Under the pieces are notes generated by a model that did no database searches, was not told the DNA's origin, and was given only the letters and a program-made list of their open reading frames with translations. Position numbers and translations under genes: made by a program. Shown here piece after piece: positions 1-39,865 of a stretch of DNA of 39,865 nt. How positions within the stretch are numbered: position 1 is the first letter of the stretch; each line of letters opens with the position of its first letter. The stretch comes from an uncultured Ruminococcus sp. GTDB lineage: Bacteria; Bacillota; Clostridia; Oscillospirales; Acutalibacteraceae. The stretch covers positions 1-39,865 of the forward strand of contig CACYPH010000016.1 of NCBI GenBank assembly GCA_902776185.1. The letters are read 5' to 3'.

Positions 1-1
1 C

Positions 2-310
2 CTCGGCTTCAACATCGAGGCGACCGATCTGACTGCGAAGGTCATGCGCGAGCACGGCATCAAGACGAGAACGCTCAAGAAGATCTCTGAGGGCTCTACT
101 CAGATCCTCGACGCGATCCGTGCGGGCTATGTCAGCTACGTTATCAACACGCGTGCGATCATGTCGGGCGTTCACTACGAGGACGGCACGGCGATCCGTC
201 AGACCGCTGTTGAAAACGGCGTAACGATCTTTACCTCGCTGGATACCGTCAGAGTATTGCTCGACGTACTCGAGGAAACGACATTAACGATTTCTACGAT
301 TGATGCTTGA
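2..310 (+). CDS. carB: Carbamoyl-phosphate synthase large subunit, C-terminal fragment
   Basis: Partial gene: the reading frame is open from the window edge and codes for about 102 residues before TGA. It matches the end of the large subunit of carbamoyl-phosphate synthase, the MGS-like allosteric domain that follows the two ATP-grasp synthetase halves. Visible features are the SEGSTQILDAIRAGYVSYVINT stretch (residues about 30-51 of the fragment) and a closing segment of the kind FTSLDTVRVLLDVL. The enzyme makes carbamoyl phosphate from glutamine, bicarbonate and ATP. Lying upstream of pyrK, pyrD and pyrB, it is most likely the pyrimidine-operon copy. The catalytic part is outside the window, so the call rests on the C-terminal domain and context. 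Confidence 0.88.
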   Translation, partial: LGFNIEATDLTAKVMREHGIKTRTLKKISEGSTQILDAIRAGYVSYVINTRAIMSGVHYEDGTAIRQTAVENGVTIFTSLDTVRVLLDVLEETTLTISTIDA

Positions 311-313
311 TCT

Positions 314-377
314 CAGTTAGGAGTTAGGAATTAGGAGTTAGGAGTTAGGAGCTTTGGGCGGGACACCCGCACCCGAT
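314..377. repeat. Heptamer repeat element 1 (carB-pyrK gap)
   Basis: Five tandem heptamers (AGTTAGG, one of them AATTAGG) occupy 315-349. A GC-rich core with the hairpin GCGGG-ACA-CCCGC follows, ending in CACCCGAT at 377. The same core is seen at 19871-19892 and, in altered form, at 6853-6877. No inverted right arm is visible; pyrK starts 6 bases downstream. This is one of seven related elements in the window. Confidence 0.8.
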
Positions 378-383
378 CGAAAT

Positions 384-1118
384 ATGAAGGATACTGTATT
401 TAAGATTATTGAGAACAACAGAATAGCGAAGAATGTATATCGGATGTGTCTTGAGGGTGATGTTTCCGCCATCAGGAATCCCGGGGAATTCATCAACATC
501 CGGCTCGAGGGATTCTACCTGCGCCGCCCGATCTCCGTTTATGATGTGAGCGATACGACGGTTACGATCATTTACAAGGTCGTCGGCAAGGGCACAGAGG
601 CGATGAGCCGCATGACGGTCGGCGAAGAATTGCAGATCCTGACGGGACTGGGCAACGGCTACGACCTGAGCCTGTCGGGCGATAAGCCGCTTTTGATCGG
701 CGGCGGCGTCGGCGTTCCTCCGATGTATCTGCTCGCAAAACGTCTGCTCGCACAGGGCAAGGTTGTCCGGGTGATCCTCGGCTTCAATACCGAGGACGAG
801 GTTTTCGGCGAGGAGGAATTCAAGGCGATCGGATGCAGCGTAACCGTGACGACCGTCGACGGCTCGCGCGGGGTGAAAGGCTTTGTCACCGACGCGCTGC
901 CCGAAAACTACACCTACTTCTATACCTGCGGACCTGAGCCGATGCTCAAGGCGGTCTACAACGCGACCGATACCTCGGGTCAGTTCAGCTTTGAGGAGCG
1001 AATGGGATGCGGCTTCGGCGCCTGCATGGGCTGCAGCTGCAAGACGATCACCGGCTACAAGCGGATCTGCAAGGACGGTCCGGTGCTGAAAAAGGAGGAG
1101 ATCTTATGGGAGAAATGA
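384..1118 (+). CDS. pyrK: Dihydroorotate dehydrogenase electron transfer subunit
   Basis: Codes for 244 residues. PyrK carries FAD and a [2Fe-2S] cluster and passes electrons from the class 1B dihydroorotate dehydrogenase PyrD to NAD+. The N-terminal FAD-binding barrel shows the LRRPISVYDV motif, the middle shows the nucleotide-binding GGGVGVPPMYLLAKRL, and the C-terminal cluster ligands appear as C209-x4-C214-x2-C217-x11-C229. The ATG at 384 is chosen because homologous sequence begins there. A TTG at 354 would translate the upstream repeat element (GGTPAPDRN) and is rejected. No good ribosome binding site precedes 384. The end overlaps pyrD by 13 bases, which suits translational coupling of two subunits of one enzyme. 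Confidence 0.95.
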   Translation: MKDTVFKIIENNRIAKNVYRMCLEGDVSAIRNPGEFINIRLEGFYLRRPISVYDVSDTTVTIIYKVVGKGTEAMSRMTVGEELQILTGLGNGYDLSLSGDKPLLIGGGVGVPPMYLLAKRLLAQGKVVRVILGFNTEDEVFGEEEFKAIGCSVTVTTVDGSRGVKGFVTDALPENYTYFYTCGPEPMLKAVYNATDTSGQFSFEERMGCGFGACMGCSCKTITGYKRICKDGPVLKKEEILWEK

Positions 1119-2023
1119 AAGTCAATCTCTGCGGGATCACCCTTGATAACCCCGTGATCCCCGCCTCCGGCACGTTCGGCTACGGCTACGAATTCGCCGA
1201 GCTGTACGATATCAACATTCTCGGCACGTTTTCCTTTAAAGGGACGACAAAGGATGCACGCTTCGGCAATCCTACCCCGCGCATCGCGGAATGCACGGCT
1301 GGTATGATCAACGCCGTCGGACTGCAGAATCCCGGCGTCGACAAGGTTATCGGCGAGGAATTGCCTAAATTGAAGAAATGCTTTCACAAGCCTGTGATGG
1401 CAAATGTCAGCGGCTTTGCCGTCGAGGATTACGCCTACACCTGTGGAAAGCTCGATAAAGAAGAACAGGTCGGGTGGCTGGAGGTCAACGTCAGCTGTCC
1501 GAATGTTCACGGCGGCGGAATGAGCTTCGGAACGAATCCCGACGCCGCCGCAGAGGTCACAAGGGCGGTCAAGGCGGTGACGACAAAACCGGTCATCGTC
1601 AAATTAAGCCCGAACGTTACGGATATCGTCAGCATCGCGAAAGCCTGTGAGGACGCGGGCGCGGACGGCATCAGCCTGATCAACACGATGCTGGGGATGC
1701 GGATCGAGCTGAAAACCCGCAAGCCGATCATTGCGAACACGATGGGCGGATTCTCCGGACCGGCGATCTTCCCGGTCGCGCTGAGGATGGTCTATCAGGT
1801 GGCGCACGCGGTGAAGATCCCCGTTGTCGGGATGGGCGGCGTGAGTACCGCTGAGGACGTGATCGAAATGATGCTCGCCGGCGCAACGGCTGTTGAGGTC
1901 GGCGCGGCGAATCTCGTGAATCCGTACGCGAGCAAGGAGATCGTCGAAAATCTGCCGGCGGTCATGGAACAATACGGAATCAAGAATTTGAGCGAAATTA
2001 TCGGAGGGGTGAAGAATGGGTAA
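1106..2023 (+). CDS. pyrD: Dihydroorotate dehydrogenase, class 1B catalytic subunit
   Basis: Codes for 305 residues, the usual length for class 1B. It oxidises dihydroorotate to orotate using FMN in a TIM barrel. The active-site motif [11 protein letters not shown] places the catalytic cysteine at residue 131, as expected for class 1 enzymes; class 2 has serine. The FMN-binding segments GMGGV and [13 protein letters not shown] are present near the C-terminus. The start at 1106 has an AAAGGAGGAG site eight bases upstream and lies inside the end of pyrK. An upstream in-frame ATG at 1007 would add 33 residues that are out-of-frame pyrK sequence. The adjoining pyrK makes the NAD+-linked heterotetramer the natural prediction. 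Confidence 0.96.
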
Positions 2024-2723
2024 GGATGTTATCGTAGCCTGCGATTTTTCGAGCGCAGCGGCTACCTTTGAATTCCTCGACAAGTTCAAGAACGAGGACA
2101 GAAAACCGTTTGTCAAGATCGGCATGGAGCTTTACTATGCCGAGGGACCGTCGATCGTGCGGGAAATCAAGAACAGAGGGCATCAGATCTTTCTGGATCT
2201 GAAGCTGCACGATATCCCGAATACCGTCAAAAAGGCGATGGCTGTCCTGTCGAACCTCGATGTGGACATCACCAATCTGCACGCGGGCGGCACCAAGGCG
2301 ATGATGAAAGCAGCTTTGGAGGGCCTGACCAGAGCTGACGGCACGCGTCCCCTGCTGATCGCGGTGACGCAGCTGACGTCGACCGATCAACAGGCGATGG
2401 AAAACGATCTGCTGATCAAAGAACCGATCGACGAGGTCGTGATGCACTACGCAAAATGCGCTGAGGAAAGCGGGCTGGACGGCGTCGTCTGCTCGCCGCT
2501 GGAAGCCGGCAAGGTGCATGATACCTGCGGCAAGGACTTTTTGACGATCACGCCCGGCGTTCGCTTTGCGGACGGCGAGGTCGGCGATCAAAAGCGCGTG
2601 ATGACCCCCGCCGCGGCAAAGGAGATCGGCTCGGACTACATCGTCGTCGGACGCCCGATCACCCAGGCGGACGATCCGGTCGCGGCTTACAGAAGATGCG
2701 TTGCTGAGTTTGTAGATTAAGGA
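2016..2723 (+). CDS. pyrF: Orotidine 5'-phosphate decarboxylase
   Basis: A protein of about 234 residues catalysing the last step to UMP, decarboxylation of OMP. The signature [11 protein letters not shown] lies at residues 61-71, giving the catalytic Asp61-Lys63-Asp66 set of this cofactor-free TIM-barrel enzyme. The phosphate-binding [15 protein letters not shown] motif is near the C-terminus. The start codon overlaps the pyrD stop (ATGGGTAA), and GGAGGGG lies just upstream, so the start is well supported. Length and motif spacing fit the short bacterial form (B. subtilis type). pyrE follows after a short gap. Confidence 0.96.
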
Positions 2724-2732
2724 GAGAAAAAT

Positions 2733-3377
2733 ATGGATCTGAATGTGAAAATCGCGAAGGATTTATTGAAGATAAAGGCGGTGTTTTTCCGCCCCGAAGA
2801 GCCCTTTACATGGGCGAGCGGGATCAAAAGTCCCGTTTACTGCGACAACCGTCTGACGCTCAGCGACCCTGAGGTGCGCATGGACGTCGAGAGCGGTCTC
2901 GCAGAATTGATCAAGGAAAACTATCCCGAGGTCGAGGTGCTGATGGGTACCTCCACCGCCGGTATCGCCCACGCGGCGATCACCGCTCACCTGATGGGTC
3001 TGCCAATGGGCTATGTCCGCTCCGGTCACAAGGATCACGGCAGACAGAACCAGATCGAGGGCAGACTTGAAAAGGGTCAGAAGGTCGTCGTGGTCGAGGA
3101 TCTGATCTCGACCGGCGGCTCGGTACTCGAGGTCGTCGACGTCCTCAGAGAAGCGGGCGCAGAGGTGCTGGGCATCGTGTCGATCTTCACCTACGGAATG
3201 CAGAAGGGTCTCGATCGACTTGCTGCTGCGGATGTGAAGAATATCAGCCTGACGAACTTTGACGTCATCGCCGAGGTCGCCGCCGAGGACGGCTATATCA
3301 AGAAAGAGGATGTAGAGCGGCTCATTCAGTTCCGCAACAATCCCTCTGACGAAAGCTGGATCGGAGGCAAGGCATGA
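2733..3377 (+). CDS. pyrE: Orotate phosphoribosyltransferase
   Basis: Codes for 214 residues. It joins orotate to PRPP to give OMP, the substrate of PyrF encoded just upstream. The PRPP-binding motif [13 protein letters not shown] is at residues 118-130. The flexible catalytic loop, [17 protein letters not shown], is at about 94-110 with Lys100 and His102. GGAGAGAAAAAT precedes the ATG. The stop overlaps the start of pyrB (ATGA), so the two are probably translationally coupled. Confidence 0.96.
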
Positions 3378-4297
3378 GATCGGTCATCGACGTACTCGAC
3401 CTGAGTACAACGGAGCTCGATGAGCTGATCGGCGTTGCGAACGATATCATCGATCACCCCGAAAACTATCGGGAAGTTTGTAAATATAAGAAGCTCGCGA
3501 CGCTGTTCTTTGAGCCGTCCACCAGAACGAGGATGAGCTTTGAGGCGGCGATGTACGAGCTGGGCGGACAGGTCATCTCGATGAGCTCGGCGGGCGCATC
3601 GTCCGCGGCTAAGGGCGAATCGGTCGCCGATACCGCCAAGACGGTCTCGTGCTATGCGGACATCATTGCGATGCGACACCCGAAAGAGGGCGCGGCTTTA
3701 GTTGCAGCCCGTGCGGCAAAGATCCCGGTCATCAACGCGGGCGACGGCGGTCACTGTCACCCGACCCAGACGCTGGCGGATCTTTTGACCATCTATCGTG
3801 AGAAAGGAAGTTTCAGCAACCTGACCATCGGTCTCTGCGGCGACTTAAAATTCGGCAGGACCGTGCATTCGCTGATCAACGCGATGTCGCGGTACGATAA
3901 TAACAAATTTGTACTTATTTCTCCTGAGGAATTAAAAGTTCCGAGCTACGTCAAGCGCGACGTGCTCAAAGCGAAGCGCATCCCCTATATCCAGACGACC
4001 GATCTGCTCGGCGCGATGCCCGATCTCGATATCCTCTATATGACGCGCGTGCAGAGGGAGCGGTTCTTTAACGAAGAGGATTACCTGCGGCTCAAGGACA
4101 GCTACATCCTCACCCCCGAAAAGCTGAAAAACGCGAAATCGGATCTGAGCATCATGCATCCGCTGCCGAGAGTCAACGAGATCTCTGTCGCGATCGACGA
4201 CGATCCGAGGGCGTGCTATTTCAAGCAGGTCTTAAACGGTAAATATATGCGCATGGCGCTGATCTTGAAGCTGTTGAAGGAGGCGGACAGACTGTGA
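3374..4297 (+). CDS. pyrB: Aspartate carbamoyltransferase catalytic subunit
   Basis: Codes for 307 residues, typical of ATCase catalytic chains. It condenses carbamoyl phosphate with aspartate, the committed step of pyrimidine synthesis. The carbamoyl-phosphate motif [12 protein letters not shown] has STRTR at residues 49-53. HPTQ at 129-132 and HPLPR at 262-266 are the other phosphate- and substrate-binding motifs. The gene overlaps pyrE at its start by four bases and pyrI at its end by four. The presence of pyrI means the holoenzyme is probably the regulated catalytic/regulatory complex known from E. coli, rather than the free trimer of B. subtilis. Confidence 0.97.
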
Positions 4298-4719
4298 ATA
4301 TCGATTCCATCCAGAACGGCATCGTGATCGACCATATCACCGCCGGCAAGGGCATGAAGCTCTATGAGCTGTTGAACCTTGACGAGCTGGACTGCTCGGT
4401 CGCGATCATCAAGAACGTCACCAGTAAGAAGATGGGGAAGAAGGATATCATCAAGGTGGACGCCGATATCCCGGTGAACATCGACGTCATCGGCTATATC
4501 GACCCCGGCGCGACCGTCAACATCATCAAAAACGGTATCCGCGCCGAGAAGATGAATATCCAGATGCCCGCGATACTGACGAACGTCATCAAATGCAAAA
4601 ATCCCCGTTGTATCACGACGACGGAACAGGAGCTCGACCATGTGTTCAAGCTCGCCGATAAAGAGAACAAGGTGTACCGCTGTGTATACTGTGAAACTAA
4701 GGAAGAGAGGGTTATATAA
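4294..4719 (+). CDS. pyrI: Aspartate carbamoyltransferase regulatory subunit
   Basis: Codes for 141 residues starting at GTG 4294, which overlaps the pyrB stop; AAGGAGG lies nine bases upstream. PyrI binds nucleotide effectors in its N-terminal domain and holds the catalytic chains through a C-terminal zinc domain. The four zinc cysteines are visible as C101-x4-C106 and C130-x2-C133. Expected behaviour by family is feedback control by CTP/UTP and ATP; this is known for the E. coli protein and inferred here. The stop codon is followed immediately by the guaB ATG. Confidence 0.95.
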
Positions 4720-6225
4720 ATGGCAACCTTTATTAATGAACCTGCCCATACTTTTAACGAATATCTGCTGATCCCGGGATACTCCTCGAGCGAGTGTATC
4801 CCCGCGAATGTGACGCTGAAAACACCCCTTGTCAAGTACAAAAAGGGCGAAGATCCGGCGATCACCATGAATATCCCGCTGGTGTCTGCAATCATGCAGG
4901 CGGTGTCCGGCGACAAGCTGGCAGTCGCACTGGCGACACAGGGCGGCGTGAGCTTCATCTACGGCTCACAGAGCGTTGAGGACGAGGCGGCGATGGTAAA
5001 GCGTGCCAAGAGCTATAAGGCGGGCTTTGTCAAGAGCGACAGCAATATCCGTCCCGATGCAACTCTGGCAGACGTCATGGAGATTACCGCACGTACCGGC
5101 CACTCGACCTTAGCGGTCACCGAGGACGGCTCGTCCGAGGGCAAGCTGCTGGGCGTTGTCACCAGCCGTGACTATCGTATCAGCCGTATGGACAGAAGCG
5201 AAAAGGTCGAGACCTTTATGACGCCCTTTGAAAAGCTGATCTACGCTTACGAGGGGATCACCCTCAGTGAAGCGAACGATATCATCTGGGACCACAAGCT
5301 CAATTCCCTGCCGATCATCACCAAGGACGGCAAGTTCTGCTACTTTGTATTCCGCAAGGACTACGAAGCGCATAAGGCGAATCCGAACGAGCTGCTCGAC
5401 GCACACAAGAGATATGTTGTCGGCGCAGGTATCAACACCCGCGACTATGCCGAGCGTGTGCCCGCGCTGATCGAGGCGGGAGCGGATGTGCTGTGCATCG
5501 ACTCATCCGAGGGCTTCTCCGAGTGGCAGAAGCTGACCATCGACTGGATCCGCGAGCATTACGGCGACAGCGTCAAGGTCGGCGCGGGCAACGTCGTCGA
5601 CGCAGAGGGCTTCCGATTCCTCGCCGAGAGCGGCGCTGACTTTATCAAGGTCGGTATCGGCGGCGGTTCGATCTGCATCACCCGCGAGACCAAGGGTATC
5701 GGACGCGGTCAGGCGACTGCGCTGATCGAGGTCTGTGCGGAGAGAGATAAGTATTTTGAGGAAACAGGCGTATATATCCCCGTCTGCTCCGACGGCGGCA
5801 TCGTTTACGACCACCATATCACGCTCGCGCTGGCGATGGGCGCAGACTTCATCATGCTGGGCAGATACTTCGCCCGCTTCGATGAAAGCCCGTCCAACAA
5901 GGTTTCGATCAACGGTACTTACTATAAGGAGTACTGGGGCGAGGGCTCACAGAGAGCGCGCAACTGGCAGCGCTATGACCTCGGCGGCGATAAGAAGCTG
6001 AGCTTTGAAGAGGGCGTTGATTCACTCGTACCGTATGCGGGTCCGTTGAAGGACAACGTTGCGCTGTCGCTGTCAAAGGTCAAGTCGACCATGTGCAACT
6101 GCGGCGCGCTGACCATCCGTGAATTACAGCAGAAGGCGAAGCTGACGCTGGTATCCGCGACCTCGATCGTAGAGGGCGGCGCACACGACGTTATCCAGAA
6201 GGATAAAAGCTCGGCGATGAAGTGA
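4720..6225 (+). CDS. guaB: Inosine-5'-monophosphate dehydrogenase (T. foetus-type)
   Basis: Codes for 501 residues. It oxidises IMP to XMP with NAD+, the first step towards GMP. The barrel is interrupted by a CBS-domain pair (about residues 105-220). The active-site loop reads [17 protein letters not shown] with catalytic Cys319, in place of the common bacterial GPGSICTTR. The flap carries Arg418-Tyr419 in NWQRYDLGG. From memory, these positions and most of the surrounding sequence match the Tritrichomonas foetus enzyme, so this belongs to that clade. It starts directly after the pyrI stop with GGAAGAGAGG upstream, so it appears to be the last gene of the pyrimidine operon. A heptamer repeat element follows the stop. 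Confidence 0.94.
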
Positions 6226-6294
6226 GATTAGTCGGTAGTTGGTAGTCGTTAGTGAGTGTAGTGCCTGCGGCGCTATCGGGTGACCAGCGGTCAC
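6226..6294. repeat. Heptamer repeat element 2 (guaB-purE gap)
   Basis: Four heptamers (TTAGTCG, GTAGTTG, GTAGTCG, TTAGTGA) fill 6228-6255. The core TAGTGCCTGCGGCGCTATC follows, then the hairpin GTGACC-AGC-GGTCAC at 6280-6294. The first two heptamers and the TAGTGCCTGCGGCGC core recur after the cyclase gene at 35901-35953. No inverted right arm is visible. The remaining bases up to 6336 hold the purE ribosome binding site (TTGGAGGAAAC). Confidence 0.75.
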
Positions 6295-6336
6295 GAGGGA
6301 GGAGCAAGCTTCTCCGCTACAGATTTGGAGGAAACA

Positions 6337-6825
6337 ATGAAAAAAATAGCGATCATTATGGGGTCGGACAGCGATCTGCCGATCGCCAAAAAGGCGGCAG
6401 ATATGCTGAAGACCCTTGATATTCCGTTCGAAGCGCACGTTTACTCGGCGCACAGAACACCGTTCGAAGCGCGGGACTTTGCGCTGAATGCGCGCGGGCG
6501 CGGCTTCGGCGCGATCATCGCCTTTGCCGGCATGGCGGCGCATCTGGCAGGCGCTCTGGCGGCGAACACCACGATCCCGGTCATCGGCGTACCGTGTAAG
6601 GGCGGCGCTCAGGACGGCATGGACGCACTGCTCGCGACCGTGCAGATGCCGACGGGCATCCCGGTGGCAACGGTTGCTCTGAACGGCGGCGCAAATGCGG
6701 CGCTGCTCGCGGCGCAGATCATCGCCGTTGAAGATAAGGCGCTTGCCGAGAAGCTCGACAATAAGCGCAAGTCCGACGCCGCGGCGGTATTGGAGAAAGA
6801 TAAAGGGATTATGGAAAGGCTGTAA
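6337..6825 (+). CDS. purE: 5-(carboxyamino)imidazole ribonucleotide mutase
   Basis: Codes for 162 residues, the usual size for class I PurE. The enzyme moves the carboxylate of N5-CAIR to C4 of the imidazole ring to give CAIR. The N-terminal GSDSDLP motif and YSAHRTP carry the substrate-binding and catalytic histidine regions. AGMAAHLAG and [24 protein letters not shown] resemble class I enzymes more than the class II AIR carboxylases. The start is set by GGAGG seven bases upstream; the longer frame from 6280 would translate the repeat region. purK, the usual partner making N5-CAIR, is not in the window, so the class I assignment is by sequence only. Confidence 0.92.
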
Positions 6826-6940
6826 GAGTTAGGAATTAGGAGTTAGGAGTTGACGGCGGGCAGTGCCCACACCCGATTTCTATATGTTTCAAAACGCGTC
6901 GGCGTTTCCCTTAACTCCTCACTCCTCACTCCTCACTGAT
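6826..6940. repeat. Heptamer repeat element 3 with inverted arms (purE-purF gap)
   Basis: The left arm (6827-6854) has heptamers AGTTAGG, AATTAGG, AGTTAGG and AGTTGAC. The right arm (6913-6940) has AACTCCT, CACTCCT, CACTCCT and CACTGAT, which is the same kind of unit on the opposite strand. Between them is a core GGCGGGCAGTGCCCACACC followed by CGAT, related to elements 1 and 5. This is one of the most complete copies. The purF ribosome binding site (ATGGAGGT) begins just after it. Confidence 0.8.
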
Positions 6941-6958
6941 AATGGAGGTATATGAACT

Positions 6959-8383
6959 ATGGGAGGTTTTTTCGGGATAGCATCGCATGAGGACTGCATG
7001 ATGGATGTATTCTTCGGCGTTGACTATCATTCACACCTCGGTACACGCCGCGGAGGTATGGCGGCGTATGACAAAGAAATCGGACTGCAGCGCAAGATCC
7101 ATAACATTGAGAATGCGCCGTTCCGTACCAAATTTGAGCGTATTTTTGATGAGATGAGCGGTACGTCTGTCATCGGCGTGATCTCTGACAGCGATCCCCA
7201 GCCGATGCTGATCCGCTCGCATCTCGGTACCTATGCGATCTGCAACGTCGGTATCATCAACAACGCCGACGAGCTGATCGAAACATATTTTCAGTCTTCC
7301 GGCGGTCACTTTGACGCGATGACCGGCGGCAGGATCAATTCCACCGAGCTGCTCGCGGCGCTGATCGACCAGAAGGGCGATTTTGTCGAGGGCATCAAGT
7401 TCGCGCAGGACGTCATCGACGGCACTGCCTCGGTGCTGATCTTAAAGGACGACGGTTCGATCGTCGCCGCCCGCGACAAGGTCGGCAGACTGCCGGTCGT
7501 CATCGGTAAGGGCGAGAGCGGCTTTGCCGTATCGTTCGAGAATTTTGCGTATCAGAAGCTCGGTTATGAGGACTACAAGGAATTAGGGCCCGGCGAGATC
7601 GTCGAGCTGACGCCCGACGGCTGTACCACCATGCGCGAGCCGCTGAAGAAAAAGCGGATCTGCTCCTTCCTTTGGAGCTACTACGGCTATCCGACCTCTA
7701 CCTATGAGGGCGTGAATGTTGAGGCGATGCGCTATATCAACGGACGCATCATGGCGGATAACGATAAGGAGAATCTCGGCGACCTCGATATCGACTATGT
7801 CGGCGGTGTGCCGGATTCGGGTACGCCCCATGCAATCGGTTATGCGAACCAGAGCCATAAGCCCTTTGCGCGCGCATTTATCAAATATACGCCGACCTGG
7901 TCGCGCTCGTTCATGCCCGCGCGTCAGACCGACCGCAACAAGATCGCGAAGATGAAGCAGATCCCGGTTTACGATCTGATCAAGGACAAGAATCTGCTGT
8001 TCGTGGACGACAGCATCGTCCGCGGCACACAGCTCAGAGAAACCGTCGAGTTCCTCTATGAGAACGGTGCAAAGAGCGTGCATATGCGCTCTGCCTGCCC
8101 GCCGATCATGTTCGGCTGTAAGTTCCTCAACTTCTCGCGCTCGACCTCCGATATGGAGCTGATCGCGCGCAGGGTCATCATGGAGCTCGAGGGCGAAGAG
8201 GGCTTTAATCATATCAAAGAATATTCCGACGGCTCGACCGAGCGCGGCAAGAACCTGAGAAAGACCATCTGCGAAAAGCTGAAATTCGCTTCATTGGATT
8301 TCCAGTCGCTCGACGGCATCATCGAGGCGATCGGCATGGATAAAAACGACCTTTGTACCTATTGCTGGGACGGAGAGGAATAA
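6959..8383 (+). CDS. purF: Amidophosphoribosyltransferase (PurF) lacking the glutaminase site
   Basis: Codes for 474 residues. PurF makes phosphoribosylamine from PRPP, the committed step of purine synthesis. The PRPP motif LLFVDDSIVRGTQ (346-358) is intact, and cysteines matching the [4Fe-4S] ligands of the B. subtilis enzyme are visible at C235, C387, C466 and C469. The N-terminal Ntn glutaminase domain is present by length but its active site is gone: the protein starts MGGFFG where active enzymes have a nucleophile cysteine (CGxxG), the GHVRYAT motif is GVISDSDPQP, the oxyanion HNG is NVG, and SSDTE is INSTE. I infer use of free ammonia or of another glutaminase. GGAGG lies 10 bases upstream. 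An overlapping ATG at 6952 opens only 12 codons. Confidence 0.88.
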   Translation: MGGFFGIASHEDCMMDVFFGVDYHSHLGTRRGGMAAYDKEIGLQRKIHNIENAPFRTKFERIFDEMSGTSVIGVISDSDPQPMLIRSHLGTYAICNVGIINNADELIETYFQSSGGHFDAMTGGRINSTELLAALIDQKGDFVEGIKFAQDVIDGTASVLILKDDGSIVAARDKVGRLPVVIGKGESGFAVSFENFAYQKLGYEDYKELGPGEIVELTPDGCTTMREPLKKKRICSFLWSYYGYPTSTYEGVNVEAMRYINGRIMADNDKENLGDLDIDYVGGVPDSGTPHAIGYANQSHKPFARAFIKYTPTWSRSFMPARQTDRNKIAKMKQIPVYDLIKDKNLLFVDDSIVRGTQLRETVEFLYENGAKSVHMRSACPPIMFGCKFLNFSRSTSDMELIARRVIMELEGEEGFNHIKEYSDGSTERGKNLRKTICEKLKFASLDFQSLDGIIEAIGMDKNDLCTYCWDGEE

Positions 8384-8512
8384 CGCTTGCGTTTTTTCTC
8401 CGCCTATTGAAAAGCCTTTGCTTTTCTGGGCGTCATCAACGGCGGGTCAATCGTTACTCAGCACGACTATTTCATATGAATGCTCTTTGAAATGAGCAGA
8501 AAGGCAGATAAT
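8384..8512. other. purF-purM spacer with two small hairpins
   Basis: This 129-base spacer breaks the otherwise tight gene packing. AACG-CTTG-CGTT at 8382-8393 is followed by more T residues and could act as a weak terminator. GAAAAGC-CTTT-GCTTTTC at 8409-8426 is a clean 7-bp stem. No heptamer repeat and no clear promoter is seen. The purM binding site is a weak AGAAAGG. Confidence 0.45.
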
Positions 8513-9556
8513 ATGATACAGAATTCTAAATCGGACGCTTACGCCGCGGCGGGCGTGGATATCACCGCCGGCTACAAGGCGGTCGAGCTGATGAAACAGC
8601 ACGTGGCACGTACTGCGACAAAGGGCGTATGCTCGGACGTCGGCGGCTTCGGCGGACTGTTTGAGCTGGACCTCGAGGGGATCTCCAAGCCTGTGCTGGT
8701 CAGCGGTACCGACGGCGTCGGTACAAAGCTGAAGCTGGCGTTTCTCATGGACAAACACGATACCGTAGGCATCGACTGTGTCGCGATGTGCGTGAACGAC
8801 ATCGTCTGCGTCGGTGCAAAGCCGCTGGTATTCCTCGACTACATCGCCTGCGGCAAGAATGTTCCCGAACGGATCGCGGATATCGTCAAAGGCGTTGCAG
8901 AGGGCTGTGTGCAGGCAGGCGCCGCATTGATCGGCGGCGAGACCGCCGAGATGCCCGGCTTCTATCCCGCGGATGAATACGACCTCGCGGGCTACAGCAC
9001 CGGCGTGGTCGACAAGGCGAAGATCATCGACAATACCAAGATGGCTGAGGGCGACGTTGTGATCGCCCTGCCCTCGAGCGGCGTTCACTCCAACGGCTTC
9101 TCGCTGGTCAGAAAGGTGTTCGACGTTGAGAACGCCGATATCAAAGAGCCGATCGAGGCTTTGGGCGGCAAGTCGGTCGGCGAGACCCTGCTCACTCCGA
9201 CAAAGATCTATGTCAAGCCGGTACTCGCGCTTTTGGAAGAAGTCACCGTCAAGGGCATCTCGCATATCACCGGCGGCGGCTTTTATGAGAATATCCCGCG
9301 CTCGATTCCGGATGGACTGTGTGCGAAGATCAAAAAGGACGACGTTCGCGTCTTGCCGATCTTCAAACTCATTCAGGAGAAGGGCGGCATCAGCGAGCAT
9401 GATATGTTCAACACCTTCAACATGGGCGTCGGCATGAGCATCGTTGTTCCCGCAGATCAGGCAGAGAAAGCGCTCACGATCCTTAAGGAAAACGGCGAGG
9501 ATGCTTATGTCATCGGCGAGATCGTCGCGGCAGAGGAGAAAATTCAGTTATGCTAA
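8513..9556 (+). CDS. purM: Phosphoribosylformylglycinamidine cyclo-ligase
   Basis: Codes for 347 residues, the family length. PurM closes the imidazole ring: FGAM plus ATP gives AIR. The N-terminal [18 protein letters not shown] and the nucleotide-binding [11 protein letters not shown] (residues 141-151) are characteristic, as is [15 protein letters not shown]. The ATG at 8513 is preferred because the sequence before it ([11 protein letters not shown] from 8480) is not part of the family and AGAAAGG lies at a suitable distance. The end overlaps purN by seven bases (ATGCTAA). Confidence 0.95.
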
Positions 9557-10170
9557 AGGAAAAAGCGCGCATCGCGGTGCTGGTCTCCGGCGGCGGTACG
9601 AATCTGCAGGCGATACTGGACGCACAGCAAAGCGGCGTCATCCACAGCGGCGAGGTCGTCTTGGTCATCTCCAACAACAAGGACGCTTACGCACTGACCC
9701 GTGCGGCAAAAGCCGGTATCAAAGGATTATATATTTCTAAAAAAGAATTAAAATCTCAAGCGGCATTTGAGGCCGCCGTGGTGAACGCGATGGAGGAATA
9801 CGAGATCGATCTGATCGTTCTTGCGGGCTTTATGTCGATCTTGTCCGAGGGGTTCACCTCAAAGTATCCAAAGCGCATCATCAATGTGCATCCCGCGCTG
9901 ATCCCGTCTTTCTGCGGCAAGGGCTATTATGGTCTGAAAGTGCATGAGGCGGCGCTCGAAAAGGGCGTGAAGGTGACCGGTGCGACGGTTCATTTCGTCA
10001 ACGAGATCCCCGACGGGGGAGAGATCATCGCCCAAAAAGCGGTGGAGGTCATGGACGGCGACACGCCCGAAGTGCTCCAGCGCAGGGTGATGGAGCAGGC
10101 GGAATGGATCATTCTTCCTCAATCTGTTGAAAAGGTTTCAGCAGAGTTAGGAGTTAGGAGTCAGGAGTGA
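9550..10170 (+). CDS. purN: Phosphoribosylglycinamide formyltransferase
   Basis: Codes for 206 residues. It transfers the formyl group of 10-formyl-tetrahydrofolate to GAR. The [10 protein letters not shown] loop (13-22) binds the phosphate; the catalytic set appears as Asn112-x-His114 in [10 protein letters not shown] and Asp155 in EIPDGGEII. The start overlaps the purM stop. The last eight residues (ELGVRSQE) and the stop are written by heptamer repeat element 4, so the native C-terminus has been replaced or extended. Because it lies past the catalytic core, function is probably kept. Confidence 0.94.
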
Positions 10171-10197
10171 GGAGTGAGGAGTGAGGAGTGAGGAGTT
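10145..10197. repeat. Heptamer repeat element 4 (overlaps purN end)
   Basis: Seven tandem heptamers (AGTTAGG twice, AGTCAGG once, AGTGAGG four times) run from 10145 to 10193. The fourth unit contains the purN stop TGA at 10168-10170. There is no GC-rich core or inverted arm. The sequence from 10198 to 10251 shows only an AT-rich stretch and the AAAGGGG site for the next gene. Confidence 0.85.
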
Positions 10198-10251
10198 GTG
10201 TCTTATCTCAATGAATCGCGATTATATCATTGTAAATAAAGGGGAATGTAT

Positions 10252-10971
10252 ATGAACATCTACAAAATCAACGACATCGCCGAGCTGATCGAGGGCAATT
10301 CCTACGTCGGCAGAGGCATCGTCATCGGCAAGACTGCCGACGGCACAAAGGCGGCGACCGCGTACTTTATCATGGGCAGAAGCGCGAACAGCCGCAATCG
10401 CATCTTCACCGAGCGCGACGGCGCGGTCTACACCGAGCCTTTTGACGCTTCCAAGGTCGAGGATCCGAGCCTGATCATCTACGCGGCGATCCGCGAGTAT
10501 GAGAACAACCTGATCGTGACCAACGGCGATCAGACCGACACCATCTATGACGGCATGGAAAGCGGTATCGGCTTCCACAAGGCTCTCGCGACCCGCGAGT
10601 TCGAGCCTGACGCGCCGAACCTCACGCCCCGCATCAGCGGTATGCTGACCTTTGACGAGGGCGACTTCACCTACAGCATGAGCATCTTAAAATCCATCGA
10701 CGCAGAGGGCTCTGCTTGTGCACGCTACGGCTTTGACTATCCGTCAAAGGCGGGGCTGGGTCACTTTATCCACACCTACGTTTGCGACGGCAATCCGATC
10801 CCGACCTTCCAGGGCGAGCCGGAGAGAGTTTCGATCGACAACGATATCGACGCTTTCACCGACAAGCTGTGGAACGCGCTGGATGCAGATAACAAGATCT
10901 CGCTGTATGTCCGCTATATTGACCTCAAAACCGGCGAGGTCGAGAATCGCTTGATCAATAAGAATCAATAA
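10252..10971 (+). CDS. purO: IMP cyclohydrolase, PurO-type
   Basis: Codes for 239 residues. It resembles the archaeal-type IMP cyclohydrolase family (PurO), which closes FAICAR to IMP and is unrelated to the MGS-like cyclohydrolase domain of bacterial PurH. Family-like features are the N-terminal YVGRGIVIGKTADGTKAATAY and MGRSANSRNRIF, and the internal ITNGDQTD-type segment (VTNGDQTDTIYDGM). Context is strong: the next gene is an AICAR transformylase with no cyclohydrolase domain. The ATG at 10252 is preferred over 10246 because AAAGGGG is then about seven bases away. The family call is from motif memory plus context. Confidence 0.85.
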   Translation: MNIYKINDIAELIEGNSYVGRGIVIGKTADGTKAATAYFIMGRSANSRNRIFTERDGAVYTEPFDASKVEDPSLIIYAAIREYENNLIVTNGDQTDTIYDGMESGIGFHKALATREFEPDAPNLTPRISGMLTFDEGDFTYSMSILKSIDAEGSACARYGFDYPSKAGLGHFIHTYVCDGNPIPTFQGEPERVSIDNDIDAFTDKLWNALDADNKISLYVRYIDLKTGEVENRLINKNQ

Positions 10972-10989
10972 GATAAGGGGAATATCATC

Positions 10990-12174
10990 ATGAAAGAATT
11001 TGAACTGAAATACGGTTGTAATCCGAACCAGAAACCCGCGAAGATCTTTATGCACGACGGCTCCGATCTGCCCATCCAGATCCTCTGCGGCAGACCCGGC
11101 TACATCAACTTCCTCGACGCATTCAACTCATGGCAGCTCGTCAAGGAACTCAAAGAGGCGCTCGGCTTACCGGCGGTGACCTCGTTCAAACACGTCAGCC
11201 CCACCTCGGCGGCGGTCGGCATCCCGCTTTCCGACAAGCTCAAGAAAGCCTGCTTTGTCGACGATATCGAGGGTCTCGACGACAGCCCGCTTGCGTGCGC
11301 TTATGCGCGTGCCCGCGGCACTGACAGAATGTGCTCGTTCGGCGACTGGGTCGCCCTGTCCGACGTCTGTGACGTTACCACCGCGAAGATGATCCAGCGC
11401 GAAGTTTCCGACGGCATCATCGCGCCGGGTTATGAGCCCGAAGCGCTGGAGATCCTGAAAAGTAAGCGCAAGGGCAACTATAACATCGTACAGATCGACC
11501 CTGATTATGTTCCCGATCCCGTGGAGCACAAGCAGGTCTACGGCATCACCTTTGAGCAGGGCCGCAATAACTTTGAGATCAACCGTGAGCTGCTGAGCAA
11601 CCTTGTGACCAAGAACAAGGAGCTGCCCGACAGCGCGGCGCGCGATCTGATCGTTGCGCTGATCACCCTGAAATATACCCAGTCCAACTCCGTTTGCTAT
11701 GCCGTTGACGGTCAGGCGATCGGCGTCGGCGCGGGTCAGCAGAGCCGTATCCACTGCACTCGTCTTGCGGGTACTAAGGCGGATACATGGTTCCTCAGAC
11801 AGGCGGACAAGGTACTGAACCTGCCGTTCCGTGACGATATCCGCCGTCCCGACCGCGACAATGTCATCGACGGCTACATCAACCAGAACGAAGAGGACGT
11901 GACCGCTGACGGCGTATGGCAGCGATACTTTACCGAGCAGCCCGCTCCGTTCACCGCAGAGGAACAGCGCGCTTATCTCGACACCTGTGAGAACGTCGCC
12001 CTCGGTTCAGACGCGTTCTTCCCGTTCTTCGACAACATCGAGCGCGCCTACAGAAGTGGCGTCAAATATATCGCCGAGCCCGGCGGTTCGATCCGCGACG
12101 ATCTGGTCATCGAGTGCGCCGACAAGCACGACATGGTCATGGCGTTCACCGGCATGAGATTGTTCCATCATTAA
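10990..12174 (+). CDS. purH: AICAR formyltransferase, stand-alone (PurH transformylase domain only)
   Basis: Codes for 394 residues. It formylates AICAR to FAICAR using 10-formyl-tetrahydrofolate. The sequence is the transformylase domain of PurH: LKYGCNPNQKPAKI at the start, the catalytic Lys-His pair in TSFKHVSPTSAAVG, NSVCYAVDGQAIGVGAGQQSR, and SDAFFPFFDNIERA near the end. The usual N-terminal MGS-like cyclohydrolase domain (about 200 residues) is absent, and this is not a truncation because the gene has its own AAGGGG site and start. The PurO-type gene upstream should take the FAICAR to IMP. Confidence 0.93.
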   Translation: MKEFELKYGCNPNQKPAKIFMHDGSDLPIQILCGRPGYINFLDAFNSWQLVKELKEALGLPAVTSFKHVSPTSAAVGIPLSDKLKKACFVDDIEGLDDSPLACAYARARGTDRMCSFGDWVALSDVCDVTTAKMIQREVSDGIIAPGYEPEALEILKSKRKGNYNIVQIDPDYVPDPVEHKQVYGITFEQGRNNFEINRELLSNLVTKNKELPDSAARDLIVALITLKYTQSNSVCYAVDGQAIGVGAGQQSRIHCTRLAGTKADTWFLRQADKVLNLPFRDDIRRPDRDNVIDGYINQNEEDVTADGVWQRYFTEQPAPFTAEEQRAYLDTCENVALGSDAFFPFFDNIERAYRSGVKYIAEPGGSIRDDLVIECADKHDMVMAFTGMRLFHH

Positions 12175-12186
12175 TCAATGAAATAC

Positions 12187-12208
12187 GGGAGGGATAAACA
12201 TCCCTCCC
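12187..12208 (+). terminator. Hairpin between purH and purD (weak terminator?)
   Basis: GGGAGGGA, a six-base loop, and TCCCTCCC form a perfect 8-bp stem. The following sequence TTAACCCTTTTG is only partly T-rich, so it may be a weak terminator, a processing site or an RNA-stabilising hairpin. A similar gene-end hairpin lies after purL. Confidence 0.5.
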
Positions 12209-12235
12209 TTAACCCTTTTGTAATAGGAGATCAAT

Positions 12236-13498
12236 ATGGTTGTAATGGTTATTGGCGGCGGCGGACGCGAGCACGCCATCATTAAGAAGTTAAAAGAGAA
12301 TCAGGATATCGAGAAGATCTACGCCCTGCCCGGCAACGGAGGGATCGCCGCCGATGCCGAATGTGTGGCGGTCGGCGCGACGGATCTCGACGGCATCGTG
12401 AAATTTGCGGTCGACAATGCGATCGACTATGCGGTGGTCGCACCCGACGATCCGCTGGTCATGGGATGCGTCGACAGGCTCGAGGAAAAGGGGATCCCCT
12501 GCTTCGGTCCGCGCGCGAATGCCGCGATCATCGAGGGCAGCAAGGTCTTTTCAAAGAACCTGATGAAAAAATACGGCATCCCGACTGCGGCTTACGAGGT
12601 GTTTGACGACGCTGAGAAAGCGCTCGCGTACCTCGATACTGCGCCGATCCCGACCGTCATCAAGGCGGACGGTCTGGCGCTGGGCAAGGGCGTCATCATC
12701 GCCGACACCCGCGAGAAAGCGAAGGCGGCGGTCATCTCGATCATGCAGGACAAGCAGTTCGGCAAGAGCGGCGATCAGATCGTCATCGAGGAATTCCTCG
12801 AGGGTCCCGAGGTATCGGTGCTGAGCTTTACCGACGGCGAGGTCGTCGTGCCGATGATCTCTTCGATGGATCATAAGCGTGCGGGCGACGGCGATACCGG
12901 ACTGAATACCGGCGGCATGGGTACGGTCGCGCCGAATCCCTACTACACCGCGGCGGTCGCCGAGGAATGCATGAACAATATTTTCCTGCCGACCATCAAG
13001 GCGATGAAAGCGGAGGGCAGACCGTTCAAGGGTTGTCTGTACTTCGGTCTGATGATCACCAAAGACGGCGTGAAGGTTATCGAATATAACTGCCGCTTCG
13101 GCGATCCGGAGACACAGGTCGTCCTGCCGCTGTTGAAATCCGATCTGTTCACGATCATGCGCGCGGTCACTGACGGCAGGCTCAGCGAAACGCCGGTTGA
13201 ATTCGAGGATAAAAACGCCGCGTGCGTCATCATGGCGAGCGAGGGCTATCCCGTAAAATATGAGAAGGGCTACGAGATCACCATTCCCGCCGAAATCAGC
13301 GACAAGGTCTTTGTCGCGGGCGCGGCTCTCAAGGACGGCAAGCTGGTCACTTCCGGCGGCAGAGTGCTGGGCGTGACGGCGATCGCGGACAGTCTGAAAG
13401 ATGCGATCGATGCGTCCTATGAGATGGTGAACGAGATTCATTTTGACAACGCCTACTGGCGTCATGATATCGGAAAAAGAGCGATGGAGGCTGAGTAA
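12236..13498 (+). CDS. purD: Phosphoribosylamine-glycine ligase
   Basis: Codes for 420 residues, typical of GAR synthetase. It joins phosphoribosylamine, the PurF product, to glycine with ATP. The N-terminal GGGGREHA motif is at residues 7-14. The ATP-grasp core includes SKVFSKNLMKKYGIPTAAYEV, PTVIKADGLALGKGV, and NTGGMGTVAPNPYYT; the metal-binding YNCRFGDPETQ is clear. TAGGAGATCA precedes the ATG. The stop overlaps the purL start as TAATG. Confidence 0.96.
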   Translation: MVVMVIGGGGREHAIIKKLKENQDIEKIYALPGNGGIAADAECVAVGATDLDGIVKFAVDNAIDYAVVAPDDPLVMGCVDRLEEKGIPCFGPRANAAIIEGSKVFSKNLMKKYGIPTAAYEVFDDAEKALAYLDTAPIPTVIKADGLALGKGVIIADTREKAKAAVISIMQDKQFGKSGDQIVIEEFLEGPEVSVLSFTDGEVVVPMISSMDHKRAGDGDTGLNTGGMGTVAPNPYYTAAVAEECMNNIFLPTIKAMKAEGRPFKGCLYFGLMITKDGVKVIEYNCRFGDPETQVVLPLLKSDLFTIMRAVTDGRLSETPVEFEDKNAACVIMASEGYPVKYEKGYEITIPAEISDKVFVAGAALKDGKLVTSGGRVLGVTAIADSLKDAIDASYEMVNEIHFDNAYWRHDIGKRAMEAE

Positions 13499-16400
13499 TG
13501 GTATACAGGATTTTTGTGGAAAAGCGCGAGGGCTTACAGAATGAGGCAAAGGCGCTGCTTTCCGATATCAACAATCTGCTGTCGATCACATCCTTGAAGG
13601 ATGTGCGCATTTTCAACCGCTATGATGCGGAGAATATCGACAAAGAACTCTTTGATTACGCAGTCGGCGCGGTGTTCAGCGAACCGCAATTAGACATCGC
13701 ATCGACAGAGATCGATACAGGGGACGCGCGCGTCTTTGCGGTGGAATATCTGCCCGGTCAGTTTGACCAGCGTGCGGATTCCGCGGCACAGTGTATCCAG
13801 ATCATCTCTCAGGGCGAGCGCCCGACCGTGCGTTCGGCAAAGGTTTACGCCCTGTACGGCGACCTTTCCGACAGTGAGATCGAAGAGATCAAGAAATATG
13901 TCATCAACCCGGTCGAGGCGCGCGAGGCTTCACTTGAGCTGCCCGCGACGCTCAAGACCGATTATGAGATTCCCACGACCGTTCGCACCCTCGACGGCTT
14001 TAACGAGCTGGACGAAAACGGGCTGAAAGCCTTTGTGGACGAGATGGGACTGGCGATGGACTTGGACGATATCAAGTTCTGTCAGAAATATTTTATCAGC
14101 GAGCATCGTGACCCGACCATCACCGAGATCCGCATGATCGACACCTACTGGTCGGATCACTGTCGTCACACGACATTCCTGACGATCATTGACAATGCAA
14201 AGTTTGAGGATGAACTGCTCCAGAAAGCGTATGACGAATATATCGCCGTTCGCGAAGAGCTTGGTCGGACAAAACCGATCTGCCTGATGGATCTCGCAAC
14301 GGTCGCGGTGAAATATCTGCGCACACACGGCAAGCTCGACAAGCTCGACGAGAGCGAGGAGATCAACGCCTGCACCGTGAAGATGGACGTCGATGTTGAC
14401 GGCGTGACTGAACCGTGGCTGCTGCTGTTTAAAAATGAGACCCATAACCATCCGACGGAGATCGAGCCGTTCGGCGGCGCGGCGACCTGCATCGGCGGCG
14501 CGATCCGCGATCCGCTGTCGGGACGCTCGTATGTTTACGGTGCGATGCGCGTGACCGGTGCGGCTGATCCGACCGTCCCTGTCAGTGAGACCATCGAGGG
14601 CAAGCTCCCCCAGCGCAAGATCGTCACCACCGCCGCGGCGGGCTACAGCTCCTACGGCAACCAGATCGGTCTGGCGACGGGCATCGTCGATGAGATCTAT
14701 CATCCCGGCTATGCCGCAAAGCGCATGGAGATCGGCGCGGTCATCGCCGCTGCTCCCGCGGAGAATGTACGCCGCGAAGTTCCCGCTCCCGGAGATGTGG
14801 TCATCCTCTTGGGCGGTGCGACGGGTCGCGACGGTATCGGCGGCGCGACGGGTTCGTCCAAGGCGCACAACGCGCACTCGGTCGAGACCTGCGGCGCAGA
14901 GGTGCAGAAGGGTAACGCGCCCGAGGAACGCAAGCTGCAGAGATTATTCCGCAGAAAAGACGCTTGTCAGATGATCAAGCGCTGTAACGACTTCGGCGCG
15001 GGCGGCGTATCGGTCGCGATCGGCGAGCTGGCGGACGGTCTGGATATTGATCTGAATGCAGTTCCCAAGAAATACGAGGGTCTGGACGGCACAGAGCTCG
15101 CAATCTCCGAATCGCAGGAGCGCATGGCGGTCGTCGTTGAGCCCGAGAATGTTGACGCGTTCCTTGCACTCGCAAAAGAGGAGAACCTCAACGCCTGTGC
15201 GGTCGCGGTCGTGAAGGCTGATCCCAGACTGACCATGACATGGAACGGTGCAAAGATCGTGGATATCAGCCGCGAGTTCCTCAATACCAACGGTGCGGAA
15301 AAGCATATCGACATCACTCCCGCCGCTCCCGAAAATTATGAAAAAACGGTCGAAGGCGGTTTTGCCGAGAATATGAAGGCGATCGCGTCCGACCTGAATA
15401 TCTGCTCGAAGCGCGGATTGTCAGAGCGTTTTGACTCCACCATCGGCGCGGGTACGGTGCTGATGCCGTTCGGCGGCAAGAATCAGCTCACCCCGATCCA
15501 GGCGATGGTGCAGAAGGTAAGTGTCGAGAAGAAGCACACCGACACCGTGTCGCTGATGGCATGGGGCTACAATCCGCTGATCGCGGAGAAAAGCCCGTAT
15601 CACGGTGCCTATCTGGCGGTCATCGAATCTGTCAGCAAGCTGATCGCATCGGGCGCATCCTTCGAGGATGTTTACCTGACGTTCCAGGAGTATTTCGAGA
15701 AGCCCGGTTCGGACGGCAAGCGCTGGGGCAAGCCTCTGGCGGCATTACTCGGCGCGTTCAAGGCGCAGATGAACCTCGGCATCGGCTCGATCGGCGGAAA
15801 GGACAGCATGAGCGGCAGCTTTGAGAAGCTCGACGTTCCGCCGACATTGGTGTCCTTTGCGGTCACCACCGACAAGGTGCAGAACGTGATCTCGCCCGAA
15901 TTCAAGGCGGCGGGTCACAAGGTCGTGATGCTCGCGCCCGATTATGACGGCGACAAGCTTCCCGATACGCAGTCGCTCTTAAACATATATAATAAGGTGA
16001 CAGCATTGATGCGCGAGGGCAAGGTTTACGCCGCATATACGCCGACCATCGGCGGTATTGCCGAGGCGATCATGAAGATGGCGTTCGGCAACGGCTTTGG
16101 ATTTGCTTTCGACGATATTGCGCTCGATGCGCTGTTCGGCTACAACTACGGCGCATTTCTCCTCGAGACAGCTGCAGAGATCGACGGTGCGGTAGTTATC
16201 GGCACAGTGACCGACGACGGTGCATTTACCTACGGCGGCGAGAGGGTTGCAGTCAGCGAGATCCTCGGCGAGTATGAGGACAAGCTCGAGGGCGTTTATG
16301 CCTGCAACATTCCCGATACGCATGCTCCTGTCGAGAATTTCAATTACAGCGCAACATCTTATCCGTCACCCGCTATCAAAGCGGCGCGACCCAAGGTGCT

Positions 16401-17184
16401 GATTCCTGCGTTCCCGGGTACGAACTGCGAGTATGATTCTGCGAAGGCGGTCGCCGATGCAGGCGCACAGCCCGAGATCATCGTCATCAACAATCTGAGC
16501 GCAAGCGGCATTCAGCAGAGCGTCGAACAGTTTGCACGCGAGCTGAAAACCGCCCAGATGGTGTTCATCCCCGGCGGCTTCTCCGGCGGCGATGAGCCTG
16601 ACGGTTCGGGCAAATTCATCACCGCCTTCTTCCGCAACGCCGCGATCAAAGAGGGCGTCGCTGATCTGCTCGACAATCGCGACGGTCTGATGTGCGGTAT
16701 CTGCAACGGCTTCCAGGCGCTGATCAAACTGGGTCTGGTGCCCTACGGCAAGATCATCGATACCGATGAGAACTGCCCGACCCTGACCTACAATACGATC
16801 GCGCGTCACCAGAGCCGCATCGTCCGCACACGCATCGCCAGTAACAAGAGCCCGTGGCTGAGCCTGACCAATGTCGGCGACGTCTACAGCGTGCCGATCT
16901 CCCACGGCGAAGGACGATTCTTCGCTTCTGAGGAACTGATCCGGGAATTAGCCGCGCGCGGCCAGATCGCGACGCAGTACGTCGATCTCGACGGCAACGC
17001 GACAACCGACGTCCATTTCAACCCGAACAACTCCTGCTATGCGATCGAGGGCATCACCTCGCCCGACGGCAGAGTTTTCGGCAAGATGGGACACTCTGAG
17101 CGTGTCGGCGCTGGGCTGTACAAGAATGTGCCGGGCAATTACGACATCCGGATGTTCGAGGCGGCAGTCAAGTACTTTCAATAA
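13498..17184 (+). CDS. purL: Phosphoribosylformylglycinamidine synthase with fused glutaminase
   Basis: Codes for 1228 residues, a single-chain FGAM synthase. It turns FGAR, ATP and glutamine into FGAM. Order: PurS-like N-terminal part (about 1-150), linker, two PurM-like synthase halves (IDTYWSDHCRHTTF near 215, NETHNHPTEIEPFGGAAT near 313, GIGGATGSSKAHN near 448), and a class I glutaminase from about residue 965. The glutaminase triad is intact: Cys1069 in GICNGFQ, His1199 and Glu1201 in GHSERVG. This length resembles the form found in Clostridia, streptococci and Bacteroides rather than the split PurS/PurQ/PurL of Bacillus. It is the last gene of the purine operon. Confidence 0.96.
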   Translation: MVYRIFVEKREGLQNEAKALLSDINNLLSITSLKDVRIFNRYDAENIDKELFDYAVGAVFSEPQLDIASTEIDTGDARVFAVEYLPGQFDQRADSAAQCIQIISQGERPTVRSAKVYALYGDLSDSEIEEIKKYVINPVEAREASLELPATLKTDYEIPTTVRTLDGFNELDENGLKAFVDEMGLAMDLDDIKFCQKYFISEHRDPTITEIRMIDTYWSDHCRHTTFLTIIDNAKFEDELLQKAYDEYIAVREELGRTKPICLMDLATVAVKYLRTHGKLDKLDESEEINACTVKMDVDVDGVTEPWLLLFKNETHNHPTEIEPFGGAATCIGGAIRDPLSGRSYVYGAMRVTGAADPTVPVSETIEGKLPQRKIVTTAAAGYSSYGNQIGLATGIVDEIYHPGYAAKRMEIGAVIAAAPAENVRREVPAPGDVVILLGGATGRDGIGGATGSSKAHNAHSVETCGAEVQKGNAPEERKLQRLFRRKDACQMIKRCNDFGAGGVSVAIGELADGLDIDLNAVPKKYEGLDGTELAISESQERMAVVVEPENVDAFLALAKEENLNACAVAVVKADPRLTMTWNGAKIVDISREFLNTNGAEKHIDITPAAPENYEKTVEGGFAENMKAIASDLNICSKRGLSERFDSTIGAGTVLMPFGGKNQLTPIQAMVQKVSVEKKHTDTVSLMAWGYNPLIAEKSPYHGAYLAVIESVSKLIASGASFEDVYLTFQEYFEKPGSDGKRWGKPLAALLGAFKAQMNLGIGSIGGKDSMSGSFEKLDVPPTLVSFAVTTDKVQNVISPEFKAAGHKVVMLAPDYDGDKLPDTQSLLNIYNKVTALMREGKVYAAYTPTIGGIAEAIMKMAFGNGFGFAFDDIALDALFGYNYGAFLLETAAEIDGAVVIGTVTDDGAFTYGGERVAVSEILGEYEDKLEGVYACNIPDTHAPVENFNYSATSYPSPAIKAARPKVLIPAFPGTNCEYDSAKAVADAGAQPEIIVINNLSASGIQQSVEQFARELKTAQMVFIPGGFSGGDEPDGSGKFITAFFRNAAIKEGVADLLDNRDGLMCGICNGFQALIKLGLVPYGKIIDTDENCPTLTYNTIARHQSRIVRTRIASNKSPWLSLTNVGDVYSVPISHGEGRFFASEELIRELAARGQIATQYVDLDGNATTDVHFNPNNSCYAIEGITSPDGRVFGKMGHSERVGAGLYKNVPGNYDIRMFEAAVKYFQ

Positions 17185-17202
17185 TCTATTATATAATGTA
17201 TA

Positions 17203-17224
17203 GGGGAGGGCGGAAGTCCTCCCC
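17203..17224 (+). terminator. Hairpin after purL (possible terminator)
   Basis: GGGGAGG and CCTCCCC form a 7-bp stem with an eight-base loop about 20 bases after the purL stop. The T-tract is poor (TGATTTCC), so termination by this alone is uncertain. Position at the end of the purine operon supports the call. Confidence 0.5.
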
Positions 17225-17363
17225 TGATTTCCGAGTGAAAACACGTGAGAGACTTGTGGCTTTTGGGGCAAAAAACCACAAGATATGGGGCGTTTGTGAA
17301 AAGTGCATAAATAGTGACAAAAAAGTTTGTTATTTTTCTACATGGGTTTTTTAGCCTGTTTTC
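17225..17363. other. Non-coding AT-rich spacer upstream of the S10 promoter
   Basis: No gene is seen. CTTGTGG at 17253-17259 pairs with CCACAAG at 17276-17282 to form an isolated 7-bp hairpin. The rest is A/T-tract sequence leading to the promoter at 17364, and could serve as an UP-element-like region. Confidence 0.4.
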
Positions 17364-17392
17364 TTGAAATTATTGCACTTTTATTATATAAT
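17364..17392 (+). promoter_or_regulatory. Sigma-A promoter for the S10 ribosomal operon
   Basis: TTGAAA at 17364-17369 and TATAAT at 17387-17392 are separated by exactly 17 bases. The upstream region is A/T rich. The expected start of transcription is near 17399, which gives a leader of about 445 nt before rpsJ. Confidence 0.85.
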
Positions 17393-17398
17393 CACACT

Positions 17399-17843
17399 TG
17401 CGTGACTGCACACTGATATGCGATGAAGCGGGAGGTTGCAACGCAAAGCGTTGGTTTTTCCGTGGAGTATGTCCGATTTTAAACCGGGCGAAAGAATAGT
17501 TTGAGCTTTTTCATGGCTTGGTAAGCAGTAAGCAAATCTTTTGAGCGTATTGTGAAGACAGATTTTTTGATAGACTATTCAAAAATCTGTTCCTATACTG
17601 ACGTATAGGGATTGATTCTTGGATGGTATAGCGGAAAAGATGCAAGCAAGACGCCAAAAAGCGAAGCGTGATTTACTTGCTGATTACCACAGGGTTGCTA
17701 TGCCGTCCTTCGCTTACTCTGTTTCCGGTTGCCGATTTTCGGCTATCGGCTTTTTTAACGGAGGGGCTGGGAACACCCGGGCGGGTGTTTGAAAAGTTCG
17801 GACGAAATGTCGCGCCCAACCATTTTGATTAGGAGGCGAAGAT
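17399..17843 (+). ncRNA. Structured leader RNA upstream of rpsJ (candidate attenuator)
   Basis: No open frame of note, but many hairpins. In order: CAACGC-AAA-GCGTTG followed by GTTTTT (17439-17459); a 10-bp stem ACAGATTTTT/AAAAATCTGT (17558-17590); CCTATAC-TGAC-GTATAGG (17592-17609); a long stem 17621-17632 with 17697-17708 (12 pairs, two of them G-U) that encloses AGCAAG/CTTGCT and ACGC/GCGT; a terminator at 17731-17756; and AACACCC/GGGTGTT (17772-17789). The arrangement suits transcription attenuation of the ribosomal operon, by analogy with r-protein leaders. The ligand is unknown. Confidence 0.65.
17731..17756 (+). terminator. Intrinsic terminator in the rpsJ leader
   Basis: GCCGAT pairs with ATCGGC around an eight-base loop and is followed by six T residues. 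The same GCCGA can instead pair with TCGGC at 17739-17743, a mutually exclusive hairpin with a three-base loop. It lies about 90 bases before rpsJ, so it must be conditional if the operon depends on the promoter at 17364. Confidence 0.7.
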
Positions 17844-18155
17844 ATGGCAGTCAAGGAAAAAATCAGGATAAGATTAAAGGGTTACGATCACCAGCTGGTG
17901 GATCAGTCCGCTGAGCGAATCGTCGCTACCGCTAAGCGCACCGGCGCGAGAGTTTCGGGTCCCGTCCCGCTCCCGACCGAGAAGCAGGTAGTTACGATCC
18001 TTCGTGCTGTTCACAAGTATAAGGACAGCCGCGAGCAGTTCGAGATGAGAACCCACAAGCGTCTTATCGACATCTTAAGACCGTCCAACAAGACAGTCGA
18101 GGCTCTTATGAGCTTAGAGCTCCCTGCCGGCGTTGAAATCGAGATCAAATTATAA
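17844..18155 (+). CDS. rpsJ: 30S ribosomal protein S10
   Basis: Codes for 103 residues, the normal length. S10 sits in the head of the 30S subunit and is also the NusE antitermination partner. Recognisable segments are [53 protein letters not shown] and [24 protein letters not shown] precedes the ATG. It is the first gene of the S10 block and follows the long structured leader. A strong hairpin separates it from rplC. Confidence 0.98.
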
Positions 18156-18187
18156 TCGGTTTTAACCTACCACGCAGACAGGGTCAT

Positions 18188-18221
18188 GTCGGTTCTATAC
18201 AATATATAGTATAGCGCCGAC
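18188..18221 (+). promoter_or_regulatory. Strong hairpin in the rpsJ-rplC gap
   Basis: GTCGGTTCTATAC and GTATAGCGCCGAC form a 13-base-long stem with one two-base internal mismatch and an eight-base AATATATA loop. No T-tract follows, so it is not an obvious terminator. It could be a binding site for an r-protein such as L3 or L4, or an RNA processing site. AAAAGGAGG for rplC starts ten bases later. Confidence 0.6.
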
Positions 18222-18248
18222 CAATAACCTAAAAGGAGGATATAAAGA

Positions 18249-18881
18249 ATGCAGAAAGCATTAATCGGCAAGAAGATCGGTATGACACAGATCTTCGACG
18301 AAAAGGGAAAAGTTGTTCCCGTAACCGTTGTCGAGGCGGGCCCTTGTGTTGTTTCCCAGCTCAAGACCGTTGAGACGGATGGCTATGAAGCTGTCCAGAT
18401 CGGTTTCGGCGATATCAAGCCGAAGCACGTTACGAAGCCTTTGCAGGGTCACTTCAAGAAGGCTGACGTAGCACCCAAGAGAATTCTTAAGGAATTCAGA
18501 TTTGATGATTGCTCCGCTTTCGAGCTGGGTCAGATCATCAAGGCAGACGTATTTGAAACAGGTAACAAGGTCGACGTTACCGGTAAGAGCAAGGGTAAGG
18601 GCTATGCCGGCGTTATCAAGCGCTGGAACTTTGCACGCCTGAAGGAATCCCACGGTACCGGTCCTAACGCTCGTCACGGCGGCTCGATGGGCGCCTGCTC
18701 CTCTCCCTCCAGAGTTTGGAAGGGCAAGAAGATGGCGGGTCACCTCGGCGCTGAGAAGGTTACCGTCCAGAATTTGACCGTCGTCAAGATCGACGCTGAG
18801 AACAACCTGCTCGCTATCAAGGGCGCTGTTCCCGGTCCCAACGGCGGCTACGTTGTCGTCAAAGACAGCGTAAAGGCTTAA
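18249..18881 (+). CDS. rplC: 50S ribosomal protein L3
   Basis: Codes for 210 residues, normal for bacterial L3, which helps organise the peptidyl transferase region of 23S rRNA. The start [31 protein letters not shown] and the long central loop with [23 protein letters not shown], the latter part reaching towards the catalytic centre, identify it. GGAGG lies upstream. It is followed after 16 bases by rplD. Confidence 0.98.
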
Positions 18882-18897
18882 GGAAGGAGGAAATAAT

Positions 18898-19521
18898 ATG
18901 CCTAATGTACAGGTAGTTGATATGCAGGGCAAGAAGGTTTCTTCTGTAGACCTCGCAGATTCGATTTTCGGTATCGAGCCGAATGCTGCTGTTATGCACC
19001 AGATGGTCGTTTGCTATCTCGCAAACCAGCGTCAGGGCACACAGTCCGCACTCACCCGTTCTGAGGTTTCCGGCGGCGGCAGAAAGCCCTGGAGACAGAA
19101 GGGTACAGGCCGCGCCCGTCAGGGTTCGACACGTGCTCCCCAGTGGTACCACGGCGGCGTAGTATTTGCTCCCAAGCCCCGTGATTACCGTCTTTCCGTC
19201 AACAAGAAGGTAAAGAGACTTGCGATGAAGTCCGCGTTCTCTTCTAAGGCTCAGGCTGAGGAGATCATCGTGATCGATTCTATCGCGCTTGACGAGATCA
19301 AGACCGCGAAGATCGTCGAGATGCTCAAGGCAGTCGGTTCCGAGAAAAAGGCGCTCATCGTTCTGCCCGAGGTAGACGAGAAGGTCATCAAGTCCGCCCG
19401 CAACATCAAGGGCGTCAAGACCGCTCAGGTCAACGAGCTCAACGTTTATGACATCTTAAACGCTGACAAGCTCATTATCGCTGAAGGCGCACTCGCAAAG
19501 ATTGAGGAGGTGTACGCATGA
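18898..19521 (+). CDS. rplD: 50S ribosomal protein L4
   Basis: Codes for 207 residues. L4 lines the exit tunnel, and in E. coli it also represses its own S10 operon. The extended tunnel loop is seen as [29 protein letters not shown]. Whether it acts on the leader at 17399-17843 is only a hypothesis. AAGGAGG precedes the ATG. The stop overlaps the rplW start as ATGA. Confidence 0.98.
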
Positions 19522-19808
19522 TCGCTCAGGATATCATCATTCGCCCCGTCATCACTGAGAAGTCGATGCAGGACATCACAGCTAAGAAGTATGTCTTTGA
19601 GGTAGCAAAGAACGCCACCAAGATCGACATCGCACGCGCTGTAGAAGAGCTCTTCAAGGTTCAGGTAGAAAAGGTCAACACCGTACACGTCAGAGGTCAG
19701 ATGAGACGTCAGGGCCGTTTTGAAGGCTATACCCGTTCCTGGAAGAAAGCGTATGTTCAGCTTTCCGCTGACAGCAAACCGATTGAATTTTTTGAAGGCA
19801 TGATGTAA
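19518..19808 (+). CDS. rplW: 50S ribosomal protein L23
   Basis: Codes for 96 residues. L23 sits at the tunnel exit and docks trigger factor and [17 protein letters not shown] at the start and the [30 protein letters not shown] segment are family features. The start overlaps rplD. Unusually, more than 200 bases including a heptamer repeat element separate it from rplB. Confidence 0.98.
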
Positions 19809-19813
19809 GGCCT

Positions 19814-19892
19814 GTGCTCGCGGAGCGCGCACACGCAGTTGACAGTTAACAGTTGACAGTTGACAGTTTCGGGCGGGACACCCGCACCCGAT
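19814..19892. repeat. Heptamer repeat element 5 (rplW-rplB gap)
   Basis: A hairpin GTGC-T-CGC-GGA-GCG-C-GCAC (19814-19832) precedes five heptamers of the CAGTTGA type (19836-19870). The core with GCGGG-ACA-CCCGC and ending CACCCGAT (19871-19892) is nearly identical to element 1. The sequence to 20011 contains an AT-rich stretch (TTTACTATTAATAATTTAC) where a right arm would be, but no clear inverted heptamers. Confidence 0.8.
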
Positions 19893-20011
19893 ACTATCGT
19901 GTGTATCCAACGTCCGCGTGAACAAACACTTTACTATTAATAATTTACACAGGCATGAATGTATGGGATGCGCCATCATCCCGCAAAGCCATCATGAGGA
20001 GAGTGAAAACT

Positions 20012-20845
20012 ATGGCTATTAAAGTTTATAAGCCGACTACCAACGCTCGTCGTAATATGTCGGTCACGGATTACTCCGGACTCTCGAAAGTCGCTCCCGA
20101 AAAGAGCTTGCTCACCCCTCTTAAGAAGAACTCCGGCCGCAACAGCTACGGCCGCATCACAGTTCGTCACAGAGGCGGCGGCAACAGGAGAAAATACCGT
20201 ATCATTGATTTCAAGAGAAACAAGTTTGATGTAGAAGGCACCGTAAAGACCCTCGAGTATGATCCGAACCGTTCGGCGTTCATCGCGCTGGTCGAGTATA
20301 CCGACGGCGAGAAGGCGTACATCATCGCGCCCCAGGGTCTGAAGGTCGGCGACAAGGTCGTCGCCGGTGCGACCGCGGATATCAAGCCTGGCAACGCGCT
20401 GCCCCTGATCAACATCCCCACCGGTACTTTCGTACACAACATTGAGCTTTATCCCGGCAGAGGCGCTCAGCTCGCCCGCGCCGCAGGCAACATGGCTCAG
20501 CTGATGGCGAAGGAAAACGGTATGGCGCTGCTCAGACTGCCCTCCGGCGAGCTGAGAAACGTCCCGGACGCCTGCATGGCGACCATCGGTCAGGTCGGTA
20601 ACATCGACCACGAAAACGTCAAGATCGGTAAAGCCGGTCGTAAGAGAAACATGGGTATCCGCCCGACCGTCCGCGGTTCTGTTATGAACCCGAACGACCA
20701 CCCGCACGGCGGTGGTGAGGGTAAATCCCCTGTCGGCCGTCCCGGCCCTGTAACCCCCTGGGGTAAGCCGGCGCTCGGTTATAAGACAAGAAAGTCCAAC
20801 AAGGCGTCCGATAAGCTCATCGTAAGACGCAGAAACAGCAAGTAA
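20012..20845 (+). CDS. rplB: 50S ribosomal protein L2
   Basis: Codes for 277 residues, the usual length. L2 is needed for subunit joining and peptidyl transfer. [18 protein letters not shown] at the start, [16 protein letters not shown], and [36 protein letters not shown] with the conserved histidine region are clear. The ATG at 20012 is favoured over an in-frame ATG at 19955 because the family begins here and GAGGAGAG lies upstream. Confidence 0.98.
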
Positions 20846-20869
20846 GGCAGAAAGGAAGGAACTTAACTT

Positions 20870-21142
20870 ATGAGTAGAAGTACGAAAAAAGGACCTTTTG
20901 TTCAGCCTGTGCTGCTCAAAAGGGTAGAGGAAATGAACGCCTCCGGCGAGAAGAGAATCTTAAAGACCTGGTCTAGATCCTCGACAATTTTCCCTCAGTT
21001 TGTAGGACACACATTTGCTGTTCATGACGGCAGAAAACACGTTCCGGTATATGTTACCGAGGATATGGTAGGTCACAAGCTCGGTGAGTTTGCTCCGACC
21101 CGTACCTTCCGCGGCCATGCCGGTTCCAAGACAAGTAAGTAA
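20870..21142 (+). CDS. rpsS: 30S ribosomal protein S19
   Basis: Codes for 90 residues. S19 is in the 30S head near the A-site and bridges to the 50[24 protein letters not shown] and the basic [13 protein letters not shown] tail identify it; [33 protein letters not shown] is the core. AAGGAAGG precedes the start, and rplV follows after 20 bases in the standard S10-operon order. Confidence 0.98.
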
Positions 21143-21162
21143 GGCAAAGGAGAGCTGGAGAA

Positions 21163-21498
21163 ATGGAAAGTAAGGCATATCTGAATTACGTCCGTATCTC
21201 GCCCCGCAAGGTTTCGATCGTTCTCGACCTCATCAGAGGCAAGGACGTCAAGCTTGCTAAGGCGATTCTTGAGCAGACTCCCAAGGCCGCTTGCGAGCCG
21301 CTCTTAAAGCTGCTCAAGTCTGCTATGGCGAATGCCGAGAATAACCACGATATGGATGTGGCTAGTCTTTACGTGGCTGAGTGCCACGCAAGTCAGGGTC
21401 CCACACTCAAACGTATCCGTCCCCGCGCACAGGGCAGAGCCTTCCGCATCAACAAGAAGACCTCGCACATCACCCTGGTGCTCAAGGAAAGAGAATAA
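21163..21498 (+). CDS. rplV: 50S ribosomal protein L22
   Basis: Codes for 111 residues. L22 extends a beta hairpin into the exit tunnel, a site linked with macrolide resistance in other species. [23 protein letters not shown] at the start and [29 protein letters not shown], which forms the tunnel hairpin, are intact. AAAGGAGAGC lies upstream. Confidence 0.98.
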
Positions 21499-21510
21499 GG
21501 AGGTAGAGTT

Positions 21511-22227
21511 ATGGGCCAGAAAGTTAATCCGCACGGTTTACGTGTAGGTATCATCAAGGATTGGGATTCCCGCTGGTTTGCCGATAAGAAGCACTTCGGC
21601 GATACGCTGGTAGAGGACTACAACCTCCGCCGCGATCTGAAAAAGCAGCTTTACGGCGCGGGCATTCCGAAAATCGAAATCGAACGCGACGGCAAGAAAG
21701 TCCGCATTCACATCCACTGCGCTAAGCCCGGTATGATTATCGGTAAGGGCGGCTCGGAGATCGAGAAGCTCCGCCAGCAGTGCGAGAAGAAGCTGGGCAA
21801 GCCCGTTGCCATCAATATCGTAGAGGTCAAGAATCCCGACCTGAACGCGCAGCTCGTTGCAGAGAGCATCGCTTCACAGCTCGAGAGAAGAATCTCCTTC
21901 CGCCGTGCGATGAAGCAGTCTATCGGCAGAGCGATGCGTTTCGGCGCAAAGGGTATCAAGACCCAGTGCTCCGGTCGTCTGGGCGGCGCTGAGATCGCGC
22001 GCTCCGAGCAGTACCACGAGGGCACTATCCCGCTTCAAACTCTGCGTGCAGACATCGACTACGGTTTTGCCGAGGCGAACACCACCTACGGTAAGATCGG
22101 CGTCAAGGTCTGGCTGTATCGCGGCGAGGTCCTGAGAGACAACGCCGGTTCTGAGCAGCGCAGAGAGCGTCGCGAGAGAAGAGACAGAAGACCCCGCAGA
22201 GATAACAGGGAAGGAGGCAGAAAATAA
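21511..22227 (+). CDS. rpsC: 30S ribosomal protein S3
   Basis: Codes for 238 residues. S3 is at the mRNA entry site and has helicase activity with S4 and S5. [14 protein letters not shown] at the start, the KH-domain loop [14 protein letters not shown], and [17 protein letters not shown] are clear. The C-terminus is a very basic tail (about residues 210-238) rich in Arg and Asp. The last base of the stop overlaps the rplP start (TAATG). Confidence 0.98.
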
Positions 22228-22643
22228 TGCTGATGCCTAAGCGTGTGAAATACAGAAGAGTTCACAGAGGCAGAATGACCGGCCGCGCGCTCCGCGGTAA
22301 CAAGGTCACCTACGGTGAGTACGGTCTTCAGGCATTAGAGCCTGCATGGATCACCTCCAACCAGATCGAGGCGGCGCGTGTCGCGATGACACGTTACTGC
22401 AAACGTTTCGGTAAAGTATGGATCAAGATCTTCCCCGACAAGCCCGTCACAGCGAAGCCCGCTGAGACCCGAATGGGTTCCGGTAAAGGTTCGCCCGAGT
22501 ACTGGGTAGCGGTCGTCAAGCCTGACAGAGTCATGTTTGAGATCGCAGGTGTTCCGGAAGAGACTGCCCGCGAGGCGATGCGCCTTGCCGCAGCCAAGCT
22601 GCCGATCAAGTGCAAGTTCATCAAGAAGGAAGAGGAGGTTTAA
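22227..22643 (+). CDS. rplP: 50S ribosomal protein L16
   Basis: Codes for 138 residues. L16 contacts tRNA in the A site. The start [19 protein letters not shown] matches the family, as do [37 protein letters not shown] and the C-terminal [22 protein letters not shown] lies upstream inside the end of rpsC. rpmC begins two bases after the stop. Confidence 0.98.
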
Positions 22644-22645
22644 GC

Positions 22646-22843
22646 ATGACTGCTAAGGAATTAAGAGAATTAACAGAATCTGAGCTTCAGCAGAAGCTTA
22701 AGGACCTCAAGGAAGAGCTTTTCAACCTTCGTTTCCAGCTTGCTATCAACCAGCTCGAAAACCCGATGCGCATCACCGCCGTCAAGAGAGATATCGCCCG
22801 CGTTTCTACCGTTATGCGCGAACTCTCTGACAAGGAAGCATAA
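22646..22843 (+). CDS. rpmC: 50S ribosomal protein L29
   Basis: Codes for 65 residues, a two-helix hairpin protein near the tunnel exit. [32 protein letters not shown] and the [21 protein letters not shown] end are typical. The ATG at 22646 has AGGAGG ten bases upstream. A longer frame from 22610 runs inside rplP and is rejected. Confidence 0.98.
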
Positions 22844-22855
22844 GGAGGTACGACA

Positions 22856-23113
22856 ATGAGTGATAGAAATATGAGAAAAACCATGATCGGCCGCGTTAAG
22901 TCCGATAAGATGGATAAGACCATTGTTGTCGCTATCGAGGATAGCGTCAAGCACAAGTTGTACAACAAGGTCATCAAGCGCACCTACAACCTCAAGGCTC
23001 ATGATGAGAACAACGAGGCGCACGTAGGCGATCGCGTAAAGGTTATGGAGACCCGTCCCCTGTCTAAGGACAAGAGATGGAGACTCGTCGAGATCGTAGA
23101 GAAAGCGAAATAA
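22856..23113 (+). CDS. rpsQ: 30S ribosomal protein S17
   Basis: Codes for 85 residues, an OB-fold primary 16S rRNA binder. [22 protein letters not shown] and [28 protein letters not shown] are diagnostic. AAGGAGGT lies nine bases before the ATG. Order rpmC-rpsQ-rplN is standard and joins the S10 and spc parts without a break. Confidence 0.98.
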
Positions 23114-23135
23114 GTTCAGATAAGGAGAAAATGAT

Positions 23136-23504
23136 ATGATTCAACAGCAAACTTATCTCAAGGTTGCCGACAACACCGGCGCAAAGGAACTTATGTGCAT
23201 TCGTGTTCTCGGAGGAACCAGGAGAAGATACGCCAATATCGGCGATGTTATCGTTGCCTCGGTCAAGAAAGCGACCCCGGGCGGCGTAGTGAAGAAGGGC
23301 GACGTTGTCCGCGCTGTCGTCGTTCGCTCCGCAAAGGGCGTTCGTCGTGACGATGGTACCTATATCCGCTTTGATGAGAACGCTGCCGTTATCATCAAGG
23401 AAGATAAGAACCCGCGCGGCACCCGTATCTTCGGACCGGTAGCCAGAGAGCTTCGTGATAAGGATTACATGAAGATCCTCTCTCTCGCTCCGGAAGTACT
23501 TTAA
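23136..23504 (+). CDS. rplN: 50S ribosomal protein L14
   Basis: Codes for 122 residues, exact family length. L14 lies at the subunit interface and contacts silencing factor Rsf[28 protein letters not shown] at the start, [32 protein letters not shown] and the [28 protein letters not shown] end are conserved. AAGGAGAAAAT precedes the start. Confidence 0.98.
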
Positions 23505-23520
23505 TGGAGGTGTCATAGAA

Positions 23521-23838
23521 ATGAGTAAAGTTCATGTAAAAACCGGTGACACCGTTATCGTTTTAAGCGGTAAAGACAAAGGTAAAAAGGGCAAGGTTCT
23601 CGCGGTATCTCCCAAAGAGGGCAAGGTCATCGTTGAGAAGGTAAACATTGTCTCGAAACACATCAAGCCCAGACGTATGGGCGAGCCCGGCGGTATCATC
23701 CAGGCTGAGGGCGCTATGTATGCGTCCAAGGTCCAGATCGTTTGCCCGGCTTGTAAGGAAGCTACCCGCGTCGGTCACGAGATCGATAAGGACGACAAAA
23801 AGATCCGCATCTGCAAAAAGTGCGGCAAGGCACTGTAA
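23521..23838 (+). CDS. rplX: 50S ribosomal protein L24
   Basis: Codes for 105 residues. L24 starts 50S assembly. The KOW motif is [18 protein letters not shown] (about 12-29). The C-terminal zinc-ribbon pattern CPAC...CKKC is complete, as in many Firmicutes L24 proteins. ATGGAGGTG lies upstream; rplE follows after 14 bases. Confidence 0.98.
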
Positions 23839-23852
23839 GGAGGATTTCAAGA

Positions 23853-24392
23853 ATGGCAAGACTGAAAGAGTATTATGCTAAGGAAGTTGCCCCCGCTCTG
23901 ATGAAGAAATTCTCTTACAAGAGCGTGATGCAGATTCCGAAGCTCGACAAGATCGTCGTCAACGTCGGCGCAGGCGAAGTCAAGGATAACGCGAAGGCTA
24001 TGGACGCGATCCTGTCCGACCTCGCTCAGATCACCGGTCAGAAGGCCCACATCTGCAAGGCGAGAAAGTCCGTCGCGAACTTTAAGCTTCGTGAAGGCAT
24101 GCCCATCGGCGCAAAGGTCACCCTGCGCGGCGAGCGTATGTACGAGTTCCTCGACAGACTGTTCAACGTAGCGCTGCCGAGAGTACGCGACTTCAGAGGT
24201 ATCAACCCCAACTCCTTCGACGGCAGAGGCAACTATGCCCTCGGCCTCAAGGAGCAGCTGATCTTCCCTGAGATCGACTACGATAAGATCGACAAGGTAC
24301 GCGGTATGGACATCGTATTTGTCACCACGGCACAGAATGATGAAGAAGCGCGCGAGCTGCTCACCCTGATGGGCGCTCCGTTCGCAAAGTAA
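23853..24392 (+). CDS. rplE: 50S ribosomal protein L5
   Basis: Codes for 179 residues. L5 binds 5S rRNA and contacts P-site t[21 protein letters not shown] at the start, [59 protein letters not shown] and the [18 protein letters not shown] end are typical. The ATG at 23853 follows AAGGAGG; an earlier in-frame ATG at 23820 lies inside rplX. Confidence 0.98.
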
Positions 24393-24404
24393 GGAGGGAT
24401 TGTT

Positions 24405-24590
24405 GTGGCAAAGACTGCTATGAAAAACAAGCAGCAGAGAAAACAGAAATTCTCTACTCGTGAATACTCACGTTGCAAGATCTGCGGTAGACCACACGCC
24501 TACCTTCGTAAGTTTGGCGTATGCCGTATTTGTTTCCGTGAGCTCGCTTACAAGGGCGAGATCCCGGGCGTTAAAAAAGCAAGCTGGTAA
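24405..24590 (+). CDS. rpsN: 30S ribosomal protein S14, zinc (type Z)
   Basis: Codes for 61 residues, the short zinc-binding form. The start is GTG at 24405 after AAGGAGGG. The zinc ligands are complete: CKIC (residues about 24-27) and CRIC (about 40-43), with [12 protein letters not shown] between. The long zinc-free paralogue, which some bacteria use under zinc starvation, is not in the window. Confidence 0.97.
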
Positions 24591-24608
24591 GCAAGGAGGA
24601 TTTAAGTT

Positions 24609-25007
24609 ATGCAAATTACTGATACAATAGCTGATTTACTGACACGAATCCGTAATGCTAATTCAGCTAAACACGATACCGTTCAGATCCCCGCGTCCAA
24701 TATGAAGAAGGCTATCTGCCAGATTCTGGTCGACGAGGGTTATATCAAGAGCTTTTCCGTTGAGGAAGACGGCAAGCAGGGCGTCATCACCGTTACCCTT
24801 AAGTATCTTGAGGGCAAGACTCCGGTCATCCAGGGTCTCAGACGCGTATCTAAGCCCGGCCTGCGTATTTACAGTAATGTTGAGGATATGCCCAAGGTCA
24901 TGAAGGGCCTCGGCATCGCGATCATTTCGACCTCTAAGGGCGTTATGACCGACCGTGAGGCAAGAAAGCAGCACGTCGGCGGCGAAGTCCTCGCGTTCGT
25001 TTGGTAA
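24609..25007 (+). CDS. rpsH: 30S ribosomal protein S8
   Basis: Codes for 132 residues. S8 binds the central domain of 16S rRNA; in E. coli it also represses the spc operon. [34 protein letters not shown] at the start and [27 protein letters not shown] at the end are clear. AAGGAGG lies upstream. No candidate S8-binding mimic was worked out near rplE. Confidence 0.98.
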
Positions 25008-25019
25008 GGAGGTGCGATC

Positions 25020-25559
25020 ATGTCTCGAATTGGAAGAAAACCTATCAATATTCCCGCCGGCGTCGAAGCGAAATTCGAAAACGGCGTTATGACAGTCAAG
25101 GGTCCCAAGGGCACACTGACCCAGAAGATCCATCCGAACATGGCTGTCGAAATCAATGGGGCAGTCATCGAAGTAAAGCGTCCTGATGATGAGAAGGAAA
25201 ACCGCTCGCTCCACGGCCTCACCCGTACGATCATCAATAACATGATCGTCGGCGTAACCGACGGTTACAAGAAAGAGCTGGAGGTCAACGGCGTTGGTTA
25301 CCGTGTTCAGAAGCAGGGCAAGAAGCTTGTGATGAACATCGGTTACTCCCACCAGGTCATCATGGAGGACAACGACGATATCACTATCGAGGTCCCCAAC
25401 CCCAACAGCATCGTTATCCACGGCATTGATAAGCAAAAAGTCGGTCAGTTTGCTGCCGAGGTAAGAGAAAAACGTCCGCCGGAGCCTTATAAGGGTAAGG
25501 GCATCAAGTATGCCGGTGAATATATCCGCCGTAAGGAAGGCAAGGCCGGTAAGGCTTAA
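25020..25559 (+). CDS. rplF: 50S ribosomal protein L6
   Basis: Codes for 179 residues. L6 lies near the factor-binding site. SRIGRKPINIPAGVEAKFENGVMTVKGPKG at the start, NMIVGVTDGYKKELEVNGVGYRVQKQGKKL and the PEPYKGKGIKYAGEYIRRKEGKAGK end are family hallmarks. AAGGAGGTGC precedes the ATG. Confidence 0.98.
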   Translation: MSRIGRKPINIPAGVEAKFENGVMTVKGPKGTLTQKIHPNMAVEINGAVIEVKRPDDEKENRSLHGLTRTIINNMIVGVTDGYKKELEVNGVGYRVQKQGKKLVMNIGYSHQVIMEDNDDITIEVPNPNSIVIHGIDKQKVGQFAAEVREKRPPEPYKGKGIKYAGEYIRRKEGKAGKA

Positions 25560-25578
25560 TTAAAGGAGTGAATGAACA

Positions 25579-25935
25579 ATGGTAAGTAGACCCGATTCTA
25601 AAGCGGCTCGCGTCAAAAGACATAAGAGAGTCCGCGGTAAGTTAAGCGGCACAGCCGAGTGTCCTCGCCTTTGTGTTTTCCGCTCCACGAACAACATCTA
25701 TGCTCAGATCATCGACGACGTCAAGGGCGTTACCCTGTGCAGCGCTTCCTCGCTTGATAAGACCATAGAAGGCGGCGGCAACAAAGAGGCTGCAAAGGCA
25801 GTCGGCAAGCTCGTAGCAGAGCGTGCAAAAGAAAAGAACATCACCGACGTCGTTTTCGACAGAGGCGGTAACATTTATCACGGCCGTGTTCAAGCGTTGG
25901 CCGAAGGCGCCCGTGAGGGCGGCCTCAATTTCTAA
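25579..25935 (+). CDS. rplR: 50S ribosomal protein L18
   Basis: Codes for 118 residues. L18 binds 5S r[43 protein letters not shown] and [26 protein letters not shown] are diagnostic. AAAGGAG lies about ten bases upstream. An ATG at 25572 is out of frame and leads to no gene. Confidence 0.98.
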
Positions 25936-25953
25936 GGATTGGAGGAATTAACT

Positions 25954-26454
25954 TTGGCTAATATTATTGACGCATCTACACTGGAGCTTACCGAGCGCGT
26001 TGTTGCTATCAACCGCGTATCTAAGACCGTCAAGGGCGGCCGTGTCATGAAGTTCGCGGCGCTGGTCGTCGTCGGCGACGGCAACGGTACGGTCGGCTTC
26101 GGTATCGGCAAGGCCGGCGAAGTTCCCGACGCAATCCGCAAGGGAATCGAGGACGCTAAAAAGCACCTCATGAAAGTAGCCCTCAAGGGCACAACAATTC
26201 CGCACGAGATCATCGGCGCTTACGGCGCGGGCAGGGTTCTGATGAAGCCCGCCGCTCCCGGTACCGGCGTTATCGCGGGCGGTCCCGTACGTGCGGTCGT
26301 TGAGGCTGTCGGCATCAAGGACATCCGTACAAAGGCTCTCCGTTCCAACAACCCCTGCAACGTTGTCAGAGCAACTCTCCAGGGTCTGGGCGCACTGCGC
26401 ACAGCCGAAGAGGTCGCTCGCGTACGCGGCAAGGCTGTCAAAGAGATTCTGTAA
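25954..26454 (+). CDS. rpsE: 30S ribosomal protein S5
   Basis: Codes for 166 residues from a TTG start. S5 acts in decoding fidelity and mRNA unwinding. [32 protein letters not shown] at the start, [17 protein letters not shown] and [15 protein letters not shown] are conserved. The TTG at 25954 is preferred to the TTG at 25939 because GGAGGA (25941-25946) then lies at the right distance instead of inside the gene. Confidence 0.97.
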
Positions 26455-26466
26455 GGAGGCGGCATC

Positions 26467-26637
26467 ATGAAAATCAAGTTAGTCAAGAGTCTGATCGGCT
26501 CCAAGAAGGATCAGATTGCTACCGCTTATTCCTTAGGTCTCAAGAAGATCGGCGACGTCACCGAGCAGCCCGATAACGCGGCTACCCAGGGCAAGATCCA
26601 CAAGATTATCCACCTCGTAGTGGTTGAAAAAGACTAA
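26467..26637 (+). CDS. rpmD: 50S ribosomal protein L30
   Basis: Codes for 56 residues. It begins MKIKLVKSLIGSKKDQIATA and continues SLGLKKIGDVTEQPDNAATQGKIHKI with the short hydrophobic end HLVVVEKD, all typical of bacterial L30. AAGGAGGCGG precedes the ATG by about six bases. Position between rpsE and rplO is the standard spc order. Confidence 0.97.
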   Translation: MKIKLVKSLIGSKKDQIATAYSLGLKKIGDVTEQPDNAATQGKIHKIIHLVVVEKD

Positions 26638-26652
26638 GGAGGTGCGAAAGAT

Positions 26653-27093
26653 ATGAAACTTCACGAATTATCTCCCGCTGAGGGCTCCAAAAAGTCCGTC
26701 AAGCGTATCGGTCGCGGCCACGGCTCAGGCTGGGGCAAGACTTCCGGTAAGGGTCATAAGGGCCAGAAGGCAAGATCCGGCAAGGGTATGCGCGTCGGCT
26801 TTGAAGGCGGTCAGATGCCGCTGCAGCGCCGCATCCCGAAGCGCGGCTTCAACAACATCTTCGCTAAGAAGGTCGTTGCTGTTAACGTAGGCACACTCAA
26901 TAAGTTCGAGGACGGCGCGGTCGTCGATATCGCTGCTCTGACTGAGAAGGGCATCGTCAAGAACTCTTTTGATAGCGTCAAGATTCTCTCCAACGGCACT
27001 ATCACCAAGAAGCTCACCGTTAAGGCTTCGGCGTTCTCTGAGGGCGCTAAGGCCAAGATTGAAGCTGCCGGCGGAAAGATCGAGGTGATTTAA
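26653..27093 (+). CDS. rplO: 50S ribosomal protein L15
   Basis: Codes for 146 residues. L15 is a late assembly protein. [43 protein letters not shown], the glycine-rich extended arm, and [17 protein letters not shown] are clear. AAGGAGGTGC precedes the start. secY begins directly after the stop. Confidence 0.98.
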
Positions 27094-28449
27094 TTGTTTA
27101 AGACAATTAGAAACGCCTGGTCGATCCCGGATCTGCGCAAAAAGATCTTATTCACACTGTTGATCGTCGTTATTTTCAGAATCGGTTCGGTCATCCCGGT
27201 ACCGTTCCTGAATATGGACGCTCTTGCCAATGTCATGGGCAACGCTTCGGGCGTTGACGATACTCTCGTCGGCTACCTGAACACCCTCTCCGGCGGTGCG
27301 TTCTCTAACGCGACCATCTTCGCTATGGGTATCACACCCTACATCAACAGCTCCATTATCATGCAGCTGTTGTGCGTAGCGATCCCGCCCCTCGAGCGCC
27401 TCTCTAAGGAAGGCGAAGAGGGCAGAAAGAAGATCGCTGCGATCACACGTTATGTCACTGTCGGCCTCGGTCTGATCCAGGGTACTGCGTACTACTTCTT
27501 CCTGAAGAACTCGATCGACAACCAGGTTTCTGACAGCAACCCCAACCCCACCTATCAGGCGATCGCCAAGTATACCGAAGGCGGCGCGATGTGGTTCACC
27601 ATGATCGCGATCATCCTTTGCTTTACCGCAGGTACCGCGCTGATCATGTGGCTGGGCGAGCAGATCAACAAGAACGGTATCGGCAACGGTATCTCCATCC
27701 TGCTGTTTGCGGGTATTATCGCAAGACTGCCTTATACCATCAGCCAGCTGGGTATGTACTGGAACCTCGCAGGTGAGGATAACACCGGCTTCTATGTCAC
27801 CGTTCCGTTGTGGATCGTCCTCTTCCTCGTCGTCATTTGGGTCATCACCTTTATGCAGGACGCGGAAAGACGTATCCCGATCCAGTATGCAAAACGTGTT
27901 GTCGGCCGCAAGATGTACGGCGGTCAGTCCACCCACCTGCCCATCAAGGTAGCGCTGGGCGGCGTTATGCCGATCATCTTCGCGTCCTCTATCCTTTCTA
28001 TCCCCAGCACCATCAAGCTGTTCATCGGCGAGGTCAAGTCCACTTTCTGGGCAGGCTTCTTTAACGCCTTCTCCACAAGCGGCTGGCTGTATGCGGTGCT
28101 GTACTTCCTGCTGATCCTTGCGTTCGCGTATTTCTATACCACCATTCAGTACAATCCGATCGAAATGGCGAACAACTTAAAGCAGAACAACGGTACCATC
28201 CCCGGTATCCGTCCCGGCAGACCTACTGCCGACTTCATCAAGAAGATCCTGTCAAGAATCACCCTGATCGGCGCTCTGTTCCTCGCGTTCATCGCGCTGC
28301 TCCCGATCCTGTACTCCGACTTTACGGGTCTGTACGGCCTGTCGATGGGCGGTACCTCCGTCATCATTATCGTCGGCGTCGCTCTGGATACCGCGAAGCA
28401 GCTTGAGAGCCAGATGATGATGCGTCACTACAAGGGCTTCCTTGACTAA
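27094..28449 (+). CDS. secY: Preprotein translocase subunit SecY
   Basis: Codes for 451 residues from a TTG start with no gap after rplO; GAGGTG lies upstream. SecY is the channel of the Sec translocon in the cytoplasmic membrane. Ten hydrophobic segments are expected and the key ones are visible: the first helix KILFTLLIVVIFRIGSVIPVP, the plug region with SGGAFSNATIFAMGITPYINSSIIMQLL, and the cytoplasmic loop PGRPTADFIKKILSRIT. The N-terminal residues FKTIRNAWSIPDLRKKI are typical. Confidence 0.98.
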   Translation: MFKTIRNAWSIPDLRKKILFTLLIVVIFRIGSVIPVPFLNMDALANVMGNASGVDDTLVGYLNTLSGGAFSNATIFAMGITPYINSSIIMQLLCVAIPPLERLSKEGEEGRKKIAAITRYVTVGLGLIQGTAYYFFLKNSIDNQVSDSNPNPTYQAIAKYTEGGAMWFTMIAIILCFTAGTALIMWLGEQINKNGIGNGISILLFAGIIARLPYTISQLGMYWNLAGEDNTGFYVTVPLWIVLFLVVIWVITFMQDAERRIPIQYAKRVVGRKMYGGQSTHLPIKVALGGVMPIIFASSILSIPSTIKLFIGEVKSTFWAGFFNAFSTSGWLYAVLYFLLILAFAYFYTTIQYNPIEMANNLKQNNGTIPGIRPGRPTADFIKKILSRITLIGALFLAFIALLPILYSDFTGLYGLSMGGTSVIIIVGVALDTAKQLESQMMMRHYKGFLD

Positions 28450-28473
28450 GGCGAAAGAAAAGGGGTAGAATTT

Positions 28474-29106
28474 ATGAAACTTATCCTGTTAGGCGCTCCC
28501 GGTGCCGGCAAAGGCACACAGGCTGCTGTTATCAGCGAGCGCTTGAATATTCCCCAGATCAGCACGGGTAACATCATCCGTGCCGCGCTGAAGAGCGGTA
28601 CAGAGATGGGCTTGAAGGCGAAGTCCTTCATCGACGCGGGTCAGCTGGTTCCCGATGATGTCGTTATCGGCATCATCAAGGAACGCCTGAATGAAGACGA
28701 CTGCAAAGACGGCTTCATCCTGGACGGCTTCCCCCGTACCATCCCTCAGGCCGAGGCTCTGGACGAGATGGGTGTTGACATCGACAAGGTTATCGATATC
28801 GAGGTAGCCGACGACGTCATCATCAGCCGTCTGTCCGGACGCCGCGTGTGTGAGAAATGCGGCAGACCCTATCATACCGAGAGCTTGAAGCCCAAGGTTG
28901 ACGGCGTTTGCGACGATTGCTCAGGCGCCCTTATTCAGCGCAAGGACGACCATCCTGATACGGTCAAAGCAAGACTCGATATCTATCATAAAGAGACCGA
29001 GCCGCTCAAGGACTATTATGAGAAGCAGGGCAAGCTCTCTGTCGTCGAGGGTATGAACTCCGTCGAAGAGACTACCAAAGCTACTTTTGAAGCGCTTGAG
29101 GCTTAA
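28474..29106 (+). CDS. adk: Adenylate kinase (zinc-lid form)
   Basis: Codes for 210 residues. It interconverts ATP, ADP and AMP. The P-loop GAPGAGKGTQ is at residues 7-16, and the AMP-binding DGFPRTIPQAE at 84-94. The LID holds four cysteines (C126, C129, C146, C149), so it is the zinc form common in Gram-positive bacteria. AAAAGGGG precedes the ATG. Its place between secY and map is conserved in Firmicutes. Confidence 0.97.
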   Translation: MKLILLGAPGAGKGTQAAVISERLNIPQISTGNIIRAALKSGTEMGLKAKSFIDAGQLVPDDVVIGIIKERLNEDDCKDGFILDGFPRTIPQAEALDEMGVDIDKVIDIEVADDVIISRLSGRRVCEKCGRPYHTESLKPKVDGVCDDCSGALIQRKDDHPDTVKARLDIYHKETEPLKDYYEKQGKLSVVEGMNSVEETTKATFEALEA

Positions 29107-29108
29107 GT

Positions 29109-29861
29109 ATGATCGTAGTCAAGACCGCACGCGAAATCAAACTGATGCAGGACGCGTGTACGCTGTCCGCGCGGGCATTAAAGCTCGCGGGAGAGATGGT
29201 CGAGCCGGGCGTGTCGACCCTTGAGATCGACACAGCAGTTCGTAAATTCATCGAGGGTGAGGGCGGCGTGCCCTCCACCCTCGGTTACGAAGGCTATCCG
29301 GCTTCTACCTGTATCTCTGTGAACAGCGTGGTAGTCCATGGCATACCGAGCAAAAAGACGATCCTCAGAAACGGCGATATCGTTTCGATCGACATCATGG
29401 CAGGCATGCACGGGTTTCACGGCGACAACGCCTATACCTATGCCTGCGGCGATATCTCGCCCGAAGCCAAGGCTCTGCTGAAAGCGACTGAGGAAAGCCT
29501 TTACGAGGGAATCAAGGCGGCGCAGGCTGGCAATCGCATCGGCGATATCGGCAGCGCTGTGCAAAGGTATGTCGAAGCTCGCAGTTACGGGGTGGTACGG
29601 GAATTTACCGGCCACGGCGTAGGTGCGAAACTGCACGAAGAACCAAGCGTACCCAATTTCGGTACACCCGGGCGAGGCGCTCGCCTGATCCCGGGCATGA
29701 CAATCGCAATCGAACCGATGATCACGCTGGGCGATCATCACACGAGGATCCTCAAGGACGGCTGGACCGCTGTCACCATCGACGGCTCGCTTGCCGCACA
29801 CTTTGAGCATACCGTGTGTATCACGCCCGACGGCCCGATCATTATGACCCAGCTCAGGTAG
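29109..29861 (+). CDS. map: Methionine aminopeptidase, type I
   Basis: Codes for 250 residues. It removes the first methionine from new proteins. The five metal ligands are in place: D95 and D106 in SIDIMAGMHGFHGDNAYT, H169 in TGHGVG, E202 in IAIEPM and E233 in HFEHTV; H78 matches the substrate-binding histidine. It starts two bases after the adk stop; an upstream AGGCTTAAG site is weak, so it probably depends on coupling. Confidence 0.96.
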   Translation: MIVVKTAREIKLMQDACTLSARALKLAGEMVEPGVSTLEIDTAVRKFIEGEGGVPSTLGYEGYPASTCISVNSVVVHGIPSKKTILRNGDIVSIDIMAGMHGFHGDNAYTYACGDISPEAKALLKATEESLYEGIKAAQAGNRIGDIGSAVQRYVEARSYGVVREFTGHGVGAKLHEEPSVPNFGTPGRGARLIPGMTIAIEPMITLGDHHTRILKDGWTAVTIDGSLAAHFEHTVCITPDGPIIMTQLR

Positions 29862-29870
29862 AGGTGGATC

Positions 29871-30110
29871 ATGGAGATCAAGGAAGGCAGCGTCGTCATC
29901 GCAAAAGCAGGCCGCGATAAGGGAAAGCCTTTTGCGGTGGTAGATGTGATCAACAGCAGGACGGTGCTGATCGCGGACGGAAAGTCCCGGCCGCTTGAGC
30001 ATCCGAAGCGCAAGAACATCATCCATCTGCAGGCGACCGCGATGAGCGTCGATTGCAATACGACCAACCGACAACTACGAAAAGATCTGAACAGTATCAT
30101 AGGAGGTTAA
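29871..30110 (+). CDS. KOW-domain RNA-binding protein (L14e-like)
   Basis: Codes for 79 residues. The N-terminal half is a KOW fold: GSVVIAKAGRDKGKPFAVVDVINSRTVLIADGK, followed by a basic RPLEHPKRKNIIHL segment. It resembles the small L14e/L27e-like RNA-binding proteins often found between map and infA in Firmicutes. A role in the ribosome or in 23S rRNA binding is likely by family and place but not shown. GAGGTGG lies upstream, and infA starts three bases after the stop. Confidence 0.85.
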   Translation: MEIKEGSVVIAKAGRDKGKPFAVVDVINSRTVLIADGKSRPLEHPKRKNIIHLQATAMSVDCNTTNRQLRKDLNSIIGG

Positions 30111-30113
30111 GTG

Positions 30114-30332
30114 ATGTCCAAACAGGATGTTATCGAAATTGAAGGTATCGTAACGGACGCTCTGCCGAACGCGCAGTTCACCGTAGAGCTCCCCAACGGC
30201 CACAAGATTCTGGCTGTGATCTCAGGCAAGCTGAGAATGAACTTTATCCGTATCCTCCCGGGCGATAAGGTGACCGTAGAGATGTCGCCTTACGACCTTA
30301 CCAGAGGAAGGATTACTTGGAGAACCAAGTAA
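30114..30332 (+). CDS. infA: Translation initiation factor IF-1
   Basis: Codes for 72 residues, exact family length; an OB-fold protein that binds the 30S A site. [69 protein letters not shown] is standard. ATG 30114 is preferred to GTG 30111 because AGGAGG then lies seven bases away. The last codons and the stop form one side of a 9-bp hairpin (30312-30333). Confidence 0.97.
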
Positions 30333-30333
30333 T
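30312..30333 (+). promoter_or_regulatory. Hairpin over the infA stop codon
   Basis: ATTACTTGG pairs with CCAAGTAAT around an AGAA loop. The stop TAA lies within the right arm. The T-tract is too short for a clear terminator (TTTGC). It may stabilise or punctuate the mRNA ahead of the repeat element that follows. Confidence 0.5.
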
Positions 30334-30359
30334 TTGCAAACACCGGAGGAAATAAGGTA

Positions 30360-30486
30360 GCCGCTGCGCGGCAATACTGCAATTCCTCAGTCGCCTTCGG
30401 CGACAGCTCTCTTAGCAGAGACGGCAGACCCCTCTGGGCTTTGCCCATCTCCCCTAGCAGGGGAGTCTCCTTTACCAAAGGGAGCC
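30360..30486. repeat. Palindromic intergenic repeat (infA-rpmJ gap)
   Basis: A run of hairpins: GCCGC-TGC-GCGGC (30360-30372), GTCGCC-TTC-GGCGAC (30390-30404), GGGC-TTT-GCCC (30436-30446), CTCCCC-TAGCA-GGGGAG (30449-30465) and CTCCTTT/AAAGGGAG (30467-30484). The wording CCTCAGTCGCCTTCGGCGAC and GGGAGCC resembles a repetitive element common between genes in gut Clostridia. It has no coding capacity and looks like a non-autonomous insertion just upstream of the rpmJ binding site. Confidence 0.7.
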
Positions 30487-30514
30487 GAAATCACTAAGGA
30501 AAGGAATGATATTT

Positions 30515-30628
30515 GTGAAAGTCAGACCTTCAGTAAAGAAAATGTGTGAGAAGTGCAAGATTATCAAGAGAAAAGGTAAGATCATGGTAATCTGCGACAA
30601 CCCCAAGCATAAGCAGCGTCAGGGCTGA
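30515..30628 (+). CDS. rpmJ: 50S ribosomal protein L36
   Basis: Codes for 37 residues, starting at [40 protein letters not shown]. The zinc pattern C-x2-C ... C-x4-H is complete, so this is the zinc form of L36. GTG 30515 is preferred to ATG 30506 because AAGGAAAGG ends one base before the ATG but about ten before the GTG. The stop codon is part of the hairpin that opens repeat element 6. Confidence 0.96.
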
Positions 30629-30753
30629 TCGCGGAGCGATCAAAGATGATGGATGATAGATGAAAGATGATTGACGGAGGTTACTCGCTTTGCTCGGACA
30701 TTTATCGGGTTATGGGTGTTTTTCTGTCATCAATCATCAATCATTAATCATCA
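30627..30753. repeat. Heptamer repeat element 6 with inverted arms (rpmJ-rpsM gap)
   Basis: A hairpin GATCGC-GGA-GCGATC (30627-30641) is followed by left-arm heptamers GATGATG, GATGATA, GATGAAA, GATGATT (30645-30672) and right-arm heptamers TGTCATC, AATCATC, AATCATT, AATCATC (30725-30752), which are their complement. The core contains ATCGGGTTATGGGTGT, which reads like the core of elements 1 and 5 on the opposite strand, so this copy is reversed. The remaining bases to 30803 are AT-rich and hold the rpsM site TGGAGGTG. Confidence 0.8.
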
Positions 30754-30803
30754 TACTCTTCACACAAATCAATTTTAATTAATAATTATGGAGGTGCATT
30801 TTA

Positions 30804-31172
30804 ATGGCTCGTATAGCAGGCGTCGACTTGCCCCGTGATAAGAGAGTCGAGATCGGACTCACCTATATCTACGGTATCGGTCGCAAAACCGCTACAGACA
30901 TTATTGCTGCAACCGGTGTAAATCCCGACACTCGCGTTCGTGATCTCACCGAGGAAGACGTATCAAAACTCAGAGAATATATTGACCATAACTACCGCGT
31001 GGAAGGCGATCTGCGCCGTGACGTCGCTTTTGATATCAAGCGACTCATCGAAATCGGCAGCTATCGCGGCGTGCGCCATAGAAAAGGTCTCCCCGTAAGA
31101 GGCCAGCGTAGCAAGACCAATGCGAGAACCCGCAAAGGTCCCCGCAAGACGATGGCCAACAAGAAGAAGTAA
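30804..31172 (+). CDS. rpsM: 30S ribosomal protein S13
   Basis: Codes for 122 residues. S13 lies in the 30S head and forms intersubunit bridges. [33 protein letters not shown] at the start and [32 protein letters not shown] at the end are diagnostic. ATGGAGGTGC precedes the start. It opens the alpha-operon part of the block. Confidence 0.98.
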
Positions 31173-31187
31173 GGAGGGCGATTCAAT

Positions 31188-31589
31188 ATGGCAGTTAAAA
31201 CAGGTAAAAAGACTCCTATCCGCCGCCGCCGCGAAAGAAAGAACATCGAAAAAGGCTCGGCTCATATCCAGTCTACTTTTAACAACACAATCGTAACTAT
31301 ATCCGACACACAGGGCAACGCGATCTCCTGGGCGTCCGCAGGCGAGCTTGGCTTCCGCGGTTCCAGAAAATCCACTCCCTTTGCGGCTCAGAGCGCTGCC
31401 GAGACAGCTGCCAAGGCTGCGATGGAGCATGGTATGAAGAGCGTTGAGGTCTTCGTCAAGGGCCCCGGCCAGGGTCGTGAGGCGGCTATCCGCGCACTGC
31501 AGACCGCAGGTCTTGAGGTCACCATGATCAAAGACGTTACCCCGATTCCCCACAACGGATGCCGTCCTCCCAAGAGAAGACGCGTATAA
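31188..31589 (+). CDS. rpsK: 30S ribosomal protein S11
   Basis: Codes for 133 residues. S11 shapes the 30S platform near the E site. [46 protein letters not shown] and the C-terminal [17 protein letters not shown] are characteristic. AAGGAGGGCG precedes the ATG. rpsD follows after 21 bases. Confidence 0.98.
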
Positions 31590-31610
31590 AGAAAAAGGAG
31601 GATATAGATT

Positions 31611-32207
31611 ATGGCTAAGAATTCACAGCCGATCGCTAAGCGCTGCAGAGCGCTGGGCATTTCCCCCGCTGTTATGGGTTACTCCAAGAAGACTTCCAAC
31701 CGTAACCCCGGCGGTAAAATGAGAAGAAAGCAGAGCGAATACGGCGTTCAGCTGACCGAAAAGCAGAAGGTCAAATTCATCTACGGCGTTCTTGAGAAGC
31801 AGTTCAGAATGTACTACGAGAAGGCCGAGAAGATGGAAGGTAAGACAGGTGAAAACCTTCTCTCTCTGGTCGAGCGCAGACTGGACAACGTTGTTTTCCG
31901 TCTGGGTCTGGCTGCTACCCGCCGCGAGGCGCGCCAGCTGACCAACCACGCTCACTTCACCGTTAACGGCAAGAAGGTCAACATCCCTTCTTATATCGTT
32001 AAGGTCGGCGACGTTATCGCTGTCAGCGATAAGTCCAAGGACACCAACCGTTTCAAAGCTCTCGTAGAAGGCGAAGCAACTGCACTGACACCCAAGTGGC
32101 TTGAGAAAACCGACAAGCTCAGCGGTAAGGTTATCGCGCTGCCTCAGCGTGACGACATCGACTATCCGGTCGAGGAACACCTCATCGTCGAGTTGTACTC
32201 CAAGTAA
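31611..32207 (+). CDS. rpsD: 30S ribosomal protein S4 (zinc-free form)
   Basis: Codes for 198 residues. S4 begins 16S rRNA folding and in several bacteria represses its own operon. The S4 RNA-binding domain is at about 93-155 (RRLDNVVFRLGLAATRREARQLTNHAHFTVNGKKVNIPSYIVKVGD). The N-terminal region has a single cysteine (KRCRALG), so it is the form without a zinc site. AAAGGAGG lies upstream. Confidence 0.97.
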   Translation: MAKNSQPIAKRCRALGISPAVMGYSKKTSNRNPGGKMRRKQSEYGVQLTEKQKVKFIYGVLEKQFRMYYEKAEKMEGKTGENLLSLVERRLDNVVFRLGLAATRREARQLTNHAHFTVNGKKVNIPSYIVKVGDVIAVSDKSKDTNRFKALVEGEATALTPKWLEKTDKLSGKVIALPQRDDIDYPVEEHLIVELYSK

Positions 32208-32321
32208 TTTGTACGCCGATCGGATTTTTCCGGTCTACGCGCCCGCGCATTTTTGCACGGGCAGCGCGGGCAGATCATGCGGTTTGCTCTGCGCATGAAT
32301 AATTAAAGGAGGAATTCGCCA
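32208..32321. other. rpsD-rpoA spacer with hairpins
   Basis: A 114-base gap where genes are otherwise nearly contiguous. GCCCG...CGGGC around 32241-32262 and a clean CATGCG/CGCATG stem (32276-32281 with 32292-32297, ten-base loop) are visible. No heptamers and no promoter. The rpoA site AAAGGAGGAATT follows. Control of rpoA by S4 is possible but not shown. Confidence 0.45.
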
Positions 32322-33275
32322 ATGATAGAGATTGAAAAACCCAGAATTGATACAGAAGAACTGTCTTCGGACGGCAAGTACGGCAGATTTGTGGTGGAAC
32401 CCCTCGAGCGCGGCTTCGGCAATACGCTCGGTAACTCTCTTCGCCGCGTGCTTCTCTCGTCCCTTGAGGGCGTAGCCGTCACATCAATTAAAATAAACGG
32501 AGTAAATCACGAGTTCTCTACGATTCCCGGCGTAAAGGAAGATGTCACCGAGATCGTCCTGAATATGAAGAGCTTGGTAGCGAAACTCCACTCTAACGGT
32601 CCCAAGATCGTTGAAATCTCTGTGGAAGGCCCCTGTGAGGTCACCGCAGAGAGCATCAAGTGTGACAGTGAGGTCGAGATCCTCAATCCGGATCTGCACA
32701 TCGCATCTCTGACAAACGGCGCAACGCTGAGCATGGAGATCACACTTGACAAGGGCAGAGGCTATGTTCCCGCTGAGAAGAACAAGCTGATCGCGGGCAA
32801 CGAGATCATCGGCGTTCTGCCGGTAGACTCGATCTACACCCCTGTCTTAAAGGTCAATTATACGGTCGATAACACCCGCGTCGGTCAGATCACCGACTAC
32901 GACAAGCTGACCCTCAGCGTCTGGACAAACGGCGTTATCAATGCGCAGGAAGCGGTATCCCTTGCCGCTAAGGTCCTGTGCGAGCATCTCAACCTCTTTG
33001 TGAACCTCTCCGACAGAGGCTACAACACCGAGATCATGGTTGAGAAGGACGACAAGGGCAAGGAGAAGGTGCTCGAGATGACCATCGAAGAGCTCGACCT
33101 CTCCGTGCGTTCGTTCAACTGCTTAAAGCGCGCCGGTATCAACACCGTAGAAGACCTGATCTCTAAGTCTGAGGAAGACATGATGAAGGTTCGCAACCTC
33201 GGTCGTAAATCTCTCGAAGAGGTTGTTTTCAAGCTCGATACACTGGGCTTCAGTCTTCGTAAAGAGGACGAATAA
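32322..33275 (+). CDS. rpoA: DNA-directed RNA polymerase subunit alpha
   Basis: Codes for 317 residues. The N-terminal domain (about 1-230) dimerises and nucleates polymerase assembly: [32 protein letters not shown] is the key motif. The C-terminal domain (about 250-317) binds UP elements and activators: [47 protein letters not shown]. Length and order fit Firmicutes. AAAGGAGGAATT precedes the ATG. Confidence 0.98.
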
Positions 33276-33448
33276 TTCAGAAGCGCCGAGGTCCGAAGCC
33301 CTCGGATAACGACTGACGAGTCGGTGCCTGTCGGAATGACCGAAGGTCATGGAGATGGGCGGACGAGTGGGAGTTATACGAGGATCAGCGCAGGACGACG
33401 AGGCGTGACATTTGATAAAACGAATACACCCGAAAGGAGTGAAGAATC
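33276..33448. other. rpoA-rplQ spacer with three tandem hairpins
   Basis: A 173-base gap. Three consecutive hairpins are clear: CCGAGG/CCTCGG (33286-33305), CGACT-GACG-AGTCG (33310-33323) and ATGACC-GAA-GGTCAT (33336-33350). The last resembles GTGACC-AGC-GGTCAC in repeat element 2. The rest to 33448 shows only the AAAGGAGTG site of rplQ. It may be a leader-like control segment or another decayed intergenic repeat. Confidence 0.5.
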
Positions 33449-33790
33449 ATGCCGGGTACTAGAAAACTGGGCAGAGCTACTGATGCGCGTCTTGCTATGC
33501 TCAGAGCTCTCGTAACATTCTTGCTCGAGAATGGAAAAATCGAAACTACTGTTACTCGCGCGAAGGAAGTCGCTTCTCTGACCGAGAAGATGATCACCGT
33601 CGCGAAGAAAGATACGCTCGCGAACAAAAGACAGGTCATGGCGTTCGTCACAAAAGAGGACGTCGCGACCAAACTGTTCAAGGAGATTGCTCCTAAGTAC
33701 GAGGATCGTAACGGCGGTTACACCCGTATCACCAAGATCGGTCCCCGCCGCGGCGACGCAGCGGAGATGGCGATCATCGAGCTGGTCTGA
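33449..33790 (+). CDS. rplQ: 50S ribosomal protein L17
   Basis: Codes for 113 residues. L17 lies at the tunnel exit. [36 protein letters not shown] and the [25 protein letters not shown] end are conserved. AAAGGAGTG precedes the ATG. It ends the ribosomal block and is followed by a strong terminator. Confidence 0.98.
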
Positions 33791-33807
33791 TAGCTGTATA
33801 GAATTAT

Positions 33808-33836
33808 GCCCCATCGTTTGATGGGGCTTTTTCTTT
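33808..33836 (+). terminator. Intrinsic terminator after rplQ
   Basis: GCCCCATC, loop GTTT, GATGGGGC form a perfect 8-bp stem, followed by TTTTTCTTT. This is the clearest terminator in the window and closes the ribosomal transcription unit. Confidence 0.93.
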
Positions 33837-33846
33837 ATCCGTTTTG

Positions 33847-33892
33847 TGATATAATCCCCTTGTCATTTGTTTATATAGTGAAAGGACCTTTC
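33847..33892 (+). promoter_or_regulatory. Probable promoter and palindrome upstream of the sigma factor gene
   Basis: TGATATAAT (33847-33855) is an extended -10 box; no good -35 is seen because the terminator T-tract occupies that place. A perfect palindrome GAAAGG-A-CCTTTC lies at 33880-33892, between the expected start of transcription and the binding site GGAAAGGAGG. It could be an operator or a small hairpin near the binding site. Confidence 0.5.
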
Positions 33893-33917
33893 AAAAAGAT
33901 CGGAAAGGAGGGGCTGC

Positions 33918-34388
33918 ATGGAGCGTCAGAAATATCAATGCATCGTACGAAAGTATATCGACGATGTTTATCGCGTTGCACTCAACTGCTGTCACCATCG
34001 CGCAGACGCAGAGGATGCGGTACAGAATACGTTTTTGAAGCTGTTGACCACAGAGACAGCTTTCTCAGACGATGAGCATATCCGAAGATGGCTGATACGG
34101 GTTGTCATCAATGAGTGCCGTAACAGCTTGAATTCTTTTTGGCACAGAAAGATCGGTTTCTTTGACGATTTAGATCGGGAACCGGAGGCGTTTTCCGACG
34201 ACGAGCGATGGCTGTTGGAAGAAATCTGTCATTTGCCGCCGAAATACAGCGCGGTGCTGCACCTGTATTATTACGAGGGCTACCACTGTGCAGAAATCGC
34301 CCGGATGCTGAACATTTCCGAGAGCAACGTGCAAACCCGACTGCAAAGAGCAAGAAAAATGCTGAAAAACAGAATTAAGGAGGCGTGA
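33918..34388 (+). CDS. RNA polymerase sigma factor, ECF family
   Basis: Codes for 156 residues. Region 2 (about 18-45) shows NCCHHRADAEDAVQNTFLKL, which contacts core polymerase and the -10 box. Region 4 (about 105-150) shows LPPKYSAVLHLYYYEGYHCAEIARMLNISESNVQTRLQRARKML, the helix-turn-helix for the -35 box. This two-domain form without regions 1 and 3 is the extracytoplasmic-function type. GGAAAGGAGG precedes the ATG. The next gene, three bases away, looks like its membrane-bound anti-sigma factor. The signal it responds to is unknown. Confidence 0.92.
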   Translation: MERQKYQCIVRKYIDDVYRVALNCCHHRADAEDAVQNTFLKLLTTETAFSDDEHIRRWLIRVVINECRNSLNSFWHRKIGFFDDLDREPEAFSDDERWLLEEICHLPPKYSAVLHLYYYEGYHCAEIARMLNISESNVQTRLQRARKMLKNRIKEA

Positions 34389-34391
34389 CAA

Positions 34392-35081
34392 ATGAACGAA
34401 AAGGAACGAACAGAGCTGTATCAAAGTACCTTTGATAAGATTCATGCGCCAAAGGAGCTTTTGAGAAAGGTTGAGAGTATGAGTAAGGAAAGCAGACGGA
34501 TAAAAAAGAGAGTCATCCTGCGGCGGACAGCATGGGCAGCGGCGGCAGTCGTCATACTGTTTGTGCTGAGTAATGCGGTCGTACTTGCCGCGACGGGAGA
34601 GCCGTGGGTCGGAATTGTCTTTGACTGGAACAAAAATCCCGGACAGCCGCTGGAAAACGTCAACGATTTCTTTTGGGAGAATGGAAATCTGTTTGATGCG
34701 GACGGAGCTTCTGTGAAGCGTCAATACTACGGGGGCACTTATCTGGACGGTAATGTTCAGGTGATCCTGCTGACAGATATGAGCAGGAGTGATGAATTCA
34801 CAAAGCTCGGGGAGAATGTGCGCTATGAAAAATGCGAGTACAGCTACGATGAGCTGAGCCGAGCGATCCAAAGTATCAACAGCAGACTTGCCGAGCTGAG
34901 AAGCGAGGGCGAAGCCTTTGCCGACGATGTGGTCGGAATGGCGCTGGACGAAAGGAATAACCGGGTGGATGTGGATATTTACCACATGACCGATGAAAAG
35001 ACAGAATGGTTCAAAAAGAATATCAGCGACGCGGGGTATCTCGTATTTGTCAATGCAGACGCCTTACCGGGAGAGGATTAA
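34392..35081 (+). CDS. Single-pass membrane protein, probable anti-sigma factor
   Basis: Codes for 229 residues. Residues 1-46 are charged and cytoplasmic (EKERTELYQSTFDKIHAPKELLRKV). One membrane segment follows at about 47-68 (AWAAAAVVILFVLSNAVVLAAT), then about 160 extracytoplasmic residues with GGTYLDGNVQVILLTDMSR, YSYDELSRAIQSINSRLAEL and NNRVDVDIYH. The N-in, one-helix layout and coupling to an ECF sigma gene point to an anti-sigma factor. The outer domain has a pattern reminiscent of protease pro-domains; this is a weak similarity. AAGGAGGCG lies upstream. Confidence 0.7.
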   Translation: MNEKERTELYQSTFDKIHAPKELLRKVESMSKESRRIKKRVILRRTAWAAAAVVILFVLSNAVVLAATGEPWVGIVFDWNKNPGQPLENVNDFFWENGNLFDADGASVKRQYYGGTYLDGNVQVILLTDMSRSDEFTKLGENVRYEKCEYSYDELSRAIQSINSRLAELRSEGEAFADDVVGMALDERNNRVDVDIYHMTDEKTEWFKKNISDAGYLVFVNADALPGED

Positions 35082-35082
35082 T

Positions 35083-35118
35083 ACAAAAGCAGGAGCGTGG
35101 ATGCGCTCCTGCTTTTGT
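35083..35118. terminator. Bidirectional-looking terminator after the anti-sigma gene
   Basis: ACAAAAGCAGGAGCG and CGCTCCTGCTTTTGT form a perfect 15-bp stem with a six-base loop. It begins with an A-run and ends with a T-run, so it could stop transcription in both directions. Confidence 0.88.
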
Positions 35119-35230
35119 GCCGTTTCGGGATATTGCCGCATCGATGAACAAGGGCGTTGATTCGTTGCAGCGGCTGATAGATGTAGAGCGGACATTATTT
35201 ACAGAAAGTTCTTTATTTTTTGTCGAAACG

Positions 35231-35239
35231 TGGTATAAT
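35231..35239 (+). promoter_or_regulatory. Extended -10 promoter upstream of the cyclase gene
   Basis: TGGTATAAT is an extended -10 box. The matching -35 region (CTTTAT or nearby T-rich bases) is weak. The start of transcription would be near 35246, giving a 65-base leader. The sequence between the terminator and this box (35119-35220) shows no gene. Confidence 0.6.
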
Positions 35240-35310
35240 ACATTTATAATAGGGTAGTTTGTACTATATATGGTATGGGATCACCCGATTGACGGACTGA
35301 GGTGCTGTAG

Positions 35311-35904
35311 ATGTTGATATATGATATTTCCAGGGAGATCCTGTCGGCGCAGGTGTATGAGGGCGACCCGCGTCCGTCTGTGCGCTGGCTCAAAAAGATC
35401 GACGACGGCGCGATGTACAACCTCTCGACGATCAGCCTTTGCAATCACACGGGCACGCATATCGATGCGCCCCTGCACTTTGACGACGAGGGCAAGGATA
35501 TCACCGCCCTGCGGCTGTCGCAGTTCTACGGGAAATGCACCGTCGTGACCATCGAGGGAATCCTCACCGGCGAGGATATGGAGCGGCTGCTGCCGCACTG
35601 TGAGCGCAGGCTGATCCTGCATTCATCCGGCAACGCGTTCCTGTCCGTATCCGCGGCGCGCGTGATCGCCGACAGCAATCTGCTGCTGATCGGCACGGAC
35701 GCGATCTCTATCGCGCCTCCGTTCGACGAATATATGCCGCATCTGGAGCTTGCCCGCGCAGGGATCGCCGTGCTCGAGGGCTTGTACCTCGAGGGCGTCG
35801 AGGACGGTACCTACACGCTCTCGGCATTCCCGCTGAAGGTCGGCGGGGTAGAAGCCGCACCGTGCAGAGCGGTATTGATCGGAGAAACAAAGGGATATTA
35901 TTAG
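35311..35904 (+). CDS. Cyclase-family metal-dependent hydrolase (kynurenine formamidase-like)
   Basis: Codes for 197 residues. It carries the cyclase-family signature HTGTHIDAPLHF at 46-57, with presumed metal ligands His46, His50 and Asp52. This fold includes kynurenine formamidase (KynB), isatin hydrolase and less well-known enzymes; no kynurenine-pathway gene is nearby, so the substrate is left open. The short form and the early YDISREI motif fit the family. The binding site (GAGGTGC) is weak. The stop TAG at 35902-35904 lies within the first heptamer of repeat element 7. Confidence 0.85.
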   Translation: MLIYDISREILSAQVYEGDPRPSVRWLKKIDDGAMYNLSTISLCNHTGTHIDAPLHFDDEGKDITALRLSQFYGKCTVVTIEGILTGEDMERLLPHCERRLILHSSGNAFLSVSAARVIADSNLLLIGTDAISIAPPFDEYMPHLELARAGIAVLEGLYLEGVEDGTYTLSAFPLKVGGVEAAPCRAVLIGETKGYY

Positions 35905-36021
35905 TCGGTAGTTGTTAGTTTTTAGTTGGTAGTTATTTTAGTGCCTGCGGCGCAATATGGAGCGCAAGCGCTCGATTCTACTCCTGCCCAACAGAACTAC
36001 CAACCATCAATCACCAACTAA
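35901..36021. repeat. Heptamer repeat element 7 with inverted arms
   Basis: Left-arm heptamers TTAGTCG, GTAGTTG, TTAGTTT, TTAGTTG, GTAGTTA occupy 35901-35935. The core TAGTGCCTGCGGCGC (shared with element 2) and a hairpin GAGCG-CAAG-CGCTC follow. Right-arm heptamers GAACTAC, CAACCAT, CAATCAC, CAACTAA occupy 35994-36021 and are the complement of the left arm. The first unit contains the cyclase stop codon. Confidence 0.82.
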
Positions 36022-36038
36022 CTCCAAAGGAGTAATAT

Positions 36039-38183
36039 ATGAGAAGATTTGTTGCCGTCCTGTTGACGGCACTGATAGTATCGGCGCTGTGTATGGCGCT
36101 GACCGGGTGCGATTCGCCAAAGGTGCGGGTCGAATCCGTGATGACGATCACAAAAGAATTCAAGGGCTCGCGGACGATCACGGTCGTCTATCCGCTGAAC
36201 GCCGAGATCGACGCGATCAAGGACGATATCCTCGATGAGAACCCCGTCGCGAATGTCGACGGCGCAAAGTTCAGCTATCTCGGCGCGACCGAGGACGGCT
36301 ACAGCTTTGAGCTTGCGCTGAGCTTTAACAATCTGAACGAATACGAGGCGCAGATCGCCGCGATCATCGGACGCGACGCGAACGCGGTCCTTGCCTGCAA
36401 AAGCACCGTGATGTTCACCGGCACGCGCATGGCGGAGGATTTTGACGTCAGCGAGCTGGTGGGCTGGATCGAGCGCGATACCAAATCCACCGACGCGACC
36501 AAGGATTACACCTTTGAATATGCCGTCAACAAGGTGACGGTCGGCACGGATACCTTTGATACCGAATCCACCGTCAGCATCAACGAGGGCAAGGGCATTG
36601 AGGTCAGCTCGGTCGAGGTCAAGACCTACAATGAAAAAGCGGGTCTGCTGAGCCGTACCTTTGACCGCAGCTTTGTCTTTGCGATCCCGGCGGATATCTA
36701 TGCCGAGAACAAAAAGAAGATCAACGAATACTTTGAGGAGCTGGTCGGCGAAACTGCCCAGATCTCCGATACGCATGAGGGAAACAACATTCTGTTCAGC
36801 GTGACCTTTGAGGGGCTGAACCTCAGCGAGCTGGAAACCACGACTGCCGCGGTGCTGGACAGCGACGGCGTCAGCGTTTACTACGGCGACAAGGACAATA
36901 TGTCGACCCCGCTGTATGAGGGCAGAGTGCTGGAGGAAACCTTAGACACGCTGTCCTTTGCGGGCAAATCAGATAACCCTCCGACCCTGAAATACACCTA
37001 CTCGCTGCCGACCAACACGGTGCGCGGCGAGGGCGCGCTGTATATCGACGGAAGCTGGCAGGACGCCGGCACATGGGATGACGGTGCATTCCGCATCTCG
37101 GACGATACGGGTCTGACCCATCTTAGGATCTACGACGGCAGACAGTATGTCATCAAGGGCGTCAACTTTGAGCTGACCAGCCTCGGCGACGGCAAGTTCA
37201 GACGCGTGACCTCGTTCCTCTATCCGATCGAGGACGGCTTTGAAGGTCCCGTCTACGCTGCGAAATTCTTTAAGCAAAAGGGCGGCGAGACCTCTGCCGA
37301 TAACGACGGTGAAAACATCATCTGCTCCGTTACCAGCGAGGGTACGCTCGACGAGCTGAACGCGGCAATCGAGAATATCTTCGGCAAGGGCAACTATATC
37401 GCCTATAACCGCCAAAACGGCGCGCTGTCCGACAAGACGACCCTGACGGATTATATCGACCTGCGCCAGGTGATGAACCTCGAGAGCGCGACGGTCGACA
37501 TGAACTATATCGTATCTGCCGAGAACGGCGAGAACATCGTGACCGTGACGAGCGGCGGGTCTGAAACCGCCTACAAGGACAAGGAAACGTCCGTGATCGA
37601 GGTCAAGGGCTGTGTCGGCACTGTCGGGTATCACGGCGTCGTTCCCAAGGCGGGAAATATCATCTTCTATATCCTGTTCGGCGTCGCGCTGTTCGGGATC
37701 ACGACGCTTGCCGCCTATCGGATGCTGATGCCGCCGATCAGGAGAGAGCGCAAGCCGCGCGATCGCAGAGGCGACAGGGAAGAGATCGCCGCGCCCGAGC
37801 AGGCGCAGATGCCTAAAGTGAATGACGACACGCCGTCCTATGCGCCGCAGCAGACGACGACATTCAGCATCTTCGAGCTGGGGATCCTCAGCCGCAACAA
37901 GAAGTATGTCGACGAGATCAATCAGGACGTCGAAAAGCGGCTGGATGCCGACAGACTGGAGCAGCGCAAGAAGGAGCTGCGCCGCAAAGAGCTTGAGGAA
38001 ATGGAAAAGAAGGTTTACGGCGGCGGGGAGAAGCCCGCTGAGCCAGTCGAGGATGGTTCCCCGCGGACGCAGGAAATCATCGATACCTTTGATCAGGCGA
38101 TGAAGAAAGAGCCTGACGCTCCCGAGCCGACCGACCCGATGGAGCTGCTCGATCTGATGAACGGGGAGGATGCAGATGATTAA
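36039..38183 (+). CDS. Large lipoprotein with C-terminal membrane helix, function unknown
   Basis: Codes for 714 residues. The signal peptide ends in a lipobox LTGC with the lipidated Cys24. About 510 extracytoplasmic residues follow, with repeated beta-rich units that start like SVMTITKEFKGSRTITVVYP and FSVTFEGLNLSELE. A single membrane helix lies at about 538-560 (IIFYILFGVALFGITTLAAY), then a basic stretch RRERKPRDRRGDR. The cytoplasmic tail of some 150 residues has a charged coiled coil at about 621-657 and an acidic Pro-rich end. A distant likeness to LppM-type lipoproteins is possible in the first domain. AAAGGAG precedes the start. It overlaps the next gene by eight bases. Confidence 0.7.
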   Translation: MRRFVAVLLTALIVSALCMALTGCDSPKVRVESVMTITKEFKGSRTITVVYPLNAEIDAIKDDILDENPVANVDGAKFSYLGATEDGYSFELALSFNNLNEYEAQIAAIIGRDANAVLACKSTVMFTGTRMAEDFDVSELVGWIERDTKSTDATKDYTFEYAVNKVTVGTDTFDTESTVSINEGKGIEVSSVEVKTYNEKAGLLSRTFDRSFVFAIPADIYAENKKKINEYFEELVGETAQISDTHEGNNILFSVTFEGLNLSELETTTAAVLDSDGVSVYYGDKDNMSTPLYEGRVLEETLDTLSFAGKSDNPPTLKYTYSLPTNTVRGEGALYIDGSWQDAGTWDDGAFRISDDTGLTHLRIYDGRQYVIKGVNFELTSLGDGKFRRVTSFLYPIEDGFEGPVYAAKFFKQKGGETSADNDGENIICSVTSEGTLDELNAAIENIFGKGNYIAYNRQNGALSDKTTLTDYIDLRQVMNLESATVDMNYIVSAENGENIVTVTSGGSETAYKDKETSVIEVKGCVGTVGYHGVVPKAGNIIFYILFGVALFGITTLAAYRMLMPPIRRERKPRDRRGDREEIAAPEQAQMPKVNDDTPSYAPQQTTTFSIFELGILSRNKKYVDEINQDVEKRLDADRLEQRKKELRRKELEEMEKKVYGGGEKPAEPVEDGSPRTQEIIDTFDQAMKKEPDAPEPTDPMELLDLMNGEDADD

Positions 38184-38832
38184 ACTGGTTGCGTTTGATC
38201 TGGACGGTACGGTCGCAGATACGCTCGCCGATCTTGCCACGGCGGTGAACTTCGCGCTCACAAAGCGCGGCTATGACCCGTATCCCGTCGAGGATTACCG
38301 GCAGTTCGTCGGCAACGGCGTGGATAACCTGATGATGCAGGTCTTGAAGGAGCATTATACCCCTGAGACCGCGCAGGAGATGAAGGCGGATTTCTCCGCA
38401 TACTACGCGAGCCACTGTCTGGATATGACGAAGGAGTACCCCGGTATCGCGGAATTACTCAAAGAGCTGGATGACTGCGGCATCAAAACCGCGGTGATCT
38501 CTAATAAGCCCGATGCATTCGTTCCGCAGATCCTCGGTAAGCTGTACCCTGAGCATCGGTTCACGCCGGGATGGGGTCAGCAGGCTGATCTGCCTCGCAA
38601 GCCCGCGCCCGACGCGCTGATCAAGGCGATCGGGATGAACGGCGTCGATAAGAGTGAAGTGCTGTATGTCGGCGACAGCAACGTGGATGTTGCCTTTGCA
38701 CATAATGCAGGCGTGAAGGTCTGCGGCGTGAGCTGGGGCTTCCGCGGCGCTGAGGAGTTGAGAGAAGCCGGTGCGGACTTTATCGTCGATACGGCGGAGG
38801 AATTGAGAGAGATCGTATTGAATCAGGAATGA
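38176..38832 (+). CDS. HAD-family phosphatase (phosphoglycolate phosphatase-like)
   Basis: Codes for 218 residues. HAD motif I is FDLDGTVAD with the nucleophile Asp8 and acid/base Asp10, followed by a helical cap domain; motif II is AVISNK; motif III is KPAPDAL; motif IV is YVGDSNVD. The sequence is close to Gph-type enzymes that clear 2-phosphoglycolate, but substrates in this family vary. ATG 38176 is preferred to 38170 because GGGGAGG then lies about six bases away. Overlap with the lipoprotein gene suggests co-translation. A repeat element begins four bases after the stop. Confidence 0.88.
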   Translation: MIKLVAFDLDGTVADTLADLATAVNFALTKRGYDPYPVEDYRQFVGNGVDNLMMQVLKEHYTPETAQEMKADFSAYYASHCLDMTKEYPGIAELLKELDDCGIKTAVISNKPDAFVPQILGKLYPEHRFTPGWGQQADLPRKPAPDALIKAIGMNGVDKSEVLYVGDSNVDVAFAHNAGVKVCGVSWGFRGAEELREAGADFIVDTAEELREIVLNQE

Positions 38833-38835
38833 GCA

Positions 38836-38952
38836 TGTAGGGTACGGCGCTTGTCGACGTACCGTATGGCAGAAGCGTTTCATTCCTATCCGGGGTGTTC
38901 GATATTGGATGCGCCCAGCATTCTCGGTACGTCATAAATGCCGTACCCTACA
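38836..38952. mobile_element. Small inverted-repeat element, copy 1 (upstream of queH)
   Basis: 117 bases bounded by TGTAGGGTACGGC and its complement GCCGTACCCTACA. The similarity goes on inwards to GACGTACC / GGTACGTC, giving imperfect terminal repeats of about 28 bases. No protein is encoded, so it resembles a MITE. Its inner sequence (CCTATCCGGGGT..TTCG) matches the reverse complement of copy 2. Confidence 0.82.
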
Positions 38953-38984
38953 AAACGCAGCAGTGCCCCTACACAGGTGGTTTT

Positions 38985-39611
38985 ATGAACAAACGAAATT
39001 ATCAAAAAGAGCTTGACGCGCTGATCGAAAAGAATGCGGCGGTGGGGGAGAAGCCCTCGCTGCTGCTGCACGTTTGCTGTGCGGTCTGCGCGAGCTATGT
39101 GCTGGAATACCTTTACGAGCATTTTCAGATCACTATCGCCTACTATAACCCGAATATCACCGAAGAGGGCGAGTATCAGTATCGCTATTCCGAGCTCAGG
39201 CGCTATATCGCCGAGCGCCATATGGATGCGATCCGCTTTGAGGACGTTGAGTACGATCCCGAGGAATTCTTCGAAAAGGTCAAAGGACATGAGTCCGACC
39301 GCGAGGGCGGGGCGAGGTGTTCGATCTGCTTTGCACAGCGCTTAGGCTACACGGCGAAGCTCGCGAAGCAGGGAGGATATCGGTACTTTGCGACGACGCT
39401 GACCATCAGCCCGCTGAAAAACGCCGAGGTCATCAATGCGATCGGTACGCGCATCGGCGAACTCGAGGGCGTGGAATACCTGCCGTCCGATTTCAAAAAG
39501 AAAAACGGCTACAAGCGTTCTATCGAGCTGAGCAAGGAATACAATTTATATAGGCAGAATTTCTGCGGATGTGTATTCTCAGAGAACGAGGCGAAAGAGC
39601 GTATGGCGTAG
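38985..39611 (+). CDS. queH: Epoxyqueuosine reductase QueH
   Basis: Codes for 208 residues. QueH reduces epoxyqueuosine to queuosine in the wobble position of GUN tRNAs and replaces the cobalamin-dependent QueG. The cysteine pattern is complete: Cys31-Cys32-x2-Cys35 in LLHVCCAVC, Cys112-x2-Cys115 in RCSICF, and Cys194-x-Cys196 in NFCGC; YYNPNITEEGEY is also typical. ATG 38985 follows AGGTGG; the longer frame from 38895 would translate the upstream repeat element. The stop TAG is formed by the first bases of the downstream element. Confidence 0.93.
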   Translation: MNKRNYQKELDALIEKNAAVGEKPSLLLHVCCAVCASYVLEYLYEHFQITIAYYNPNITEEGEYQYRYSELRRYIAERHMDAIRFEDVEYDPEEFFEKVKGHESDREGGARCSICFAQRLGYTAKLAKQGGYRYFATTLTISPLKNAEVINAIGTRIGELEGVEYLPSDFKKKNGYKRSIELSKEYNLYRQNFCGCVFSENEAKERMA

Positions 39612-39734
39612 GGTACGGCATCGACACGCGTGTCTGACGTACCGAGTATGCCGGGCGTTTCCTTTTTCGAATTACCTCGGATAGGAAAACAATGCTCCTG
39701 TCAAGTGGTACGTCGGCAAGCGCCGTACCCTACA
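39608..39734. mobile_element. Small inverted-repeat element, copy 2 (downstream of queH)
   Basis: 127 bases bounded by GTAGGGTACGGC and GCCGTACCCTACA, with inner GACGTACC / GGTACGTC. It is in the opposite orientation to copy 1: its reverse complement contains CCTATCCGAGGTAATTCG as in copy 1. The queH stop codon is part of its left terminal repeat. Confidence 0.82.
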
Positions 39735-39844
39735 AATTGCTTTTGATGTGTGACCCGATGTCCGACACACGTGAATCTAATTCTGTCATAAAAATGTAAA
39801 TACTATTACAGCCCAAATATGGTATAACATAGAAGGGTGGTAAA
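39735..39844 (+). promoter_or_regulatory. Promoter region for the gene at the window end
   Basis: An extended -10 box TGGTATAAC lies at about 39819-39828, with an A/T-rich upstream region but no good -35 box. AGAAGGGTGG before the ATG at 39845 is a plausible binding site. The rest of the gap holds nothing that I recognise. Confidence 0.5.
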
Positions 39845-39865
39845 ATGGATGGATTAGAGAGATTG
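39845..39865 (+). CDS. Start of an unidentified gene (cut by window edge)
   Basis: Only seven codons are visible (MDGLERL). A binding site AAGGGTGG and an extended -10 promoter box upstream support a real gene start. No function can be assigned. Confidence 0.45.

Follow-up and report, generated by a model that had tools for sequence, protein, structure and literature searches.

Many gut clostridia seem to start purine synthesis with a PurF that lacks the catalytic residues of its glutaminase domain, the domain itself being retained. The nitrogen for this first committed purine step normally comes from glutamine. One such homologue, purF0, lies in the 39,865-nucleotide stretch of DNA analysed here (the window), and we propose that it is probably a PurF without glutamine hydrolysis, which would make 5-phosphoribosylamine (PRA) from PRPP and free ammonia. 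As the glutaminase half has lost its catalytic residues, free ammonia may take the place of glutamine for purines. The sequence-only reading of this DNA had arrived at an enzyme fed either by ammonia or by a partner protein, with which the data are consistent; we infer catalytic activity, ammonia as the donor and a role for the dead domain.

The glutaminase site is replaced and the PRPP half is intact

The gene and its landmarks are as follows.

6944..6955, + strand: GGAGG ribosome-binding-like site (6944-6948) and in-frame TGA (6953-6955)
6959..8383, + strand: purF0 (474 aa, ATG start, MGGFFG...), encoding a PurF homologue whose glutaminase domain is dead
6959..7648, + strand: pseudo-glutaminase domain, residues 1-230 (Gly2, Ser76, Val97 and Ser128 for Cys, Arg, Asn and Asp)
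7661..8365, + strand: span of the four presumed [4Fe-4S] cysteines, Cys235, Cys387, Cys466 and Cys469 (alignment)
7883..7900, + strand: KYTPTW, residues 309-314, a clade-wide swap for the canonical K-N-R-Y-x-G loop
8003..8032, + strand: PRPP-binding loop VDDSIVRGTQ, residues 349-358 (alignment)

An N-terminal extension is ruled out by the in-frame TGA and the GGAGG just upstream, and a missed start codon adding a Cys was rejected on the same TGA and on the start shared by relatives. The protein scores 158.6 bits against the PurF family model TIGR01134, under the curated cut-off of 350 bits, and its predicted fold is the two-domain PurF fold.

We aligned 150 distinct dead-type sequences, the window's included, with 68 canonical PurF sequences, for which counts are given without gaps. 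The Cys1 column, Gly2 in the window, holds Gly in 143 dead-type sequences, Ser in 5 and a gap in 2, against Cys in 65/65 canonical proteins; no N-terminal Cys occurs among the 148 dead-type sequences with a residue there. The Arg of GHxRY, kept in 67/67 canonical proteins, gives way to Ser76 in the window (Ser in 143 dead-type sequences, Asn in 6, a gap in 1), and the two residues that follow are absent in 150/150 dead-type sequences. For the Asn of HNG, invariant in canonical PurF (68/68), the window has Val97 (dead type Val 96, Ile 45, Thr 8, Leu 1), and the Asp of SDxE, present in 67/68 canonical sequences, is Ser128, the five commonest dead-type residues in that column being Ser, Ala, Thr, Gln and Pro (137/150), without Asp. 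These counts bear out what had been read from the single sequence: an MGGFFG start with Gly for the Ntn nucleophile, replacement of the Arg of GHVRYAT, Val for the oxyanion Asn of HNG and loss of the Asp of SSDTE. The same reading had held the PRPP loop and four presumed [4Fe-4S] cysteines to be conserved, and they are: D350-T357 (DDSIVRGT) is identical in 150/150 at each position save 353 (Ile 148, Val 2), and the four cysteines, which align with those of canonical PurF, are present in 150, 150, 148 and 148 of 150 (gap in 2 for the last two).

The dead type also has features of its own. Within KYTPTW, K309, T311, P312 and W314 are found in 150/150 sequences and T313 in 148/150, Y310 being invariant in a set of 19 sequences. 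The dead domain carries two near-invariant new motifs, DYHSHLGT and IHNIxNxPFRTKF, and sixteen of its residues are shared by at least 93% of members and by no canonical sequence: Asp22, Tyr23, His24, Ser25, Leu27, Thr29, His48, Pro54, Phe55, Thr57, Phe59, Ile75, Ser76, Asp77, Arg177 and Phe193.

In the mechanism we propose, the intact C-terminal phosphoribosyltransferase half would carry out the first committed step (PRPP + NH3 -> PRA + PPi). The N-terminal half, predicted to keep the Ntn-glutaminase fold with none of the four checked catalytic or glutamine-site residues, would now most likely be a structural lid together with an ammonia entry or regulatory surface.

purF0 lies in a purine operon

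The genes around purF0 run in the same direction.

4720..6225, + strand: IMP dehydrogenase, PRK07107 type, upstream
6280..6825, + strand: purE, 5-(carboxyamino)imidazole ribonucleotide mutase (TIGR01162, over cut-off)
8480..9556, + strand: purM (TIGR00878, over cut-off)
9550..10170, + strand: purN (TIGR00639, over cut-off)
10246..10971, + strand: PurO-family IMP cyclohydrolase (PF07826, 213 bits; NF003167, 68 bits, under its cut-off of 150)
10990..12174, + strand: AICAR formyltransferase, NF005492 type
12236..13498, + strand: purD, whose enzyme takes the PurF product (TIGR00877, over cut-off)
13498..17184, + strand: purL, FGAM synthase of the one-chain type, glutaminase part included (TIGR01857, 1885 bits)

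The operon had been called full; this stands for purE, purM, purN, the PurO-family cyclohydrolase, the AICAR formyltransferase, purD and purL, but neither purC nor purB was found among the window ORFs scanned. A family with a SAICAR synthetase representative lies upstream of purF0 in 35/80 related loci. Two proteins (10246-12174), the PurO-family IMP cyclohydrolase and the NF005492-type AICAR formyltransferase, stand in for PurH, and a pyrK, pyrD, pyrF, pyrE, pyrB, pyrI cluster with the IMP dehydrogenase (354-6225) lies directly upstream in the same direction. The only riboswitch-type hit in the window at gathering scores was an S10 leader.

The dead type is widespread and often the sole PurF

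At least 596 stretches in the genome collection match peptides typical of the clade and code for a relative; among the best 80 of these, which were kept, many record titles name rumen or colon samples. No published description of this bacterial clade was found in the open-access literature searched, the nearest analogue being archaeal PurF', and the suggestion of an unstudied subgroup in gut anaerobes is thereby supported. Across 296 other genomes of the window's order that are at least 95% complete, 62 carry the dead type only, 108 both types (scored as a best match with E no higher than 1e-150 and one or more additional matches at 1e-10), 109 the canonical type only and 17 none. In a smaller set with second matches inspected, 27/59 genomes (window's included) carry the dead type, 12 alone and 15 with more. 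A phylum-wide sample, in which dead-type matches were counted at 1e-150 alone with no bearing on canonical copies, gave 9/159 genomes, among them the window's own and one more of the window's order (G048); minus these two the count is 7/157, the kinship of 130 unmatched genomes not being listed. The genome of the isolate Criibacterium bergeronii has only the dead type (one match at E 1e-10).

Plasmid records with the dead type come from Peptoclostridium acidaminophilum (55%) and three Bacteroidota (49%). An origin in plasmids or phages was rejected: on the plasmid side, three records (H4 not among them) are large or carry housekeeping genes, and on the viral side there is one clear dead-type member (L163, 47% identity) among 40 viral-contig loci.

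A second, canonical purF, for which a check had been suggested, was not found in the window's genome, an assembly that is 86% complete; the nearest relative (G023; protein 93% identical, genome 95% complete) has both types, so that the status of sole PurF is insecure for the window's organism.

A partner glutaminase is unlikely

The dead domain could instead be a docking platform for a separate glutaminase, which would supply the PRPP site with ammonia in the way that PurQ serves PurL. We consider this unlikely, though it is the best placed of the alternatives. Conservation of the domain falls little short of that of the catalytic half (mean pairwise identity of 61% against 68% in 97 thinned sequences), and some near-invariant motifs are peculiar to it, as would be expected of a binding surface; the window's genome also has stand-alone class II amidotransferase-like proteins (GATase_4; GltB-like, 384 aa). 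However, no glutaminase was found among the recurring neighbour families of 80 loci, most of which were assigned from a single representative or by visual inspection; the leading ones are purC, FTHFS, pyrimidine genes and a formate/nitrite-type transporter. The stand-alone GATase_4 protein of the window's genome occurs in 2/80 genomes, namely the window's and one canonical-only genome, and in 0/39 other sole-type genomes, and was rejected as a general partner.

Most genomes with only the dead type keep PurD and PurL

Of the 80 named loci, 76 contain purM and 72 contain purE. PurD is found in 60/62 sole dead-type carriers as compared to 4/17 genomes without any PurF (p 8e-10), and PurL in 24/25 sole carriers tested. 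In three genomes the gene lies apart from the pur cluster, which there has no other purF. The simplest reading is that the dead-type protein would perform the PurF step, since sole carriers keep PurD and PurL, no other purF is present and the gene lies among purine genes.

Some loci nevertheless point elsewhere, and a rival reading, which we judge a little less probable still than docking, holds that the protein does not form PRA and acts as a regulator derived from PurF or catalyses some other PRPP-dependent reaction. Among 20 hand-picked loci, seven lie inside a purine operon and 13 outside; of the latter, L215 lies 6.8 kb from a canonical purF, with purC adjoining, and L224 is truncated where its contig ends. 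One genome (G055, locus L217, 98% complete) has the dead type as its only PurF-like gene, and PurD, PurM and PurL were not found in it. In Bacteroidota and Peptoclostridium the gene is followed immediately by pepT (and then, in Bacteroidota, by gcvT), and no purine genes adjoin it.

L203:12001-14800: dead-type purF and pepT
L204:8001-11904: dead-type purF and pepT
L205:8001-11783: dead-type purF and pepT

No purine-related riboswitch was seen directly before the orphan copies in the loci scanned (L224 left out), and no conserved neighbour adjoins the orphan copies inside the window's order. Against a function other than PRA formation stand the retention of PurD and PurL in genomes where the dead type is the only PurF, the conserved PRPP loop and, in the available text of a Salmonella study, the statement that no PurF-independent route had so far given enough PRA for the purine need (PMC3485032). 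The G055 genome and the pepT context, together with the canonical PurF kept in 108/296 genomes, also count against the ammonia reading.

A family with a formate/nitrite transporter representative (PF01226; L055:11054-11674) lies about 2.5 kb after the purF0 start in 9/80 related loci, and may be a formate channel that serves the formyl-folate steps.

That the dead type works only in a mixed tetramer, with canonical PurF supplying ammonia, is very improbable: both types co-occur in 108 genomes and sit side by side in 7/80 named loci, but 62/296 genomes have no canonical partner, and 0/25 sole dead-type genomes tested have a PurF over the canonical-model cut-off.

On a quick tree of 76 thinned rows, the canonical ones partly from viral contigs, 55 dead rows fall on one side of a long branch with 100% support and 21 canonical rows on the other, with the warning that a long canonical branch (L187) meets the dead clade; the dead or canonical state changes once, against 18.4 times in shuffles. 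A decaying gene or sequence error can be set aside almost entirely, as the sequence-only reading had argued, because the replacement is clade-wide (the same state in 150 distinct sequences), new near-invariant motifs have arisen, dN/dS of the dead domain is 0.025-0.143 in six pairs (several of which are close to saturation at synonymous sites), indicating purifying selection, and the purine operon around the gene is conserved; nothing was found that speaks for decay or error.

A carB-purF0 pair in one family

In family f39, of the same phylum and labelled outside the window's class, carB lies directly upstream of purF0 in 5/5 loci from four genomes, with a gap of about 30-95 bases.

L247:5646-10312: carB-purF0 pair
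L248:8835-13512: carB-purF0 pair
L252:4963-9886: carB-purF0 pair
L253:5583-10254: carB-purF0 pair
L254:8871-13548: carB-purF0 pair

Each of these four genomes has a single carA, on another contig and beside a different carB; the two carB kinds are 46-47% identical. No carA was found beside the f39 carB among the adjoining ORFs checked, and a carA-sized ORF after purF0 in L254 proved to be a glycosyltransferase. The pairing is seen in this family only, there being no carB beside purF0 in three other carriers outside the window's order (L249-L251). A ZMP/ZTP riboswitch (L253:15232-15314) lies close to an AICAR formyltransferase-like gene, within a few kb of one of the pairs.

Free ammonia is favoured by the joining of PurF0 and CarB, both normally glutaminase-fed and both here without that module, in one tight pair. 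We tentatively suggest, at somewhat less than an even chance, that the clade would be a dedicated ammonia-fed purine entry enzyme and that f39, with its CarA-less CarB, would hold a cassette starting both purines and pyrimidines glutamine-free. The f39 CarB passes the glutamine-hydrolysing large-subunit model (1348.6 bits, cut-off 1027), and could share the genome's one CarA.

Precedents and known relatives

In the available text of the sources cited, E. coli PurF Cys1 mutants retain activity with ammonia (PMC3261824) and ambient ammonia serves PRPP amidotransferase as a substrate (PMC12017579); CarB forms carbamoyl phosphate with ammonia, the E. coli synthetase needing very high, probably unphysiological levels (PMC6245113). 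Loss of the glutaminase alone therefore does not make an enzyme good with ammonia.

With canonical PurF (B. subtilis 1ao0/1gph, E. coli 1ecf) the window protein shares the whole-length fold as predicted here, the PRPP loop, the presumed Fe-S cysteines and the place in a purine operon. It differs, as the suggested comparison with these enzymes and relatives brought out, in the replacement of all four glutaminase residues and in its identity of 25-29%. By its predicted fold and genomic setting, the dead type is a protein with the PurF fold and pathway place that fails the tests defining a PurF glutaminase. Mammalian carbamoyl phosphate synthetase I is an ammonia-fed enzyme that retains a glutaminase domain from which the Cys has been lost; in contrast, its glutaminase is of class I and its reaction another. 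Beta-lactam synthetase (1jgt) and carbapenam synthetase (1q15) also have the Ntn-glutaminase fold without the nucleophile, but belong to the AsnB family and transfer no ammonia. Closest is crenarchaeal PurF', a PurF homologue near purine genes without the N-terminal Cys, whose published definition the dead type matches and for which an ammonia-dependent role was already proposed (Brown et al. 2011, PMC3261824); whereas, in the available text of that paper, each crenarchaeon studied also has a canonical PurF, the dead type stands alone in 62/296 genomes.

Implications

Ammonia is plentiful in the rumen and colon, where record titles place many members of the clade, and a glutaminase would therefore be dispensable there. 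If PurF0 is indeed ammonia-fed, glutamine-analogue inhibitors should miss the first committed purine step in these bacteria, and the annotation 'amidophosphoribosyltransferase' would conceal a change of donor. The question raised for archaeal PurF' in 2011 becomes testable in cultured bacteria such as Criibacterium bergeronii, and purine synthesis in the organisms that carry the dead type would be tied to gut ammonia.

What the first reader, a model, noticed from the sequence alone, without database searches (positions are those of the whole stretch)
6959..8383. PurF with an intact PRPP site but a dismantled glutaminase site
The first residues are MGGFFG, so the Ntn nucleophile cysteine (the C of CGxxG in active PurF) is glycine. 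The other glutaminase positions also differ: the Arg-containing GHVRYAT is replaced, the oxyanion Asn of HNG is Val, and the Asp of SSDTE is lost. Yet the PRPP loop and the four presumed [4Fe-4S] cysteines are conserved, and the gene sits in a full purine operon. This is not decay; it suggests an ammonia-fed enzyme or one fed by a partner glutaminase. I recall similar MGGFFG proteins in other gut anaerobes, so it may be an unstudied subgroup.
Basis: partly seen in the sequence, partly recalled or inferred. Interest (0 to 1): 0.72.

Follow-up and report, generated by a model that had tools for sequence, protein, structure and literature searches.

The report
Ammonia-fed first enzyme of purine synthesis
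Many anaerobic bacteria carry a version of the first purine-making enzyme that has lost the part that takes nitrogen from glutamine, in some of them as the only version found, so they probably build purines from free ammonia.

The parts
6959..8383 (+). Glutaminase-dead PurF (GGFFG type), 474 aa
   Evidence: TIGR01134 158.6 bits, cut-off 350; best PDB sequence match 1ao0; model pTM 0.83; Foldseek and VIA-align best matches are PurF
6944..6955 (+). GGAGGT ribosome-binding-like site and in-frame TGA stop just upstream of the ATG: no hidden N-terminal Cys
   Evidence: read from the sequence
6959..6976 (+). MGGFFG start in place of Cys-Gly-x-x-Gly
   Evidence: 0 of 42 representatives has Cys1
7025..7042 (+). 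YHSHLG motif replacing LQHRG (Arg26 to Leu27)
7883..7912 (+). KYTPTWSRSF: family-specific flexible loop, in most Cys1-type PurFs KNxYxGRTF
   Evidence: alignment
8006..8029 (+). PRPP loop DDSIVRGT, intact
   Evidence: 42 of 42 representatives
7661..7663 (+). Cys235, presumed Fe-S ligand
   Evidence: 75 of 75 representatives
8117..8119 (+). Cys387, presumed Fe-S ligand
   Evidence: 75 of 75 representatives
8354..8365 (+). Cys466-x-x-Cys469, presumed Fe-S ligands
   Evidence: 75 of 75 representatives
2..310 (+). C-terminal end of carB (MGS-like domain), cut by the contig start
   Evidence: PF02142; 94% to CarB of G012
384..1118 (+). pyrK-like, dihydroorotate dehydrogenase electron-transfer subunit (best models below their cut-offs)
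1109..2023 (+). pyrD
2016..2720 (+). pyrF
2733..3377 (+). pyrE
3374..4297 (+). pyrB
4294..4719 (+). pyrI
4720..6225 (+). guaB-type IMP dehydrogenase (PRK07107)
6337..6825 (+). purE
8504..9556 (+). purM
9550..10170 (+). purN
10246..10971 (+). PurO-like IMP cyclohydrolase (below the family cut-offs)
10990..12174 (+). stand-alone AICAR formyltransferase (PRK07106)
12236..13498 (+). purD, the user of phosphoribosylamine
13498..17184 (+). purL with fused class I glutaminase domain
   Evidence: TIGR01857; PurQ-type model TIGR01737 matches residues 968-1224 (below its own cut-off)

Best explanation
It is an ammonia-dependent phosphoribosylamine synthase: PRPP + NH3 gives phosphoribosylamine + PPi in the C-terminal PRPP site, with free ammonia in place of the ammonia that canonical PurF makes from glutamine. 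The N-terminal domain keeps the glutaminase fold but no catalysis. It probably serves as scaffold and as one wall of the ammonia path, which fits its remodelled flexible loop. In GGFFG-only lineages it is the entry enzyme of purine synthesis. In genomes that also hold canonical PurF, the two are likely an ammonia isozyme and a glutamine isozyme. Shown here: the intact PRPP site, the dismantled glutaminase site, long conservation, the operon position, and its standing as the only PurF found in many near-complete genomes with purD. Inferred: the reaction, the nitrogen source and the division of labour.
For: Glutaminase residues lost and PRPP loop kept in 42 of 42 representatives. N-domain constraint retained. 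In the loci L007-L086, purM follows GGFFG in 76 of 80 and purE precedes it in 72 of 80 (three of the four without purM end within 300 bases of the gene); in L088 and L115-L118 Cys1-type PurF holds the same slot. GGFFG stands in tandem with intact PurF in L104 and L125-L133. Of 157 other genomes of the order, 34 have GGFFG only, 53 GGFFG and a second hit, 63 canonical only, 7 none (counted). 0 of 42 (those 34, G016 and the 7) has a PurF over the cut-off. purD is in 34 of 35 GGFFG-only and 3 of 7 PurF-less genomes. 11 of 35 show no other class II amidotransferase with the purF model. carB without carA lies in the GGFFG operon of several genomes. No CarA hit in 18 of 34 GGFFG-only and 7 of 116 canonical-bearing genomes, Fisher p 6e-9, relatedness not corrected. 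In G012, G017 and G035 the canonical PurF sits in a GSIII - Amt::PII - purF - carA - carB cluster. Precedent: E. coli Cys1 mutants still use ammonia (PMC3261824 section 6, read, citing Mei and Zalkin).
Against: No activity was measured here or found in print. 16 of 34 GGFFG-only genomes have CarA (15 over the cut-off, and in G052 a 273-bit hit beside its carB), so loss of the two glutaminases is not strictly coupled. PurL of the same operon has a glutaminase domain, so glutamine is probably still spent at step 4. Stand-alone copies occur beside canonical PurF, and in Bacteroidota and Peptoclostridium they lie next to pepT, which could mean another role there. G055 has GGFFG without purD, CarA or CarB. 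3 of 7 PurF-less genomes have purD too. In G023, a close relative, purF-carA-carB lies apart from Amt and GSIII. The window's own genome is 86% complete and breaks at carB copies, so it is not shown to be GGFFG-only.
Confidence: 0.76

Rival explanations
1. The PRPP site is fed by a separate glutaminase, which binds the pseudo-glutaminase domain and delivers ammonia in a complex.
For: The N-domain is strongly conserved without catalysis, as expected of a docking surface. The own genome has a class II amidotransferase ORF of 384 aa that could act in trans (L005; its likeness to a glutamate-synthase amidotransferase subunit is my reading by eye). In tandem loci an intact PurF is co-encoded.
Against: No glutaminase among the neighbours scanned. 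In 11 of 35 GGFFG-only genomes no other class II amidotransferase was found with the purF model (class I glutaminases were not surveyed). GGFFG-only lineages lack the tandem PurF.
Confidence: 0.1
2. It is a regulatory or hetero-oligomeric partner of canonical PurF rather than an enzyme in its own right.
For: Tandem genes in ten loci from three family groups; PurF enzymes are tetramers (recalled).
Against: 34 near-complete genomes, and G016, show no canonical PurF over the cut-off while purD is kept in 34 of these 35. The PRPP loop is invariant in 42 of 42 representatives.
Confidence: 0.06
3. It uses another amine or serves another pathway, for example one linked to peptide or glycine breakdown (pepT and gcvT neighbours).
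For: Stand-alone copies beside pepT in Peptoclostridium and two annotated Bacteroidota records, with gcvT in the latter.
Against: The window clade lies in the purine operon, and purD is retained even in GGFFG-only genomes with stand-alone copies, for example G311, G314, G331, G337 and G403.
Confidence: 0.06
4. Cryptic glutaminase: another nucleophile, such as Cys13, restores glutamine use.
For: Cys13 is common near the N-terminus.
Against: Cys13 is Ala or Val in L044, L057, L060, L066, L072, L081 and L084. The glutamine-binding loop itself is deleted.
Confidence: 0.02

Closest known systems
Canonical glutamine PRPP amidotransferase PurF (TIGR01134; B. subtilis 1ao0/1gph, E. coli 1ecc)
   Different: No Cys1, Arg26, Arg73 loop, Asn101 or Asp127; no propeptide; changed flexible loop; 158.6 bits against a cut-off of 350
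Crenarchaeal PurF' paralogues (Brown et al. 2011, PMC3261824, section 6 read)
   Same: PurF-like, no N-terminal Cys, near purF and other purine genes; its authors suggest an ammonia-dependent aminotransferase
   Different: There each genome also has canonical PurF; only loss of the Cys is described; here the whole glutamine site is gone and the protein can be the only PurF found. Sequence kinship could not be tested.
Ammonia-using carbamoyl phosphate synthetase CPS I (passages of PMC6022934)
   Same: An ammonia-only form of a glutamine-dependent enzyme type; loss of the catalytic Cys in a kept glutaminase domain is recalled
   Different: A different enzyme, with an activator (N-acetylglutamate) for which no counterpart is known here
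E. coli PurF Cys1 mutants (Mei and Zalkin 1989, as cited in PMC3261824)
   Same: Ammonia can serve as nitrogen source without glutaminase
   Different: Laboratory mutants of one residue; here a natural and widespread clade

Membership tests
PurF equivalog TIGR01134 | Score over the curated cut-off (350 bits) | tested here: not met
   158.6 bits
PurF equivalog TIGR01134 | N-terminal Cys nucleophile and glutamine-binding residues Arg73, Asn101, Asp127 | tested here: not met
   0 of 42 representatives has Cys1; loop deleted and Asn101 replaced in 42 of 42
PurF equivalog TIGR01134 | Type I PRTase PRPP loop DDSIVRGT | tested here: met
   42 of 42
PurF equivalog TIGR01134 | PurF two-domain fold | tested here: met
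   predicted model against PDB
PurF equivalog TIGR01134 | Fe-S ligand cysteines of the B. subtilis type | tested here: met
   four columns 75 of 75; which cysteines are ligands is recalled; presence of the cluster not testable
PurF equivalog TIGR01134 | Makes phosphoribosylamine from PRPP and glutamine | not testable with these tools
   needs an enzyme assay
Crenarchaeal PurF' | PurF-like protein lacking Cys1, near purine genes | tested here: met
Crenarchaeal PurF' | Coexists with canonical PurF in every genome | tested here: not met
   34 of 157 genomes, and G016, have GGFFG without a PurF over the cut-off
Crenarchaeal PurF' | Same sequence clade | not tested
   no crenarchaeal PurF' sequence was in hand
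GATase_7 (PF13537) | Score over Pfam's gathering score | tested here: met
   30 against 25 bits, residues 74-192

The most novel reading that the evidence does not exclude
The joined pyr-pur operon is a glutamine-free entry module for nucleotides: a CarB without CarA makes carbamoyl phosphate, and a glutaminase-dead PurF makes phosphoribosylamine, both from free ammonia. In some close relatives a second, glutamine-fed set (canonical PurF, CarA, CarB) sits beside type III glutamine synthetase and an Amt-PII fusion, as if used when ammonium is scarce. Several lineages have dropped the glutamine set and live on the ammonia set alone.
Probability: 0.48. Interest if true: 0.8.

Novelty: new variant of a known kind. 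Interest (0 to 1): 0.66.

Why it matters
PurF is the committed step of purine synthesis and a textbook glutamine amidotransferase. Where sources name these proteins, they mostly call them amidophosphoribosyltransferase. If they are ammonia-only, metabolic models of many rumen and gut bacteria assign the wrong nitrogen source, and glutamine-analogue inhibitors should not act on this step. The clade would show how an amidotransferase gives up its glutaminase yet keeps the domain, at natural scale. The linked absence of CarA makes a testable case that ammonium-rich habitats select for ammonia-fed nucleotide entry. It also makes the 2011 proposal of an ammonia-dependent PurF testable in bacteria.

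Tried and rejected
Decay or start-site error was rejected by the in-frame upstream stop and the conservation. A repositioned Cys13 nucleophile was rejected, as it is not conserved. I looked for a partner glutaminase beside stand-alone and operon copies: the genes scanned were purC, dihydroorotase, an FNT transporter, LigT, SfsA, a sensor kinase, SLH and GHMP-kinase proteins, and one ORF without a hit. The pepT and gcvT link of Bacteroidota and Peptoclostridium was sought by blastp in the Clostridia loci held then (L001, L007-L119) and gave no hit; L125-L163 gave none either. Division of labour with a PRPP-dead canonical partner was rejected: the ten tandem partners have both sites intact. I first took the window's genome as GGFFG-only. 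One search seemed to support this (no purF-carA-carB after Amt-PII on C36), but withdrew it: a carB copy nearest the CarA-paired type (C61) is cut where carA and purF would be expected. My first count of CarA-less genomes (19 of 34) was lowered to 18 after re-reading: G052 has a below-cut-off CarA hit beside its carB.

Papers: searches showed no report of this clade in their listings. Section 6 of PMC3261824 was read in full and passages of it; passages only of PMC7056826, PMC7953260, PMC6022934 and PMC13260591; the rest only as listings. Roles of Arg26, Asn101 and Asp127, the identity of the Fe-S ligands, use of ammonia by CarB alone, and the catalytic Cys loss in CPS I are recalled.

Full report
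OBSERVATION. The gene at 6959-8383 translates to 474 aa beginning MGGFFG. A TGA lies in frame at 6953-6955 and a GGAGGT nine bases before the ATG, so no propeptide or hidden Cys is possible. It scores 158.6 bits against TIGR01134 (cut-off 350), and its best PDB sequence match is B. subtilis PurF 1ao0. It was aligned with E. coli PurF (L120), the 1ao0 fragment and nine clostridial Cys1-type PurFs. 0 of 42 GGFFG representatives (under 83% identical) has Cys1. All 42 have Leu for Arg26, a deletion over Arg73-Ala77, and Val, Ile or Thr for Asn101. Asp127 is lost as well, though that stretch aligns uncertainly and 3 of the 11 Cys1-type rows have His there. Gly27 (42 of 42), Gly102 (41 of 42) and DDSIVRGT (42 of 42) are kept. 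The four presumed Fe-S cysteines are in 75 of 75 representatives, with an extra Cys380 in 74. The flexible loop, which closes over PRPP and is needed for the ammonia channel (passages of PMC7056826), reads KYTPTWxRSF in this clade and KNxYxGRTF in most Cys1-type PurFs.

FAMILY. The tree of 53 GGFFG and 26 Cys1-type rows has GGFFG as one side of a branch with SH-aLRT 100 (quick method, long stem, root not inferred). Members occur in Bacteroidota and Peptoclostridium and, by source names, in Pelotomaculum and Desulfoscipio. Of 241 database proteins, the window's included, 0 carry CGxxG in the first 40 residues and 240 carry DDSIVRGT. Among the 80 loci L007-L086, purM follows GGFFG in 76 and purE precedes it in 72; of the four without purM, three end within 300 bases of the gene and L030 shows no pur gene. 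The same slot holds Cys1-type PurF in L088, L115, L116, L117 and L118. L104 has canonical then GGFFG; L125-L133 have GGFFG then canonical. These ten partners are intact at every glutaminase and PRPP position shown. The ten loci lie in family groups f14, f19 and f133; nine of them were picked because both hits lay close, so the share among the 53 two-gene genomes is at least 10. Stand-alone copies also exist. On a 55-row tree operon versus stand-alone needs 5 changes, and presence of a canonical copy (51 labelled rows, the window's own label unproven) needs 12, of which starred branches force 8.

ONLY PurF IN MANY GENOMES. The A1 profile was run over 158 genomes of the order: the window's own and 157 others, all at 95% completeness or more. 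Counted, of the 157: GGFFG only 34; GGFFG plus a second hit 53; canonical only 63; none 7. For part of the 53 the second hit was not printed and is read from the match count. Over the 34, G016 and the 7, TIGR01134 found 0 of 42 over its cut-off. purD is present in 34 of these 35 GGFFG-only genomes (33 of the 34, and G016) and in 3 of the 7 (Fisher p 0.0015). The exception G055 also lacks CarA and CarB. In a wider draw from the whole phylum (249 genomes, 95% complete or more) 242 have a PurF over the cut-off, so lack of canonical PurF is rare outside this order.

A SECOND SIGN OF AMMONIA USE. The window begins inside the C-terminus of carB and continues pyrK-like, pyrD, pyrF, pyrE, pyrB, pyrI, guaB and the pur genes. 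carB and the pyr and pur genes with GGFFG stand together, with no carA among them, in L183, L185, L186, L188, L191 and L193, and carB-guaB-purE-GGFFG in L187; L194 shows carB to purE, with GGFFG just beyond the stretch taken. In L195-L197 the carB operon is on another contig than GGFFG. The gene before carB is a dihydroorotase in 7 of 7 loci scanned (L185-L188, L191, L194, L195), and in the own genome on contig C66. CarA over its cut-off is in 15 of 34 GGFFG-only, 51 of 53 two-gene, 58 of 63 canonical-only and 1 of 7 PurF-less genomes. One GGFFG-only genome, G052, has a 273-bit hit beside its carB, most likely a divergent CarA, so 18 of 34 show no CarA, against 7 of 116 canonical-bearing genomes (Fisher p 6e-9 without correction for relatedness). 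CarB is found in 16 of these 18; G055 and G347 lack it. The CarA-less operon CarBs (12 rows, one from PurF-less G443 and one from G017, which also has CarAB) form one side of a branch. In G012, and by homology in G017 and G035, canonical PurF stands in a cluster of type III glutamine synthetase, an Amt-PII fusion, purF, carA and carB; in G023 purF-carA-carB has other neighbours. This suggests a glutamine set for scarce ammonium and an ammonia set in the pyr-pur operon. It is an inference; no expression data were seen. Against strict coupling, 16 of 34 GGFFG-only genomes have CarA, and PurL carries its own glutaminase domain.

THE WINDOW'S OWN GENOME. It is 86% complete and shows no canonical PurF. 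Yet 14 of the 17 relatives whose GGFFG scores over 900 bits have a further PurF hit. The own genome has a second carB (C61), nearest by path to the CarA-paired type and cut at the contig start where carA and purF would be expected. I therefore do not claim that this organism depends on the GGFFG enzyme alone; G016 and the 34 genomes above carry that argument.

PRECEDENT. Brown and colleagues (PMC3261824, section 6) described crenarchaeal PurF' without Cys1 and suggested an ammonia-dependent aminotransferase. They also report that E. coli PurF without Cys1 can still use ammonia. The present clade differs: the whole glutamine site is gone, and it can be the only PurF found. Ten paper searches listed no report of it in the held library, which lacks most subscription journals.

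VERDICT. An ammonia-dependent PurF is the best explanation (0.76): a new variant of a known kind, and a good candidate for direct biochemistry.

Noticed in passing
L088, L115, L118, L157 (other genomes): A second Cys1-bearing PurF type in the pur operon has His or Asn where Asp127 is expected; three of the four also have odd PRPP loops (DDSIIKGE, DDSIIHGN, DDSIVRGN).
   Followed up: no
L026:12467-13069: A formate/nitrite transporter gene lies inside the pur operon between purM and purN; other loci show a similar gap there.
   Followed up: partly
window 10246-12174: PurH is replaced by a PurO-like cyclohydrolase below its cut-offs and a stand-alone AICAR formyltransferase.
   Followed up: no
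L121, L122, L123: Stand-alone GGFFG genes of Peptoclostridium and Bacteroidota lie next to pepT, in the two Bacteroidota records also gcvT; the link is unexplained.
   Followed up: partly
window 2-310 and G000:C2 end (L205:9324-9629): The last 102 aa of carB are identical on two contig ends, so the assembly breaks at carB copies.
   Followed up: yes
L166:8061-18197: Cluster of type III glutamine synthetase, ammonium transporter fused to P-II, canonical purF, carA and carB.
   Followed up: yes
G443 (L198): A near-complete genome of the same genus without PurF over the cut-off and without purD keeps the pyr operon with a carB of the CarA-less type.
   Followed up: no
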